Positions 1 through 48,753 of a DNA stretch of 48,753 nt are shown here, piece by piece. Location: positions 1-48,753 of the IMG/VR virus record IMGVR_UViG_3300025276_000049; one strand, given 5' to 3'. Both the position numbers and the translations under genes were made by a program. How positions within the stretch are numbered: position 1 is the first letter of the stretch; the number at the start of each line of letters is the position of its first letter. Below the pieces are notes generated by a model. The model was not told the DNA's origin. It searched no databases and worked only from the letters and a program-made list of their open reading frames with translations. This stretch comes from a virus.

Positions 1-915
1 TAAAGGCGCAATATCATTAGCTACACCACGTGCATTTTGTATCTTAATACCACCTTCTTGACTACCTTCACCTGTAATACTAAAATTAACATCAAGTTTA
101 TTATCAGGAGCATCTATTCCGATACCAACATTACCCGCATCAGTAATAACCATAGGCCTTGTATTATCAGTTACGTTTCTAAAGAATAGATTAGTGTTGG
201 TTATCCCTGTTGAACCGCCACCTATAGCAAATACTTTACTACCTTGCGTGTTCTCAAATAAGATATGAGATGCGTCACCTGTTGCTGTTCCACCTTTTAG
301 ATGTAATAAACCATCAGGAGAAGTTTCTCCAATACCAACATCGCCGGTACTAGTTATAACAAGTTTACTAGAAAAACTTGACCCCGGAGTTTGGAACACC
401 ATTTTCCCTGCATCAACTCCTATAAAACCAGAAGTTCCGTCATCATCTTTAATCTGAATATAAGCTGCCCCGTCTGTTGCTTCAAATACGGCGACAGATC
501 CTGTGCCATTAACCTGTAATTCACCGTTGGTAGTTAGAAGTCCTGCGACGGCTAAGTTCTTGTTAAACGCCCAGTTATCGCCTCCACTTACATAGGTTAA
601 AGTTGCAGAAGCTCCGTCTACTGTTAGTCCCGCACCGTTTGCGGCTGCCGCATTGGCTGCCCCTTTAGCAACAGTGATGTTGAGGTCGTCAACGTCCATT
701 GTAGTTGAGTTGATTGTTGTTTGAGTGCCGTCTACTTGTAAGTTACCAGCAATGATAACTAATCCACTGTTGTTACCATGAACTGCAGGATCGATAGTGA
801 ATGTAGCAGGACCTCTAAGATATCCAGTAAGAGTTGCGTTACCTAAAGATAAGTCACCTGTCCCGTTTAGCGTTCCATCTTGCGAGAAATCGACTAAGTC
901 CGTCTGTTTGCTCAT
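1..915 (-). CDS. Tail fibre-like structural protein (C-terminus cut by window edge)
   Basis: The reading frame is open from the ATG at 915 to base 1 (305 codons, no stop), so the C-terminus lies outside the window. The N-terminal 130 residues match the 207-residue protein encoded at 1228-1851: both carry GPxTFxIDP, a GxLQVxGT strand, DLNITVAKGAAN and GAGLTVDGASAT. Further on come two copies of the fibre repeat (GDVGIGETSPDGLLHL and GNVGIGIDAPDNKLDV), a signature of trimeric beta-rich phage fibres. Its ATG shares one base with the TGA of the preceding gene (TGATG), so the two are probably translationally coupled. The role, a trimeric fibre or adhesin shaft at the virion surface, is inferred from the repeats. 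The receptor-binding tip or any C-terminal chaperone would be in the missing part. Confidence 0.8.
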   Translation of the reverse strand, partial: MSKQTDLVDFSQDGTLNGTGDLSLGNATLTGYLRGPATFTIDPAVHGNNSGLVIIAGNLQVDGTQTTINSTTMDVDDLNITVAKGAANAAAANGAGLTVDGASATLTYVSGGDNWAFNKNLAVAGLLTTNGELQVNGTGSVAVFEATDGAAYIQIKDDDGTSGFIGVDAGKMVFQTPGSSFSSKLVITSTGDVGIGETSPDGLLHLKGGTATGDASHILFENTQGSKVFAIGGGSTGITNTNLFFRNVTDNTRPMVITDAGNVGIGIDAPDNKLDVNFSITGEGSQEGGIKIQNARGVANDIAPL

Positions 916-1223
916 CAGCTTTGCTCCAGCACACTAAGTATTACATCGGCACTTGACGCCGTGTTCGTTGTTACGATCAGCGTGTCAGAAGTCTCCAGTA
1001 TTATCTTCCCGTCTAGTACAGATAGTCCAGCACCTGCAGGTATCGGAGTATCTTTAACAAGATATGCCCCTGCGGCTTGAACATCAACTGTGATTTGATT
1101 TGTAGTTCGATTGGCAATGTTGAGGCCTACCGTAACGGCTACTGTACCACTTGGAACTGTATAAACTGTTGTTGCACCCGTTCCAACTGATGTGCTAGTA
1201 TAATTTTTAAATGTATTCGGCAT
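915..1223 (-). CDS. Small beta-rich virion protein (102 aa)
   Basis: A complete 102-residue protein between two fibre paralogues. It is rich in Thr, Val and Ala with no charged clusters, signal peptide or membrane segment. A TTVYTVPSGTVAVTVGL strand pair, a QITVDVQ strand, a YLVKDTPIPAGAGLSVL segment and an SADVILSVLE ending suggest a small beta-sandwich. Proteins with this pattern recur beside fibre genes in marine T4-like phages, and I recognise the type but know no assigned function. It ends in a TGATG overlap with the next gene and begins 4 bases after the preceding one, so it sits inside a three-gene fibre operon (1851 down to 1). A decoration protein, fibre cap or assembly partner would all fit. 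Confidence 0.75.
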   Translation of the reverse strand: MPNTFKNYTSTSVGTGATTVYTVPSGTVAVTVGLNIANRTTNQITVDVQAAGAYLVKDTPIPAGAGLSVLDGKIILETSDTLIVTTNTASSADVILSVLEQS

Positions 1224-1227
1224 GTTT

Positions 1228-1851
1228 TTATCCCAAAGCTATGGCTAGTGCTAGTGCAGTACCGGCGGCGTCAAATCCTGTAGAGTCGATAGAATCTAAT
1301 GTGTCTGCATCGACATTAAGTGCGTCTACGAATCCTTTGTTTACTCTTGCGTCAATAGCCGTGTTAACTCGTGCTACTGTATAATATAAATTTGAGCTAC
1401 CTTCTGATAAGTCATCAGTATCTAAGTTTGCTAAACTAGAAACTGTACCTGTGACGTTACCAATGATATTAGCGGCTAACGATTTGTTCATATTCCAGCG
1501 GTCACCGGAAGATGTGTAAGTTATTGTAGCAGACGCTCCGTCTACTGTAAGTCCTGCACCGTCGGCTGCGGCTGAGTTTGCGGCACCCTTGGCAACAGTG
1601 ATGTTTAAGTCTGCGACATCTAGTGTCGTAGACGATAGTGTTACTGTCGTTCCTAGTACTTGCAGATCGCCCTTGATCTGAACTATACCAGTGTTATTTC
1701 CTACTGTAGCAGGATCGATTACAAATGTAGAAGGACCATGCAATTCACCCGACAGTATTGTATTGCCTATCGTAGTTCGGGCACCATTTGTGTGGTCTAC
1801 TACTAAACCTGTACCAAATTGTGCTAGTTCTAATGCTTTAGTCGTTGCCAC
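1228..1851 (-). CDS. Fibre-like structural protein (207 aa), paralogue of the left-edge gene
   Basis: Starts with GTG at 1851, chosen because AGGAG lies 8 bases upstream on the minus strand and a late promoter box (CATAAATA) lies 24 bases upstream. Residues 35-125 closely match the N-terminus of the gene at 1-915 (GPSTFVIDP, GDLQVLGT, DLNITVAKGAAN, GAGLTVDGASAT), so the two are diverged copies. A segment near 145-165 (LSEGSSNLYYTVARVNTAI) is shared with the beta-helix protein at 24298-27249. The short Ala-rich tail (AAGTALALAIALG) suggests a truncated or capping form compared with the longer paralogue. First gene of a three-gene unit. A structural role in the fibre network is inferred; no enzyme motif is seen. 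Confidence 0.8.
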   Translation of the reverse strand: MATTKALELAQFGTGLVVDHTNGARTTIGNTILSGELHGPSTFVIDPATVGNNTGIVQIKGDLQVLGTTVTLSSTTLDVADLNITVAKGAANSAAADGAGLTVDGASATITYTSSGDRWNMNKSLAANIIGNVTGTVSSLANLDTDDLSEGSSNLYYTVARVNTAIDARVNKGFVDALNVDADTLDSIDSTGFDAAGTALALAIALG

Positions 1852-1874
1852 TTGTTACTCTCCTATATTAATAG

Positions 1875-1882
1875 TATTTATG
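1875..1882 (-). promoter_or_regulatory. T4-type late promoter box (CATAAATA)
   Basis: The minus strand reads CATAAATA, a 7/8 match to the T4 late consensus TATAAATA recognised by the gp55 sigma factor. It lies in the 49-base gap before the GTG-start fibre gene, 24 bases from the start codon, the same spacing as the box before gp25. Confidence 0.65.
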
Positions 1883-1900
1883 CTATGTGGGAAGCACATA

Positions 1901-2947
1901 TTACACATCAGCGGAAAAAGCTAGATACTGTGTATTAGCCGTATTATCGGCCGATAGCATACCTACCTGAAAATTTGCTAAGACCATACTAGTTGGGGTC
2001 AGTGTTAGGGGCATTATTGAAATATCGCCCTGCACTGGAGTATATCCAGAAACAATTGCTGAGAACCCAGCCGACAAACTTCCTGAGCCATACCAAGTTG
2101 CCAAACCAGCAAAAGATATTGATGGTATTATTCGCATTGGTGTCGGTAAGTGTATTGCCGCTCTATATTGATTACCGCCATGTTTTTGCACTTCAGTGAT
2201 ATATGAGTATACCTTAACATTAATCCTAGTGTAATAACGTTGGCATAACGCTAGTTCTTCACCATAACAGAGGTGTTCGAAAGGTGTAGCTGTTGAGCCG
2301 ATCTCTAGTTGATAGTTTGTGAACTCGAAGGTATCTCCACTAACGCCATTAACACTATTTGACCAAAAACCTATAGTAGCAGTATTTGCGGCTCTTGACC
2401 CTGCAACTAAAGTTCCGAGAGTGAAAGTTTTTGAAAAGTATGCCCATTCATCAGAAGAAGGTACTGTTGCCCAGCTGTTGGTGCTGTATTGTCTTATCAC
2501 CAGTGATGGCATTGTGTGTCTGTACCAGAATGAGATCGTTACTGTTTTATTGCTAAGATGTTCCCAATCTTCGTATGCTTGATATAAATCAAAGCCGGCA
2601 GTAGCACCTAGGGTCAATTTAAGAGTGTTGTTTTTAGTACCCAGACCCGGAATAGATACTCCGCTTTGCTTTGCAATAGTTATGGCGTTTGTGTTGGTTC
2701 CCATAAACCATTTATCAGCGAAGTAGTCATTAGCATCAGTGTCATTACCGGAAAATGATGTACCTCTTTGCCATATTTGCATAGCTCCATTTCTAGTGAA
2801 GTTTTTTCTTCCAGCACCGATCAGTCCAAACTGTTCTTGTGGTGTCTCAGCACGAAGCATTGCTTCACCTGCAATGCCGCTAGGCTTTTGCAACTCCTTC
2901 AGTCTCTCTCTTACATTTATTTCCGGTTTACTTATCTTAATTGTCAT
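1901..2947 (-). CDS. Putative receptor-binding tail protein with carbohydrate-binding-like fold (348 aa)
   Basis: After an acidic/basic N-terminal arm (residues 1-50), NGAMQIWQRGTSF and DYFADKW open a jelly-roll-like domain seen in many phage and prophage tail tip proteins. Near residues 215-245 comes FTNYQLEIGSTATPFEH followed by ELALCQRYY, the usual end of that domain, and then a C-terminal beta-rich segment to 348. Such proteins are thought to bind surface sugars; no catalytic motif is visible. It follows the 1454-residue adhesin with a 2-base gap, so the two are probably co-translated and may form one fibre with this protein at the tip. The function is inferred from domain type and neighbours. 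Confidence 0.75.
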   Translation of the reverse strand: MTIKISKPEINVRERLKELQKPSGIAGEAMLRAETPQEQFGLIGAGRKNFTRNGAMQIWQRGTSFSGNDTDANDYFADKWFMGTNTNAITIAKQSGVSIPGLGTKNNTLKLTLGATAGFDLYQAYEDWEHLSNKTVTISFWYRHTMPSLVIRQYSTNSWATVPSSDEWAYFSKTFTLGTLVAGSRAANTATIGFWSNSVNGVSGDTFEFTNYQLEIGSTATPFEHLCYGEELALCQRYYTRINVKVYSYITEVQKHGGNQYRAAIHLPTPMRIIPSISFAGLATWYGSGSLSAGFSAIVSGYTPVQGDISIMPLTLTPTSMVLANFQVGMLSADNTANTQYLAFSADV

Positions 2948-2949
2948 GA

Positions 2950-5900
2950 TTATTCCTCTATCACAAGTCCGTCATGAGCAGACAGTGCCGCTCCGACCGC
3001 TGTTGTTGTATTATTCACTCTGCGTAATCCTTGAAAGTCTGATCGACCTGATGATGTTCCAACGTGAAGTATTTCCGTAGAATCGTCCTGATCTATGGCT
3101 ACCACTGCATTTGATGTGCCGTAAAATGTTGATTGTGCTCCTGGTATGAAAAGATGTTTCTCATCTTCATACATTTCTTTGATCTGCTTTTCGGTTGGTG
3201 CGTCCGCTGAGATGCGGATGAGGGCTAGTGAACCTGCACCATATGCGAATACGCTACTGCCGGTATATCCAGCACCAAGATATAACCCCTTAATAGACTG
3301 ACTCGAAAGATTTACGTTTCCACTATTAACGATAGACCCTTCTAGTTTTCCATTTCGATAAACGTAAAAGACTCCGCTTTTACGAGTTACTACCCATTGC
3401 TGGTAACCACGTCCCTCAACTCCCTGTACAGCTATAGCTCCTTGCCCAGAATTACCAATATAAAACTGAGCCTGATCGCCAGATCCGGAGGAATTAAGTT
3501 GAAGAACGTTTAAACCACTTCCTGCTGTGTTGTATTTTCCGTGTGATAACCATAGTCTATCGGAGCCAGAAGCAAGACATGAATGCCAAAATGTGTAAGC
3601 AAAATTTCCAGTACCAAAGTTTAGGGTACTGTTATAAGGTTGGTAAAGATACTTACTGCCGTCAAATCCGCTGTACCCCACAAGGTCAGTACCCGTTGCT
3701 ACAGCCGTCTTAGTGACTGTACCGAATACTTGGATACCTTTGTCATTATAACTGCGGTCTGATTCTGCTAGGCGTGCTGAGATGTTATCCCACCGAGTAT
3801 CACCCGAAGAGTCAGTCCTAAAGTTCAAGAAGGTTGTTGTACCGACAGCAGTAAATGTTGTTGCATAAGACCCTGAAGATGACAAAGCACCTGTGGAAAC
3901 TATGCTACCATTATTATTAGCAGTGCCTATATATAACTTACCATTAATGCCACCTACTCTTATATAATCGTAGCTTACTACATAGACCTTACCAACTACT
4001 GTGGTTATTCCTTGAGAACCATAACCTACGCCAGTTACTTCCATTGTATTAGACACTAGGGATATAGACGCCCCGCTTGTTCCTGCCCACCCGCTCGTAT
4101 TACTACCAAACGTACCATTCGTCACCAACTCAGCACCGGCAGGATTCGTAGCATCAGTGGACGAAAGAGCTAACTTCGTATCACCTATCATCCAACCTGT
4201 GTTGTAATCTTTAGTTATATGTGCTACTGCACCCGCAGTGGGCTCAACTTTGCTTTCTCGCAGTAGTGTTAAACCAGCATCTGTCGCAATACCTCGTCTT
4301 TCGCCACCAGTTACTCCAGATATAGTAGCACCACCTACAAGCATAAGATCAGAACTACCGTCGTTATAAGACGCAAAAGGTCGTACACCAGTTTTACCAG
4401 TCCAACCAGCGTTAAAGTCAGTATCAACTTGAGGTATAGAACCAATGCCGTACCATCCTACGCCACTTGCGATTAAACTATTATCTTTAGTGAAAGCTAC
4501 GTGATTAAATACATCAGTAGACCAAGCCAGATCCACTATTCTACCATCTGTGTGTTTAATAGAAACGCCACGACCGGTAGAAACCGCTACAGTCGGCATA
4601 GGTAAACCAGTTGCGATATCAATTGGTGAATTAGGTAAAGCTTTTGCTGTTACGCCTCTGGTATATAAGAAAGCGATTCCACCACTATTATCGATGTACA
4701 TGCCTAGCCCATCATTTCTCTGTTCGATATTTCCATAGTAGCAATACTCATTGCTATTATCCGTCATTCTTCCTTTTTCAGATATGAAGTTTGTCTCAAA
4801 TAAGTATGGAGAATGTCCTGATACACTTGCTACAAACAATTCTCCATTCAAAGCTTCAACGTTTTCGAACCAGGCTCCGCCACTTGCTGAGGCACCACCT
4901 AGAATGTCTTTTAAGTTAGAGTCAAAAACCATCCACATTGGCATATCAGGGTCATCGCCATCGTATATGTAAAGCTTCGTATTTTGTATGGCAATAATAG
5001 CTACAGCAGGAAACTCTTTTCTAGGGCCTCTAATAGCTGTGTTCAATGACTCATTGTACCAAGATGTGTGCTGTGTGCGCTTTCTCCAAGCTCCACCGTC
5101 TGAGTCTCTACTAGTATCATAGACAAATACGTCTACTACAGTAATACTAATATCTTTAGCAATTTCTTTGAGCATCGCTTCTTTTAGAAGGGCTGTTCCT
5201 TCTACATGGAGGTCAGCTTGTGGAGTAGCTGTTCCGATGCCAAACTTATTTCCATTATTAATATAATTGGCATGGCTATCCGCCGTCAACTTAACAGTTG
5301 CGGTTCCACCATGATTGTATAAAAATAAAGCGCCTTGACCCGCTCCAGTATGATCACCAAGATAGGATATATCTGTACCATCAGTTTCTTCAATTACAAG
5401 CCGAGCATTATCTGCGGTTAGATTAAGGTCAGGAGCTTTAAATGTAACGTTACCCGTTGTAGCGATTTGAATAGCGGACGAATTATATGTAGTGCCGATA
5501 TGTGCATTATTATTAATTGTTAGATTAGCAAGGTGTGATGAGTTACTACCTATGTTAGAATTTCCTACAGTTAAACCTGAGTTGGCTGTTACTGTGCCAA
5601 CAAAGGTAGACGCACCAGATGTTAATGTTAAAGCTAATGCACCGTGAGTATAGAATATTTGGTCTACTCCAGAAGCCCCATAATAATACATATCCTCTGC
5701 GGCATCGAGTGATATATATGAAAGCTGAGTTCCAGAATTATGAAAACTTAATTTACCACTGCCAGTTTCACCTTTGTCAATTCTTAAGTTGCTATGTACC
5801 CCTCCAGCTTCATGATCTACGGTCACTGTGCCACTAAAGGTAGCCACACCAAGGGAGTTAATCTTCAGTCGTTCCGTAAAGGCACCGTCAATAGCCGTTT

Positions 5901-7314
5901 CAATAACAAACGCACCATCTACTCTGGATGCTGTCATTACATCTGATACAAACCCGAGCCTTCCTACACTGTCAGCCGTTGCTCCACCACGTTCGGCTCT
6001 AAACTCAATAGTAGGGCCAAAGCCTACGAGAGGAGTACCAGTTGACTGTGCTACTATTCTCACAACATCTACTGTATCATTGGTAGTAGATGAGTTTGTC
6101 ACTACATGCAAACTCTTTTGAGGAGAAGCTGTTCCGATACCAACATTTCCGCCTGCCTTTACTACAAACTTATCTGCCGTACCTGCTGAACCTACACTTA
6201 AAGCGACATCAGTGAGCTGATCGCCAGCTTTTATTCGTAAACCATTGCCTGTTGCCTCAAGAACATCTAGCCTGTATGTTGGATCATTTGTTCCTATACC
6301 AACGTTGCCAGATTTTTTAACTGAGACTAAAGGAGTATCAACATCAGCACTACCTATTACAAAATTATCTGTAGCGTCATCGTGTCCTATTGTGTACTGA
6401 GCCGCACCTGCATTAAAGAATTTAATCTCTGTGTCAGAGCCACTAGGAGCATCTAATCTTATTCTTGCATCACCTGAAACTGATTTAATATCTAGTATCT
6501 CTACTGGGTCTATGCCTATTCCTATTTTAGTTTTAGCTTGTAGGTCTCCACTTGTTTGAAATTGTAAGGCATCCGTTACTGAGGCAGAACCTAAAAATCC
6601 ATTATTATCAATTTTTAAGCTTGGGAATAAAGAAGAGCCTGATGTGACTATGTTAACAGTTGATCCTACACTTAAGGAGTGTGAGAATGTGAACTTGTCG
6701 CCCGAAGCATCCCAAAGAATGCTTGCATCAGTACTTGCGTTAACAGCGTCTTGTATCGTGATACCAGCGCCACCGGCACTTGCTGATGTATCATTGCTTG
6801 CGTGATAGTTAAGGGTAATGTTCTTATCTTCAACGTCAAGTGTTGCTACGTTGAGTAATGTTCTTGTGCCTTCTACTGTCAAATTGCCATTAATAATAAC
6901 GTTCTCGTTGAATGTCGCACGACCTGCATTTGCCATATCAAGGGTAAGGGCTGTGATTTCATTACCGTTATCATTACCTCTAATAATAAAATCTTCGTTT
7001 GATTGAATAACTTTTAATACAGTATCGAGACTGCTATTAGAGATAGTGAAAAATCCTGCGCCGCCATCTCTAAATTTGAAGTCTCCACCATCAGCATCGA
7101 GGATGATATCTCCTGCAACGTCTAGTGTTAGGTCTCCAGAGCTTAAAGCCAGTGTAGTTCCATCTATTGTGATGTTATCTACTACTACACCGCCGTTAGC
7201 TGTCAATGAAGCGAATGAGCCTGCGGCTGTTGTACTGATAGCAATTGCTGAATGTAAGTCCGAGGCTACGATTGATCCGTCTAGTATCTGGGATGATTTT
7301 ACTCTAGTTGCCAT
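2950..7314 (-). CDS. Giant mosaic tail fibre/adhesin (1454 aa)
   Basis: Its ATG overlaps the stop of the preceding gene (TAATG). Residues 1-700 are a beta-rich shaft with NLTVEGTRTLLNV, LDVEDKNITL and four fibre repeats ending VGIGTNDPTYRLDV, VGIGTASPQKSLHV and similar. Residues about 720-1050 are a separate module beginning DISITVVDVFVYDTSRDSD, with WRKRTQHTSWYNE and YDGDDPDMPMWMVF, which looks like a repeated beta-sheet (propeller-like) domain. Residues about 1060-1165 (ELVTNGTFGSNTSGW onward) resemble a CBM4/9-type jelly roll. Residues about 1190-1380 (FDGSKYLYQPYNSTLNFG, WVVTRKSGVFYVYRNG, LYLGAGYTG) resemble a LamG/concanavalin lectin fold. The tandem of sugar-binding folds points to host-surface attachment. 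This is probably the main adhesin of the virion, but that role is inferred. Confidence 0.85.
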   Translation of the reverse strand: MATRVKSSQILDGSIVASDLHSAIAISTTAAGSFASLTANGGVVVDNITIDGTTLALSSGDLTLDVAGDIILDADGGDFKFRDGGAGFFTISNSSLDTVLKVIQSNEDFIIRGNDNGNEITALTLDMANAGRATFNENVIINGNLTVEGTRTLLNVATLDVEDKNITLNYHASNDTSASAGGAGITIQDAVNASTDASILWDASGDKFTFSHSLSVGSTVNIVTSGSSLFPSLKIDNNGFLGSASVTDALQFQTSGDLQAKTKIGIGIDPVEILDIKSVSGDARIRLDAPSGSDTEIKFFNAGAAQYTIGHDDATDNFVIGSADVDTPLVSVKKSGNVGIGTNDPTYRLDVLEATGNGLRIKAGDQLTDVALSVGSAGTADKFVVKAGGNVGIGTASPQKSLHVVTNSSTTNDTVDVVRIVAQSTGTPLVGFGPTIEFRAERGGATADSVGRLGFVSDVMTASRVDGAFVIETAIDGAFTERLKINSLGVATFSGTVTVDHEAGGVHSNLRIDKGETGSGKLSFHNSGTQLSYISLDAAEDMYYYGASGVDQIFYTHGALALTLTSGASTFVGTVTANSGLTVGNSNIGSNSSHLANLTINNNAHIGTTYNSSAIQIATTGNVTFKAPDLNLTADNARLVIEETDGTDISYLGDHTGAGQGALFLYNHGGTATVKLTADSHANYINNGNKFGIGTATPQADLHVEGTALLKEAMLKEIAKDISITVVDVFVYDTSRDSDGGAWRKRTQHTSWYNESLNTAIRGPRKEFPAVAIIAIQNTKLYIYDGDDPDMPMWMVFDSNLKDILGGASASGGAWFENVEALNGELFVASVSGHSPYLFETNFISEKGRMTDNSNEYCYYGNIEQRNDGLGMYIDNSGGIAFLYTRGVTAKALPNSPIDIATGLPMPTVAVSTGRGVSIKHTDGRIVDLAWSTDVFNHVAFTKDNSLIASGVGWYGIGSIPQVDTDFNAGWTGKTGVRPFASYNDGSSDLMLVGGATISGVTGGERRGIATDAGLTLLRESKVEPTAGAVAHITKDYNTGWMIGDTKLALSSTDATNPAGAELVTNGTFGSNTSGWAGTSGASISLVSNTMEVTGVGYGSQGITTVVGKVYVVSYDYIRVGGINGKLYIGTANNNGSIVSTGALSSSGSYATTFTAVGTTTFLNFRTDSSGDTRWDNISARLAESDRSYNDKGIQVFGTVTKTAVATGTDLVGYSGFDGSKYLYQPYNSTLNFGTGNFAYTFWHSCLASGSDRLWLSHGKYNTAGSGLNVLQLNSSGSGDQAQFYIGNSGQGAIAVQGVEGRGYQQWVVTRKSGVFYVYRNGKLEGSIVNSGNVNLSSQSIKGLYLGAGYTGSSVFAYGAGSLALIRISADAPTEKQIKEMYEDEKHLFIPGAQSTFYGTSNAVVAIDQDDSTEILHVGTSSGRSDFQGLRRVNNTTTAVGAALSAHDGLVIEE

Positions 7315-8270
7315 TACACTGCCACCTGTATACGTTGCGCTTTAATTGTTGTATTTGCTAAGGTAGGACTGACTAGTAATCGCACATTGCCACCGCTAAT
7401 ATCACCTCCGACAGTTCCTAAGCTAGAGTTCGAAAATATTGTTCCATATTCGGTCATATATACTGTTGTCCCATCGTGAATTAGTATTACTTCTGTAGAG
7501 TGATACCTTGTTCCGCTTGTCATCTGCACGACATATTTAGCGGTTCGATATCTAGCTCCTGAGAATGTATCGACTACCTGGTTTGCCGAAGTTGAAGTGA
7601 GTGGAGTATTTACAGGCTTTATTATATCGTTATCGACAAATGTCGCAAGAGCCATAGTTGTTATTGATAGTGTTCCTGCGGCAATTGCTTGCTCTAAAAC
7701 AATATGGGTACCGTTAGTCGCTGTGTAGTCACCTCCGTCTATAAGCTTAACACCGTTGGCAAATACTTCGACCTTGCCTGCGTCATAAGCTAACGTTTGG
7801 TTATTATCATCAGCTCCAGTGAATGATGTCTGTGCTGAGGAGAATGTGTATAGGAATGTTTTGTAATCTCTTAACGCAACACTAGACGTTAGTACGTCAA
7901 GTATTCTGATTTCTATTTCATCTGTAGCTAGTGGTGCACCATTGAATGTGAGTACTTGACCACTGAAAGAGTATTCTGTTATGTGCTGAAGAACACCATT
8001 GAGATATACTGAGATGTATTGATCTGCTTTGGGAAGAGATGGTAATGCATAAGTTCTTGTCGTGTTGTCACCAGTATAGGCAACTACATACATGTTATGT
8101 TCTGATACAGAAGTTCCTGCGAATCCAACTATGGACTCTGTTCCAGCAACCGATTTCTTGATATATATGCGACCGTCGTGAGTATTGAGTGCAACCTCAC
8201 CTAGTGCTAGTGACCCAGTTGTCGGTACTTTACTAGCAACCGCACTGCGTTTTAATTTAATAGTTGACAT
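7314..8270 (-). CDS. Virion fibre-associated protein with two NGV modules (318 aa)
   Basis: The N-terminus (STIKLKRS, then LALGEVALNTHDGRIYIK) is the leader found at the start of many marine phage fibre proteins and is shared in diverged form with the 694-residue protein upstream. Two copies of a beta module follow: YISVYLNGVLQ near residues 85-122 and VEVFANGVKLIDGGDYTA near 165-205, each with an NGV turn and a later beta strand. The C-terminal third has VVQMTSGTRYHSTEVILIHD. First gene after a 101-base gap and overlapping the giant adhesin by one base, it probably forms the adaptor or proximal part of that fibre. No enzymatic residues are recognised. Confidence 0.8.
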   Translation of the reverse strand: MSTIKLKRSAVASKVPTTGSLALGEVALNTHDGRIYIKKSVAGTESIVGFAGTSVSEHNMYVVAYTGDNTTRTYALPSLPKADQYISVYLNGVLQHITEYSFSGQVLTFNGAPLATDEIEIRILDVLTSSVALRDYKTFLYTFSSAQTSFTGADDNNQTLAYDAGKVEVFANGVKLIDGGDYTATNGTHIVLEQAIAAGTLSITTMALATFVDNDIIKPVNTPLTSTSANQVVDTFSGARYRTAKYVVQMTSGTRYHSTEVILIHDGTTVYMTEYGTIFSNSSLGTVGGDISGGNVRLLVSPTLANTTIKAQRIQVAV

Positions 8271-8371
8271 CTGCCCTCACACCTGATATAATAAGCTATG
8301 TAGCTTGTTAATAAAGATAGTAACGCTTAAAGGTATATACCTAACGTACTATTCTTATATCTTAATTGTAT
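8271..8371. other. Intergenic region with two inverted repeats
   Basis: This 101-base gap separates the 694-residue gene from the 318-residue gene. It holds a perfect 12-bp palindrome AGGTATATACCT at 8331-8342 and an inverted repeat AAGCTA-TG-TAGCTT at 8293-8306. No T-run follows either, so neither is a clear intrinsic terminator. The closest late-promoter-like words on the minus strand are weak (TCTAAATA at 8369-8376 and TATAAGAA at 8352-8359). GAGGG just before the ATG at 8270 can serve as ribosome-binding site. Confidence 0.5.
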
Positions 8372-10456
8372 TTAGAACGATCCACCATCGATGGTATCAA
8401 TCGTTACTAGTCCACCCGAAGAAACATCAAAGTTAGTAGCATTGTACGTACTCGTACCAATACCACCTGCGGCATCAGCTACATTAGCTTTTACAGTTAC
8501 GGCAGAAGTTTCTGATCCTGATCCAGTTATAACAATACCGTTTGAAGTAGTACTGTTATTGTCTGTCTGTCCACCAGTACCTTGAACAACAGTAGCAATG
8601 TAATTGCCGGTGGTATCAGTACCAAGAGCAACAGAGTTTGCCTGAATCGTAACAGCCATGCTGTGGTTAGTAGTACCCATGTCAGACATGTTGATAGTAC
8701 CAGCTACATCACCAGTTAGTGCAAACGACTTCTGTGCGAAGTTGATTGTATCTACGTTTACATGTGCTAGGCTGAAAGAAGCATGACTTCTATCAATAAC
8801 ATTATCTTCAACGTCTGAATCTATGTACTCATCAAAAATGTAGAATTCGTTATCGGTTGCATCTCTAATGATACCAGCTAATTTATCAGCACCATCATTG
8901 AATCTACCTATGAAACCAATATCGACTGCATCTGATGTGTTGCCATTAGCAAGTCTGATCATTGCATCTTCGACATCTAACGTATCGACATTAACAACAG
9001 TTCTAGTGCCGTTGACTGTCAAGTTACCGCCGACAATCATATTGCCAGCCATTTCGACATTACCCGATGAGGCTGCTACTGTGAAGTTTCCTCCACCGAC
9101 ATCTAGATTACCAACAACTGTTAGATCGTGTCCGATGTTAGTGTCACCACCTGCAACTCCGCCTGTACCAATTCCGATATTAGTACCTGCACCAAATGCA
9201 TTAATTGTAGTAGCATTAGTGTTGAGTAGATTGAAAGTAGTTTGGTTAGTAGTTACATCACCACCTTTGACTAGTAAGTCTCCAGTAAATATTGTGTCTC
9301 CACCAACGTTTAAGTTTTCAGCGATACCTACACCACCGGCAACTGTTAATGCGCCTGTCGTGTTACTAGTTGAAGTTGTCGTTTGTAGTAATCTTTGCGA
9401 TACGATGTCTAACTGAGAGACTTCTACTGCGGCATTATTAGCGGCATTACTTGCATAGAAGTGTAGAACGTCATCAGAAGCGGCAGGAGATGATTCAGCG
9501 AGAATGAATGTAAACCCGTCAACTGATCTTACTCCACCTAAAGACGACCAGTTCGATCCAGTGTATCCTTCGAACTGTGTGTTATTTGTGTTAAAGCGAA
9601 TTGCTCCAGTCGTATTCGGTGCTCGTTGAGCATTAGTACCAGAAGGAATAACTAATGCATTAGTTCCAGTGACTGTGACATATCCAGTACCAACTGGATC
9701 TAATACAATATTGCCATTAGTATTAGTTGAAGATATAGTATTAGCATCAACACGAATATTGTCTACATTCAATTGACCTGTTACAGTAGCTACGCCAGTA
9801 AGTTGTGTGGCTGAGGTTGCTGTGAATGTCGTACCGTCATATGTTAAGTTGCTACTGTCTTCGATTGCGCCAGATGTGCCAGCGATTACAATGCGATTAT
9901 TAGTAAGGTCACTGACTATTGCAGAAGCTAGTGTTGTCTCGCCTGCAACGCCTAACGTGCCTGCGATTGTTGTATTACCAGTACCGTCTCCTGCTACTGT
10001 GAACTTATCCGTATCAACAGCAATACCGCCGTTGGCATTTACCAACCCAAGTAATTGTGTCGTAGATGAGAACTCTACTGGTCCATCTAGTTGAATTTTA
10101 CCAGTACCAACGGGATCGATTATGATATTACCGTTAGTGTTTGTGGAGCTTATGGTGTTTAGATTGAGCGTTAGATTGTCAACATTAAGAATATCGATCT
10201 TATTGTTGGCATCTGTAATGATAGCTGAGGATGCAGTAAGTGTTCCAAGTGCATGATCTAGTTTTGAGGTAAAGTACTTACCACCAATAATATCAATTGC
10301 GTTTGCAACGCCACCTGATTCTCCACTTGTACCTAAGTAAAGTCTATCACCGCCATTTGCTTGTGTTCCAGTGCCGTATGTGTAACCGAATTCGCCTAAT
10401 GCGAGTGCGCTTGGTGCGGCAACACCACTGGATCTTTTGATCTTGATTATAGACAT
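8372..10456 (-). CDS. Long beta-rich fibre structural protein (694 aa)
   Basis: Starts with a phage fibre leader (MSIIKIKRS, then LALGEFGYTYG and DRLYLGTSGE). Two copies of ISSTNTNGNI(I/V) with DPVGTG lie near residues 105 and 245, showing internal duplication. Residues about 289-312 (TGAIRFNTNNTQFEGYTG then WSSLGG) are a common marine-phage fibre module. NLTVNGTRTVVNV with LDVEDAMIRLANG near 475-500 is shared with the 1454-residue adhesin. The last 100 residues are Ser/Thr/Gly-rich. GGAGG lies 10 bases before the ATG and a perfect late promoter box lies 27 bases upstream. A fibre shaft component is the likely role; there is no lectin-like tip in this chain, so binding may belong to another gene. 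Confidence 0.8.
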   Translation of the reverse strand: MSIIKIKRSSGVAAPSALALGEFGYTYGTGTQANGGDRLYLGTSGESGGVANAIDIIGGKYFTSKLDHALGTLTASSAIITDANNKIDILNVDNLTLNLNTISSTNTNGNIIIDPVGTGKIQLDGPVEFSSTTQLLGLVNANGGIAVDTDKFTVAGDGTGNTTIAGTLGVAGETTLASAIVSDLTNNRIVIAGTSGAIEDSSNLTYDGTTFTATSATQLTGVATVTGQLNVDNIRVDANTISSTNTNGNIVLDPVGTGYVTVTGTNALVIPSGTNAQRAPNTTGAIRFNTNNTQFEGYTGSNWSSLGGVRSVDGFTFILAESSPAASDDVLHFYASNAANNAAVEVSQLDIVSQRLLQTTTSTSNTTGALTVAGGVGIAENLNVGGDTIFTGDLLVKGGDVTTNQTTFNLLNTNATTINAFGAGTNIGIGTGGVAGGDTNIGHDLTVVGNLDVGGGNFTVAASSGNVEMAGNMIVGGNLTVNGTRTVVNVDTLDVEDAMIRLANGNTSDAVDIGFIGRFNDGADKLAGIIRDATDNEFYIFDEYIDSDVEDNVIDRSHASFSLAHVNVDTINFAQKSFALTGDVAGTINMSDMGTTNHSMAVTIQANSVALGTDTTGNYIATVVQGTGGQTDNNSTTSNGIVITGSGSETSAVTVKANVADAAGGIGTSTYNATNFDVSSGGLVTIDTIDGGSF

Positions 10457-10684
10457 TTAAAAGTTGCCTCCGTTTATAGTTGTATTTATATTTTCCACTT
10501 GTGTGGTAGCTACCCATTTTGCTGTCGTAGCGTTATACACAATAACTGCTCCATCAGTCTGACCTGTGGCGTCAACATTAAATAGATCACCTAATCTAAT
10601 AGTGGCAGCGTTAATTTGATAATTAGTAACCAGAAGATTCTGGTTAGGTGTTAATTTTGCTTTTATATTCTGATTAATCGGCAT
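10457..10684 (-). CDS. Small virion protein (75 aa), unknown
   Basis: A short protein directly abutting the 694-residue fibre gene (zero-base gap). It begins MPINQNIKAKLTPNQ and has a DGAVIVYNATTAKWVATT segment resembling the 'value plus display' modules in phage fibre proteins. Polar, no membrane segment, no catalytic motif. The late promoter of the next gene lies inside its coding sequence. A fibre-associated accessory protein is the best guess. Confidence 0.7.
   Translation of the reverse strand: MPINQNIKAKLTPNQNLLVTNYQINAATIRLGDLFNVDATGQTDGAVIVYNATTAKWVATTQVENINTTINGGNF
10483..10490 (-). promoter_or_regulatory. T4-type late promoter box (TATAAATA), intragenic
   Basis: A perfect 8/8 late box on the minus strand, inside the 75-residue gene and 27 bases before the ATG of the 694-residue fibre gene. 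The spacing matches the intergenic late boxes, so it could give the fibre gene its own late transcript. Confidence 0.55.
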
Positions 10685-10688
10685 ATCA

Positions 10689-11021
10689 TTAAACCCTTGT
10701 CATACCAGGAGTTACAGTAGACGTGCCTTGTACAACACGTGTGACTGCCCCACCAGCGGAAGTTATTTCGATATCATATAAGTATCTGCCCGGTTCTAAG
10801 GCAGTAGTTACAGTCTTAGTCAAAGTCATTGATATCTGTCCTAATGCTCCGTTATGCGAACAACCGAATGTCGTTGCACTACTCGAGGCGTAATTTTTTC
10901 TCATCTGACCCGCCACTGAATAACCCGTTAGGTCATATACAGTGTTTGTTGACGTTGATACATCAACAAGAGCAGAGAAATCGGTCCCTTGATCGATTAT
11001 AATATTTGCTTTAATTGCCAT
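10689..11021 (-). CDS. Small beta-sandwich virion protein (110 aa)
   Basis: The pattern is DQGTDFSALVDV, YDLTGYSVAGQMRKNYASS, ISMTLTKTVTTALEPGRYLYDIEI and TRVVQGTSTVTPGMTR. It matches a small protein type common beside fibre genes in T4-like marine phages and other tailed phages; the fold appears Ig-like or baseplate-upper-protein-like. First gene of the leftward unit driven by the palindromic promoter at 11048-11059; AGGGA lies 6 bases before its ATG. Its function is unknown; a structural or fibre-anchoring role is inferred. Confidence 0.75.
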   Translation of the reverse strand: MAIKANIIIDQGTDFSALVDVSTSTNTVYDLTGYSVAGQMRKNYASSSATTFGCSHNGALGQISMTLTKTVTTALEPGRYLYDIEITSAGGAVTRVVQGTSTVTPGMTRV

Positions 11022-11047
11022 GTTTTTTCCCTAGTCTATGCTACATG

Positions 11048-11059
11048 TATTTATAAATA
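11048..11059. promoter_or_regulatory. Palindromic bidirectional late promoter TATTTATAAATA
   Basis: These 12 bases are a perfect palindrome in which the late box TATAAATA occurs on both strands: 11052-11059 on plus and 11048-11055 on minus. They lie between divergent genes starting at 11021 (minus) and 11095 (plus). One core may therefore serve both directions, although two polymerases could hardly occupy it together. Confidence 0.75.
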
Positions 11060-11094
11060 ATGATAACGACCCATTTAACAACACTGGATTCAAA

Positions 11095-13428
11095 ATGTCA
11101 ACAAAATACCTAAAGTTCGGTCTGAGAGCAGACAAAAATTTAAAGGATCTAACCAATCCCGATTCCGCCCTATCTAATGTGCTTGATAATATATCGGCAG
11201 CACTAGACGAAAATGGTGCGGCTAGTGGCTTCACTGTAGACGATATATCCGCTACAAAAGGGCTTAGAAACACTGGACTAGCAGACAGCGTGAACGCTGA
11301 TGGACAATCAACTGACTTAGCCGCATTGAACGATAGTTTAGTCACGTTTACCTCTCTTGCTAATACTACATTAGAGATTCAGCCTAGGCGAACTCTACAA
11401 GATAATATCAGTAACTTCAAATCTGTCTTAGGCAATCCGCCCTGGATAGAAGGCGGTGATGGACCTATAGCACGTTTCGTTCCTTCTGATCGAATCAAAG
11501 CTACCCCAACTGCCGCAACGACTGGTGGATCAACTACGAGTGCTATAGCCTCTCTAGGAAATAATTTATTTTCAACAGCTTTAAATCAAGATTATGTTGA
11601 TATGATTTTTCCTGTTGACTTCTGGAACGACGGAGTTTTCGAATTCTCCGCTAAACTACATCCTTCTCTTCCTAACACTTACGGTCTTATTCAGTGGACT
11701 GGATATCTGTCTGGTGTCTATAATCAAATATGGGACTCTACTGGTCTATTTATCATAGAAGAAGATGTCGTTGATGCCTCCGGTTCTGATAACTTTACCA
11801 CTGTTAAAAGTATTTATGCGAATAGTGTTGCGATGACCAGTCTAAGTATGTCGAATGATGGCACTAATACTACTATAAACTTGGCTTCTGGAGTTTCTGG
11901 TGGTGTGGCTATCAAAGCAACATATGTATGTAAGGAAATGCTAGTTAATGGTAATGCAAGTTATGTAGTACAATCTGTGGATACCGTTAACAAAACCTGT
12001 GTAGTTTCTGGTGTAATAACTGGAACCAGTGCAACATTCTCATTTACGCTGGGTCAAACAATAATTGAAACTCCTATCGTATTCACTCCTCAAAAATTAG
12101 GCAACAGACTGAAAGTGAGATACACACTTTGGTATCCAGATCCAGGTAATAACACGAACTATAGAACTAAGCGTTTTGGTGAAGCTACTAATAATAGTCA
12201 GAGACTGCCATTTAATTTCCTTTACTCAACATTCGATAGGAATCAAGTATTTGGTCCATACACATACAAATATTTCGATGACAATAAAGCGGGCGCTTTG
12301 AATCAGACATCATCTTTTCCTATTAGAGTGAATAACACACTATCAGCTCCTTATATTCCACCGACACTTCTTAGTAATAAGCTTGTGTCTGTGTCCGGTA
12401 GTGCCACTACGGTTACTATGAAGACTGTAACCGTCTCAGATACTTTTGGTAAAATTTCTGCCGCTAACTGGACTGGCTGTAAAGTAGGAGATTGGATAGT
12501 ATTCGAGAAAGCGACAAATGTGTACTACACTTATCAGATACTACAGATAGATGGTGTTAACGCCTATGTAAAGGATACAATAGAAACTGACTCTAGTACT
12601 GCTGTAGCTGGCACGTTTAGTGCTATGATATGGAAGAATGAAGGTTTATTGGGACTCTATAGACTGAGTTCTAGCCAAGCAACGACTGGATCATTGTTTC
12701 AGATAGCTGGTGCTCCAGTTTCGCCCAACAGAGTTTATGGAGATCATCTACTTTTCGGCATGGAACCTAACGGTAGTGCCGGCACTCAAGCAATGCGGGT
12801 GTTATCGTCCACAATAGTTAGTGCAACTCAGAATAACATTACTGTTCAGGATTACTTAAGTAATAGCACTTCATTGAACAGCGGTAATAGTATAGCCGCA
12901 ATCTATGCTAGTAGAGGCTTAGAAGATAAGTCTGTTGTTCTTCAGTGTGGAGGAGTGTATGGTAAAGAAGTAGCTAGTACAAGTGCTTCAGGAGCTACGC
13001 TCGTAACTCTAACCAGTGTTGATGGTATAGCGACTGGTCATTATGCTCAGTATGCTGGATCAATAGCAACCGGAGTAACAGTTACTGCCATCAATGTGGC
13101 CACTAAAACAATCACGCTCAGTTCAGCTTTAACTGCTCCATTAAATGCGGCAGCGACAGTGGTCTTCATATCCAGTAATCCTGGCTCAGTGAATAAAGAG
13201 TTCTGTATTATTCCTCTGAACACTGCACCGCCATTTGCTGGTACAGCCTTGGGTCTTGCTACGCCACCCTCTAAGGCTAATTTAGAAGTTGAGGGGTTAT
13301 CTTTTGGATCTCTAACATTGACTGTACCGAGTGGTAACATATCAGCGATTTCTGCGCCAACGACTGCTGCCAAATATTTCCCGATATCTTATGGGGGAAC
13401 TAGTTACAAGGTATTAGTAAAAGATTAA
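11095..13428 (+). CDS. Large virion structural protein on the opposite strand (777 aa)
   Basis: The longest frame opens at 11038, but that start would place the late promoter box inside the gene. ATG 11095 (MSTKYLKFGLRADKNL) is preferred because it follows the promoter and gives the N-terminus typical of cyanophage-type virion proteins. Residues 1-130 are polar (NVLDNISAALDENG, LQDNISNFKSVLGNPPW). The middle and C-terminus are beta-rich with repeated strand-turn patterns and end in TAAKYFPISYGGTSYKVLV, like the C-terminus of the convergent neighbour. It is the only complete plus-strand gene in the window. Its stop codon and that of the convergent 319-residue gene share the palindrome TTAA. 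The role in the virion (fibre or baseplate-peripheral) is inferred. The Shine-Dalgarno match is weak. Confidence 0.8.
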   Translation: MSTKYLKFGLRADKNLKDLTNPDSALSNVLDNISAALDENGAASGFTVDDISATKGLRNTGLADSVNADGQSTDLAALNDSLVTFTSLANTTLEIQPRRTLQDNISNFKSVLGNPPWIEGGDGPIARFVPSDRIKATPTAATTGGSTTSAIASLGNNLFSTALNQDYVDMIFPVDFWNDGVFEFSAKLHPSLPNTYGLIQWTGYLSGVYNQIWDSTGLFIIEEDVVDASGSDNFTTVKSIYANSVAMTSLSMSNDGTNTTINLASGVSGGVAIKATYVCKEMLVNGNASYVVQSVDTVNKTCVVSGVITGTSATFSFTLGQTIIETPIVFTPQKLGNRLKVRYTLWYPDPGNNTNYRTKRFGEATNNSQRLPFNFLYSTFDRNQVFGPYTYKYFDDNKAGALNQTSSFPIRVNNTLSAPYIPPTLLSNKLVSVSGSATTVTMKTVTVSDTFGKISAANWTGCKVGDWIVFEKATNVYYTYQILQIDGVNAYVKDTIETDSSTAVAGTFSAMIWKNEGLLGLYRLSSSQATTGSLFQIAGAPVSPNRVYGDHLLFGMEPNGSAGTQAMRVLSSTIVSATQNNITVQDYLSNSTSLNSGNSIAAIYASRGLEDKSVVLQCGGVYGKEVASTSASGATLVTLTSVDGIATGHYAQYAGSIATGVTVTAINVATKTITLSSALTAPLNAAATVVFISSNPGSVNKEFCIIPLNTAPPFAGTALGLATPPSKANLEVEGLSFGSLTLTVPSGNISAISAPTTAAKYFPISYGGTSYKVLVKD

Positions 13429-14384
13429 GGAGCTAGTAGTAAAAAGAAAGGCTCGCCGTTAATCTGAACGGCTAGCTTTTTTGTGGCAGCGGATACTGCC
13501 GTGTTGGTAGTCACTAGTAGTGTCACACCAGAACCGGCGGCATTAACACTTTCTATATTAGGTGTGTCACCAGCGTATGATCCTGCAGGAGAAAAGTTTA
13601 AAACGTTAGCTACAGCATTATCTTCATCCGTATGTAGAGCATTTGTTACTTCTGACCACGGATTAGACGAATCACTGAATGCACGAACTGGTACAGTATC
13701 GGGTGCATTAGCATCTACGATGAAAAGGCCTGGTGTGCTATTAGTTGGTGTAGAGGATCCAGTAGCGGCGCTATCTTTTATAGTCAATGATCCTTCAAAA
13801 TTAATTTTCTGACTAAACGTACTTAACTCATAGTTTCTAGGAATTCTTCCTCTCTTATAATAGAAAAGTCCTATCTGCGATTCTATATAAGCAACTTGGG
13901 AGTTAATGGTAAATTGATTAAATACGTCACCACCAGAGTCGGCATCTGCGCTAACACCAGAGGTTGATGCAGAACTGGTCTGCAATCTCTTAACACTTAG
14001 ATTGCCTAAGTTTATTCCTGTTACTGTATCATTTCTGCGAAGTATTCCAGAAGGAGTTATTGTAGAGTTACTAGAATTCTTAACCTGAAACTTGTCTACT
14101 CCATTAGAGTTGAAGACTGTGTGATTAAATGTGTTAGGATTGGCTGTTAGAGATAGTTTTGTGCCATCCGAGAATGCAACTTTACCTTCGCCCGTTACTG
14201 TGACGATGTTATTTGCGACACTATAGTCAGCGGCAAGAAGTTTAGCCCTGAATTTGGTATTACCATCGAAGAGTAATAGATCATTAGTTATGTCTATGCC
14301 TCCTAAATTATCTAAGATGCCTCTGTCTAAAGCACCTGTATCACTTTCTTGGAAGTTTAAGTCTCTTACAAATCCTTGCGCCAT
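13425..14384 (-). CDS. Virion structural protein (319 aa), unknown
   Basis: Begins MAQGFVRDLNFQESDTGALD, then ILDNLGGIDITNDLLLFDGN, typical of small structural proteins in marine T4-like phages. The middle has VAYIESQIGLFYYKRGRIP and a Pro/Ser linker, and the C-terminus ends KKLAVQINGEPFFLLLAP. That ending resembles the ending of the convergent 777-residue protein, perhaps a common attachment or trimerisation element. Last gene of the unit that starts at 27249. It follows the leucine-rich-repeat gene by 10 bases, with AAGGA before its ATG. No known function; structural by context. Confidence 0.75.
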   Translation of the reverse strand: MAQGFVRDLNFQESDTGALDRGILDNLGGIDITNDLLLFDGNTKFRAKLLAADYSVANNIVTVTGEGKVAFSDGTKLSLTANPNTFNHTVFNSNGVDKFQVKNSSNSTITPSGILRRNDTVTGINLGNLSVKRLQTSSASTSGVSADADSGGDVFNQFTINSQVAYIESQIGLFYYKRGRIPRNYELSTFSQKINFEGSLTIKDSAATGSSTPTNSTPGLFIVDANAPDTVPVRAFSDSSNPWSEVTNALHTDEDNAVANVLNFSPAGSYAGDTPNIESVNAAGSGVTLLVTTNTAVSAATKKLAVQINGEPFFLLLAP

Positions 14385-14394
14385 ATCTTTTTCC

Positions 14395-16899
14395 TTATAC
14401 TAGAATAGTCCAGAAGTTTTCCAAAAAGCTCAACTTATTAGCTGTGCTATTGTCTCCGTCTGTACCGTCGTTGATTATAGAATCTCTAGTAAGTCCAGTT
14501 GTGGAATTACCTAGCAAGTTGACTGAAACGCCACTTCTAGGATTCAACGTGTAGTTCTCGAATAGATCACTGATTATTTTTGGTCCAGTTGCGGACGATA
14601 GGCTGTTGTTACTTAAGTCTATAATAGATATAGTCGTATTATACCGTAAGCTTCCTTCTATATAACCAGAAATGCTATTGTTATTTAGATATAGCTGTCG
14701 AAGTCTAGTGCAACCAGATAGATCAGGAACATTTCCCGTTAATGAGTTATAATGTAACTGTAGTTCATACAAGAATGGAGTAGTTAGTTTTGGCACTTGT
14801 CCAGCAAAGCCATTAGAATACATGAATATGTATTGAAGTCCGTTTCCAGTGAATGCAGGTACACTACCTGAGAAGTTGTTATTGCTCAGTCTTAAATAGT
14901 ACAAAGAAGGATTAACCGAGAAAGATGTAATACTTCCAGTTAAGCCAGTGCCGTGTAGATATAGACCGGATAGGGCGCTACAGTTACCAAAGTCTGGAAG
15001 ATCGCCTGTTGTGCCCGTAGCACTATAGACATAGACCCATCTCAGGTCTGTTAATAATTTAAACACTTCTCCATTACCGCTATTATTATCTTTAGAGTCT
15101 TGTGTGCCAAAGAAGTCTGCGCCTGCTATAGAACCACCAGCAAATCTTATGTGCTGTAGTGCTGTAGTATTAGTGAAGCTAACATCGTCTAATCTTCCCG
15201 TGACTCCAGTATGCCTTAGTTCTAAAGTGGTGAGAGAAGGTAGGCTCTGGAATACAGTAGGGTTCGATGTCATATTAACTTCAACATTAGATGCGTAGCA
15301 ATATAATTGAGATAGTGAAGAACATCCAACGACTTTACCAACAATCGATCTCTTTCCAGATGGAAGACTTGAGTATGCATGTATGTAATTACTCAGTGAT
15401 GCTTTACTAGACAAGTCAACGAAATTATGTCCGTTACCGTAAGATATGAATTCTCCCAAGTTAGTTGCATTAGGAATAGTTATATCACCGCCACCTTGCT
15501 TTGCGACTATGCCACACCAAGGGAAGTACAAATATGTTAAATTAGGACTGTTGCATACACCCGTAGCTAGTTGCGTGAACGGCTGATTGTATAGCCGATA
15601 TTGCGATACACCTTTGGTACCGCTGGCAAAAGTCTGAGGCGATATAACGCCTCCTGTCATCCGTCTCTGGGCATTACGTGAGTAGTATGATCCCATATCT
15701 AAATATGTTAATTCTGTATAGTCTAATAAATCAATCGCAGTAGAATCGCTGAATACGCCAGACATGGTGATACTTGTAAGCGTTGTAGGAAGAGTGTTCA
15801 ACTGATGAGTTGCGACTATCTGATTATTACTAGCATCCACTGCTCTTGAGAGGTTATTAGAAGATATGTTTAAAGTCTCAAGAATTGGAGCTAGGTTACC
15901 AGGAGTTAAAGCCCCATCTTTACTACTAGCATTACCTCTAAAGCTTGGAAGCACGTATAGATCATTATTCGATATGTCCAATCGCCTTAGTGCTGGTAAT
16001 GAGGATGTTGTCCATTCTGTTAAGTTGATGGCTGCAGTTCTTAGTTCCAGAATATTTGCTGGGTTGTAATAGAATTGTACAGTCCTCGATCTAGCAGAAC
16101 TATCTCTAAAGTAATATGCGGCAGGACTACCAAGTGTGCCTGCTCCAAGACCACCAGGATTAGCTGTAGTGTTATCGCCCGAGTTATAATTCTGTCCGTT
16201 GTCGTTGTTAATTATTCTCCAAGTAGGAGGTACTACAGAATTTGCTACTCCAGAATTTGGATGTGTATCTGTGACTGAGTTTACTGCATGATATAGGTCT
16301 GCGTTACGAAAGAACCCTGTGAGTTCCATCGGTATACCCTTCATTGCCAAAACTGTCTGGTTTGTACCATTAAATGCTATAGTGACAGTATGCGTGGGAA
16401 CTTCTGATCTGAATAATTTAGCAACAGGCGCATTAGATGTCGATAAGGACGATAGCTGGATCTTATTACCCGTTACTTTGACCTCACCTCCATACATAAT
16501 AGATGAGCCTATTGTAGACCAAGATGACACACGTGATGTTGATATGTCAGCACTCTTCACAGTATTTGTTGCGAAATCTAAAAAGTTGTACTTGATTGCC
16601 GCTGCCCTTATTTGAGCATCGTATTCTAAGTTAAACTGTAGGGGCTGTTGGATGTCTCTAAAGTTTACTAGTATTCCAGCAATTCCTTCAGATGATTCAC
16701 CTAAAGAATATAATTGCTTCTTCTGATCTTCTACTAATCCCGCTAGTGTGTGTAATTCATTTGTCGTAACACCAACAGCTTTGAGACCGCTTATTATCTT
16801 CAAGTCTCTCTGATCTAGACCTAAATTGATGAGTGCTTCTGACTTACTGTCAACATCGTTCGCCGCTTTCTGTACGTTTAAGCCTCTAAAAATAGCCAT
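14395..16899 (-). CDS. Leucine-rich-repeat virion protein (834 aa)
   Basis: Residues 1-300 form a phage-type N-terminal region (FRGLNVQKAANDVDSKSEAL, then LQFNLEYDAQIRAAAIKYNF). From about 305 to 790 there are irregular leucine-rich repeats: LRRLDISNNDLYVLP, LETLNISSNNLS, LTYLDMGSYYS, LYYLRLSNNNFSGSVP, LYELQLHYNSLTGNVPDLSG, LRQLYLNNNSISGYI and IIDLSNNSLSS. The LxxLxLxxNxxxG(x)(I/V)P form recalls the plant/receptor-type subclass. Solenoids of this kind usually bind proteins or glycans, so a receptor-binding role is plausible. The ATG overlaps the preceding stop (TAATG). The gene lies among fibre genes and has no secretion signal, so it is most likely a virion component and not a secreted factor. 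Confidence 0.85.
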   Translation of the reverse strand: MAIFRGLNVQKAANDVDSKSEALINLGLDQRDLKIISGLKAVGVTTNELHTLAGLVEDQKKQLYSLGESSEGIAGILVNFRDIQQPLQFNLEYDAQIRAAAIKYNFLDFATNTVKSADISTSRVSSWSTIGSSIMYGGEVKVTGNKIQLSSLSTSNAPVAKLFRSEVPTHTVTIAFNGTNQTVLAMKGIPMELTGFFRNADLYHAVNSVTDTHPNSGVANSVVPPTWRIINNDNGQNYNSGDNTTANPGGLGAGTLGSPAAYYFRDSSARSRTVQFYYNPANILELRTAAINLTEWTTSSLPALRRLDISNNDLYVLPSFRGNASSKDGALTPGNLAPILETLNISSNNLSRAVDASNNQIVATHQLNTLPTTLTSITMSGVFSDSTAIDLLDYTELTYLDMGSYYSRNAQRRMTGGVISPQTFASGTKGVSQYRLYNQPFTQLATGVCNSPNLTYLYFPWCGIVAKQGGGDITIPNATNLGEFISYGNGHNFVDLSSKASLSNYIHAYSSLPSGKRSIVGKVVGCSSLSQLYCYASNVEVNMTSNPTVFQSLPSLTTLELRHTGVTGRLDDVSFTNTTALQHIRFAGGSIAGADFFGTQDSKDNNSGNGEVFKLLTDLRWVYVYSATGTTGDLPDFGNCSALSGLYLHGTGLTGSITSFSVNPSLYYLRLSNNNFSGSVPAFTGNGLQYIFMYSNGFAGQVPKLTTPFLYELQLHYNSLTGNVPDLSGCTRLRQLYLNNNSISGYIEGSLRYNTTISIIDLSNNSLSSATGPKIISDLFENYTLNPRSGVSVNLLGNSTTGLTRDSIINDGTDGDNSTANKLSFLENFWTILV

Positions 16900-19800
16900 T
16901 ATTGTTCCTTCGCCGTGAGCGTCATTTCAATATTACCTACAGAACTTCCATCAACCGCTGATGCGGTTAAGAACACTGCACTATTATTTAGTAGACCTCT
17001 AGCTATACCTTTCCTATCTCTTCCGAATATATTGGATAAGTCAAACTGCTCTGGCTTATTAGCCGCAATAAAGAACGAATATATTATTGTTCCAGTGCGA
17101 AGTGGGTTCAACGTCTGCGTATCGAATCTGATACTAGACTGTCTATCGTCTGTATTGAAAGCCGCAGGAGATAATACGGCACTAGATCCACCACTTGCCA
17201 CTACTGCGAGATTAGGACATTCATCTCCCTTAATAAATGAGGGAGTCTTGACTTGAACGTTATCTTCAGTTATCTCTTCAACCATTATATTATTGATCTT
17301 GCAATCATCATGCATAGCAAACGTTAGATATAACGGCTGGCTGTTAAACTTGACAGCTTTTTCTACTGAGAAAAGAGCATTTGTAAATTTGACTGGATCT
17401 AGTTGCCAGTCATCAGTTAATTTTATAGTCTTAGTCTGTACGCCTGTTCCGCTACCACCTATGATTGTTCTTGAGCCACCAAATGTTGATGGATTCTGAT
17501 TAACGTAGACAAAGGTAACACCGTCTACTGTCTGAGGAAGAGATGTATAAAATATTCCTAGTCCTACTCCATCTGTACCAACTTCTGCGGCATTTGCCAC
17601 AATAGCGCCACTAGCGTCTACGGGGAACAAAGCGATCGGTGGTGCCCCTCCAGTAAATGTCAGTTTAAATTGTCCGCCATATCCACTTCCACCTGCTTCG
17701 ATTGAAGATACGGGATAAGTAGTTACCCTGACTTCGCCTTTGACTGAATTTATTGAACCGGTGTCTGCGCCACCAGGTGCAGGTAATCTAGTATCTACAC
17801 TAAATCTATTACCGAAAGCTGGATCCCATTCGTAACGTTCAGCTTTAGTAGAATAGTCAATACTGGTGCCTGTCTGTGATCCTTGTATTGATACTACATC
17901 AGAGAAACTGAAGACATCTAGATCGCCATTTTCTTTAGTGTATTTTAATTTATTGCTATCTGTTCCATCTCTTGTTGGTAGATTAGTGCCTATGCAAATT
18001 GCAAAATCTGTAAAGTGATACGGATACCCTGCCGCTCTACTTGATGGATTCAAAAAATGTATTTTGAAGTTATTTGATTGTATAGGTACAGTAGATGCTG
18101 CCACACTATGGAAGTTGGTGACCTTACCAGTGAAGCTATTTGCAGTAGCGTCGGACGTGTCTATAACGGTACCATTCAACTTAGTGGATTTACTAATAGC
18201 ACTTGCAGGACCAGGAGCAGTTAGGTTGTATGTTCGATCCTTTCTTCGTATGCTTGTAGAGTCATGACTGGCTATATAATCGTAGTCAACGTATGCGTTA
18301 TATATTCCGTCTGCAATTATCTTACCATTATCATCTGCTAGGTTTAATGCTCCACCATTTTTGATATCTAAAACTTGTCCATTAGTGCCATTGAATTGGA
18401 AATCTAGAGTTCTAGATAAAGCGTGTGTGCCATTATGAAGAGATGGAGAGAATGAATAGTGTGCGCCATCTGGAGATCCTACAACAGATTCGATATCAAC
18501 TCTAGCGGCTAAATCACTTGTGACCGACAGCGTTGAAGGATAAGCCTTCTTAAAGTTAGCCAGTCCTATACCGTCCGTGTTGCGTATCTCCTGTTTAGGC
18601 AATATTCCTATAATAGGAGTTCTAGTTGTGAACTGTTTACTGTCTGCCGTGACACTTGTTAGATTGATCGTTCCTTCGTCACCACCGTCAACGTAGTAGC
18701 TACTACCGTACTTGTATAGGTAGATAGGGTACTTGAGTGTGGCTGTGTTAGCGGCATATAGTAAATATTTGAACTTGAAATCTGGATTGTTTAATACTGG
18801 CTTGCCTAGTCCGTTCTCAATAACGAATGTGTGCATCAATATCCAACGTGCTTCTCCAACGGCGGCAGGAGCATATGCGTAGAATTTAGCACCAATCGCA
18901 CCGTACCAAGAGAACTCGATCTTGTACATTGTCACATCTTCAAACGAAAGTATGTATCCAGATTTGCCACTGCCTAACATGCTGTCGCCGTTAAACTTGG
19001 TTCTAGGTATTATTGTTTCCCAGAGAGGTTCTCCAGCAGTAACGCCTTTAGCTGAGACTGGCGATGATCCTTGATCAGTTGCTTCTAGTCCTTGTCGAAC
19101 TAAAAGAGCATCAGGCATCTGTATAGTGCTTCGTCTAATTATATTGAATTCTGATCCACGTAGCTGGAACATATATTCGTCTGTGTCGTTTGAGCAACCC
19201 CATTCGATGAAGTTTGCATTAGATGAGGTGTCTGTTTGTTGTCTTACTCCGAATGTAAATCCACTCGCTCTACCTGGCTGATATCTGAAAGTTTTCTGAC
19301 TCTGTAGTATTGCGAAATTCTCTGCCGTAGAAGATCCGCCTGGTCGTGCCCTGCTAGATAGAAAACTACGTACTGCGGCATACTCTGCGGTTAAAGTGAA
19401 GTCTGGTGTGGGTGCATTTGTTATTAGTGGAAATACTGCATCTCCGTCAACGATTCTATTATAGAGATACGTCCATCTTTCGATTTGATTAAATGAATCT
19501 TGTATATCCGTACCATACTCGACATCGAAGAATGATCCATCACCACCAAACACTAATGCGCCTGTGTCGAATAGACCTCGTGTCGTAGTATCAACCTTAA
19601 CGTTACTGGAATTAACTATGTAGATATTTGGATTTAAAAAATTATACTTAGCAAATACAGGATTCACTGTGTAGAATATCTCATATAGCCAAGTTCCCAT
19701 AGCAATGAACTGCATATAGTTCTTCATTGTTTCTGAGGGAGCACTACTGTTTTCTGCTAATGTACTGCCGGGGAAGGTGTACTGACTAGGATACGATCTT

Positions 19801-20264
19801 AGATATAATGCTTGCTCTTCTGAGCCCTCATTGAATGTTGGGTTGGATCTATTTCCATAAACTGGATTTTCTTTATTGTACCATTCGGTCGGATAGGTAG
19901 CATTAGAGAACGTGTAGAAGTTCCAGTTATCTTCATCTAATCCGTATGTTGAAACGTCTGAGAATAAGCTGAGTTGTTCCTCTGCTCTTGGAACACCTAA
20001 TAGAGAACTACTGACTTCTGATGTCTCAGAAAATTGTTCTGCGATAGGAACGCTAATTATTGGATTGTTGTCTCTGTTGTTAGCGTACACCGAAGTAGAG
20101 CCAGCTGAGGTCGCAAACGACCCTAGAACAGCTTCTTCTTCGGTGATTACTGGATTGCCAGCGGCATCGAAAAGCTTATTGCCTTCGATGTCTATTAGCT
20201 GTACAAACTGCTTCGTTACTGGAGCAGGTACTTTATCCAGTCCAAGTTTTATCTGCTTTGGCAT
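16899..20264 (-). CDS. Large virion protein (1121 aa), paralogue of its upstream neighbour
   Basis: Shares an ordered set of motifs with the 1342-residue protein encoded just upstream: LLGVPRAEEQLSLFSDV near residue 88, FRYQPGRASGFTFGVR near 324, KIEFSWYGAIGAKFYAY with GEARW near 444, and YYVDGGDEGT near 522. After about residue 560 the two diverge. The N-terminus (PKQIKLGLDKVPAPVTKQF) is unlike the neighbour's. Beta-rich, with no membrane segment or catalytic motif. It lies between the leucine-rich-repeat gene (TAATG overlap) and its paralogue (3-base gap). Marine T4-like phages carry such giant structural proteins of unassigned function; a fibre or baseplate-peripheral role is inferred. Confidence 0.8.
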   Translation of the reverse strand: MPKQIKLGLDKVPAPVTKQFVQLIDIEGNKLFDAAGNPVITEEEAVLGSFATSAGSTSVYANNRDNNPIISVPIAEQFSETSEVSSSLLGVPRAEEQLSLFSDVSTYGLDEDNWNFYTFSNATYPTEWYNKENPVYGNRSNPTFNEGSEEQALYLRSYPSQYTFPGSTLAENSSAPSETMKNYMQFIAMGTWLYEIFYTVNPVFAKYNFLNPNIYIVNSSNVKVDTTTRGLFDTGALVFGGDGSFFDVEYGTDIQDSFNQIERWTYLYNRIVDGDAVFPLITNAPTPDFTLTAEYAAVRSFLSSRARPGGSSTAENFAILQSQKTFRYQPGRASGFTFGVRQQTDTSSNANFIEWGCSNDTDEYMFQLRGSEFNIIRRSTIQMPDALLVRQGLEATDQGSSPVSAKGVTAGEPLWETIIPRTKFNGDSMLGSGKSGYILSFEDVTMYKIEFSWYGAIGAKFYAYAPAAVGEARWILMHTFVIENGLGKPVLNNPDFKFKYLLYAANTATLKYPIYLYKYGSSYYVDGGDEGTINLTSVTADSKQFTTRTPIIGILPKQEIRNTDGIGLANFKKAYPSTLSVTSDLAARVDIESVVGSPDGAHYSFSPSLHNGTHALSRTLDFQFNGTNGQVLDIKNGGALNLADDNGKIIADGIYNAYVDYDYIASHDSTSIRRKDRTYNLTAPGPASAISKSTKLNGTVIDTSDATANSFTGKVTNFHSVAASTVPIQSNNFKIHFLNPSSRAAGYPYHFTDFAICIGTNLPTRDGTDSNKLKYTKENGDLDVFSFSDVVSIQGSQTGTSIDYSTKAERYEWDPAFGNRFSVDTRLPAPGGADTGSINSVKGEVRVTTYPVSSIEAGGSGYGGQFKLTFTGGAPPIALFPVDASGAIVANAAEVGTDGVGLGIFYTSLPQTVDGVTFVYVNQNPSTFGGSRTIIGGSGTGVQTKTIKLTDDWQLDPVKFTNALFSVEKAVKFNSQPLYLTFAMHDDCKINNIMVEEITEDNVQVKTPSFIKGDECPNLAVVASGGSSAVLSPAAFNTDDRQSSIRFDTQTLNPLRTGTIIYSFFIAANKPEQFDLSNIFGRDRKGIARGLLNNSAVFLTASAVDGSSVGNIEMTLTAKEQ

Positions 20265-20267
20265 GAG

Positions 20268-23200
20268 TTACTGTTCTTCCCACGTACAACCCAAACTTAC
20301 TTGATCTGGCGAATCTCCTGCTGATGTATCAGAGTCTACAGCAAAATAAAGACTATCTGCTTGGTTAGTAAGCGGGAATGATAGATATTCTTTATTATAA
20401 TCAAAGTAAGGACTTAGGTCGAGTTGTTCTGTTCCCGCCTGTAAGTATATAGTCGCTACGTTTACACCAGTTCCAGGAATTGGAACAACTGTATTGCTTG
20501 CGATTTTGACTGAACTTAATCCTTCTTTTTCCGAAGTTACTTTAGTTACTGTTGCTTGTGCGATAGTGTCACCGTCTGCTTCGAATCTCAAGTCTGGCAA
20601 GAATACTCCAGCTTTTAGGATTACGTCACCGTTAAACGATTCGAGCAATTCGAAATAGTATTCGTCTGCTTCTTTGTATAGTCTACCAAACACTGTGATG
20701 TTATCAACTCCAACTAATGCTTGGAACCAACCGAATACACTATCAGCGTTATCAGAGAAAGGAGCTGAACTCTGTGTAACTCCGACTGAACTTAATGGAA
20801 GATTGGCTGCCGTAATAGTGTATGCGGCATCAAGTGTTAGTGTGCCCGAATATACTACATCGGTCTGGAAAGTAGGAGTTTTCTTAAAGCGCATTCTTAC
20901 TGGATTATTACCCAAGTTAGATGCTGATAACTTAGTAGGATAAACCTGAACTCTGTTACGTACAGCATTAGACTCTCTCGTGCTTAGAATTACTTTCTTA
21001 GTCTCTAGACCGAAAGTAGAGTTTGCACGATCTACTAGCAACTTAATGCCAGTGGTAGAAGTAGGTACAGATGATAAGTAGGCGTGAGTAGCGTCTGCCC
21101 AGACTATCTTAATATTCTGATCTGTTCTGTTAGAAGTCTTGACCCTTGCGCCCATAAAGAATCTAGCATCGACTGAAGTGTTAGGATTACCTGCCTCAAG
21201 TGATGTAGAGTTGATTGCAATTTTATTACCACTTGATACATAACTACCGTTCTTAATAGTCCATTGCTTACCATAAGCATCAGCAGTGTCTTCGTTATTG
21301 TGACTGTATAGACGAACAGTACCTCTATCTCCACCATCGATATAGTATGAAGCACCATATTTGACAATAGAGTGTGCGTCTGCTCCGTAACCCCTGTCAG
21401 TGAAGTTAGCGTCTTCGCCATCACCTAGAGAGTATTGATCACCTCCACCATATGTTGTGTACGTGATAGGAAGTGTTGCATTACCTAGAGATGCGATCTT
21501 CAATTGGTTAGAGGCTCGTAGGTGATGTACTCGTACCCAACGTGCTTCGCCATTTGCGACTGGAACATATGCTAAGAATAGTGCACCAACAGCACCGTAC
21601 CAAGAGAATTCAATCTTAAGCATGGTAACTTTAGTGAAGTCGAATGCGTATAAACTATCAGCAAATTGTGTTACTTCATCAATCTCATATATTTCGCCAG
21701 GTCTTGCAGTACCGCTTTCGCCAGTTGCAAGGTCACTGTAAAGTCTTTGCTTAGAGTTTCCACTAAGTGCAGTCTTACCGTCTAGTGTGTCATGGCTGAA
21801 GCGTGAGCGTGGAACACGATAGTCATAGACTCCGTAGAACTCAGGCTTTACGTTGTTCTTGATCCAGTTAATGTATTCAGGAACAAAGTTTACGCTGTCG
21901 ATTTGTGTGCAGACAGTATTTAAGTTAACTGCTGTGGATATATCCAACGCTGTATTGATATAGCCAACTCGTGTACTTGCGACAGCATCACTACTTAGTA
22001 GATTGTTATCGGCGGCGTACATGTAAGGGAATACCATTCCACGTGGGAATTTTATGTCTGTAACGGCAGTCAATGCAGGAGTGAAGTCATCCCAATATCC
22101 ATTCGCTACAGGATTATAAACTGTAGGAAAGATGAATGGAACTACTGTCTCTAGATACAAAGTACCTGCGGCAGTTACTTGTGCGACTGTGAATGTCTGT
22201 GCTACACCAGCTTCAGATTTTAATGTGAACTCGTTACCCTTAGGACCAAACACTTTTACAACTTGATATACTGTACCAGGAGCAACAGTGCCTATAGTAG
22301 CAACTGAAGCAACGTTTGCCCAAGTCTTAACTCTGACATGCTGTCCGAATGTCACGTGACCTTCAGATAACTTGAATGAGTTTGGAGTACCTATATTGGC
22401 AGCGGCATTTGATCCGATTGCGACCGTGACTATGCTTTTAGCAGTCTTAAGTAAAGTTGGATCATATACAGCGGCATGAGTTACGATAAGTCCATCACGT
22501 AGAGTTACTAAGTTACCTGCAAAGCCTTTAGTTCCGATGTCCATGCTATTCTGATTCTCAATAGAGAAGTTTGCTATGACTTTATCTGCGAGAACTATAA
22601 CCTTCTTGTATTCTGCACTACCCGTTGTGTAACCAAATGAACCCGTCATGTCAGCCAATATCTTAGCTTTAAGATGGGTATGCCTTTCGATCTCTGATAA
22701 TAGACCACCGGCTGTTTGCGAATAGATAGACATGCCTGTAAAATTCTCAGAACTAGCTGGTCGACCATTTTTATAATACATGGTCATGTTATATTTGGTT
22801 TCAGCATCACCTCCACCCGCTATGTCGTTCTTATATCCATCGATAATATATCCAACGTCTCGTTGACACTTGTATTTGATATCGATAGCAGTAAGACCCG
22901 AACTCAATCCACCAGCTGGAACTGTGTATGTAATTGCTACGTTTGCCGCTGTGGCAGCAGACACTAGGTATGCCCAGTAATGATACTTAACAGCGAATAT
23001 TGTTTCTATCTTACTTCTGTTGCCATATCCAGTAGCGGCAGATAGTGTGGGAACGAGAATTGCTTGTCCATTGTTTCTATTGAATGCAGTATTAGTGATA
23101 GCAACGAGAGCAGTTAACTTAGTGTCACCTGCGGTTGTTAGGGCAGCCATGAGAGCACCTTGAGTAACAAGTAAGGTGTTCAACTGTAAGTGCATTGCTT

Positions 23201-24296
23201 TTTCAAATGTAGCAATCTGTGGGAATATTCCAGAAGCATAGTTACACACGTTGATCTCAGTGTGCTTAGTGCCGCCATATTCCATGTCCATTAGGTATAC
23301 GTCAATCCAGTAATCCAAATCACGCTTACATTTTATCTCAACTTGATGGGCAGTAATATCAGGTGCGTTAGTTGAAGCATTGATAGCTAATGCCAAATCT
23401 GCGTAGAAGGCACCAGTAGCTGTGTATGCTCCATTAGCGATAGAGTATCCGCTTACAGTAGTGCCAGCACCAGGAGGAGTAACTGATACTGATCCTGTAG
23501 TGTTATATGCGGTTGCAACTGTAGCAAGTGCTGAGTTGACAATATCAAAACGTACCTTAGTCAGTAACGCTCTATCTTTAGTTAATAATGTGCTTTCGAC
23601 AACCGTCTCTTTCTGACCCTGACCGATGATTCTGTAATCATCATTCTGAGTTGCACCTACTGTGCCTGCTGCCGCTCCACCCTTAAGTGGTTGACCAACA
23701 ATACCAGTTGGAGACGTAGGCGCTTTGATCATAGATTGTGAGCGTCTTACTACTGAGAAGTTATCTTCTTGTGAATCGTTTCTAGTTTCCCAGAAGTATC
23801 CATCAAAGTTGTCGTAGATTCCAAACTTGCGAATAGATGGATTCTGTGAGAAGTTAGCTACACCTTTGGTACTCTTGACACCGAATGTTGCGGCCGATAC
23901 ACGACCAGGCTGATATCTAAAGAAACGCTTAGATGTGAGTACTGCTGTTTTATTTCGAGGAGCTTCTACTAATGCACCAGCTTCATTGGGAAGGTGTTTG
24001 ATGCCATGCCCAGTAACGTGGTACTGTGGATTAGATGACCACTCTGTCGGGTTAACATCATATGTGTTAACATCTGCGAAGATGCCTAAGGCAACTTCTG
24101 CACGAGGAATACCAAGAAGCGATAGTGCTACTTCCGATTGAACTTTATTTTGTTCCTCGACTGGAATCGCTTTTTGGTCAGAAGCAATTACTACCGGAAT
24201 AGACTTAGCGGCTGGTTGAACTCCTGGAGATACTGGAGTTGTACGGCCTACGTTGACTACACTGGCATTATTATTTACGTTTGTTATACTTGACAT
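20268..24296 (-). CDS. Giant virion protein (1342 aa) with duplicated CKRD modules
   Basis: Begins with a polar arm (MSSITNVNNNASVVNVGRTT), then LLGIPRAEVALGIFADV near residue 59 and FRYQPGRVSAATFGVK near 124. Two copies of a module follow, KCKRDLDYWIDVYLMDMEYG near 323 and KCQRDVGYIIDGYKNDIAGG near 472, each followed by about 70 helical residues. The CKRD...YGG pattern recurs in many marine phage structural proteins. The region shared with the 1121-residue neighbour resumes at KIEFSWYGAVGALF near 895 and YYIDGGDRGT near 984. The roughly 500 extra residues between FRYQPGR and KIEFSW thus look like an insertion in this copy or a loss in the other. A virion structural role is inferred from context; no enzyme motif is seen. 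Confidence 0.8.
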   Translation of the reverse strand: MSSITNVNNNASVVNVGRTTPVSPGVQPAAKSIPVVIASDQKAIPVEEQNKVQSEVALSLLGIPRAEVALGIFADVNTYDVNPTEWSSNPQYHVTGHGIKHLPNEAGALVEAPRNKTAVLTSKRFFRYQPGRVSAATFGVKSTKGVANFSQNPSIRKFGIYDNFDGYFWETRNDSQEDNFSVVRRSQSMIKAPTSPTGIVGQPLKGGAAAGTVGATQNDDYRIIGQGQKETVVESTLLTKDRALLTKVRFDIVNSALATVATAYNTTGSVSVTPPGAGTTVSGYSIANGAYTATGAFYADLALAINASTNAPDITAHQVEIKCKRDLDYWIDVYLMDMEYGGTKHTEINVCNYASGIFPQIATFEKAMHLQLNTLLVTQGALMAALTTAGDTKLTALVAITNTAFNRNNGQAILVPTLSAATGYGNRSKIETIFAVKYHYWAYLVSAATAANVAITYTVPAGGLSSGLTAIDIKYKCQRDVGYIIDGYKNDIAGGGDAETKYNMTMYYKNGRPASSENFTGMSIYSQTAGGLLSEIERHTHLKAKILADMTGSFGYTTGSAEYKKVIVLADKVIANFSIENQNSMDIGTKGFAGNLVTLRDGLIVTHAAVYDPTLLKTAKSIVTVAIGSNAAANIGTPNSFKLSEGHVTFGQHVRVKTWANVASVATIGTVAPGTVYQVVKVFGPKGNEFTLKSEAGVAQTFTVAQVTAAGTLYLETVVPFIFPTVYNPVANGYWDDFTPALTAVTDIKFPRGMVFPYMYAADNNLLSSDAVASTRVGYINTALDISTAVNLNTVCTQIDSVNFVPEYINWIKNNVKPEFYGVYDYRVPRSRFSHDTLDGKTALSGNSKQRLYSDLATGESGTARPGEIYEIDEVTQFADSLYAFDFTKVTMLKIEFSWYGAVGALFLAYVPVANGEARWVRVHHLRASNQLKIASLGNATLPITYTTYGGGDQYSLGDGEDANFTDRGYGADAHSIVKYGASYYIDGGDRGTVRLYSHNNEDTADAYGKQWTIKNGSYVSSGNKIAINSTSLEAGNPNTSVDARFFMGARVKTSNRTDQNIKIVWADATHAYLSSVPTSTTGIKLLVDRANSTFGLETKKVILSTRESNAVRNRVQVYPTKLSASNLGNNPVRMRFKKTPTFQTDVVYSGTLTLDAAYTITAANLPLSSVGVTQSSAPFSDNADSVFGWFQALVGVDNITVFGRLYKEADEYYFELLESFNGDVILKAGVFLPDLRFEADGDTIAQATVTKVTSEKEGLSSVKIASNTVVPIPGTGVNVATIYLQAGTEQLDLSPYFDYNKEYLSFPLTNQADSLYFAVDSDTSAGDSPDQVSLGCTWEEQ

Positions 24297-24297
24297 A

Positions 24298-27249
24298 TTA
24301 GATTATCCTTCCTTGTGCCATCACAAAGGTATCGATTATATTTAGCTTACCGCCAGTACCAGCATTTAATGATGTGGGGCTAGCTTGGTTTGTTCCACCG
24401 TCTGCTCCAATGAATTGTACTTGTATCACCGATGTCCCTCCTGTGGTTGTTATTGTTCTTACGATACCTACGTTAATGTTGCCACCGTTACTGAAACCTG
24501 TGTGTCCACTAAATCGAACTTTCTGATTGATAGATAGATACTTTAGACCTGTTGCTGTGATTGTATATGTTGGGTTAACACCTGCGTTACCTGGAGTCAA
24601 AGTGTTAGCTGTATTATCAACTTTCCACACTGGAGTTCCTGATATTGTGGCTGCCGTCACTTCTGTTCTAAGTGATGCTGTCCAACCAATTCCTACGTGA
24701 TTTGCATTAGCTGCCAGTAGAGTTGTATAAGAGTTTGCTCCGTTAGCAGTCTTAATTGCCTGAACTTGTGCGGCAGGAAGTGTGAATGCGAATTGTCCTA
24801 GAGCCCTATTTGCATCTCCAGGTCTGTCGTTAATTGTTATTGTGTCAACTCCGCCACTAGTTGCTGTGCCAGTAGATGAAGCTCCTACTGTACCCGCAAT
24901 GAAATCATCACCGACTGACCATGTGTCTTGGCTGCCCACTGCGGCTGCTGTCCACTGAGCCTGAGATGTGTTGCCTAGAGTTAGAATAGTATATCTTTTA
25001 CCTATAACAAAACTTCCTGATACAGTGCTTGTTCCATAAACTTCTTCAACACCAGCGGCTGCTTTAGATAGATAAAACGCTCTATACTCTACAGTGTTTA
25101 TTGAACCCGCTGTAACAGACAGATCAAAGGCTGCTCCGTTTTCTTGATAAACATGAATAGGACTATTGAATGCTGAACTTGATCCATTGGCAGAACTCAA
25201 ATCTAAGTTGATGAGATCATATTCAGAATTAAGAATGTCTGGAGTAGGTAAGAACTCTTGTGCAGGTCCCATCAATACGTTAGGTGAAGATACGAAGAAC
25301 ACTGAGCCGTATACGAATAGACCACTACCGCAATTGTCGATAACGTTGTTAGCAACAATTCCTTTGTTAGTCACAGACGTATCTAGGAAATCTGTATAGT
25401 TCTGAAACCTATTACCTATGATCATAGTATCTGAACCGCTATCAGCGATAAGAGGTGAGTAATTGTATCTATCAGAAACACCACTGTTTATGATCTCACT
25501 CGTGTTGATCTTAAGTTCTATAGGATTAGTTGCCCATATTCCACCAGCTGGAGCGTTAGTAATTCTTACTCGATCTAGCAATAGAGATTCGCAGTTAGTA
25601 CCAAAGTCTAGTAAGTAGTTAACATTCTTTGTGGTTGAGTCTGAGAATAGGATTTGATTAGAAGCGTTGCCTTCGATATCGATGCCCACTATTGATTGCG
25701 ATGTTGCTACTGTGTTGGCTTTAATCGTAATGAATTTGGAATTTAATACTTCGCCACCTGTCCATGCCAACTTCTTCATCTTAGTAATATAAGATGTTCC
25801 TACTAGGCCAAAGTTACTCGGCAAAATAATCTGCCCAGTGTTATAAGTCTTAGCGTTAAGTATGATACTCTTTTTGCCTACAGCAGAATTAGAGTTGATA
25901 GCAGATTGAATAAGTTGCGTATCGTTATGTGACACTTGAACTGTGCCAGTGTTAATGAAGCACCAGTCATCTAATGTCAGGTCGAAACTAGCCGCATTAT
26001 CAGTGATAGCCATGATCGTCTTATCGACCCAGCCACGTCTAGCGGCACTATGTGCTGTTAACGGAAAGTGTGTGATTGCTGTGTAAGTATTATCAACGAT
26101 GTTCTTTCCAGACCACGATGTGTAATCGAATGACTGATAGTCTATCCATGCCGCGGCATCGATTTCTTTTCTTCCAAGAACGACAGTAAGTTTATAGTCT
26201 CCTGAGCCTCCGATGCGTCTGAAGACTGCTAGTCCTTTATCTGCTGGCACACTAGAGAATTGTAGTTTGATGAATACTGATGAATTAAATGCATCTGCTT
26301 GAGTACTTGCTCCAGAGGAGGATGGAACACCTACACTTGTAGAGATTGCCGCTGTAGGAGCAGAAATGTCGCCAGTCACTATGTCAAATTCCGCAATCTT
26401 ATAGCTATATTCTACAAGAGCTGGTGTACCGCCCTTACGGGAAGCGTCTGTTGTTGAGAATCCTGTAGGCACAACTGCGAACGTTGATGTGATAGAACCT
26501 GCATCATGAATTGCTGATGCACCATATACTCTGAGTATTTGTCCAACAGCAAAGTTGGCTTTAAGTGCTGTGTTTGTAACTCGTAAAGTCTTCGACTGTG
26601 TTTGCCCGTCAGTTACTTGACCATAAGTTCCTGAAGTTAAGAAGGTCATCGCTTGTGCGTCAAGACTATCCCTAACATCACCCTTATCGAATGTGCTGTT
26701 ATATTGATTGAACTGATCTGCGAAGTTAGCAACTATACTTGCTTTGGCTCTAACCTCTGTGTAATATTGATTAGTACCTTCTGGTAAATTACTAGTTGAC
26801 ATTGCAACTGTAGTGCCAGATATATTAGCGCCAGTGTTATACTGGATTCCCTGACTAGTTGAATCGTATCTTAAAAAGTTTCCAGTGTTAGCAAGGACTT
26901 TTACATCAGTAGGAATAGTTGGTGCGCCAGAAAGTTTGGCATAATTTAGAAAGTATCCTGGACTTTTGTAGTTGTCAGCACTACTAGATTCTGTTCCATC
27001 GATGTAGTATAACTTACCAGCATTTAGTCCGTTGGTAGATGCACCTTGATATGCGTTTATTCCAGCAATGATTAATGGAATGTTTGTGCCAGAAGAACTA
27101 AAAGTACTAGCAGGTAAGACTGCTGTCTTTAGATCGCTGAAGGTAATTTTCTTGGATGCTACTTCTGAACTGTCCGTAAGTATAAACAGATCCGCATCAG
27201 CTACACCTGCGGCATTGATTGCGCTTAATCCAGTAAATTTTATGGTCAT
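24298..27249 (-). CDS. Right-handed beta-helix fibre/tailspike-like protein (983 aa)
   Basis: The N-terminus (KFTGLSAINAAGVADADLF then KKITFSDLK) is a leader common to phage fibres. Near residues 151-170 is LPEGTNQYYTEVRAKASI, a motif also in the gene at 1228-1851. Residues about 430-640 show short repeating strands (KSIILNAKTYNTGQIILP, SIVGIDIEGNAS, LLLDRVRITNAPAGGIW, LKINTSEIINSG, MIIGNRFQNYTDF, GIVANNVIDNCG) typical of pectate-lyase-type beta-helices in tailspikes. Near 753 is LGNTSQAQWTAAA...VGDDFIAG, shared with gp7. No obvious Asp/Glu catalytic cluster can be assigned, so depolymerase activity is only a possibility. First gene after a perfect late promoter box, with AAAGG 9 bases before its ATG. 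Confidence 0.8.
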   Translation of the reverse strand: MTIKFTGLSAINAAGVADADLFILTDSSEVASKKITFSDLKTAVLPASTFSSSGTNIPLIIAGINAYQGASTNGLNAGKLYYIDGTESSSADNYKSPGYFLNYAKLSGAPTIPTDVKVLANTGNFLRYDSTSQGIQYNTGANISGTTVAMSTSNLPEGTNQYYTEVRAKASIVANFADQFNQYNSTFDKGDVRDSLDAQAMTFLTSGTYGQVTDGQTQSKTLRVTNTALKANFAVGQILRVYGASAIHDAGSITSTFAVVPTGFSTTDASRKGGTPALVEYSYKIAEFDIVTGDISAPTAAISTSVGVPSSSGASTQADAFNSSVFIKLQFSSVPADKGLAVFRRIGGSGDYKLTVVLGRKEIDAAAWIDYQSFDYTSWSGKNIVDNTYTAITHFPLTAHSAARRGWVDKTIMAITDNAASFDLTLDDWCFINTGTVQVSHNDTQLIQSAINSNSAVGKKSIILNAKTYNTGQIILPSNFGLVGTSYITKMKKLAWTGGEVLNSKFITIKANTVATSQSIVGIDIEGNASNQILFSDSTTKNVNYLLDFGTNCESLLLDRVRITNAPAGGIWATNPIELKINTSEIINSGVSDRYNYSPLIADSGSDTMIIGNRFQNYTDFLDTSVTNKGIVANNVIDNCGSGLFVYGSVFFVSSPNVLMGPAQEFLPTPDILNSEYDLINLDLSSANGSSSAFNSPIHVYQENGAAFDLSVTAGSINTVEYRAFYLSKAAAGVEEVYGTSTVSGSFVIGKRYTILTLGNTSQAQWTAAAVGSQDTWSVGDDFIAGTVGASSTGTATSGGVDTITINDRPGDANRALGQFAFTLPAAQVQAIKTANGANSYTTLLAANANHVGIGWTASLRTEVTAATISGTPVWKVDNTANTLTPGNAGVNPTYTITATGLKYLSINQKVRFSGHTGFSNGGNINVGIVRTITTTGGTSVIQVQFIGADGGTNQASPTSLNAGTGGKLNIIDTFVMAQGRII

Positions 27250-27282
27250 CTTCTGTTGCCTTTAATGTTTATCATCTGTCTT

Positions 27283-27290
27283 TATTTATA
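27283..27290 (-). promoter_or_regulatory. T4-type late promoter box (TATAAATA)
   Basis: A perfect 8/8 late box on the minus strand in the 59-base gap before the 983-residue gene, 34 bases from its ATG. It probably drives the five-gene unit running down to 13425. Confidence 0.75.
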
Positions 27291-27308
27291 CTTATCACTA
27301 GACGGATA

Positions 27309-28514
27309 TTAAGTTGTCTCTACCTTTATCTCAAACTGTGGTGTAGTCCAAGTTATTCCGTTGTTGTGTAGCCGCTCTGGGCCTTGCCATCGGTGGAAAA
27401 TCTGAGCGCAAAACTCAAAATAATATGTACCTCTTTGCGTTAGGTTATCAACACTCGCTGTAGCAATAGAACTATTTATTGCAGTCCTGTTGATTTGGCC
27501 CAGACTATCGCCAGCGTTGAAGCTTTGTAACACTACTCCTCCATTAGGACCAATTACTCTAAAGCCTGGATATCTTATACTCATATAGAGTGCGCCAACA
27601 GAGTTTGGCTGATATTCTGCTAATGCATAGATAGGAACACTACCGCTGGAGGCTGTAACCGTTATCTTAGCATTAAATCCTATATCGAAACTGATCATCT
27701 TTAGAGTAGCGTTTGGTGTTTGATTACCACTGGGACCTGGATAGAAGTTCCTTTTTCCTATGCCGACCTGAGCGCCTAATGAACCGTCTGGCTCTCTGCC
27801 TCTTTCGCCTGTAAACGTTGTTGTATTCAATGCAGGTACAGTATAGTTCTGATTGATAACTTTCGTGCTTCCGTATAACTGTGAAAAGCTAATGGAACCA
27901 CTTGTTGGTACACCGTCATTGATTGATACTGGTGTAGATACAGGCTTTCTTTCAATTCCAAAATAGTAGTAAAGGACTCCACCATCTGTATACTGATAAT
28001 CTCCTCCCAGCAGGGATCGTTTATAAACGTAGCCTAAGTATTCCACGGGAGTTGTCATTATAGTGATTATGTTTTGGTTGGTCGCATCAAACTGAATATT
28101 TGTACCCCAAATAAATCTAGCTGTGCCTAGTGTCGTAACGTTAGCTACAGGCAGTCTAAGGTAGAATGGGTCGCCAAGAAGTGAAGGCTGAAACACTATT
28201 GTTGTGTTTCCACTGCCACCTTGTCCGCCTTCATTACCAATATCAATATTAATAATTTCATCAGGTGGATGAATGTTTGGCACTCTTAACGTTTCTGCAA
28301 TGTATGGAGTTGTATTTGTTGATGGTATTGATGATGGAACAACTCCACCATCTCTGTAGTATTCACTGAGCGATGCTGATCCTACCTCAGTTGGATATTC
28401 TTTACGTAAACTTGTATTTCCTGATGACCCAGTAGAGTCACTAGTAGTTCCGAACTTTAAAGCTGGTGGTCTTGTATTAGGATTATTATCTGGATCTAAG
28501 ACAGTAATTGCCAT
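27309..28514 (-). CDS. Virion structural protein (401 aa), unknown
   Basis: Begins MAITVLDPDNNPNTRPPALKF. Carries LSEYYRDGGVVP near residue 48 and a second, weaker copy SFSQLYG near 211. The pattern 'I-x-x-SEYYRGGGLVP' is common in phage tail proteins of unknown function. The linker between them is Gly/Asn-rich (GNEGGQGGSGNT), and the C-terminal half has an Ig- or jelly-roll-like strand pattern ending YYFEFCAQIFHRW and WTTPQFEIKVE. It lies 2 bases after the S74 fibre gene and is the last gene before the late promoter at 27283. Possibly a fibre accessory or tip protein; the function is not known. Confidence 0.7.
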   Translation of the reverse strand: MAITVLDPDNNPNTRPPALKFGTTSDSTGSSGNTSLRKEYPTEVGSASLSEYYRDGGVVPSSIPSTNTTPYIAETLRVPNIHPPDEIINIDIGNEGGQGGSGNTTIVFQPSLLGDPFYLRLPVANVTTLGTARFIWGTNIQFDATNQNIITIMTTPVEYLGYVYKRSLLGGDYQYTDGGVLYYYFGIERKPVSTPVSINDGVPTSGSISFSQLYGSTKVINQNYTVPALNTTTFTGERGREPDGSLGAQVGIGKRNFYPGPSGNQTPNATLKMISFDIGFNAKITVTASSGSVPIYALAEYQPNSVGALYMSIRYPGFRVIGPNGGVVLQSFNAGDSLGQINRTAINSSIATASVDNLTQRGTYYFEFCAQIFHRWQGPERLHNNGITWTTPQFEIKVETT

Positions 28515-28516
28515 CT

Positions 28517-29743
28517 CTACTTATCCTTCTTGAGTTCTTCGACTTCCGCCTTAAGTTCTTTAATTGCTTCAATTAGAAGTCCGACTATGTTACCATGTCT
28601 CACAGCTTTAGATGATGTGCCGTCTACCATTTCTGTTTCGTACACTACTTCTGGTAAAACTTCTTCAAGTTCCTGAGCAATGACACCAGTCATAGGAGTC
28701 TCATCACCGATGTAGTTATATGTGTAACCAGATACTTTAGAAATCTTATCTAAGGCATTATCAATCTTTACAATATTTTCTTTACGTCTTATATCAGAGA
28801 TTGTGCCAAATGCTGTGATGTCGCCAATCGTTGTGATGTTACCGCTACTTTTGTCTATTACAACTTTTGCAGTAATACCGTCTACTATTGACCAGCTACT
28901 GGATCCTGTACCCAGAGATACGATATGATTACCGACTGAGTGTATCACAAATGCATTTGAGTTGGACGAATAGCTACCGTGTTTTATAGAGGAATAAGCA
29001 GTTGGACTGACAGCATTGTTAAATTTAATTTCCTTTTGATACGTCACATTTATATGATTAGTCAGTGTTCCACCTGATAGTGGTAGATATCCATTAAGTG
29101 TTGTCTGTAAGTTAGTGATGTTGGCAACAGTATGATTGTGACTATTATCAGCAACGGTCAAGTTTACAGAACCTACGTCCGCAGATCCATTTATGCTAAA
29201 GTTTCCTGTTACATCGCCACCAGCAAATGTCACTGTTCGGGCTGCAGCCCAGGTTGTCGCTGTTGCAGAGTTACCAGTAATGTTTGAAGTTATAGATGCG
29301 GGCAGAATATCATTACTAATTGTCAGTCCGGTACCTGTTATGGTATTGACTCCCGTACTTGCGTCAAGTTTTAATATTCTAGTTCCTGCGGCATTTTTAA
29401 TTTCAAATATCGATGCACTCGTAGCTGATGCTGTCCACTTATGCACATCACTCAAGTAGAATTTTAATAGAGATGAACCAGCCTTGTTTATTCCTAGATC
29501 GCCATTTACGTCTAAGGTAGAGTTCATGTTAATTATGTTGCCAGCACCCAATGCGTCTATGGTGTCTGTAAACAATGTGCCGCTGGTCGTTACGTTGCCT
29601 GTTAGTGCGATATTGCCAGTGTTTGCTGAAGCAGTATCACCCATAGTAATAACAGTACCGAATCCGGTAATCATCTCGTTCGTTCTATCTTTCCAGATAC
29701 CGAACGTGTTTTCATTTGTAATTGCTGTTAAGGTTAGGCTCAT
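28517..29743 (-). CDS. Tail fibre with C-terminal S74 intramolecular chaperone (408 aa)
   Basis: Residues about 155-215 carry the fibre module GNSATATTWAAARTVTFAGG...GSADVGSVNLTV, and near 218 is NGYLPLSGGTLTNHI, both typical of T4-like fibres. The last 93 residues are a Peptidase_S74 domain: SDIRRKENI at 316-324, SGYTYNY, TGVIAQELEEVLPE near 352-365, and a Lys/Glu-rich coiled-coil end. This family trimerises and folds the fibre and is then cut off by a Ser-Lys mechanism, the cut falling before the Ser of SDxRxK, so S316 is the predicted site. Its ATG overlaps the TGA of the 62-residue gene (ATGA). The assembled fibre would be a beta-helical trimer of about 315 residues per chain. Confidence 0.9.
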   Translation of the reverse strand: MSLTLTAITNENTFGIWKDRTNEMITGFGTVITMGDTASANTGNIALTGNVTTSGTLFTDTIDALGAGNIINMNSTLDVNGDLGINKAGSSLLKFYLSDVHKWTASATSASIFEIKNAAGTRILKLDASTGVNTITGTGLTISNDILPASITSNITGNSATATTWAAARTVTFAGGDVTGNFSINGSADVGSVNLTVADNSHNHTVANITNLQTTLNGYLPLSGGTLTNHINVTYQKEIKFNNAVSPTAYSSIKHGSYSSNSNAFVIHSVGNHIVSLGTGSSSWSIVDGITAKVVIDKSSGNITTIGDITAFGTISDIRRKENIVKIDNALDKISKVSGYTYNYIGDETPMTGVIAQELEEVLPEVVYETEMVDGTSSKAVRHGNIVGLLIEAIKELKAEVEELKKDK

Positions 29744-29928
29744 TTGATTTTCTCTTTACATGTTTGTTGTAGCGATTCTATTGCACACTCTAGCTTATGT
29801 ATACGCTTTTCCATTGACTGAATAACCCTACTCTGTTCCATTCTCGCTTTAGCGGATCTGAAGGCGCCTATGTCATGGTTAACTAGGGCGCCATCTTTTC
29901 TTGTGAAACCTATTACATCTGTACTCAT
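29740..29928 (-). CDS. Small coiled-coil protein (62 aa)
   Basis: A 62-residue gene linked by 4-base ATGA overlaps to both neighbours, the DUF4815 protein upstream and the S74 fibre downstream, which strongly supports it being real. Residues 1-25 are polar (FTRKDGALVNHDIGAFRSAK). Residues 26-60 form a heptad-like amphipathic helix (SRVIQSMEKRIHKLECAIES) with two cysteines (C47 and C56). Its place between baseplate and fibre genes suggests a fibre-attachment or assembly chaperone, but no family is recognised. Confidence 0.8.
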   Translation of the reverse strand: MSTDVIGFTRKDGALVNHDIGAFRSAKARMEQSRVIQSMEKRIHKLECAIESLQQTCKEKIK

Positions 29929-32900
29929 GTCAGTGCAATCGCCCTATAGTCGTATATGTGCGGGAATAGGTTTGCCGCTGGTACAACTGTTAGGTCATTT
30001 GAGTTAATCTCTGCCGTAGTAGCATGGCGCATTACGATCTTTAATTGAAAAGTGCTGTACTCATTAGTCTCACTAGGTAAGGTATATTCAAACTCTCTAT
30101 AATCTTTCGTGTTAGAAGGATTAGAATATAAATCTAGGTTAGAGTTAGTTAATATAATCCAATCACTTTGCACTTCAACGTTTGTAGGATAAACAAATCT
30201 AGCATAGACATCTACGAAAGTGCCAGCAGGTCTGAATGCGCTTAGAAGTACTTTCAATCCTGATGCATCTAATTGTTCTGCTAGAACAACTTCTCTTGTT
30301 ACCCAAGCAGACGATAGTGCCGCTGTGTTGGCTATGTTATACTTATATACATTAAGCATGGATATATCAGCATCAACGATAGGTGAAGCAGACTGGAATG
30401 TAGCATTGCTCATAGCAACTCTAATCTTAAAGTCTTGCGTATCGTTTAGACTAGCATTAACAATATTACTCTTACTCTTAAGAGTTCTTGCATTGTTAGT
30501 TGTATAGATGTTTCCGTTCGATGGGATCGTCTTATCAATTGCTGATCCGTTATAGAGTGTCAAGCTAGTCGATGTCTTAATCGAGTTATTAGTAAACACT
30601 TGTGGCTGAAAGTATGAGACTTCTTCGCTATCGATACTTGCAATAGTTGCGTAAGCACCAGTCGTGTATCCTGTTATAACCTCAGTGGCAGCAAGTAAGT
30701 TAGTAGCTGTTGCCGAACTCTTACGTAAGAACAATCGTGTTGCTGTTCTACTATTAAAGTGTGAGACTCTGCCTGCTATAGCAAAGAATGCTGTTGCGGC
30801 TGTTGTCGCTGAACTATTGTAAGGAGTTCTGAGTGTTAGATTTGCTCCACTATTAGTAGCTCCTACAATTTCTGATAAGAACTTATTAGTTCCTGATTCG
30901 ATAAGAACATAGTCGCCTATAGCGAATGCGCTACCACCAGTAATAGTCAATGCTCGTGCATTTACTCCAGCGGCATATTGCGTAGTCTTTTTAACGTAAG
31001 CTAATTCATCATTCACAAAGTTTTTAGTCGTTCCGGATATAGTCAAGAACTCTACATCGTTCGGCTCAAGATCAACACTACCATTTGTTGACTGGAATTG
31101 GTATCTCTTTAGAGTGAACTTAATATCTTCGTCTTGATAAGATTTCCAAGCACTATCGTTTGTAGATGTGAATAGTACTCCGTCGCCCCAATCGTTCGTG
31201 ATAGATGTTCCTGATGCTAAGTCTGTGTTACCAACCTTAGCTGTGTATATCAGATAGTCGGGAGAATTCTGATCAGGAATAACAACAAACGAATATTCTT
31301 TCTCTACCTGAAGCTTAATAGGATTCTTAAACGTGACTGTAGTTGCAGTAGCACCAGTAGTGGATACGTTTACCTGATTCGATCTCAAGTGTTTTCTGCC
31401 AAAAGGTAATACAGTATTAGAAGGATATCCATTAACAACTTCTCTGATCTCGACAGTTATTCCAGTAGTCGCAGACTTCTTATTAAAGAATAAGTCGAGA
31501 CTGCTGATAAACGATACAGAAGCACCGCCGGCTTGTGAAGCACGTACAACGAATGTCTGAGCGATAGGATCCTGAACTGGCTGTGGTATCTGGAACTGTC
31601 TTTGAACTATACTCTGAGCTGTATCGATATCGACAGTACGAGTAGTTGTACTCAGCTCGGACTTACCTATTGAGAAGTTGTATGCTCTATATATTGCCTT
31701 ACTGTAAGATGTTTTAGCTGAAGATATGTTAATGTATGAACTAACGTCCGTGATCTCTAGCGTATTCTCTCCTACCCAGTATGTGGCTTCGGGTAGATTA
31801 AACACTGCTGATAAAGTTCCTTCAGAGTCAGTACGTACGGCTGCACCAAGAAGTCCGTTTATCTCTACATCTGCAACGTTGTACTCTGTGCCAGCGCCAA
31901 CTACAGTAGCATTTACACTTGCAGGATAAATATAAGCATTAACATCGTCCTGTTGAAAGTAGAAGTAATGTCTAGTGTTAGGTCTAAGACCAGTCACGAG
32001 AATCTTAATCTCTTTGGCGGCAGCGTATGGCTTCATCGTAACATCAGTTACAAAGTTGCCAACTGATTCAGTAAATCGACTAGTGTCAGTTGTTAAGGTA
32101 CTTGTTGTTGTAGTTGAAGTACCAGTAAAGCCATTGATTATTGTGTCAGTCTGCTCTCTTGTCAGTGGAAAGAATTCTTGTAAGTTATCAATTAGATCCA
32201 AGATGGGAGTAGCTAAGTCTATCTCTAAGTTAATGGCTGGGTTTTGAACAACATCATAGCCTGCGTCAAACGGAGGATTGATTGAAGTTTTACCTGCATA
32301 GTTATAGAAGTTAGATACACAGTTTCTAAAGCTAGTTGCGAAAGGCTGATTAATAACAGTCACACGTGTTCCGGTGTCTGCTAATGTTATAATGTCTTGG
32401 AACGTATTAGCTCCAGTACTTGCTCCAACCTTTAGGTCAATCGGGAACTGAACAACTGATGGTGTTGCAACTGTTCGTGTTTTATCAATACCAGCTTTGA
32501 ATTCTGGATCAGTGAGGTCCGCTATCTGTAAACCTTTGAATGCGTCTACAAGAATGCCGTTCTTGAATCTATCGTTGCCACTAGCGTCTGGAATAAAGAT
32601 ACTTTTGGCATCTGTCTCTAAGAGACTTAATGAAACGAGATTAGTTAGGCGATCAATTCTATTCTCAATGCCAGCAATCTCTTTCATCGTATAATTTTTA
32701 TTCGATACGTCACTGATCTTGAGGGAGTTGTTACCACTTACTGAAGTTGTGTTACCAGGAACAAATATGTTGTTGATTGCATACAGTCCTTGAAGTGTTG
32801 GGATACTTGGATTCTCTGCTTCTCCACCTTTGTAGAGAGATATGTCACCGAACTCATCAATGACAACACTATCAACTCTAGCCATATAGTATGCGTGAGT

Positions 32901-35081
32901 AGATGTTATGGTGCTTTCATTAGAGGGTTGAATTCCAGGTACAATAGCTATTGCTACCACGCTTGCAGATGGTGCACCGGCAACACCTACAGAATATGAT
33001 ACTGTCGGATTTACGTATGGTCTAAAGTCAAAGCTGTTAACTAGGTTATAACTTAATCCGTTTTTACCTACGTAATCTTTAACTAGATTTTTACTTGTGA
33101 CTGAACTGTAGCTATCTACTGTAATGTATCCATTACCTAAAGTAGAAGTTCTTTTCAGTACCTTCACTTTAATTCTGAGCGCATTGTTAGATACAGTCTC
33201 ACCTAATTTGGCGGTGATGTGTGAGATGCCATAGAAATTATCTTGCTGATTGTTGACAAGTCTAAACTTACCTGTTACGTCTACACCTGCTCCGTCTTGA
33301 TCAATGACTTCTAGAATCTTGATAGCATTAGGAAGACCAATAGTTGCCTTACCACCTGAGAACGTTGACTTGACATAAACATCTAGTTCTTGTAACCCAT
33401 CTTCGTCCGTGCCAGATATGATTGCATCATAATACAAGAACTGGGCAGTGCCCGAACTTAATACTACAGCTACATTGTTACCTACGTATGCGGAAGAAGT
33501 TAATGTTATAACTTGATTCGAGGCATCAACTGCGAATATGGAAGAGTTAGCTATCGGTTGCTCTGTAGCTGTTTGCGATAGAGTAATCGTTGCATCTTCA
33601 CTAGCATCTATAGCAAGACGCATTCTCTTAGTGAACTTGACGGCGCTGATAGTACTCATGCTAGACTTACCAGCATCGAATATCTTACCGCCACTGTTAG
33701 TACCGTAAAGTACGCCACTGTTAGTTAACGGAGTGTTGGCAATCTTAGCGATTACAGTGTTCTCTTGTCCAGCAGTCTTCGTGACTGCGTAAACATATAT
33801 TTTACCAGGTGTGATATTAGATACTGAAGCAGTACCGATTATCGCATTGGATGAATTCTTTAGGCTAAATCTACTTCCGTCTAGAGCAAAGTGATCTACG
33901 ACCTGCCCTGCTGTATGGTTGTATGTGTAATATTGTCCATAAGAAACACCAGTGGTCTGATTCGTCTTCGACTGTGTAAGAGTTGTTGGCTCGATTAATA
34001 GTTTTCTACTAGAAATGTTCTGCACTTCTCTACCGAATACGTATGCCTTACCAGGAGAGATGACTGCATATGCGTTTGTGCCAGACTGCTCTAGTGTTAC
34101 GTTCAGTCCTTTAGTTACATAGTTGCCTGACTCATCGTATGTCCTACGTGCCATCTCTGCTGAGATAGTATTGAATTCAGTCCTGTCACGAATACGAACA
34201 GCATTACCATCAACGTAGCGAATGAGTGCGAAGAATTCTTCTGGCTCAGTTGCAGTTGGATGTGCGATTAGTGTTGGTACTAACTTAAGTCTGTCAGCGC
34301 CAGGTGCGTTTTCGTTATTAAATCCTGCGGCATTATCAAGTAGGGTTGCATCGATACCTGATGTGATAATATTCTCGTTGATTGTGAAACCAGCAGAGAT
34401 GTCGCCAGGAGTATTTGTGTATTTGGATATAACAGTGAACTGGGAGTTAACAAAGATGAAGTGTCCCTTCTGATAGAGTACACCTTCTTCGCATATTAGT
34501 CCGAATGATCTGCCAGCATGGGCGGCTACAGTAGCAACGGTAACAGTTGTGATCGTGGTGCCTACAGCACCGTATAGAGTTGCTGAATTTACATCAGCGA
34601 CTTTAGCAACTTTAATAGTTAGAACTTCACCCTGTTGAAACTCTTTAACGTCTGTAGTACTAGTGGTTGTTTCGTAACCAATGTAGTTCATGAAGAACGT
34701 TTTGAGATTAGGATTCTGAGTTTGGAAACCATTCTCACCTTTAATAATCTCAGCGACTAGACCAGATGTTCCACCTGTTACAGTGTAAGTAACCTTGTCT
34801 GTCTCACTATAGACTGTCGGGTCAGTGAAGTCTGCTTGATCGTTTAGCTTTACATAAAAAATATCTGGACGAGCAGTAAGGTTGATGCCGCTAATTACGG
34901 TACCTTCCTTATAGATATTTGAGCCAAAGCGTTCAACCTGCTTCTGGAGAATAGTTTGTAGTTGTGTTAATTCACGTGCTTGAACGGCTTTAGCGGGCTT
35001 AAACAGAATACGGTTAAACTGCTTTGCTTCGCTAAAGTCATCATAGTACGGATCAACGTTTAAGTCTGTGTTAATGCCCAT
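29925..35081 (-). CDS. DUF4815-family baseplate/tail structural protein (1718 aa)
   Basis: The N-terminus DPYYDDFSEAKQFNRILFKP followed by AVQARELTQLQTILQKQVER is the hallmark of DUF4815, found in marine T4-like phages directly after gp8. The family domain covers the first several hundred residues. Near 813 is LTNLVSLSLLETDAKSIFI, and a beta-sandwich near 1170-1300 begins QDPIAQTFVVRASQAGG and includes FNKKSATTGITVEIREV. The C-terminus is beta-rich. The position after gp6-gp7-gp8 is where T4 has gp9 and gp10, so this giant protein may provide the peripheral wedge and fibre-socket function. That role is inferred from gene order only. No catalytic motif. It overlaps the 62-residue gene by 4 bases. 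Confidence 0.85.
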   Translation of the reverse strand: MGINTDLNVDPYYDDFSEAKQFNRILFKPAKAVQARELTQLQTILQKQVERFGSNIYKEGTVISGINLTARPDIFYVKLNDQADFTDPTVYSETDKVTYTVTGGTSGLVAEIIKGENGFQTQNPNLKTFFMNYIGYETTTSTTDVKEFQQGEVLTIKVAKVADVNSATLYGAVGTTITTVTVATVAAHAGRSFGLICEEGVLYQKGHFIFVNSQFTVISKYTNTPGDISAGFTINENIITSGIDATLLDNAAGFNNENAPGADRLKLVPTLIAHPTATEPEEFFALIRYVDGNAVRIRDRTEFNTISAEMARRTYDESGNYVTKGLNVTLEQSGTNAYAVISPGKAYVFGREVQNISSRKLLIEPTTLTQSKTNQTTGVSYGQYYTYNHTAGQVVDHFALDGSRFSLKNSSNAIIGTASVSNITPGKIYVYAVTKTAGQENTVIAKIANTPLTNSGVLYGTNSGGKIFDAGKSSMSTISAVKFTKRMRLAIDASEDATITLSQTATEQPIANSSIFAVDASNQVITLTSSAYVGNNVAVVLSSGTAQFLYYDAIISGTDEDGLQELDVYVKSTFSGGKATIGLPNAIKILEVIDQDGAGVDVTGKFRLVNNQQDNFYGISHITAKLGETVSNNALRIKVKVLKRTSTLGNGYITVDSYSSVTSKNLVKDYVGKNGLSYNLVNSFDFRPYVNPTVSYSVGVAGAPSASVVAIAIVPGIQPSNESTITSTHAYYMARVDSVVIDEFGDISLYKGGEAENPSIPTLQGLYAINNIFVPGNTTSVSGNNSLKISDVSNKNYTMKEIAGIENRIDRLTNLVSLSLLETDAKSIFIPDASGNDRFKNGILVDAFKGLQIADLTDPEFKAGIDKTRTVATPSVVQFPIDLKVGASTGANTFQDIITLADTGTRVTVINQPFATSFRNCVSNFYNYAGKTSINPPFDAGYDVVQNPAINLEIDLATPILDLIDNLQEFFPLTREQTDTIINGFTGTSTTTTSTLTTDTSRFTESVGNFVTDVTMKPYAAAKEIKILVTGLRPNTRHYFYFQQDDVNAYIYPASVNATVVGAGTEYNVADVEINGLLGAAVRTDSEGTLSAVFNLPEATYWVGENTLEITDVSSYINISSAKTSYSKAIYRAYNFSIGKSELSTTTRTVDIDTAQSIVQRQFQIPQPVQDPIAQTFVVRASQAGGASVSFISSLDLFFNKKSATTGITVEIREVVNGYPSNTVLPFGRKHLRSNQVNVSTTGATATTVTFKNPIKLQVEKEYSFVVIPDQNSPDYLIYTAKVGNTDLASGTSITNDWGDGVLFTSTNDSAWKSYQDEDIKFTLKRYQFQSTNGSVDLEPNDVEFLTISGTTKNFVNDELAYVKKTTQYAAGVNARALTITGGSAFAIGDYVLIESGTNKFLSEIVGATNSGANLTLRTPYNSSATTAATAFFAIAGRVSHFNSRTATRLFLRKSSATATNLLAATEVITGYTTGAYATIASIDSEEVSYFQPQVFTNNSIKTSTSLTLYNGSAIDKTIPSNGNIYTTNNARTLKSKSNIVNASLNDTQDFKIRVAMSNATFQSASPIVDADISMLNVYKYNIANTAALSSAWVTREVVLAEQLDASGLKVLLSAFRPAGTFVDVYARFVYPTNVEVQSDWIILTNSNLDLYSNPSNTKDYREFEYTLPSETNEYSTFQLKIVMRHATTAEINSNDLTVVPAANLFPHIYDYRAIALT

Positions 35082-35098
35082 GTATTATACTCTTTTCC

Positions 35099-36940
35099 TT
35101 AAAAGTCGAAGATAAACTTTATTTTTTCTTTACGATCTGTTTGTCGCTGTATCGGGTCAAAATCTACAAAGTGTAGAATGTCTCCACTATAAGGAGAGTA
35201 GTTACCATATACAACATTACTATTATTTATATCAATCCCTGCTCCTGTATTAGCAGAATCTGGACTAGTCTTTATAAAAATCTTACCAGTCTGGAAGCTA
35301 TTCTGGAAATCACCAGAGTAGTCCACTAGATACACTTTGGTATTATTAGCAGATGCGCTATAAACACTTTGGTGTATTCTACCACTAACTTGCTCATTAC
35401 CCGCACCAGCATTCAAAGCAATCGTTTGCGTGACGTACTTTCCTGCTGTGGCTGTGGATGTAACATTACCCGAGAGTGTTATGATTGTTCTATTATCAAA
35501 CTGCACTGGCTTAGTAGCATCTCTGAATGTAGGATTCTTTAGCAGTGCAACCTTCGTATAGTAGTTAGCATCTGGAATCAAGACATCTTCACCACTAAAG
35601 TTTGTGATAACACCTAATCTACTCATAGACATCTCAGCGATAGAATTTGATCCGTGTCCGCCGGTGGGTGATATAACACATCTTAGTGCTGTTGCAGTTA
35701 ATGATTGGTTCAGTGCTGTTGTCGCAACACCAGTAGGCAGAACAAGCTTTGCCGAAGCAAACTTATATTCAGATCCTTTGTTATTGAAACTTACTTTAGT
35801 CAGTGTGCCAAATCTATCGATGACGCCATAAGCGATACAAGGAGTGCCTGAAGATGTGCTTCGACTTACTCTGATCTTCGGTAGAAGTTTGTACGTCTTG
35901 CCTCCATCCGTGAATGATGCAACTGTATCTGCTGTTGAGACTGTTATGTTTATGTATTGACCTGCGGCATTTGGCTGAATAGATGTTAGAACATCATACA
36001 CTTTACCATCACTTCTCCAAAGATATAGATCAGCGTAGGAGTTATTACTAGTGTCTAAGAATGCGCCAGACTTAGGCGAAATCTTTACCGATATGCTCTT
36101 CTTAGTAGTTAGTGTGGCATCTTGAACAATTGATTCGACTTCAACTGTTGAGGCACTTGCAGTACCAGAGGGATCTGATACAGTGACCGTGCCTGGACCG
36201 AATACACATTTACTGAATAATCCACTAGGTGTGTTAGTGATTAGAATCTGGGATATATTTTCAGAGGCGCCTGCTTTTACTAGAGTATTACCTAGAGCAG
36301 GATAAGGTAAAGGCAAACTATCTGTAGTTGCGAATACTTGTGCATCTGCTTGTGCGACTGAGAACATATATTTCCATACGTATCCATCACTCGCAATAAT
36401 TAATTCATACGTACTAGTGTCGATTTCGTTTAGACTTGGTGTTACTGTCGATACACTGCCATCATTATTATCTAGACATTTAAATACGTAGTAGTCGCCT
36501 TCGCTGTTAACTACTGTGACGAACATGTTTAGCAGTGATGCGTCTTGCGTATCATCGAAGTCATCATAGATTATGCCCGTTGACCAGGGATTAAGTTTGA
36601 ACATATAGCGAATGTCGTTAACGGTTATTTTGTTTCCAAAAATAACTCGTCTCTCGAACTCACGTTTCTCAAACTGTGTGTTTAGAATATTGTTAGGCTT
36701 GTCAATGCTAGAGCCCATGATGTAGTAATCGGATTCAGGATTAAGAGTTGCCATCTGAGAATCTACGAATCCTACAATTGCAGATTGATTACCTGACGAT
36801 AGACTAAGTGTGTTGGACGTGTTGTACGCACCGAGCGAACTCGCAAAGTTAGAACTCAACGTAGTATTAGTACTAACAAAGGAGCCAAATAACTCTTTCG
36901 TAGTCTCTACTTTAAAATTTTCAGTTATAATTTTTGCCAT
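35099..36940 (-). CDS. 8: Baseplate wedge protein gp8 homologue (613 aa)
   Basis: Recognised from NPESDYYIMGSSIDKPN near residue 70, RRVIFGNKITVNDIRYM near 97, PWSTGIIYDDFDD near 117, YYVFKCLDNN near 145 and SDGYVWKYMF near 185. These parallel T4 gp8 (PWS..., LVYRCLD, GDGYVWEYLF). T4 gp8 has 334 residues, so this protein has a C-terminal extension of about 280, beta-rich with RIRVSRSTSSGTP-like segments. In T4, gp8 dimers join gp7 and gp10 in the wedge. It lies between gp7 and the DUF4815 protein, the same order as T4 7-8-9-10. Confidence 0.88.
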   Translation of the reverse strand: MAKIITENFKVETTKELFGSFVSTNTTLSSNFASSLGAYNTSNTLSLSSGNQSAIVGFVDSQMATLNPESDYYIMGSSIDKPNNILNTQFEKREFERRVIFGNKITVNDIRYMFKLNPWSTGIIYDDFDDTQDASLLNMFVTVVNSEGDYYVFKCLDNNDGSVSTVTPSLNEIDTSTYELIIASDGYVWKYMFSVAQADAQVFATTDSLPLPYPALGNTLVKAGASENISQILITNTPSGLFSKCVFGPGTVTVSDPSGTASASTVEVESIVQDATLTTKKSISVKISPKSGAFLDTSNNSYADLYLWRSDGKVYDVLTSIQPNAAGQYINITVSTADTVASFTDGGKTYKLLPKIRVSRSTSSGTPCIAYGVIDRFGTLTKVSFNNKGSEYKFASAKLVLPTGVATTALNQSLTATALRCVISPTGGHGSNSIAEMSMSRLGVITNFSGEDVLIPDANYYTKVALLKNPTFRDATKPVQFDNRTIITLSGNVTSTATAGKYVTQTIALNAGAGNEQVSGRIHQSVYSASANNTKVYLVDYSGDFQNSFQTGKIFIKTSPDSANTGAGIDINNSNVVYGNYSPYSGDILHFVDFDPIQRQTDRKEKIKFIFDF

Positions 36941-36951
36941 TATTCTACCCG

Positions 36952-39675
36952 TTAAGTTCCTATCTGTGTTGTAATTGCGTCGGTCGTGGTGGTGTCAAGA
37001 GTTATGACTGTACTTACGAGTCCGTTATTAGCTTCAGTAGTCAAGTTCTGTGTACCCTCTTCGTTCGTCAACTGTATCTCAGTGATATCCCAAACTTGAA
37101 ACTCTACATCTAGCGTTGAAGATAAATTACTATTAGTATTTATGAGAGGGGAACTGAACAGTTTTGTACCAGCTACACCCACAACATTATCAATTAGAGG
37201 AGTATACTTTGCTGGATCAACAATAGATCCAATGTCATACGAGTACTCTTGATAGTAATGATTGTCATGTATCTTTCTATTAACTTCGCTTAAGAATGAA
37301 CTAGTAGTCTTCCACTTACCTTCGCTTAAGCCAGGTCCTAATGTTCTTAGTGTAGCTGTAGCAACAACTGCATCTGTAGTGTTGAGTAAGTTAACAACCT
37401 CATTGTCTTCGTATCTAAAGCCTGTGTTGCGTACTTCTATTGTGTCTATCTGACCAGTTTGGTAACTAGCAATGCCTGATACATCAGCATTAGCTCCCAT
37501 AGCTTTAGATGTCATGTCTTTACGAACTTCTGTTATAGTATATAGCTGACCTCTAATATTGACTTGCCTGGTCACATCAAAGTTATGGAAACTCAATAGC
37601 TTAAAGAAGAAGTTATTACCACTTCTCTTAATAAACTTAGCACGGACAGTGTAGTCAATACCAGCGGCAACTTGATATGTAGGGTCTTCTACAACGATAG
37701 CAGACGTTACGATCTCACCAACTTCTAGCAAGAAGTCAACATTAGCGAATGTTACAATAGGATTTCTCTTATCGAACTTGACTACATCAAGATAACTTAA
37801 TTCACTGAATACGTCATTCTGATATGCATTACCAGATGATGTTATATTAATGTTATCTATAGAGCCAATAGTAACTGTAAGAGGAGTAAATGCGTCTTTG
37901 AATTTAGTTCTTAATGTTTCACTATTAGGACCACTCATGCCATAGTTAGTAGCTGTTACATCTATACATGTACCGTTACCACCAGCAGCCGCACTAATAG
38001 CAACGAACTCAGAACCTATTGCGTATGTTACGCTTGAAGTGCCAGCGGCAGTATTCCATTGTGCTTGAGTAGTAGTGCCTAGTGTCTCTATCTGATAGAC
38101 TCTTGGGTTAGACATAGCGGTTGCATTCACAGTAACTTGTAGAGGCTTCTGTTCGAAGTCTCCAATAATGTCTGTGATGATACTCACTGTCTCACGATCT
38201 GTTGCAGATATCTCCTCAACTTCAAAAACTGCTGAAGAGTTAAACGTTCCTACAGAAACACTATTAATAGTAGTAGTACCAATAATCACATCAGCTTGAC
38301 CATTAGTAGGCAATGCTGTAAAGTCGTATCCTATGCCAGCAGAGTATAGAGCGGGAAGTAATTTAGTATTGATCCATGTAGCCTGTGCTGTCGTGATGCT
38401 TCCGCCATTTTTGTATGTATTGAATATACCTACATCCGTAGAAGTAATATGATTCAAGGAAGCCGCCACGTAGCCACTATTAGTAATGTCACCTAATCTG
38501 AAACCAGTTGCTAAGTCTTTTGTGTTGAATACAGTAGCTATGTCAGCATCCGCAGACGTATTGAAGCCAGACTCTAAAGCGAGTTGATCATACACATATG
38601 TTAAGTATGTTGCCTTAGTTCTATTTACTGTAGAGATATACACAAGGGGGTGAACGTATCCAACGACTCGCCCGCCACCTGTCATATTATCTGGCGATGA
38701 ATCGAATGCTACGCCATTAATAGGCGATACTACAGAAGAATTGTTCTCTGCATATACTGGATCACCAACTTTAATAGTAGGCGTTAATGATTGCTGTAAT
38801 ACAACAACTTGATTCGATATGTTAATCTCTGTTTGTGGACCAGTGAGTGCGGGTAGAATGTATCCATATCCGCTATCTTTAATCTCGAATTCGATAAGAC
38901 CTGTGCTAAGTGTAGAGACTGCTTGTACTTGTGCAGTACCACTAATCCCTGTTCTCAGTGATTGAAGCTTGACTATATCACCCACGGTCTGACCAGGTAG
39001 TCTTGTTCCCTTAGTCACTGATATCTTATTGATAGAACCTTGTACTAGCTTGCCATAGTTAATAGCGGATGTTACACCACGTGTGACTAGAATACCATCA
39101 TCGCTTGTGAATGTACCTGATAGATTAGACAGATATACAATAGGTACTAATGAGCCCGTGAAGTTAACAAAGATGACTTCATCTACGAAGCCTATAGCAC
39201 CCGATATATCACCTGCGATTTTGTCACCACGTGTGATAGGATAGCCAATGACTGTGTGAATACTCTGCATCTCTAGATACGTAGCACCGCCCCATACTGA
39301 ATCAGAAGGCTTTAATACGTTAGTACTGGGATAGAATATTTCAATCTCTGTATCATAGAACAATTGAAAGAGCAAGCGTAATGATTCTTCAGAACCTTTT
39401 CTCTTGTATAAGTCCTGAATATGTTTTATAATAAACTTAGTATCTACAATCGTATCAAGTGGTAACTCATGGAGAAACTTCTTCTTATAGAATACAAGAA
39501 AGTTAGCTAGAGTGGAATCGATATCACGTAGCTTAAACAAGTCACGATCCATCTTGGCATCGTTAAACTCATAGTAAAGCTTAGTGAATTCAACAAGCGT
39601 AGAACCCTCTTCCCTATACAGAGAAGGATACTGCTCTTCGATGAATGTCGAAATATTACTTGAAACGTTCAGCAT
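36952..39675 (-). CDS. 7: Baseplate wedge protein gp7 homologue (907 aa)
   Basis: Residues 1-130 carry the conserved opening of marine gp7 proteins: FIEEQYPSLYREEGSTLVEF, LFKLRDIDSTLANF, KKKFLHELPLD and IQDLYKRKGSEESLRLLFQL. T4 gp7 has 1032 residues and is the central wedge organiser binding gp10, gp8 and gp6. Residues about 527-570 contain an inserted module (IETLGTTTQAQWNTAAG...AIGSEFVA) also present in the beta-helix protein at 24298-27249. The C-terminal 250 residues (NRKIHDNHYYQEYSYDIGS) match the usual gp7 end in marine T4-like phages. It lies 6 bases after gp6 in the T4 order. Confidence 0.9.
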   Translation of the reverse strand: MLNVSSNISTFIEEQYPSLYREEGSTLVEFTKLYYEFNDAKMDRDLFKLRDIDSTLANFLVFYKKKFLHELPLDTIVDTKFIIKHIQDLYKRKGSEESLRLLFQLFYDTEIEIFYPSTNVLKPSDSVWGGATYLEMQSIHTVIGYPITRGDKIAGDISGAIGFVDEVIFVNFTGSLVPIVYLSNLSGTFTSDDGILVTRGVTSAINYGKLVQGSINKISVTKGTRLPGQTVGDIVKLQSLRTGISGTAQVQAVSTLSTGLIEFEIKDSGYGYILPALTGPQTEINISNQVVVLQQSLTPTIKVGDPVYAENNSSVVSPINGVAFDSSPDNMTGGGRVVGYVHPLVYISTVNRTKATYLTYVYDQLALESGFNTSADADIATVFNTKDLATGFRLGDITNSGYVAASLNHITSTDVGIFNTYKNGGSITTAQATWINTKLLPALYSAGIGYDFTALPTNGQADVIIGTTTINSVSVGTFNSSAVFEVEEISATDRETVSIITDIIGDFEQKPLQVTVNATAMSNPRVYQIETLGTTTQAQWNTAAGTSSVTYAIGSEFVAISAAAGGNGTCIDVTATNYGMSGPNSETLRTKFKDAFTPLTVTIGSIDNINITSSGNAYQNDVFSELSYLDVVKFDKRNPIVTFANVDFLLEVGEIVTSAIVVEDPTYQVAAGIDYTVRAKFIKRSGNNFFFKLLSFHNFDVTRQVNIRGQLYTITEVRKDMTSKAMGANADVSGIASYQTGQIDTIEVRNTGFRYEDNEVVNLLNTTDAVVATATLRTLGPGLSEGKWKTTSSFLSEVNRKIHDNHYYQEYSYDIGSIVDPAKYTPLIDNVVGVAGTKLFSSPLINTNSNLSSTLDVEFQVWDITEIQLTNEEGTQNLTTEANNGLVSTVITLDTTTTDAITTQIGT

Positions 39676-39681
39676 GTAATT

Positions 39682-41439
39682 TTATTCCGTCAATTGAGTT
39701 ACGTTAACTGTGATGTCTTGATTACGTATAGAGATAATTCTATCCTTAGGCGCCTTAACATCTTTGTTAACTGTATTAGCTGTGAACTTAATAGCATCAC
39801 CTTCGTATGAATCAACAATAAGATTTGACATCTTAATAGCACCTGTTGTATAATCAACTGTACCCATCTTAATCTTGAAGACTCGTTCGCTCGTACCACT
39901 TGCTGTAACAGCCATGATAGCACCTTTACCATCGTCTTGTAACGTAACGACAGTACCCTCTAGAGTAAAGAGAGTAGTTTTGAATGCGGGTGTAAATGCT
40001 GTAAAGCCTGTAATACTATCGAATGCGTATGGCTTAACAAGTGCGCCCTCAAAAGAGAACGATTGATTCTGTACAATAGCAAGTGTAGGCTTAATCTCAA
40101 TGATAGGCTGTGCAAAGATATCACTTGATACTATAGACGTATCTACACCATCAAGAGTAGCCGCTAAACGAGACTGTCGCAATGTCTTATTAAAGTCATT
40201 TAGATTAGTGGTCTGATACGATATGATCTTAGCAATAACTTCTGTCTTAATCTGTGCCGCTGATTTAGATGTTGTGTTAGCATCGTAAACTATATTCACT
40301 AAAGTGTTGACATGCAAGAACTTAGCTGATACAAAGACAGGCTCAATAGTCAATGGAGTCTTATCCTTTAAGTACTCTCTGAAGTCAGCGATCTCGAAGT
40401 CTGCCGCTCCCTGACCACCAGTAACATCTACTGAGATGATGACCTTACCAAACTGAGGTGGATCTACTTCATCACCACCATATACTGATATAGCTTGAAT
40501 AGAAGGAAACTTATTACGTAGTAGTATCTCGTAGTCACTCTTTGTTACAGCACGATCTTGTACCTGTAATGCCTTAGGTGCAAACGAACGAATACTCTCA
40601 ATGCTTTCATTGTAAAAGCCGCCAGTAGAGGCGATGGTAACAACAGCAGATATGCTTGACGCACCCCCTAGATTCTGTGCTATAGTGAATGATGATACAC
40701 CATTCGCTTCTTCACCATTACATATTCTGTAACGTGCTAAGATAGTGTCTGCTGATGTTGGCTGGGCTCCAAATTTATTTTCACCGAACTGTAATGAATA
40801 CTTGCCATCTACTTCTGCTTGCATATAGAATACTTTATCAGTCGCTCTCACACCAAAGATGTCTGCTTTCTGTATGTACTCTACACCATTTACTGTGACA
40901 TATAAAGAACTAGTGTCTATGAATGAGTTAGAGATAACTGTGTCAGCTATAGGCAATGTCTCTGTAATAAGACGTCCTTGAAATGCTTTCATGCCTGTGA
41001 TATTAAATACGTTTGTATTGCCTACACGTGTAGCTATATTAGCTTTGTCTGTGAGGAATGTAAACGTTGTACTACCACACTTTCCTGTCATCGATGTATT
41101 AGCGGGTATGGTAAAGTAGTTTGAATCTTGGGCAGATGTGATGTTAAGTGTTACAGTAGCTACAGATGATCTACGTGAACGAGGCAGATAGTTTAATTCT
41201 TTTGCGTGTGACATAATGCTATTACGATCTTGTGCAGAGTCAAGGAACATCTCGCTCAATGCCATGTTGTAATAGTAGTTGTTATAGAATGTATTGTATG
41301 CTAGTAAGTCTAGTAGCACATTCATGTTCGAACCATCGAAGTCGTAGTCAGCAAACCTATCCTGATTCTTAAGGAAAGTCTTAAGTTCTTCCTTTGTTGC
41401 GAAGAAGTCTAGATTAGTTACTGGTGATATATTAGCCAT
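39682..41439 (-). CDS. 6: Baseplate wedge protein gp6 homologue (585 aa)
   Basis: The N-terminal block (DFFATKEELKTFLKNQDRF, DYDFDGSNMNVLLDLLAYNT, MFLDSAQDRNSIMSHAKELN, YLPRSRRSSVATV) is diagnostic of T4 gp6 in its marine form, corresponding to the gpJ-like fold shared with phage Mu and P2. FAPKALQVQDRAVTKSDYE near 290 is the conserved core motif. T4 gp6 has 660 residues; six heterotrimers with gp7 form the inner ring around the hub. It follows gp25 with no gap. A possible late box (CATAAATA) lies 48 bases before the ATG inside gp25. Confidence 0.95.
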   Translation of the reverse strand: MANISPVTNLDFFATKEELKTFLKNQDRFADYDFDGSNMNVLLDLLAYNTFYNNYYYNMALSEMFLDSAQDRNSIMSHAKELNYLPRSRRSSVATVTLNITSAQDSNYFTIPANTSMTGKCGSTTFTFLTDKANIATRVGNTNVFNITGMKAFQGRLITETLPIADTVISNSFIDTSSLYVTVNGVEYIQKADIFGVRATDKVFYMQAEVDGKYSLQFGENKFGAQPTSADTILARYRICNGEEANGVSSFTIAQNLGGASSISAVVTIASTGGFYNESIESIRSFAPKALQVQDRAVTKSDYEILLRNKFPSIQAISVYGGDEVDPPQFGKVIISVDVTGGQGAADFEIADFREYLKDKTPLTIEPVFVSAKFLHVNTLVNIVYDANTTSKSAAQIKTEVIAKIISYQTTNLNDFNKTLRQSRLAATLDGVDTSIVSSDIFAQPIIEIKPTLAIVQNQSFSFEGALVKPYAFDSITGFTAFTPAFKTTLFTLEGTVVTLQDDGKGAIMAVTASGTSERVFKIKMGTVDYTTGAIKMSNLIVDSYEGDAIKFTANTVNKDVKAPKDRIISIRNQDITVNVTQLTE

Positions 41440-41853
41440 TTATCTTACCCTGTCGATGCCTATTGAAATTGATTGTGGTGCTTCACTATTTATGACGTTA
41501 AAAACAACGTTTACTGTGAGCGAGTTAGAGTCTACATCACCTAGTACTTCTACATCTACTAAGTTACATCTAGGCTCAAATGCTTTCAGTGCATCGCTTA
41601 TAGTGTCCTTTAATATAATTAATGTAGCGGGTGTGGCATTCTCGAAGAGTGTAGCACGTATGTCGCTGCCTAGCAATGGTTGAAACAGTCTTTCTCCACG
41701 ATCTGTGAGTATAACATTCTTTATAGCTTCTCTTACTGAGTTCTCGTTAACTCTTCGTGCAAGATCATTTCTACCTGGAATGAGAGCAAGATCCTTATGA
41801 AAGTCTGTGTATAAACTCTCTTGTCTTGTGCGTGGTGTGATCGTCTCTGCCAT
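41440..41853 (-). CDS. 25: Baseplate wedge/sheath initiator gp25 (137 aa)
   Basis: A gp25/GPW-family protein of the usual length (T4: 132). Visible features are DFHKDLALIPGRNDLARRVN, SVREAIKNVILTDRGERLFQ, PLLGSDIRATLFENAT and ISDALKAFEPRCNLVDVEV, which together are the core of the family, including the helix that starts sheath assembly. In T4, gp25 joins gp6 to the hub and nucleates sheath polymerisation. AAAGG lies 9 bases before the ATG and a late box (CATAAATA) lies 25 bases upstream, so it opens the long wedge operon (gp25-6-7-8-DUF4815...). Confidence 0.95.
   Translation of the reverse strand: MAETITPRTRQESLYTDFHKDLALIPGRNDLARRVNENSVREAIKNVILTDRGERLFQPLLGSDIRATLFENATPATLIILKDTISDALKAFEPRCNLVDVEVLGDVDSNSLTVNVVFNVINSEAPQSISIGIDRVR
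41487..41494 (-). promoter_or_regulatory. Possible intragenic late promoter box (CATAAATA)
   Basis: 7/8 match to the T4 late box inside gp25, 48 bases before the gp6 ATG. It could boost gp6 expression. A box inside coding sequence can arise by chance, so this is tentative. Confidence 0.3.
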
Positions 41854-41877
41854 TAGTAATTACCTTTGTGTTCTTCT

Positions 41878-41885
41878 TATTTATG
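41878..41885 (-). promoter_or_regulatory. T4-type late promoter box (CATAAATA)
   Basis: 7/8 match on the minus strand in the 39-base gap before gp25, 25 bases from its ATG. Probably the main late promoter of the wedge operon. Confidence 0.7.
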
Positions 41886-41892
41886 CAGTTCG

Positions 41893-43572
41893 TTATACAA
41901 TGTTACGAAGTTGGTCACGATCATGTCGTGCCGCTAACGCTATCATTCCGCTTAGGTGTGACTTAGGAACTGGGTAGTTTGATTTGTTATTAGGCTCGCC
42001 TGCAACCCAACTTACTCTACCTGGTCGTGTATCACCATGTATGAATGAACTGTATATGCCTATAGCAGTAAAGCCTGCACGACTCATAGCTACAACAACT
42101 GATGCTCTGTCTTCATATGATCCTTTTACCTTAATGTCAATGGCTTTGCCTGTCATGTGCTGTGATGTACTAGCACCCCCTTGTTCTTTATTATAGACAG
42201 GTGATCTATAACCAGAGTTGACAATGAATTCTTTTCCTGTTTGTTCACATACTCGTAGTAGCTTAATCAGTACTAGCTGATCTATCTTCTTCCAACCAGC
42301 TCCCTTAAGCTTCTTGCCCTCGTAGTCATTCTGATTCTTTACTTGTGATGCGAATGTAAACTTGCCTGGTATGCCATCTTCTGTTAATGCTGAAATAGTT
42401 TTAAGTTCTTCTTGACTTGCTTGGGCAGGTGTGATATAATTACTCTGTTCGCCTTTAACTATGGACGTAAGCTTAGGTGAGCTTGCATTGATCTGCTTCT
42501 CTGCTTCTGCTTTCTTTGCTATTCTGTCTTCCGCACCAATACGTATTGCACCATTCTTTACAGCTTTCTCTGTCTCTTTTAGTCCCATGCTTGTCAATAC
42601 TTTGTTCTCTATAGCTATAGACGTTGCAAGGTTCTTTAGGTTATCTACTGATGAGTTCAACAAGCCTTCAATCACTTCAGACATCTGACAGAATCGGAAC
42701 ATCATTAATGCAACATTCTCTACAGTAAGTCTTTCGAACTGCCCTGCTGTCTTAGCCATAAACGCTTCGATCTTCTTCTTAAACTCTTCCATACTATCAG
42801 CTTCGAACAGTTCATTGATATCATCAGATATCTCTTGTATTTTCTTATAGACCATTTGACTGGCACCTGCTATGTTACCTAATGTAGCAACAGTAGCGGC
42901 AACAACCTGCCGAACACGCTTCTTCAATTGTTCTACTACCTTATCAACGATCTCTAGAATCTTGTCCTTAATCTTCTTTAAAATTTCGTTTAAAGTCAAT
43001 GACTTAAGCTTCTTAAGAGGATCTTTCTCGGATAGATTCTTGATGTCACCTATAAGATCAGTCGCTACATCGATCAGTACGAACAAGGCAGCGAGTTGAG
43101 AGAAGAAGTTATTGAATGATCCACATATTCCACCAGAGATTGACGCACCAAAGTTCTTATTGAGGTAGTAATCTAAGTCGCCTAAGTAAGAATCGATAGG
43201 TACTGGCATGACTGGAGAGGGTACATAGTCTTTAATATCAGTGTTTAAGTTGCCAATGTCATAGCTATTCGTATTAATGAAGTCAGCTATCTCTACAAAC
43301 GTTACTGGTCCTTGATCATATCGATCTTTGAGTGTAGGGAAATTGGTTAAATCTGATAAGTCAAGTATATTATTAGTTAAATTTGTTACATCTACGAGAG
43401 TCTGTCTGTTAAGTCCTACACCACCATTGAGTCCTGTGCCGTCATTAATACCAGTAAGGTTAGCTATGAGTGTTGAGTCTAGTATAGCACCAAAATCTGA
43501 ACTGTCAAGTCTTAATATTGAGGGATCATATCTAGATGCTAACGGTGTAATGTTCTCGCAATGTGAAGTCAT
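41893..43572 (-). CDS. Baseplate hub-associated protein with C-terminal M15 peptidase (559 aa)
   Basis: Residues about 435-535 form a Peptidase_M15 (M15_3) domain: FIVNSGYRSPVYN, then SQHMTGKAIDI with H472 and D479, and FIHGDTR with H512. These are the expected zinc ligands SxHxxGxAxD...HxD of D,D-carboxy- or L,D-endopeptidases that cut peptidoglycan cross-links. Residues 1-150 are polar. Residues 150-350 are helical, with a hydrophobic stretch (FFSQLAALFVLIDVATDLIG) and Lys/Glu coiled-coil segments (LKKIKDKILEIVDKVVEQLK). It lies between gp5 and gp25, so it is probably a virion lysin carried in the hub. The helical part could alternatively be a hub or tape-measure-like element. It has a weak Shine-Dalgarno and only a weak late box upstream. 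Confidence 0.87.
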   Translation of the reverse strand: MTSHCENITPLASRYDPSILRLDSSDFGAILDSTLIANLTGINDGTGLNGGVGLNRQTLVDVTNLTNNILDLSDLTNFPTLKDRYDQGPVTFVEIADFINTNSYDIGNLNTDIKDYVPSPVMPVPIDSYLGDLDYYLNKNFGASISGGICGSFNNFFSQLAALFVLIDVATDLIGDIKNLSEKDPLKKLKSLTLNEILKKIKDKILEIVDKVVEQLKKRVRQVVAATVATLGNIAGASQMVYKKIQEISDDINELFEADSMEEFKKKIEAFMAKTAGQFERLTVENVALMMFRFCQMSEVIEGLLNSSVDNLKNLATSIAIENKVLTSMGLKETEKAVKNGAIRIGAEDRIAKKAEAEKQINASSPKLTSIVKGEQSNYITPAQASQEELKTISALTEDGIPGKFTFASQVKNQNDYEGKKLKGAGWKKIDQLVLIKLLRVCEQTGKEFIVNSGYRSPVYNKEQGGASTSQHMTGKAIDIKVKGSYEDRASVVVAMSRAGFTAIGIYSSFIHGDTRPGRVSWVAGEPNNKSNYPVPKSHLSGMIALAARHDRDQLRNIV

Positions 43573-43690
43573 CGGTAATCTCTATCTATTGTCTTTAAAC
43601 CACTAATACTATTTAGTGTAATTAATGGTTGACAAGTTATAATAAGTGTGTTACTATGAACTAACACTATAGTGTTACTATGAATTAACA
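43573..43690. other. Intergenic region with tandem interrupted palindromes
   Basis: A 118-base gap between gp5 and the M15 gene. It holds three hairpin-like elements: CACTAA-6 nt-TTAGTG at 43601-43618, GTGTTA-8 nt-TAACAC at 43648-43667, and TAGTGTTA-8 nt-TAACACTA at 43670-43693, which includes the gp5 stop codon. The last two belong to a 22-base direct repeat with one mismatch (43648-43669 and 43672-43693, 24-base period). Their junction forms a perfect 16-bp palindrome TAACACTATAGTGTTA at 43662-43677. No T-run follows on the minus strand. A weak late-box word ACTAAATA is at 43610-43617, 38 bases before the M15 ATG. Confidence 0.75.
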
Positions 43691-43693
43691 CTA
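43648..43693. repeat. Two 22-bp direct repeats, each an interrupted palindrome
   Basis: Copies at 43648-43669 and 43672-43693 differ at one base (C or T at position 14). Each has arms GTGTTA and TAACAC around an 8-base loop; in the second copy the arms extend to 8 bp. The tandem arrangement suits a protein operator as well as an RNA hairpin pair. Confidence 0.85.
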
Positions 43694-45307
43694 GCTTGCC
43701 CCGTCTGTTGTATTCATACGACTCGTAGCTTGCGGTGCTCGGCGTGTAGCCTTGTTACCACCCGTAGTATAACCGATACCAACTCTACTAGCAGGTAGAT
43801 CACCAGGGTTGACAACAGCGGCAACTTCTGTTATACTAAGAAGGGCAGCTGGGAACCCTACTTGAGTACCACGTAGAGTAGCGAGTGCTGTTACTAAAGT
43901 AGTTGCATTTGATCCTGTTGCGGCGCCTGTAGTCATACCTAAGTTGACTGCGGCTGCATCTGCGTTGACTGCGGTACCACCTTTCAGATTAAGTACTGTA
44001 GCACTCTGTATGTTGAGCATAGTGGTAGCTTTCACATTAGCAATAGCTGTAGACTCTAAATTAAGTAGCAAAGAAGACTTGACATCTACTGTGGCACCTG
44101 CTATAGTAGTATTAGTAGTCCCGTTGACAACAGCGGCTAGCCCTTGCATCGATACAGAAGGAGCAGTTAGATGTACTAAAGCACCCGAGTTAATCTCAAC
44201 ACCCTTGTGACTCACATCAGGATATGGTAGCGTCTGTGTAGATATAGCTGGCGTACCTAATGATGTAATCTTCGTATAGGCAGTACTGTATAAGTTCATC
44301 TTATATGAATCAATATGCACATCACCGAATAGGGCTTGTTGATAGATTCCTCCAAAGTTTAATGCAGTACCGGCTTTCATCTTGACGTTAGCATTAGCGG
44401 CTAGGTTAATATCATCTGCTGTAGCGAATACGCCTACCTTACCACCAGAGATGTTCGTAGCTGTACCCGCATTGATGTTAGCAACACCACGGGCTGTCAA
44501 GTTAAAGTTCTCACACTCTATGTCTAAGTCTCCATTGATATAGACCTTACCTGATCCTCGTTCTACTTTAAGCGCCCAGTCACCCCCGACATTCGTATGC
44601 ATATCTTTGTCAGTACGGTTCATTGTAAAGCCTTCGGAACTATTATATGTATCACCAAAAGACTTGACAAACACGGTGCCTTGTGAGTCAATTTGTACTG
44701 CACTGCCACTACTATGAGAGATCAGTATGTAAGTACCCTCGCCATCATCACTATCAGATAGGACAACAAAGTTATTATCGTTCTTACTCGTATAGACTCT
44801 ATTGTCAAGGTTTCTTTCTGGTGTTATAATAGGTGGCTCAGACCATGTTTCTCCTGTAGCAGACTCTATGTTATTCTTCTTAGAGGCTTGCTGTAGCGTT
44901 GCTTGTCCTATCTCAGCATCTTCACCAGAGATCATTCTATGCATAGGTGGCTTACCAAACTTATGTACAGATGCAGTAGGTATCATAGACACTTCATTAG
45001 GTGCGCCTGCTTCTGCTGGTAATTGCAAGTTAATGCCTGGTATTCTTCCTAGTATCATAGGATGTTGTGCATCAACTCCGTCCATAAAGAATCCAAACAC
45101 CCATTCACCTACATCAGGTATACTAGAAGATGCTCCATATGAGCCGTCAATAACTATCGCCCATGGTAGATCACTCGTAGAGACTTCATTCTTGTCTTCA
45201 TTGTGGATACCAAACGCTCGTACTTTCACACGACCATCATTGGCACCATCTTCTCTGTACTCTACGACTCCCACGAACCATAGTAAATTGTTAAAGCCTG
45301 CACTCAT
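43691..45307 (-). CDS. 5: Baseplate hub/spike protein gp5 homologue lacking lysozyme domain (538 aa)
   Basis: Residues 1-110 are the N-terminal OB-fold of the gp5/VgrG type: FVGVVEYREDGANDGRVKVR, LPWAIVIDGSYG, DVGEWVFGFFMDG and HPMILGRIPG. After a linker (120-175) come YILISHSSGSAVQIDSQGTV near 200 and a long run of short valine/alanine/asparagine strands (GVANINAGTATNIS, LLLNLESTAIANVKAT, MLNIQSATVLNLKGG), like the gp5C beta-helix needle. T4 gp5 has 575 residues with a T4-lysozyme-like domain between these parts; none is visible here. Wall digestion may instead come from the M15 peptidase encoded next. A 4-base ATGA overlap links it to the gp27-like gene, its expected partner in the hub. Confidence 0.87.
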   Translation of the reverse strand: MSAGFNNLLWFVGVVEYREDGANDGRVKVRAFGIHNEDKNEVSTSDLPWAIVIDGSYGASSSIPDVGEWVFGFFMDGVDAQHPMILGRIPGINLQLPAEAGAPNEVSMIPTASVHKFGKPPMHRMISGEDAEIGQATLQQASKKNNIESATGETWSEPPIITPERNLDNRVYTSKNDNNFVVLSDSDDGEGTYILISHSSGSAVQIDSQGTVFVKSFGDTYNSSEGFTMNRTDKDMHTNVGGDWALKVERGSGKVYINGDLDIECENFNLTARGVANINAGTATNISGGKVGVFATADDINLAANANVKMKAGTALNFGGIYQQALFGDVHIDSYKMNLYSTAYTKITSLGTPAISTQTLPYPDVSHKGVEINSGALVHLTAPSVSMQGLAAVVNGTTNTTIAGATVDVKSSLLLNLESTAIANVKATTMLNIQSATVLNLKGGTAVNADAAAVNLGMTTGAATGSNATTLVTALATLRGTQVGFPAALLSITEVAAVVNPGDLPASRVGIGYTTGGNKATRRAPQATSRMNTTDGAS

Positions 45308-46710
45308 CCTATTACTCCATCTATAAGTTGGTCAACTATGCTATCGGCAGTAGAAGGCAAGAACGATCTGTCAAAGTCCTTTGTGAGTCCTCCTTTAGTC
45401 ATCAGTACAGACTGCGTATAGTTGTCTTCCATATGCTGGTTCACTATGTCTGTGATCATGTAATAGCCGTCTCTTTCTTTGTCTGTGACTGGATTCTTAC
45501 CTACTTCATTACGGGTCACCATTACAAATATAACCATTCCGGGAACTAGCTTGATTCGACCACTTAAAATACAATTAATTGTGTACTTGCTCATATGAGA
45601 ATTAAATACTCTACCATTATTCAAAACCTCTGTGTAAAATGGATAATAACGATTGTCTCGCTCTATCTGTCCAGGTGTATTATAGTCTTTAATCACATAG
45701 TCTTCTCTTATACTAGGCATATTGTCATTAATAAAGCTTGCACTGTGATTGATCTTTAGTTTACCTAATGGATTCTTATCTAAATGATCTCTATAGTCAT
45801 ATGATAGTCTACTTGTTGTTCTATTAAGAATGTCTATCTCTAGTATAGAACGTTTGAATGTTCCTGCCTTGACTTCATCTATTGTATTAGTAGGTGAGCC
45901 GTAGCTTATATTGCTTACTGTCTGTTGTGCCACTAGCTGACCATCAGGTGTGTTATCGTCTGTCACCTTATTAGTATAGAACATTAGATTATTATCTTCC
46001 AGACCTTTCTTTGTCATGTGTTGCTCTTCATATTTCTTGTGAAGATACTCGGGTGTACAGAAGAAATAGCTATCTCGTGTTTCAAAGAACTTATAATTGC
46101 TTGTAGAATTTTCACCGCCGTAGGCTCTTCTGGCGAGGAAAAGCATAGCATCGTGGGGAGAGAGTTTAGGGATGATCAGCGTGTGATTACCTATGGTATC
46201 TTCTACCTCTATTGGCTTATTGGGTATACCTGTGATGTTTGAACTGTCGATAAAGTATTCATTGTATAAAGCTTTAACCATCTCTGATATAGTTACATTG
46301 CGATATGCCTTTGCGACTTCTTTTCTAGATGCTACAACGTTCTCGACTGTCGTGAAGTCTAGCTTATATGATAGTACGTTATCGCTTGCATCAGTTGCAG
46401 GTGATAATGCTCTTAGACCAAAGCAAAAAAATTCTTTTGTCGCTGTCTCACCATAGAAATCAGTGTATTTAATAGTAATGATCTCTTCACCAATAATAGG
46501 TAACTTACGTATAATACCTTCTGCATCTAATATAGTAGCAGAACCCATCACATTAGGTGTATCCATGCTTTCACTTAATTGCCAGTCACCAACGAGTTGT
46601 TTCATCTCAACGCCAGAAGCTGAACCAGGGGCTACACTCTGAGGGCGTATCCTAAAACTTATGAGTTCATAGAAGCCTGACTCTGTTGCACTTGCTGTTT
46701 TATTGCCCAT
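45304..46710 (-). CDS. Baseplate hub protein, gp27-like (468 aa)
   Basis: Length, position and layout fit T4 gp27 (391 residues), the trimeric hub ring that carries gp5. Visible segments are MKQLVGDWQLSESMDTPNVM near 35, IGEEIITIKYTDFYGE near 75, FFCFGLRALSP, VTISEMVKALYNEYF near 142, KFFETRDSYFFCTPEYL near 205, and a C-terminal beta domain with LVPGMVIFVMV and DGYYMITDIVNQHMEDNYTQ. These follow the pattern of tube-like hub proteins (gp27, gpD, VgrG N-part). Identity with T4 gp27 is too low to be certain by eye. It overlaps gp53 by 11 bases and gp5 by 4, matching the functional pair. Confidence 0.75.
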   Translation of the reverse strand: MGNKTASATESGFYELISFRIRPQSVAPGSASGVEMKQLVGDWQLSESMDTPNVMGSATILDAEGIIRKLPIIGEEIITIKYTDFYGETATKEFFCFGLRALSPATDASDNVLSYKLDFTTVENVVASRKEVAKAYRNVTISEMVKALYNEYFIDSSNITGIPNKPIEVEDTIGNHTLIIPKLSPHDAMLFLARRAYGGENSTSNYKFFETRDSYFFCTPEYLHKKYEEQHMTKKGLEDNNLMFYTNKVTDDNTPDGQLVAQQTVSNISYGSPTNTIDEVKAGTFKRSILEIDILNRTTSRLSYDYRDHLDKNPLGKLKINHSASFINDNMPSIREDYVIKDYNTPGQIERDNRYYPFYTEVLNNGRVFNSHMSKYTINCILSGRIKLVPGMVIFVMVTRNEVGKNPVTDKERDGYYMITDIVNQHMEDNYTQSVLMTKGGLTKDFDRSFLPSTADSIVDQLIDGVIG

Positions 46711-47248
46711 TTAAACTCTTCTCTAACAACTCACTGATTTGACCCATATAGTTCTTATTAAATAGGGTAATTTGTCTACGGTTTTCATTTAAAGTAAACT
46801 CGTAATCATACATGCGAACAGGTATCCACTCAGCACTCGGATTGGCTGTGTACGTAGCGTGATTAATCTTGACATCACTTACGAACTTACTCTTATAATG
46901 TTTAATATTATTAGTGATAGCTGTGTTTTGTGCCCATACTATTACTGCATCACCTGTTGTGCCTGATGCTGTTGCGTATTGCTTCTTAATATATGCGTCA
47001 AGATTGCCGGAAGACTTAGGCCATTGTGTGTATGGATCAATAATATTATTAGCTAATAGTACTAACCATGCTAACTCAGCATCATCGTAGTAAAGAAATG
47101 CTACGTCTTCTGGTCTCATGCCTTCTTCTACTGTATAAGGAAGATATTGATAGGCTGATATTGATTTACTAATCTTTGGTCGTCTAGTGATATCTAGCGT
47201 AGTCACGCCATTTCTTTTTACTAGTGGGAATTTACTGAAATAACTCAT
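46700..47248 (-). CDS. 53: Baseplate wedge protein gp53 homologue (182 aa)
   Basis: Recognised by the opening SYFSKFPLVKRNG, then DITRRPKIS, YQYLPYTVEEGMRPEDVAFL, YYDDAELAWLVLLANNIIDP and TQWPKSSGNLDAYI, the gp53-family core. T4 gp53 has 196 residues; it binds the wedge during hub-wedge joining and carries a LysM-like fold. One base overlaps the stop of the tube-cap gene (TAATG). The C-terminus (NENRRQITLFNKNYMGQISE) matches the family's last helices. Confidence 0.9.
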   Translation of the reverse strand: MSYFSKFPLVKRNGVTTLDITRRPKISKSISAYQYLPYTVEEGMRPEDVAFLYYDDAELAWLVLLANNIIDPYTQWPKSSGNLDAYIKKQYATASGTTGDAVIVWAQNTAITNNIKHYKSKFVSDVKINHATYTANPSAEWIPVRMYDYEFTLNENRRQITLFNKNYMGQISELLEKSLNGQ

Positions 47249-48276
47249 TATTGTGCTCCTCCTTGATTTGCGCCAATGACTGCGCCATTAGCGTCCCTAT
47301 TTGAAGTATCTGGAGCACTTTCACCAGCTTGCACCTCTGGAGCATTGCCTGTGTCTACTACTATTTGCTTTGGCACATAATCTGATTTGGTGTGTATAGA
47401 TGCCTCTGTCATAGTCATCGTTAATCGAACAGCACTTGGCTTACCACCTCTATTTAATGCTATACCGTTAGGAGTATAATCAACATTAAACTGACTGATC
47501 ATAGCAGTCTTCATCTGGAAGAAGTACCTGCTGTCAATACCATGAAAGAAGCAATCTACCATAGATGGATATCTTAATAGACCACGCTCGAATGTGTCAC
47601 CTACATTACCAACTCCTAATCCAGAAACTTCTGGTGTTATATGGTGCTGAATAGTTTCTATTATTTGTCTTAATGTCTCTGCTTCCTGTGGGGTATCTGG
47701 TGATAATAGCCATTCGAATGAGTGTGTCTTAAGATCAACACCACTGAATACTAATGTTGCGAATGGATTTACAGCAGTACCTACTCCAGCTCCTAAACCT
47801 TTTGTAATATCAGGTGCAATAGCGCCTAGACCTGCACGTGCCATGAATAATGCGATATCAGATGCAGTACCGACCGCATTTGACATTGAGTCCATTGAGG
47901 ATATCGCACTATCATTAACTTGCGAAACTGATGAGTCGAACATCTTCTTCATTTTTTCGCCTAGATCATTAGCACCTTTTAGCTCGGCAATGCCTTTAGA
48001 ACTCCCAGCCGCTAATGATCCAGTTATTCCTAGTTCGTCTGCACCTACTTTTATATTTAAATTATCTTGTAGCGTCTTTGGTAGAGGTAATACTATACTG
48101 CTCTGAGACATCAGTGAAGCATGAGATGAATTTCCATACGTGTATTCTTTAAAGTTAAATATCATAGCATGATGACCAATTGTATGCGGAAAAGTCAGCG
48201 GTGAGTTATTCCGTTTACTCGCCCGTTGTGCAATCACTGTGGATGCTGGTGTAATTTTTCCGGTGTTGGATGACAT
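47248..48276 (-). CDS. Baseplate-tail tube cap protein, gp48/gp54 family (342 aa)
   Basis: N-terminal half: TFPHTIGHHAMIFNFKEYTY and SSIVLPLPKTLQDNLNIKVG, typical of tail-tube-like cap proteins. A Gly/Ala-rich middle (LGAGVGTAVNPFATLVFSGV) is followed by LKTHSFEWLLSPDTPQEAET, LRQIIETIQHHITPE and FFHGIDSRYFFQMKTAMISQ, the conserved core of gp48 and gp54, which are related proteins that cap the hub and start tube assembly. Length fits both (T4: 364 and 320). No second member is found in this window, so gp48 or gp54 cannot be decided. AAAGG lies 9 bases before the ATG, and a perfect late box lies 42 bases upstream. Confidence 0.8.
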   Translation of the reverse strand: MSSNTGKITPASTVIAQRASKRNNSPLTFPHTIGHHAMIFNFKEYTYGNSSHASLMSQSSIVLPLPKTLQDNLNIKVGADELGITGSLAAGSSKGIAELKGANDLGEKMKKMFDSSVSQVNDSAISSMDSMSNAVGTASDIALFMARAGLGAIAPDITKGLGAGVGTAVNPFATLVFSGVDLKTHSFEWLLSPDTPQEAETLRQIIETIQHHITPEVSGLGVGNVGDTFERGLLRYPSMVDCFFHGIDSRYFFQMKTAMISQFNVDYTPNGIALNRGGKPSAVRLTMTMTEASIHTKSDYVPKQIVVDTGNAPEVQAGESAPDTSNRDANGAVIGANQGGAQ

Positions 48277-48289
48277 GGTTTTGAACCTT

Positions 48290-48297
48290 TATAAATA
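48290..48297 (+). promoter_or_regulatory. T4-type late promoter box (TATAAATA), rightward
   Basis: A perfect 8/8 box on the plus strand, 56 bases before the TTG start of gene 4. It faces the leftward box at 48318-48325, so the two promoters of this divergent pair overlap and point at each other. Confidence 0.7.
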
Positions 48298-48317
48298 TTA
48301 AGTTAGACAACTACAAT

Positions 48318-48325
48318 TATTTATA
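48318..48325 (-). promoter_or_regulatory. T4-type late promoter box (TATAAATA), leftward
   Basis: A perfect 8/8 box on the minus strand, 42 bases before the tube-cap ATG. Probably drives the gp48/54-gp53-gp27-gp5 unit. Confidence 0.75.
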
Positions 48326-48352
48326 TGAGTTGAGTTAGAGGAGATTTGACAA

Positions 48353-48753
48353 TTGGCATTTAAAACACACAAGGGAAAGTTTAATCCCCTTAATCCTCAG
48401 AAGTATATAGGTGATCCTACTGGTATCATTTACAGAAGTGGGTGGGAATTTAAACTAATGCGATATCTTGACAAGCATCCGCACGTATTACGTTGGTCAA
48501 GCGAAGAAGTTGTCATACCATACAAGAGTCCTATCGATGGGAAATGGCACAGATACTTTCCAGACTTCTATGTGGAACAGATAAATAGAAGTAAGAGAAA
48601 AGAAAAGGTGCTGATTGAAGTCAAACCTAAGTATCAGACCATGCCACCAGTGGTCAAGACAGGCAAGAGAAATCAGACCAAACGGTATATAAATGAAGTT
48701 AAGACTTGGGGCGTTAATCAAGCGAAGTGGGCAGCCGCGGCAGAGTTCTGTAA
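48353..48753 (+). CDS. 4: Head completion nuclease gp4 homologue (C-terminus cut by window edge)
   Basis: Starts at TTG 48353: an in-frame TGA lies six bases upstream and no ATG precedes the conserved region, while GAGGAG lies 9 bases before the TTG. The translation (AFKTHKGKFNPLNPQKYIGD, RSGWEFKLMRYLDKHP, WSSEEVVIPYKSP, RYFPDFYVE, IEVKPKYQTMPP, TKRYINEVKTWGVNQAKW) is a clear match to T4 gp4. E32, D71 and E89-x-K91 form a PD-(D/E)xK/TnsA-like nuclease signature, in line with reports that gp4 of T4-like phages is a nuclease needed for morphogenesis. T4 gp4 has 150 residues, so about 16 are probably missing past the window. It is divergent from the tube-cap gene, whereas in T4 gene 4 runs in the same direction as gene 53. 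Confidence 0.93.
   Translation, partial: MAFKTHKGKFNPLNPQKYIGDPTGIIYRSGWEFKLMRYLDKHPHVLRWSSEEVVIPYKSPIDGKWHRYFPDFYVEQINRSKRKEKVLIEVKPKYQTMPPVVKTGKRNQTKRYINEVKTWGVNQAKWAAAAEFC

Follow-up and report, generated by a model that had tools for sequence, protein, structure and literature searches.

The palindrome and its neighbours

The DNA analysed here, referred to as the window, is a virus record of 48,753 bases from a T4-like tailed phage. Its gp25-like and gp53-like proteins matched above the Pfam cut-off, and its gp8-like and tail-cap-like proteins matched below it. Two further proteins were seen in passing: an 834-aa leucine-rich-repeat protein (PF12799, E 1.6e-13), encoded amid the tail genes at 14395-16899, and a 559-aa protein at 41893-43572 that matched PHROG peptidase and endolysin families. 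A gap of 73 bp (11022-11094), with a minus-strand ORF on one side and a plus-strand ORF on the other, holds the element described here. The features around it are:

10457-10684, minus strand: gene for a 75-aa protein, next in the leftward operon (PHROG match, 13853)
10483-10490, minus strand: additional late box within the leftward operon, followed after 26 bp by the gene for a 694-aa protein (8372-10456)
10689-11021, minus strand: gene for a 110-aa protein (PHROG match, 1084 / 3304, L-shaped tail fibre protein assembly)
11048-11059: perfect 12-bp palindrome TATTTATAAATA, its own reverse complement, single copy in the window
11048-11055, minus strand: T4-type late box TATAAATA of the leftward operon, predicted start 11042
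11052-11059, plus strand: T4-type late box TATAAATA of the rightward gene, predicted start 11065
11095-13428, plus strand: gene for a 777-aa protein, function not assigned, conserved divergent partner (homologue alignment)

The self-complementary stretch at 11048-11059, with a late box on both strands and a 4-base overlap between them, had been pointed out in an earlier note and is confirmed by the sequence; both boxes are exact. The minus box lies 26 bp from the start of its gene (11021), and the plus box lies 35 bp from the ATG at 11095. In 100 dinucleotide shuffles of the window, the mean number of TATTTATAAATA copies was 0.01. The 8-mer TATAAATA occurs 7 times in the window, against 4.6 expected. 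Because the box alone is not rare, the palindrome and its conservation form the informative part of the observation, and it is the conservation described below, not the rarity of the 8-mer, that rules out a chance origin.

The ATG at 11095 was taken as the conserved start of the 777-aa ORF because its homologues align from residue 1. An in-frame ATG further upstream, at 11038, would place the start beyond the palindrome and is not the conserved one. The earlier note had called the rightward ORF a virion gene. This assignment found no backing, as the protein had no Pfam match at E 0.1, no PHROG match and no tblastn match in the phage collection. One of eight homologues matched phrog_15769 (function unknown). 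An AlphaFold prediction from an eight-sequence alignment of the family gave a fold of low confidence (mean pLDDT 53, pTM 0.33).

Two traits of T4-type late promoters are present at the gap, namely an exact box on both strands and a position of each box shortly upstream of a gene. The T4 late box is placed at -13 to -6 (PMC1524935). With this placement, the predicted starts are 11065 on the plus strand and 11042 on the minus strand, both of them A and 23 bp apart; each differs by one base from those proposed earlier (11066 and 11041). Of the 90 TATAAATA sites in 12 group contigs, 53 were correctly oriented and stood 10-70 bp ahead of an ORF start, a zone that makes up about 2% of contig sequence. 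Eight control AT words of the same composition fell in this zone in 0-34% of cases, so part of the enrichment reflects general AT-richness. A binomial value for this enrichment was discounted, since it takes related contigs to be independent. A homologue of gp55 is encoded on one of the palindrome-bearing contigs (G009), with 42% identity to T4 gp55 (E 5.5e-23). Against a gp55-dependent promoter, no gp55 match was found on the 48.8-kb window fragment, and only 1 of 11 group contigs, which may be incomplete, gave one.

Conservation of the two boxes among relatives

Searching IMG/VR with the 110-aa protein gave 68 loci, of which 65 were readable; L027, L045 and L062 were left out of the box count, their upstream DNA being too short. 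The close relatives come from IMG/VR only, as a DNA-level search of the phage collection with the gap and the right gene returned no match. Both boxes were present in 10 of the 65 loci of the leftward gene (L002-L011). Nine of these carry the exact 12-mer, and one (L007; G006 37609-37622) carries a 14-bp palindrome, TATTTATATAAATA, which occurs once in its 63-kb contig. In this longer form the boxes overlap by 2 bases instead of 4, and both full boxes are kept.

A homologue of the 777-aa protein was the divergent neighbour in L003-L010, as judged by ORF calls, and in L011, where the first codons were read at the contig edge. L070, a locus found via the 777-aa protein, likewise has the 12-mer. 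The earlier note had proposed that a single site holds two divergent late boxes and had looked to related phages for both. They were kept wherever a relative showed the homologous divergent gene, which bears the proposal out. The other 55 loci of the leftward gene, each inspected over 120 bp, lacked an exact second box. The upstream ORF is codirectional in 53 of them and divergent but non-homologous in two (L017 and L050). These two loci, without a second box despite a divergent upstream ORF, are a point against bidirectional function. So is L002 (5774-6000), where the palindrome is kept and the upstream gene is a codirectional ORF of 1059 aa. We read this ORF as a recent replacement of the divergent gene, and the locus offers a natural test case for the decay of the second arm.

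When 10 gaps were aligned without indels, the palindrome was invariant in every one of its 12 columns. The alignment comprised eight distinct sequences, since L009 equals L010 and L006 equals L070; it was built without L007, for its 14-bp form, and L002, for its lack of a divergent gene, and the L005 row stops one base before the start codon. Mean pairwise identity in this alignment was 0.53 on the side of the divergent gene and 0.80 on that of the 110-aa gene. The homologues of the 777-aa protein among the relatives are only 28-54% identical to it, in a protein alignment made up without L005, L010 and L011, so the conservation of the palindrome is not a mere matter of recency.

This pattern bears on two simpler accounts of the palindrome. 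The site might be a one-directional promoter of the leftward operon, its left arm (TATT) being a coincidence or relic and the 777-aa gene having its promoter elsewhere. The unremarkable frequency of TATAAATA in the window agrees with such an account, and so does the left arm retained in L002 without a divergent gene. However, that arm is invariant across the 10 gaps, an exact second box is missing from all 55 other loci, and L007 retains both boxes in a shifted register; we regard this account as improbable. The other account takes the perfect 12-bp dyad as the operator of a dimeric DNA-binding protein, with a fortuitous overlap of the late box. Each half of the dyad, however, is the late box itself, and the 2-bp change of half-site spacing in L007 would disturb a fixed dimer. 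Moreover, T4-like phages have the identical element between late genes of other, non-homologous pairs. An operator is the least probable of the readings considered here. The invariant left arm, the 55 loci without a second box, the shift in L007 and the non-homologous gene pairs led us to reject both the relic and the operator.

Proposed function in two directions

The palindrome is a real and conserved element that very probably functions in both directions. We favour a bidirectional T4-type late promoter, with a probability of roughly 0.87. In the late phase of infection, gp55-bearing host RNA polymerase would recognise TATAAATA in either orientation. RNA starting near 11065 would run rightward into the 777-aa gene, and RNA starting near 11042 would run leftward into the tail-fibre-assembly operon. 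Two promoters would thus be packed into the 73-bp gap. The gp55 open complex melts from -12 to +2 (PMC7892883). Since both open complexes would require this same DNA, they should exclude each other, and each firing would go in one direction. The analysis shows the sequence, its conservation, its association with a divergent neighbour and a gp55 gene in one relative; that both transcripts are made, and that they exclude each other, is what we infer.

From the symmetric core, the earlier note had gone on to suggest that two virion proteins might be made in a fixed ratio. The same core does stand on both strands, and shared DNA predicts mutual exclusion, as set out for sigma-70 promoters (PMC12825309). 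However, the A+T content of the flanks is unequal: in the 8 loci compared, 6-7 of the 8 positions from -5 to +3 are A or T towards the divergent gene, against 4-6 of 8 in the opposite direction. The leaders also differ, and the rightward product is not a known virion component. With asymmetric flanks and a further late box in the leftward operon (10483-10490), the symmetric core does not imply a fixed ratio. This part of the earlier proposal was dropped as very unlikely. For comparison, five bidirectional promoters of E. coli showed little competition when tested at basal activity (PMC12825309).

More speculatively, the symmetric late promoter might act as a switch that reads replication polarity, an idea we consider doubtful at present. 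At a symmetric core, the orientation of the sliding clamp alone could decide which gene fires, and this orientation would follow the direction in which the fork or nick travels. A neutral reader of polarity would account for the recurrence of the 12-mer at this gap, at the gap between genes 26 and 51, and before gene 53.

Precedent in T4-like phages and comparison with host promoters

The bidirectional late promoter favoured here is already known in kind, and the window adds a fresh example. The T4 genome (AF158101) contains the identical TATTTATAAATA exactly once, at 116450-116461, in the 50-bp gap between the divergent baseplate genes 26 and 51. An old GenBank record (M77695.1) annotates overlapping TATA boxes for both genes, so the novelty implied by the earlier note does not hold. 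The T4 locus differs from that of the window in its gene pair, and the group of the window includes a 14-bp version (L007). In the open papers searched, as far as titles, abstract openings and passages go, we found nothing on symmetric or overlapping divergent T4 late promoters. A study by Scarlato and colleagues in Virology in 1989, entitled 'Bacteriophage T4 late gene expression: overlapping promoters direct divergent transcription of the base plate gene cluster', reportedly provides the experimental basis of the T4 precedent. As T4 has the same element, the choice of direction, mutual exclusion and dependence on clamp orientation can be tested in the purified T4 late-transcription system.

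The 26/51 gap was surveyed in T4 and 12 other genomes, out of 30 listed and 1339 matching. The 12-mer was present in 10 of these 13 T4-like phages, down to 34% gp51 identity. It was altered in KFS-EC and 50AhydR13PP. In phi1_146002, whose upstream gene at the 26/51 locus is codirectional, it was absent. Two phages, KpV477 and Muldoon, carry it a second time ahead of gene 53, again in a divergent gap. A count across 48 records (5.39 Mb) gave 23 copies of the 12-mer and 2 of a reversed control palindrome. Of the 23 copies, 22 are flanked by divergent genes or ORFs, the exception being L002; the flanks of one of them, in EP02SG, are unannotated and were inferred from its relatives. The 12-mer is not universal, since it was absent from 13 of the 14 records of one survey, including RB49, KVP40, S-PM2 and P-SSM2. 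A more distant phage (L076; G020 40641-40652) has it between divergent ORFs, with a rightward ORF of 350 aa about 45 bp downstream. The late-promoter palindrome between divergent genes is therefore not the curiosity of one contig. It recurs among T4-like phages at several gene pairs, two of which show strong conservation of it.

Divergent late genes are also served by another arrangement, as seen in a second divergent gap of the window:

48276-48353: divergent gap between a tail-cap-like gene and a rightward gene that, by our reading, presumably resembles gp4
48290-48297, plus strand: late box
48318-48325, minus strand: late box, facing the first without overlap

The same face-to-face boxes occur in three other contigs of the group (G001, G005 and G009). 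The short divergent gap of T4 genes 4 and 53 likewise has two separate facing late boxes; in Muldoon and KpV477 the gap before gene 53 has the 12-mer. Since facing separate boxes also occur, overlapping boxes represent one of at least two solutions.

A comparable design is found in bacterial hosts. In E. coli and Salmonella, bidirectional sigma-70 promoters owe their divergent starts to the symmetry of the -10 element (PMC12825309, PMC10268837). Such promoters have been defined by divergent starts 7-25 bp apart and overlapping -10 elements (PMC10268837); in the window the corresponding elements on the two strands share 4 bp. The 23-bp spacing predicted for the window is among the common distances of sigma-70 bidirectional promoters (PMC12825309). 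The likeness lies in the symmetry, and the machinery differs: the E. coli and Salmonella promoters combine sigma-70 with -35 elements, whereas the promoter proposed for the window would combine a gp55-type box, no -35 element and a sliding-clamp activator.
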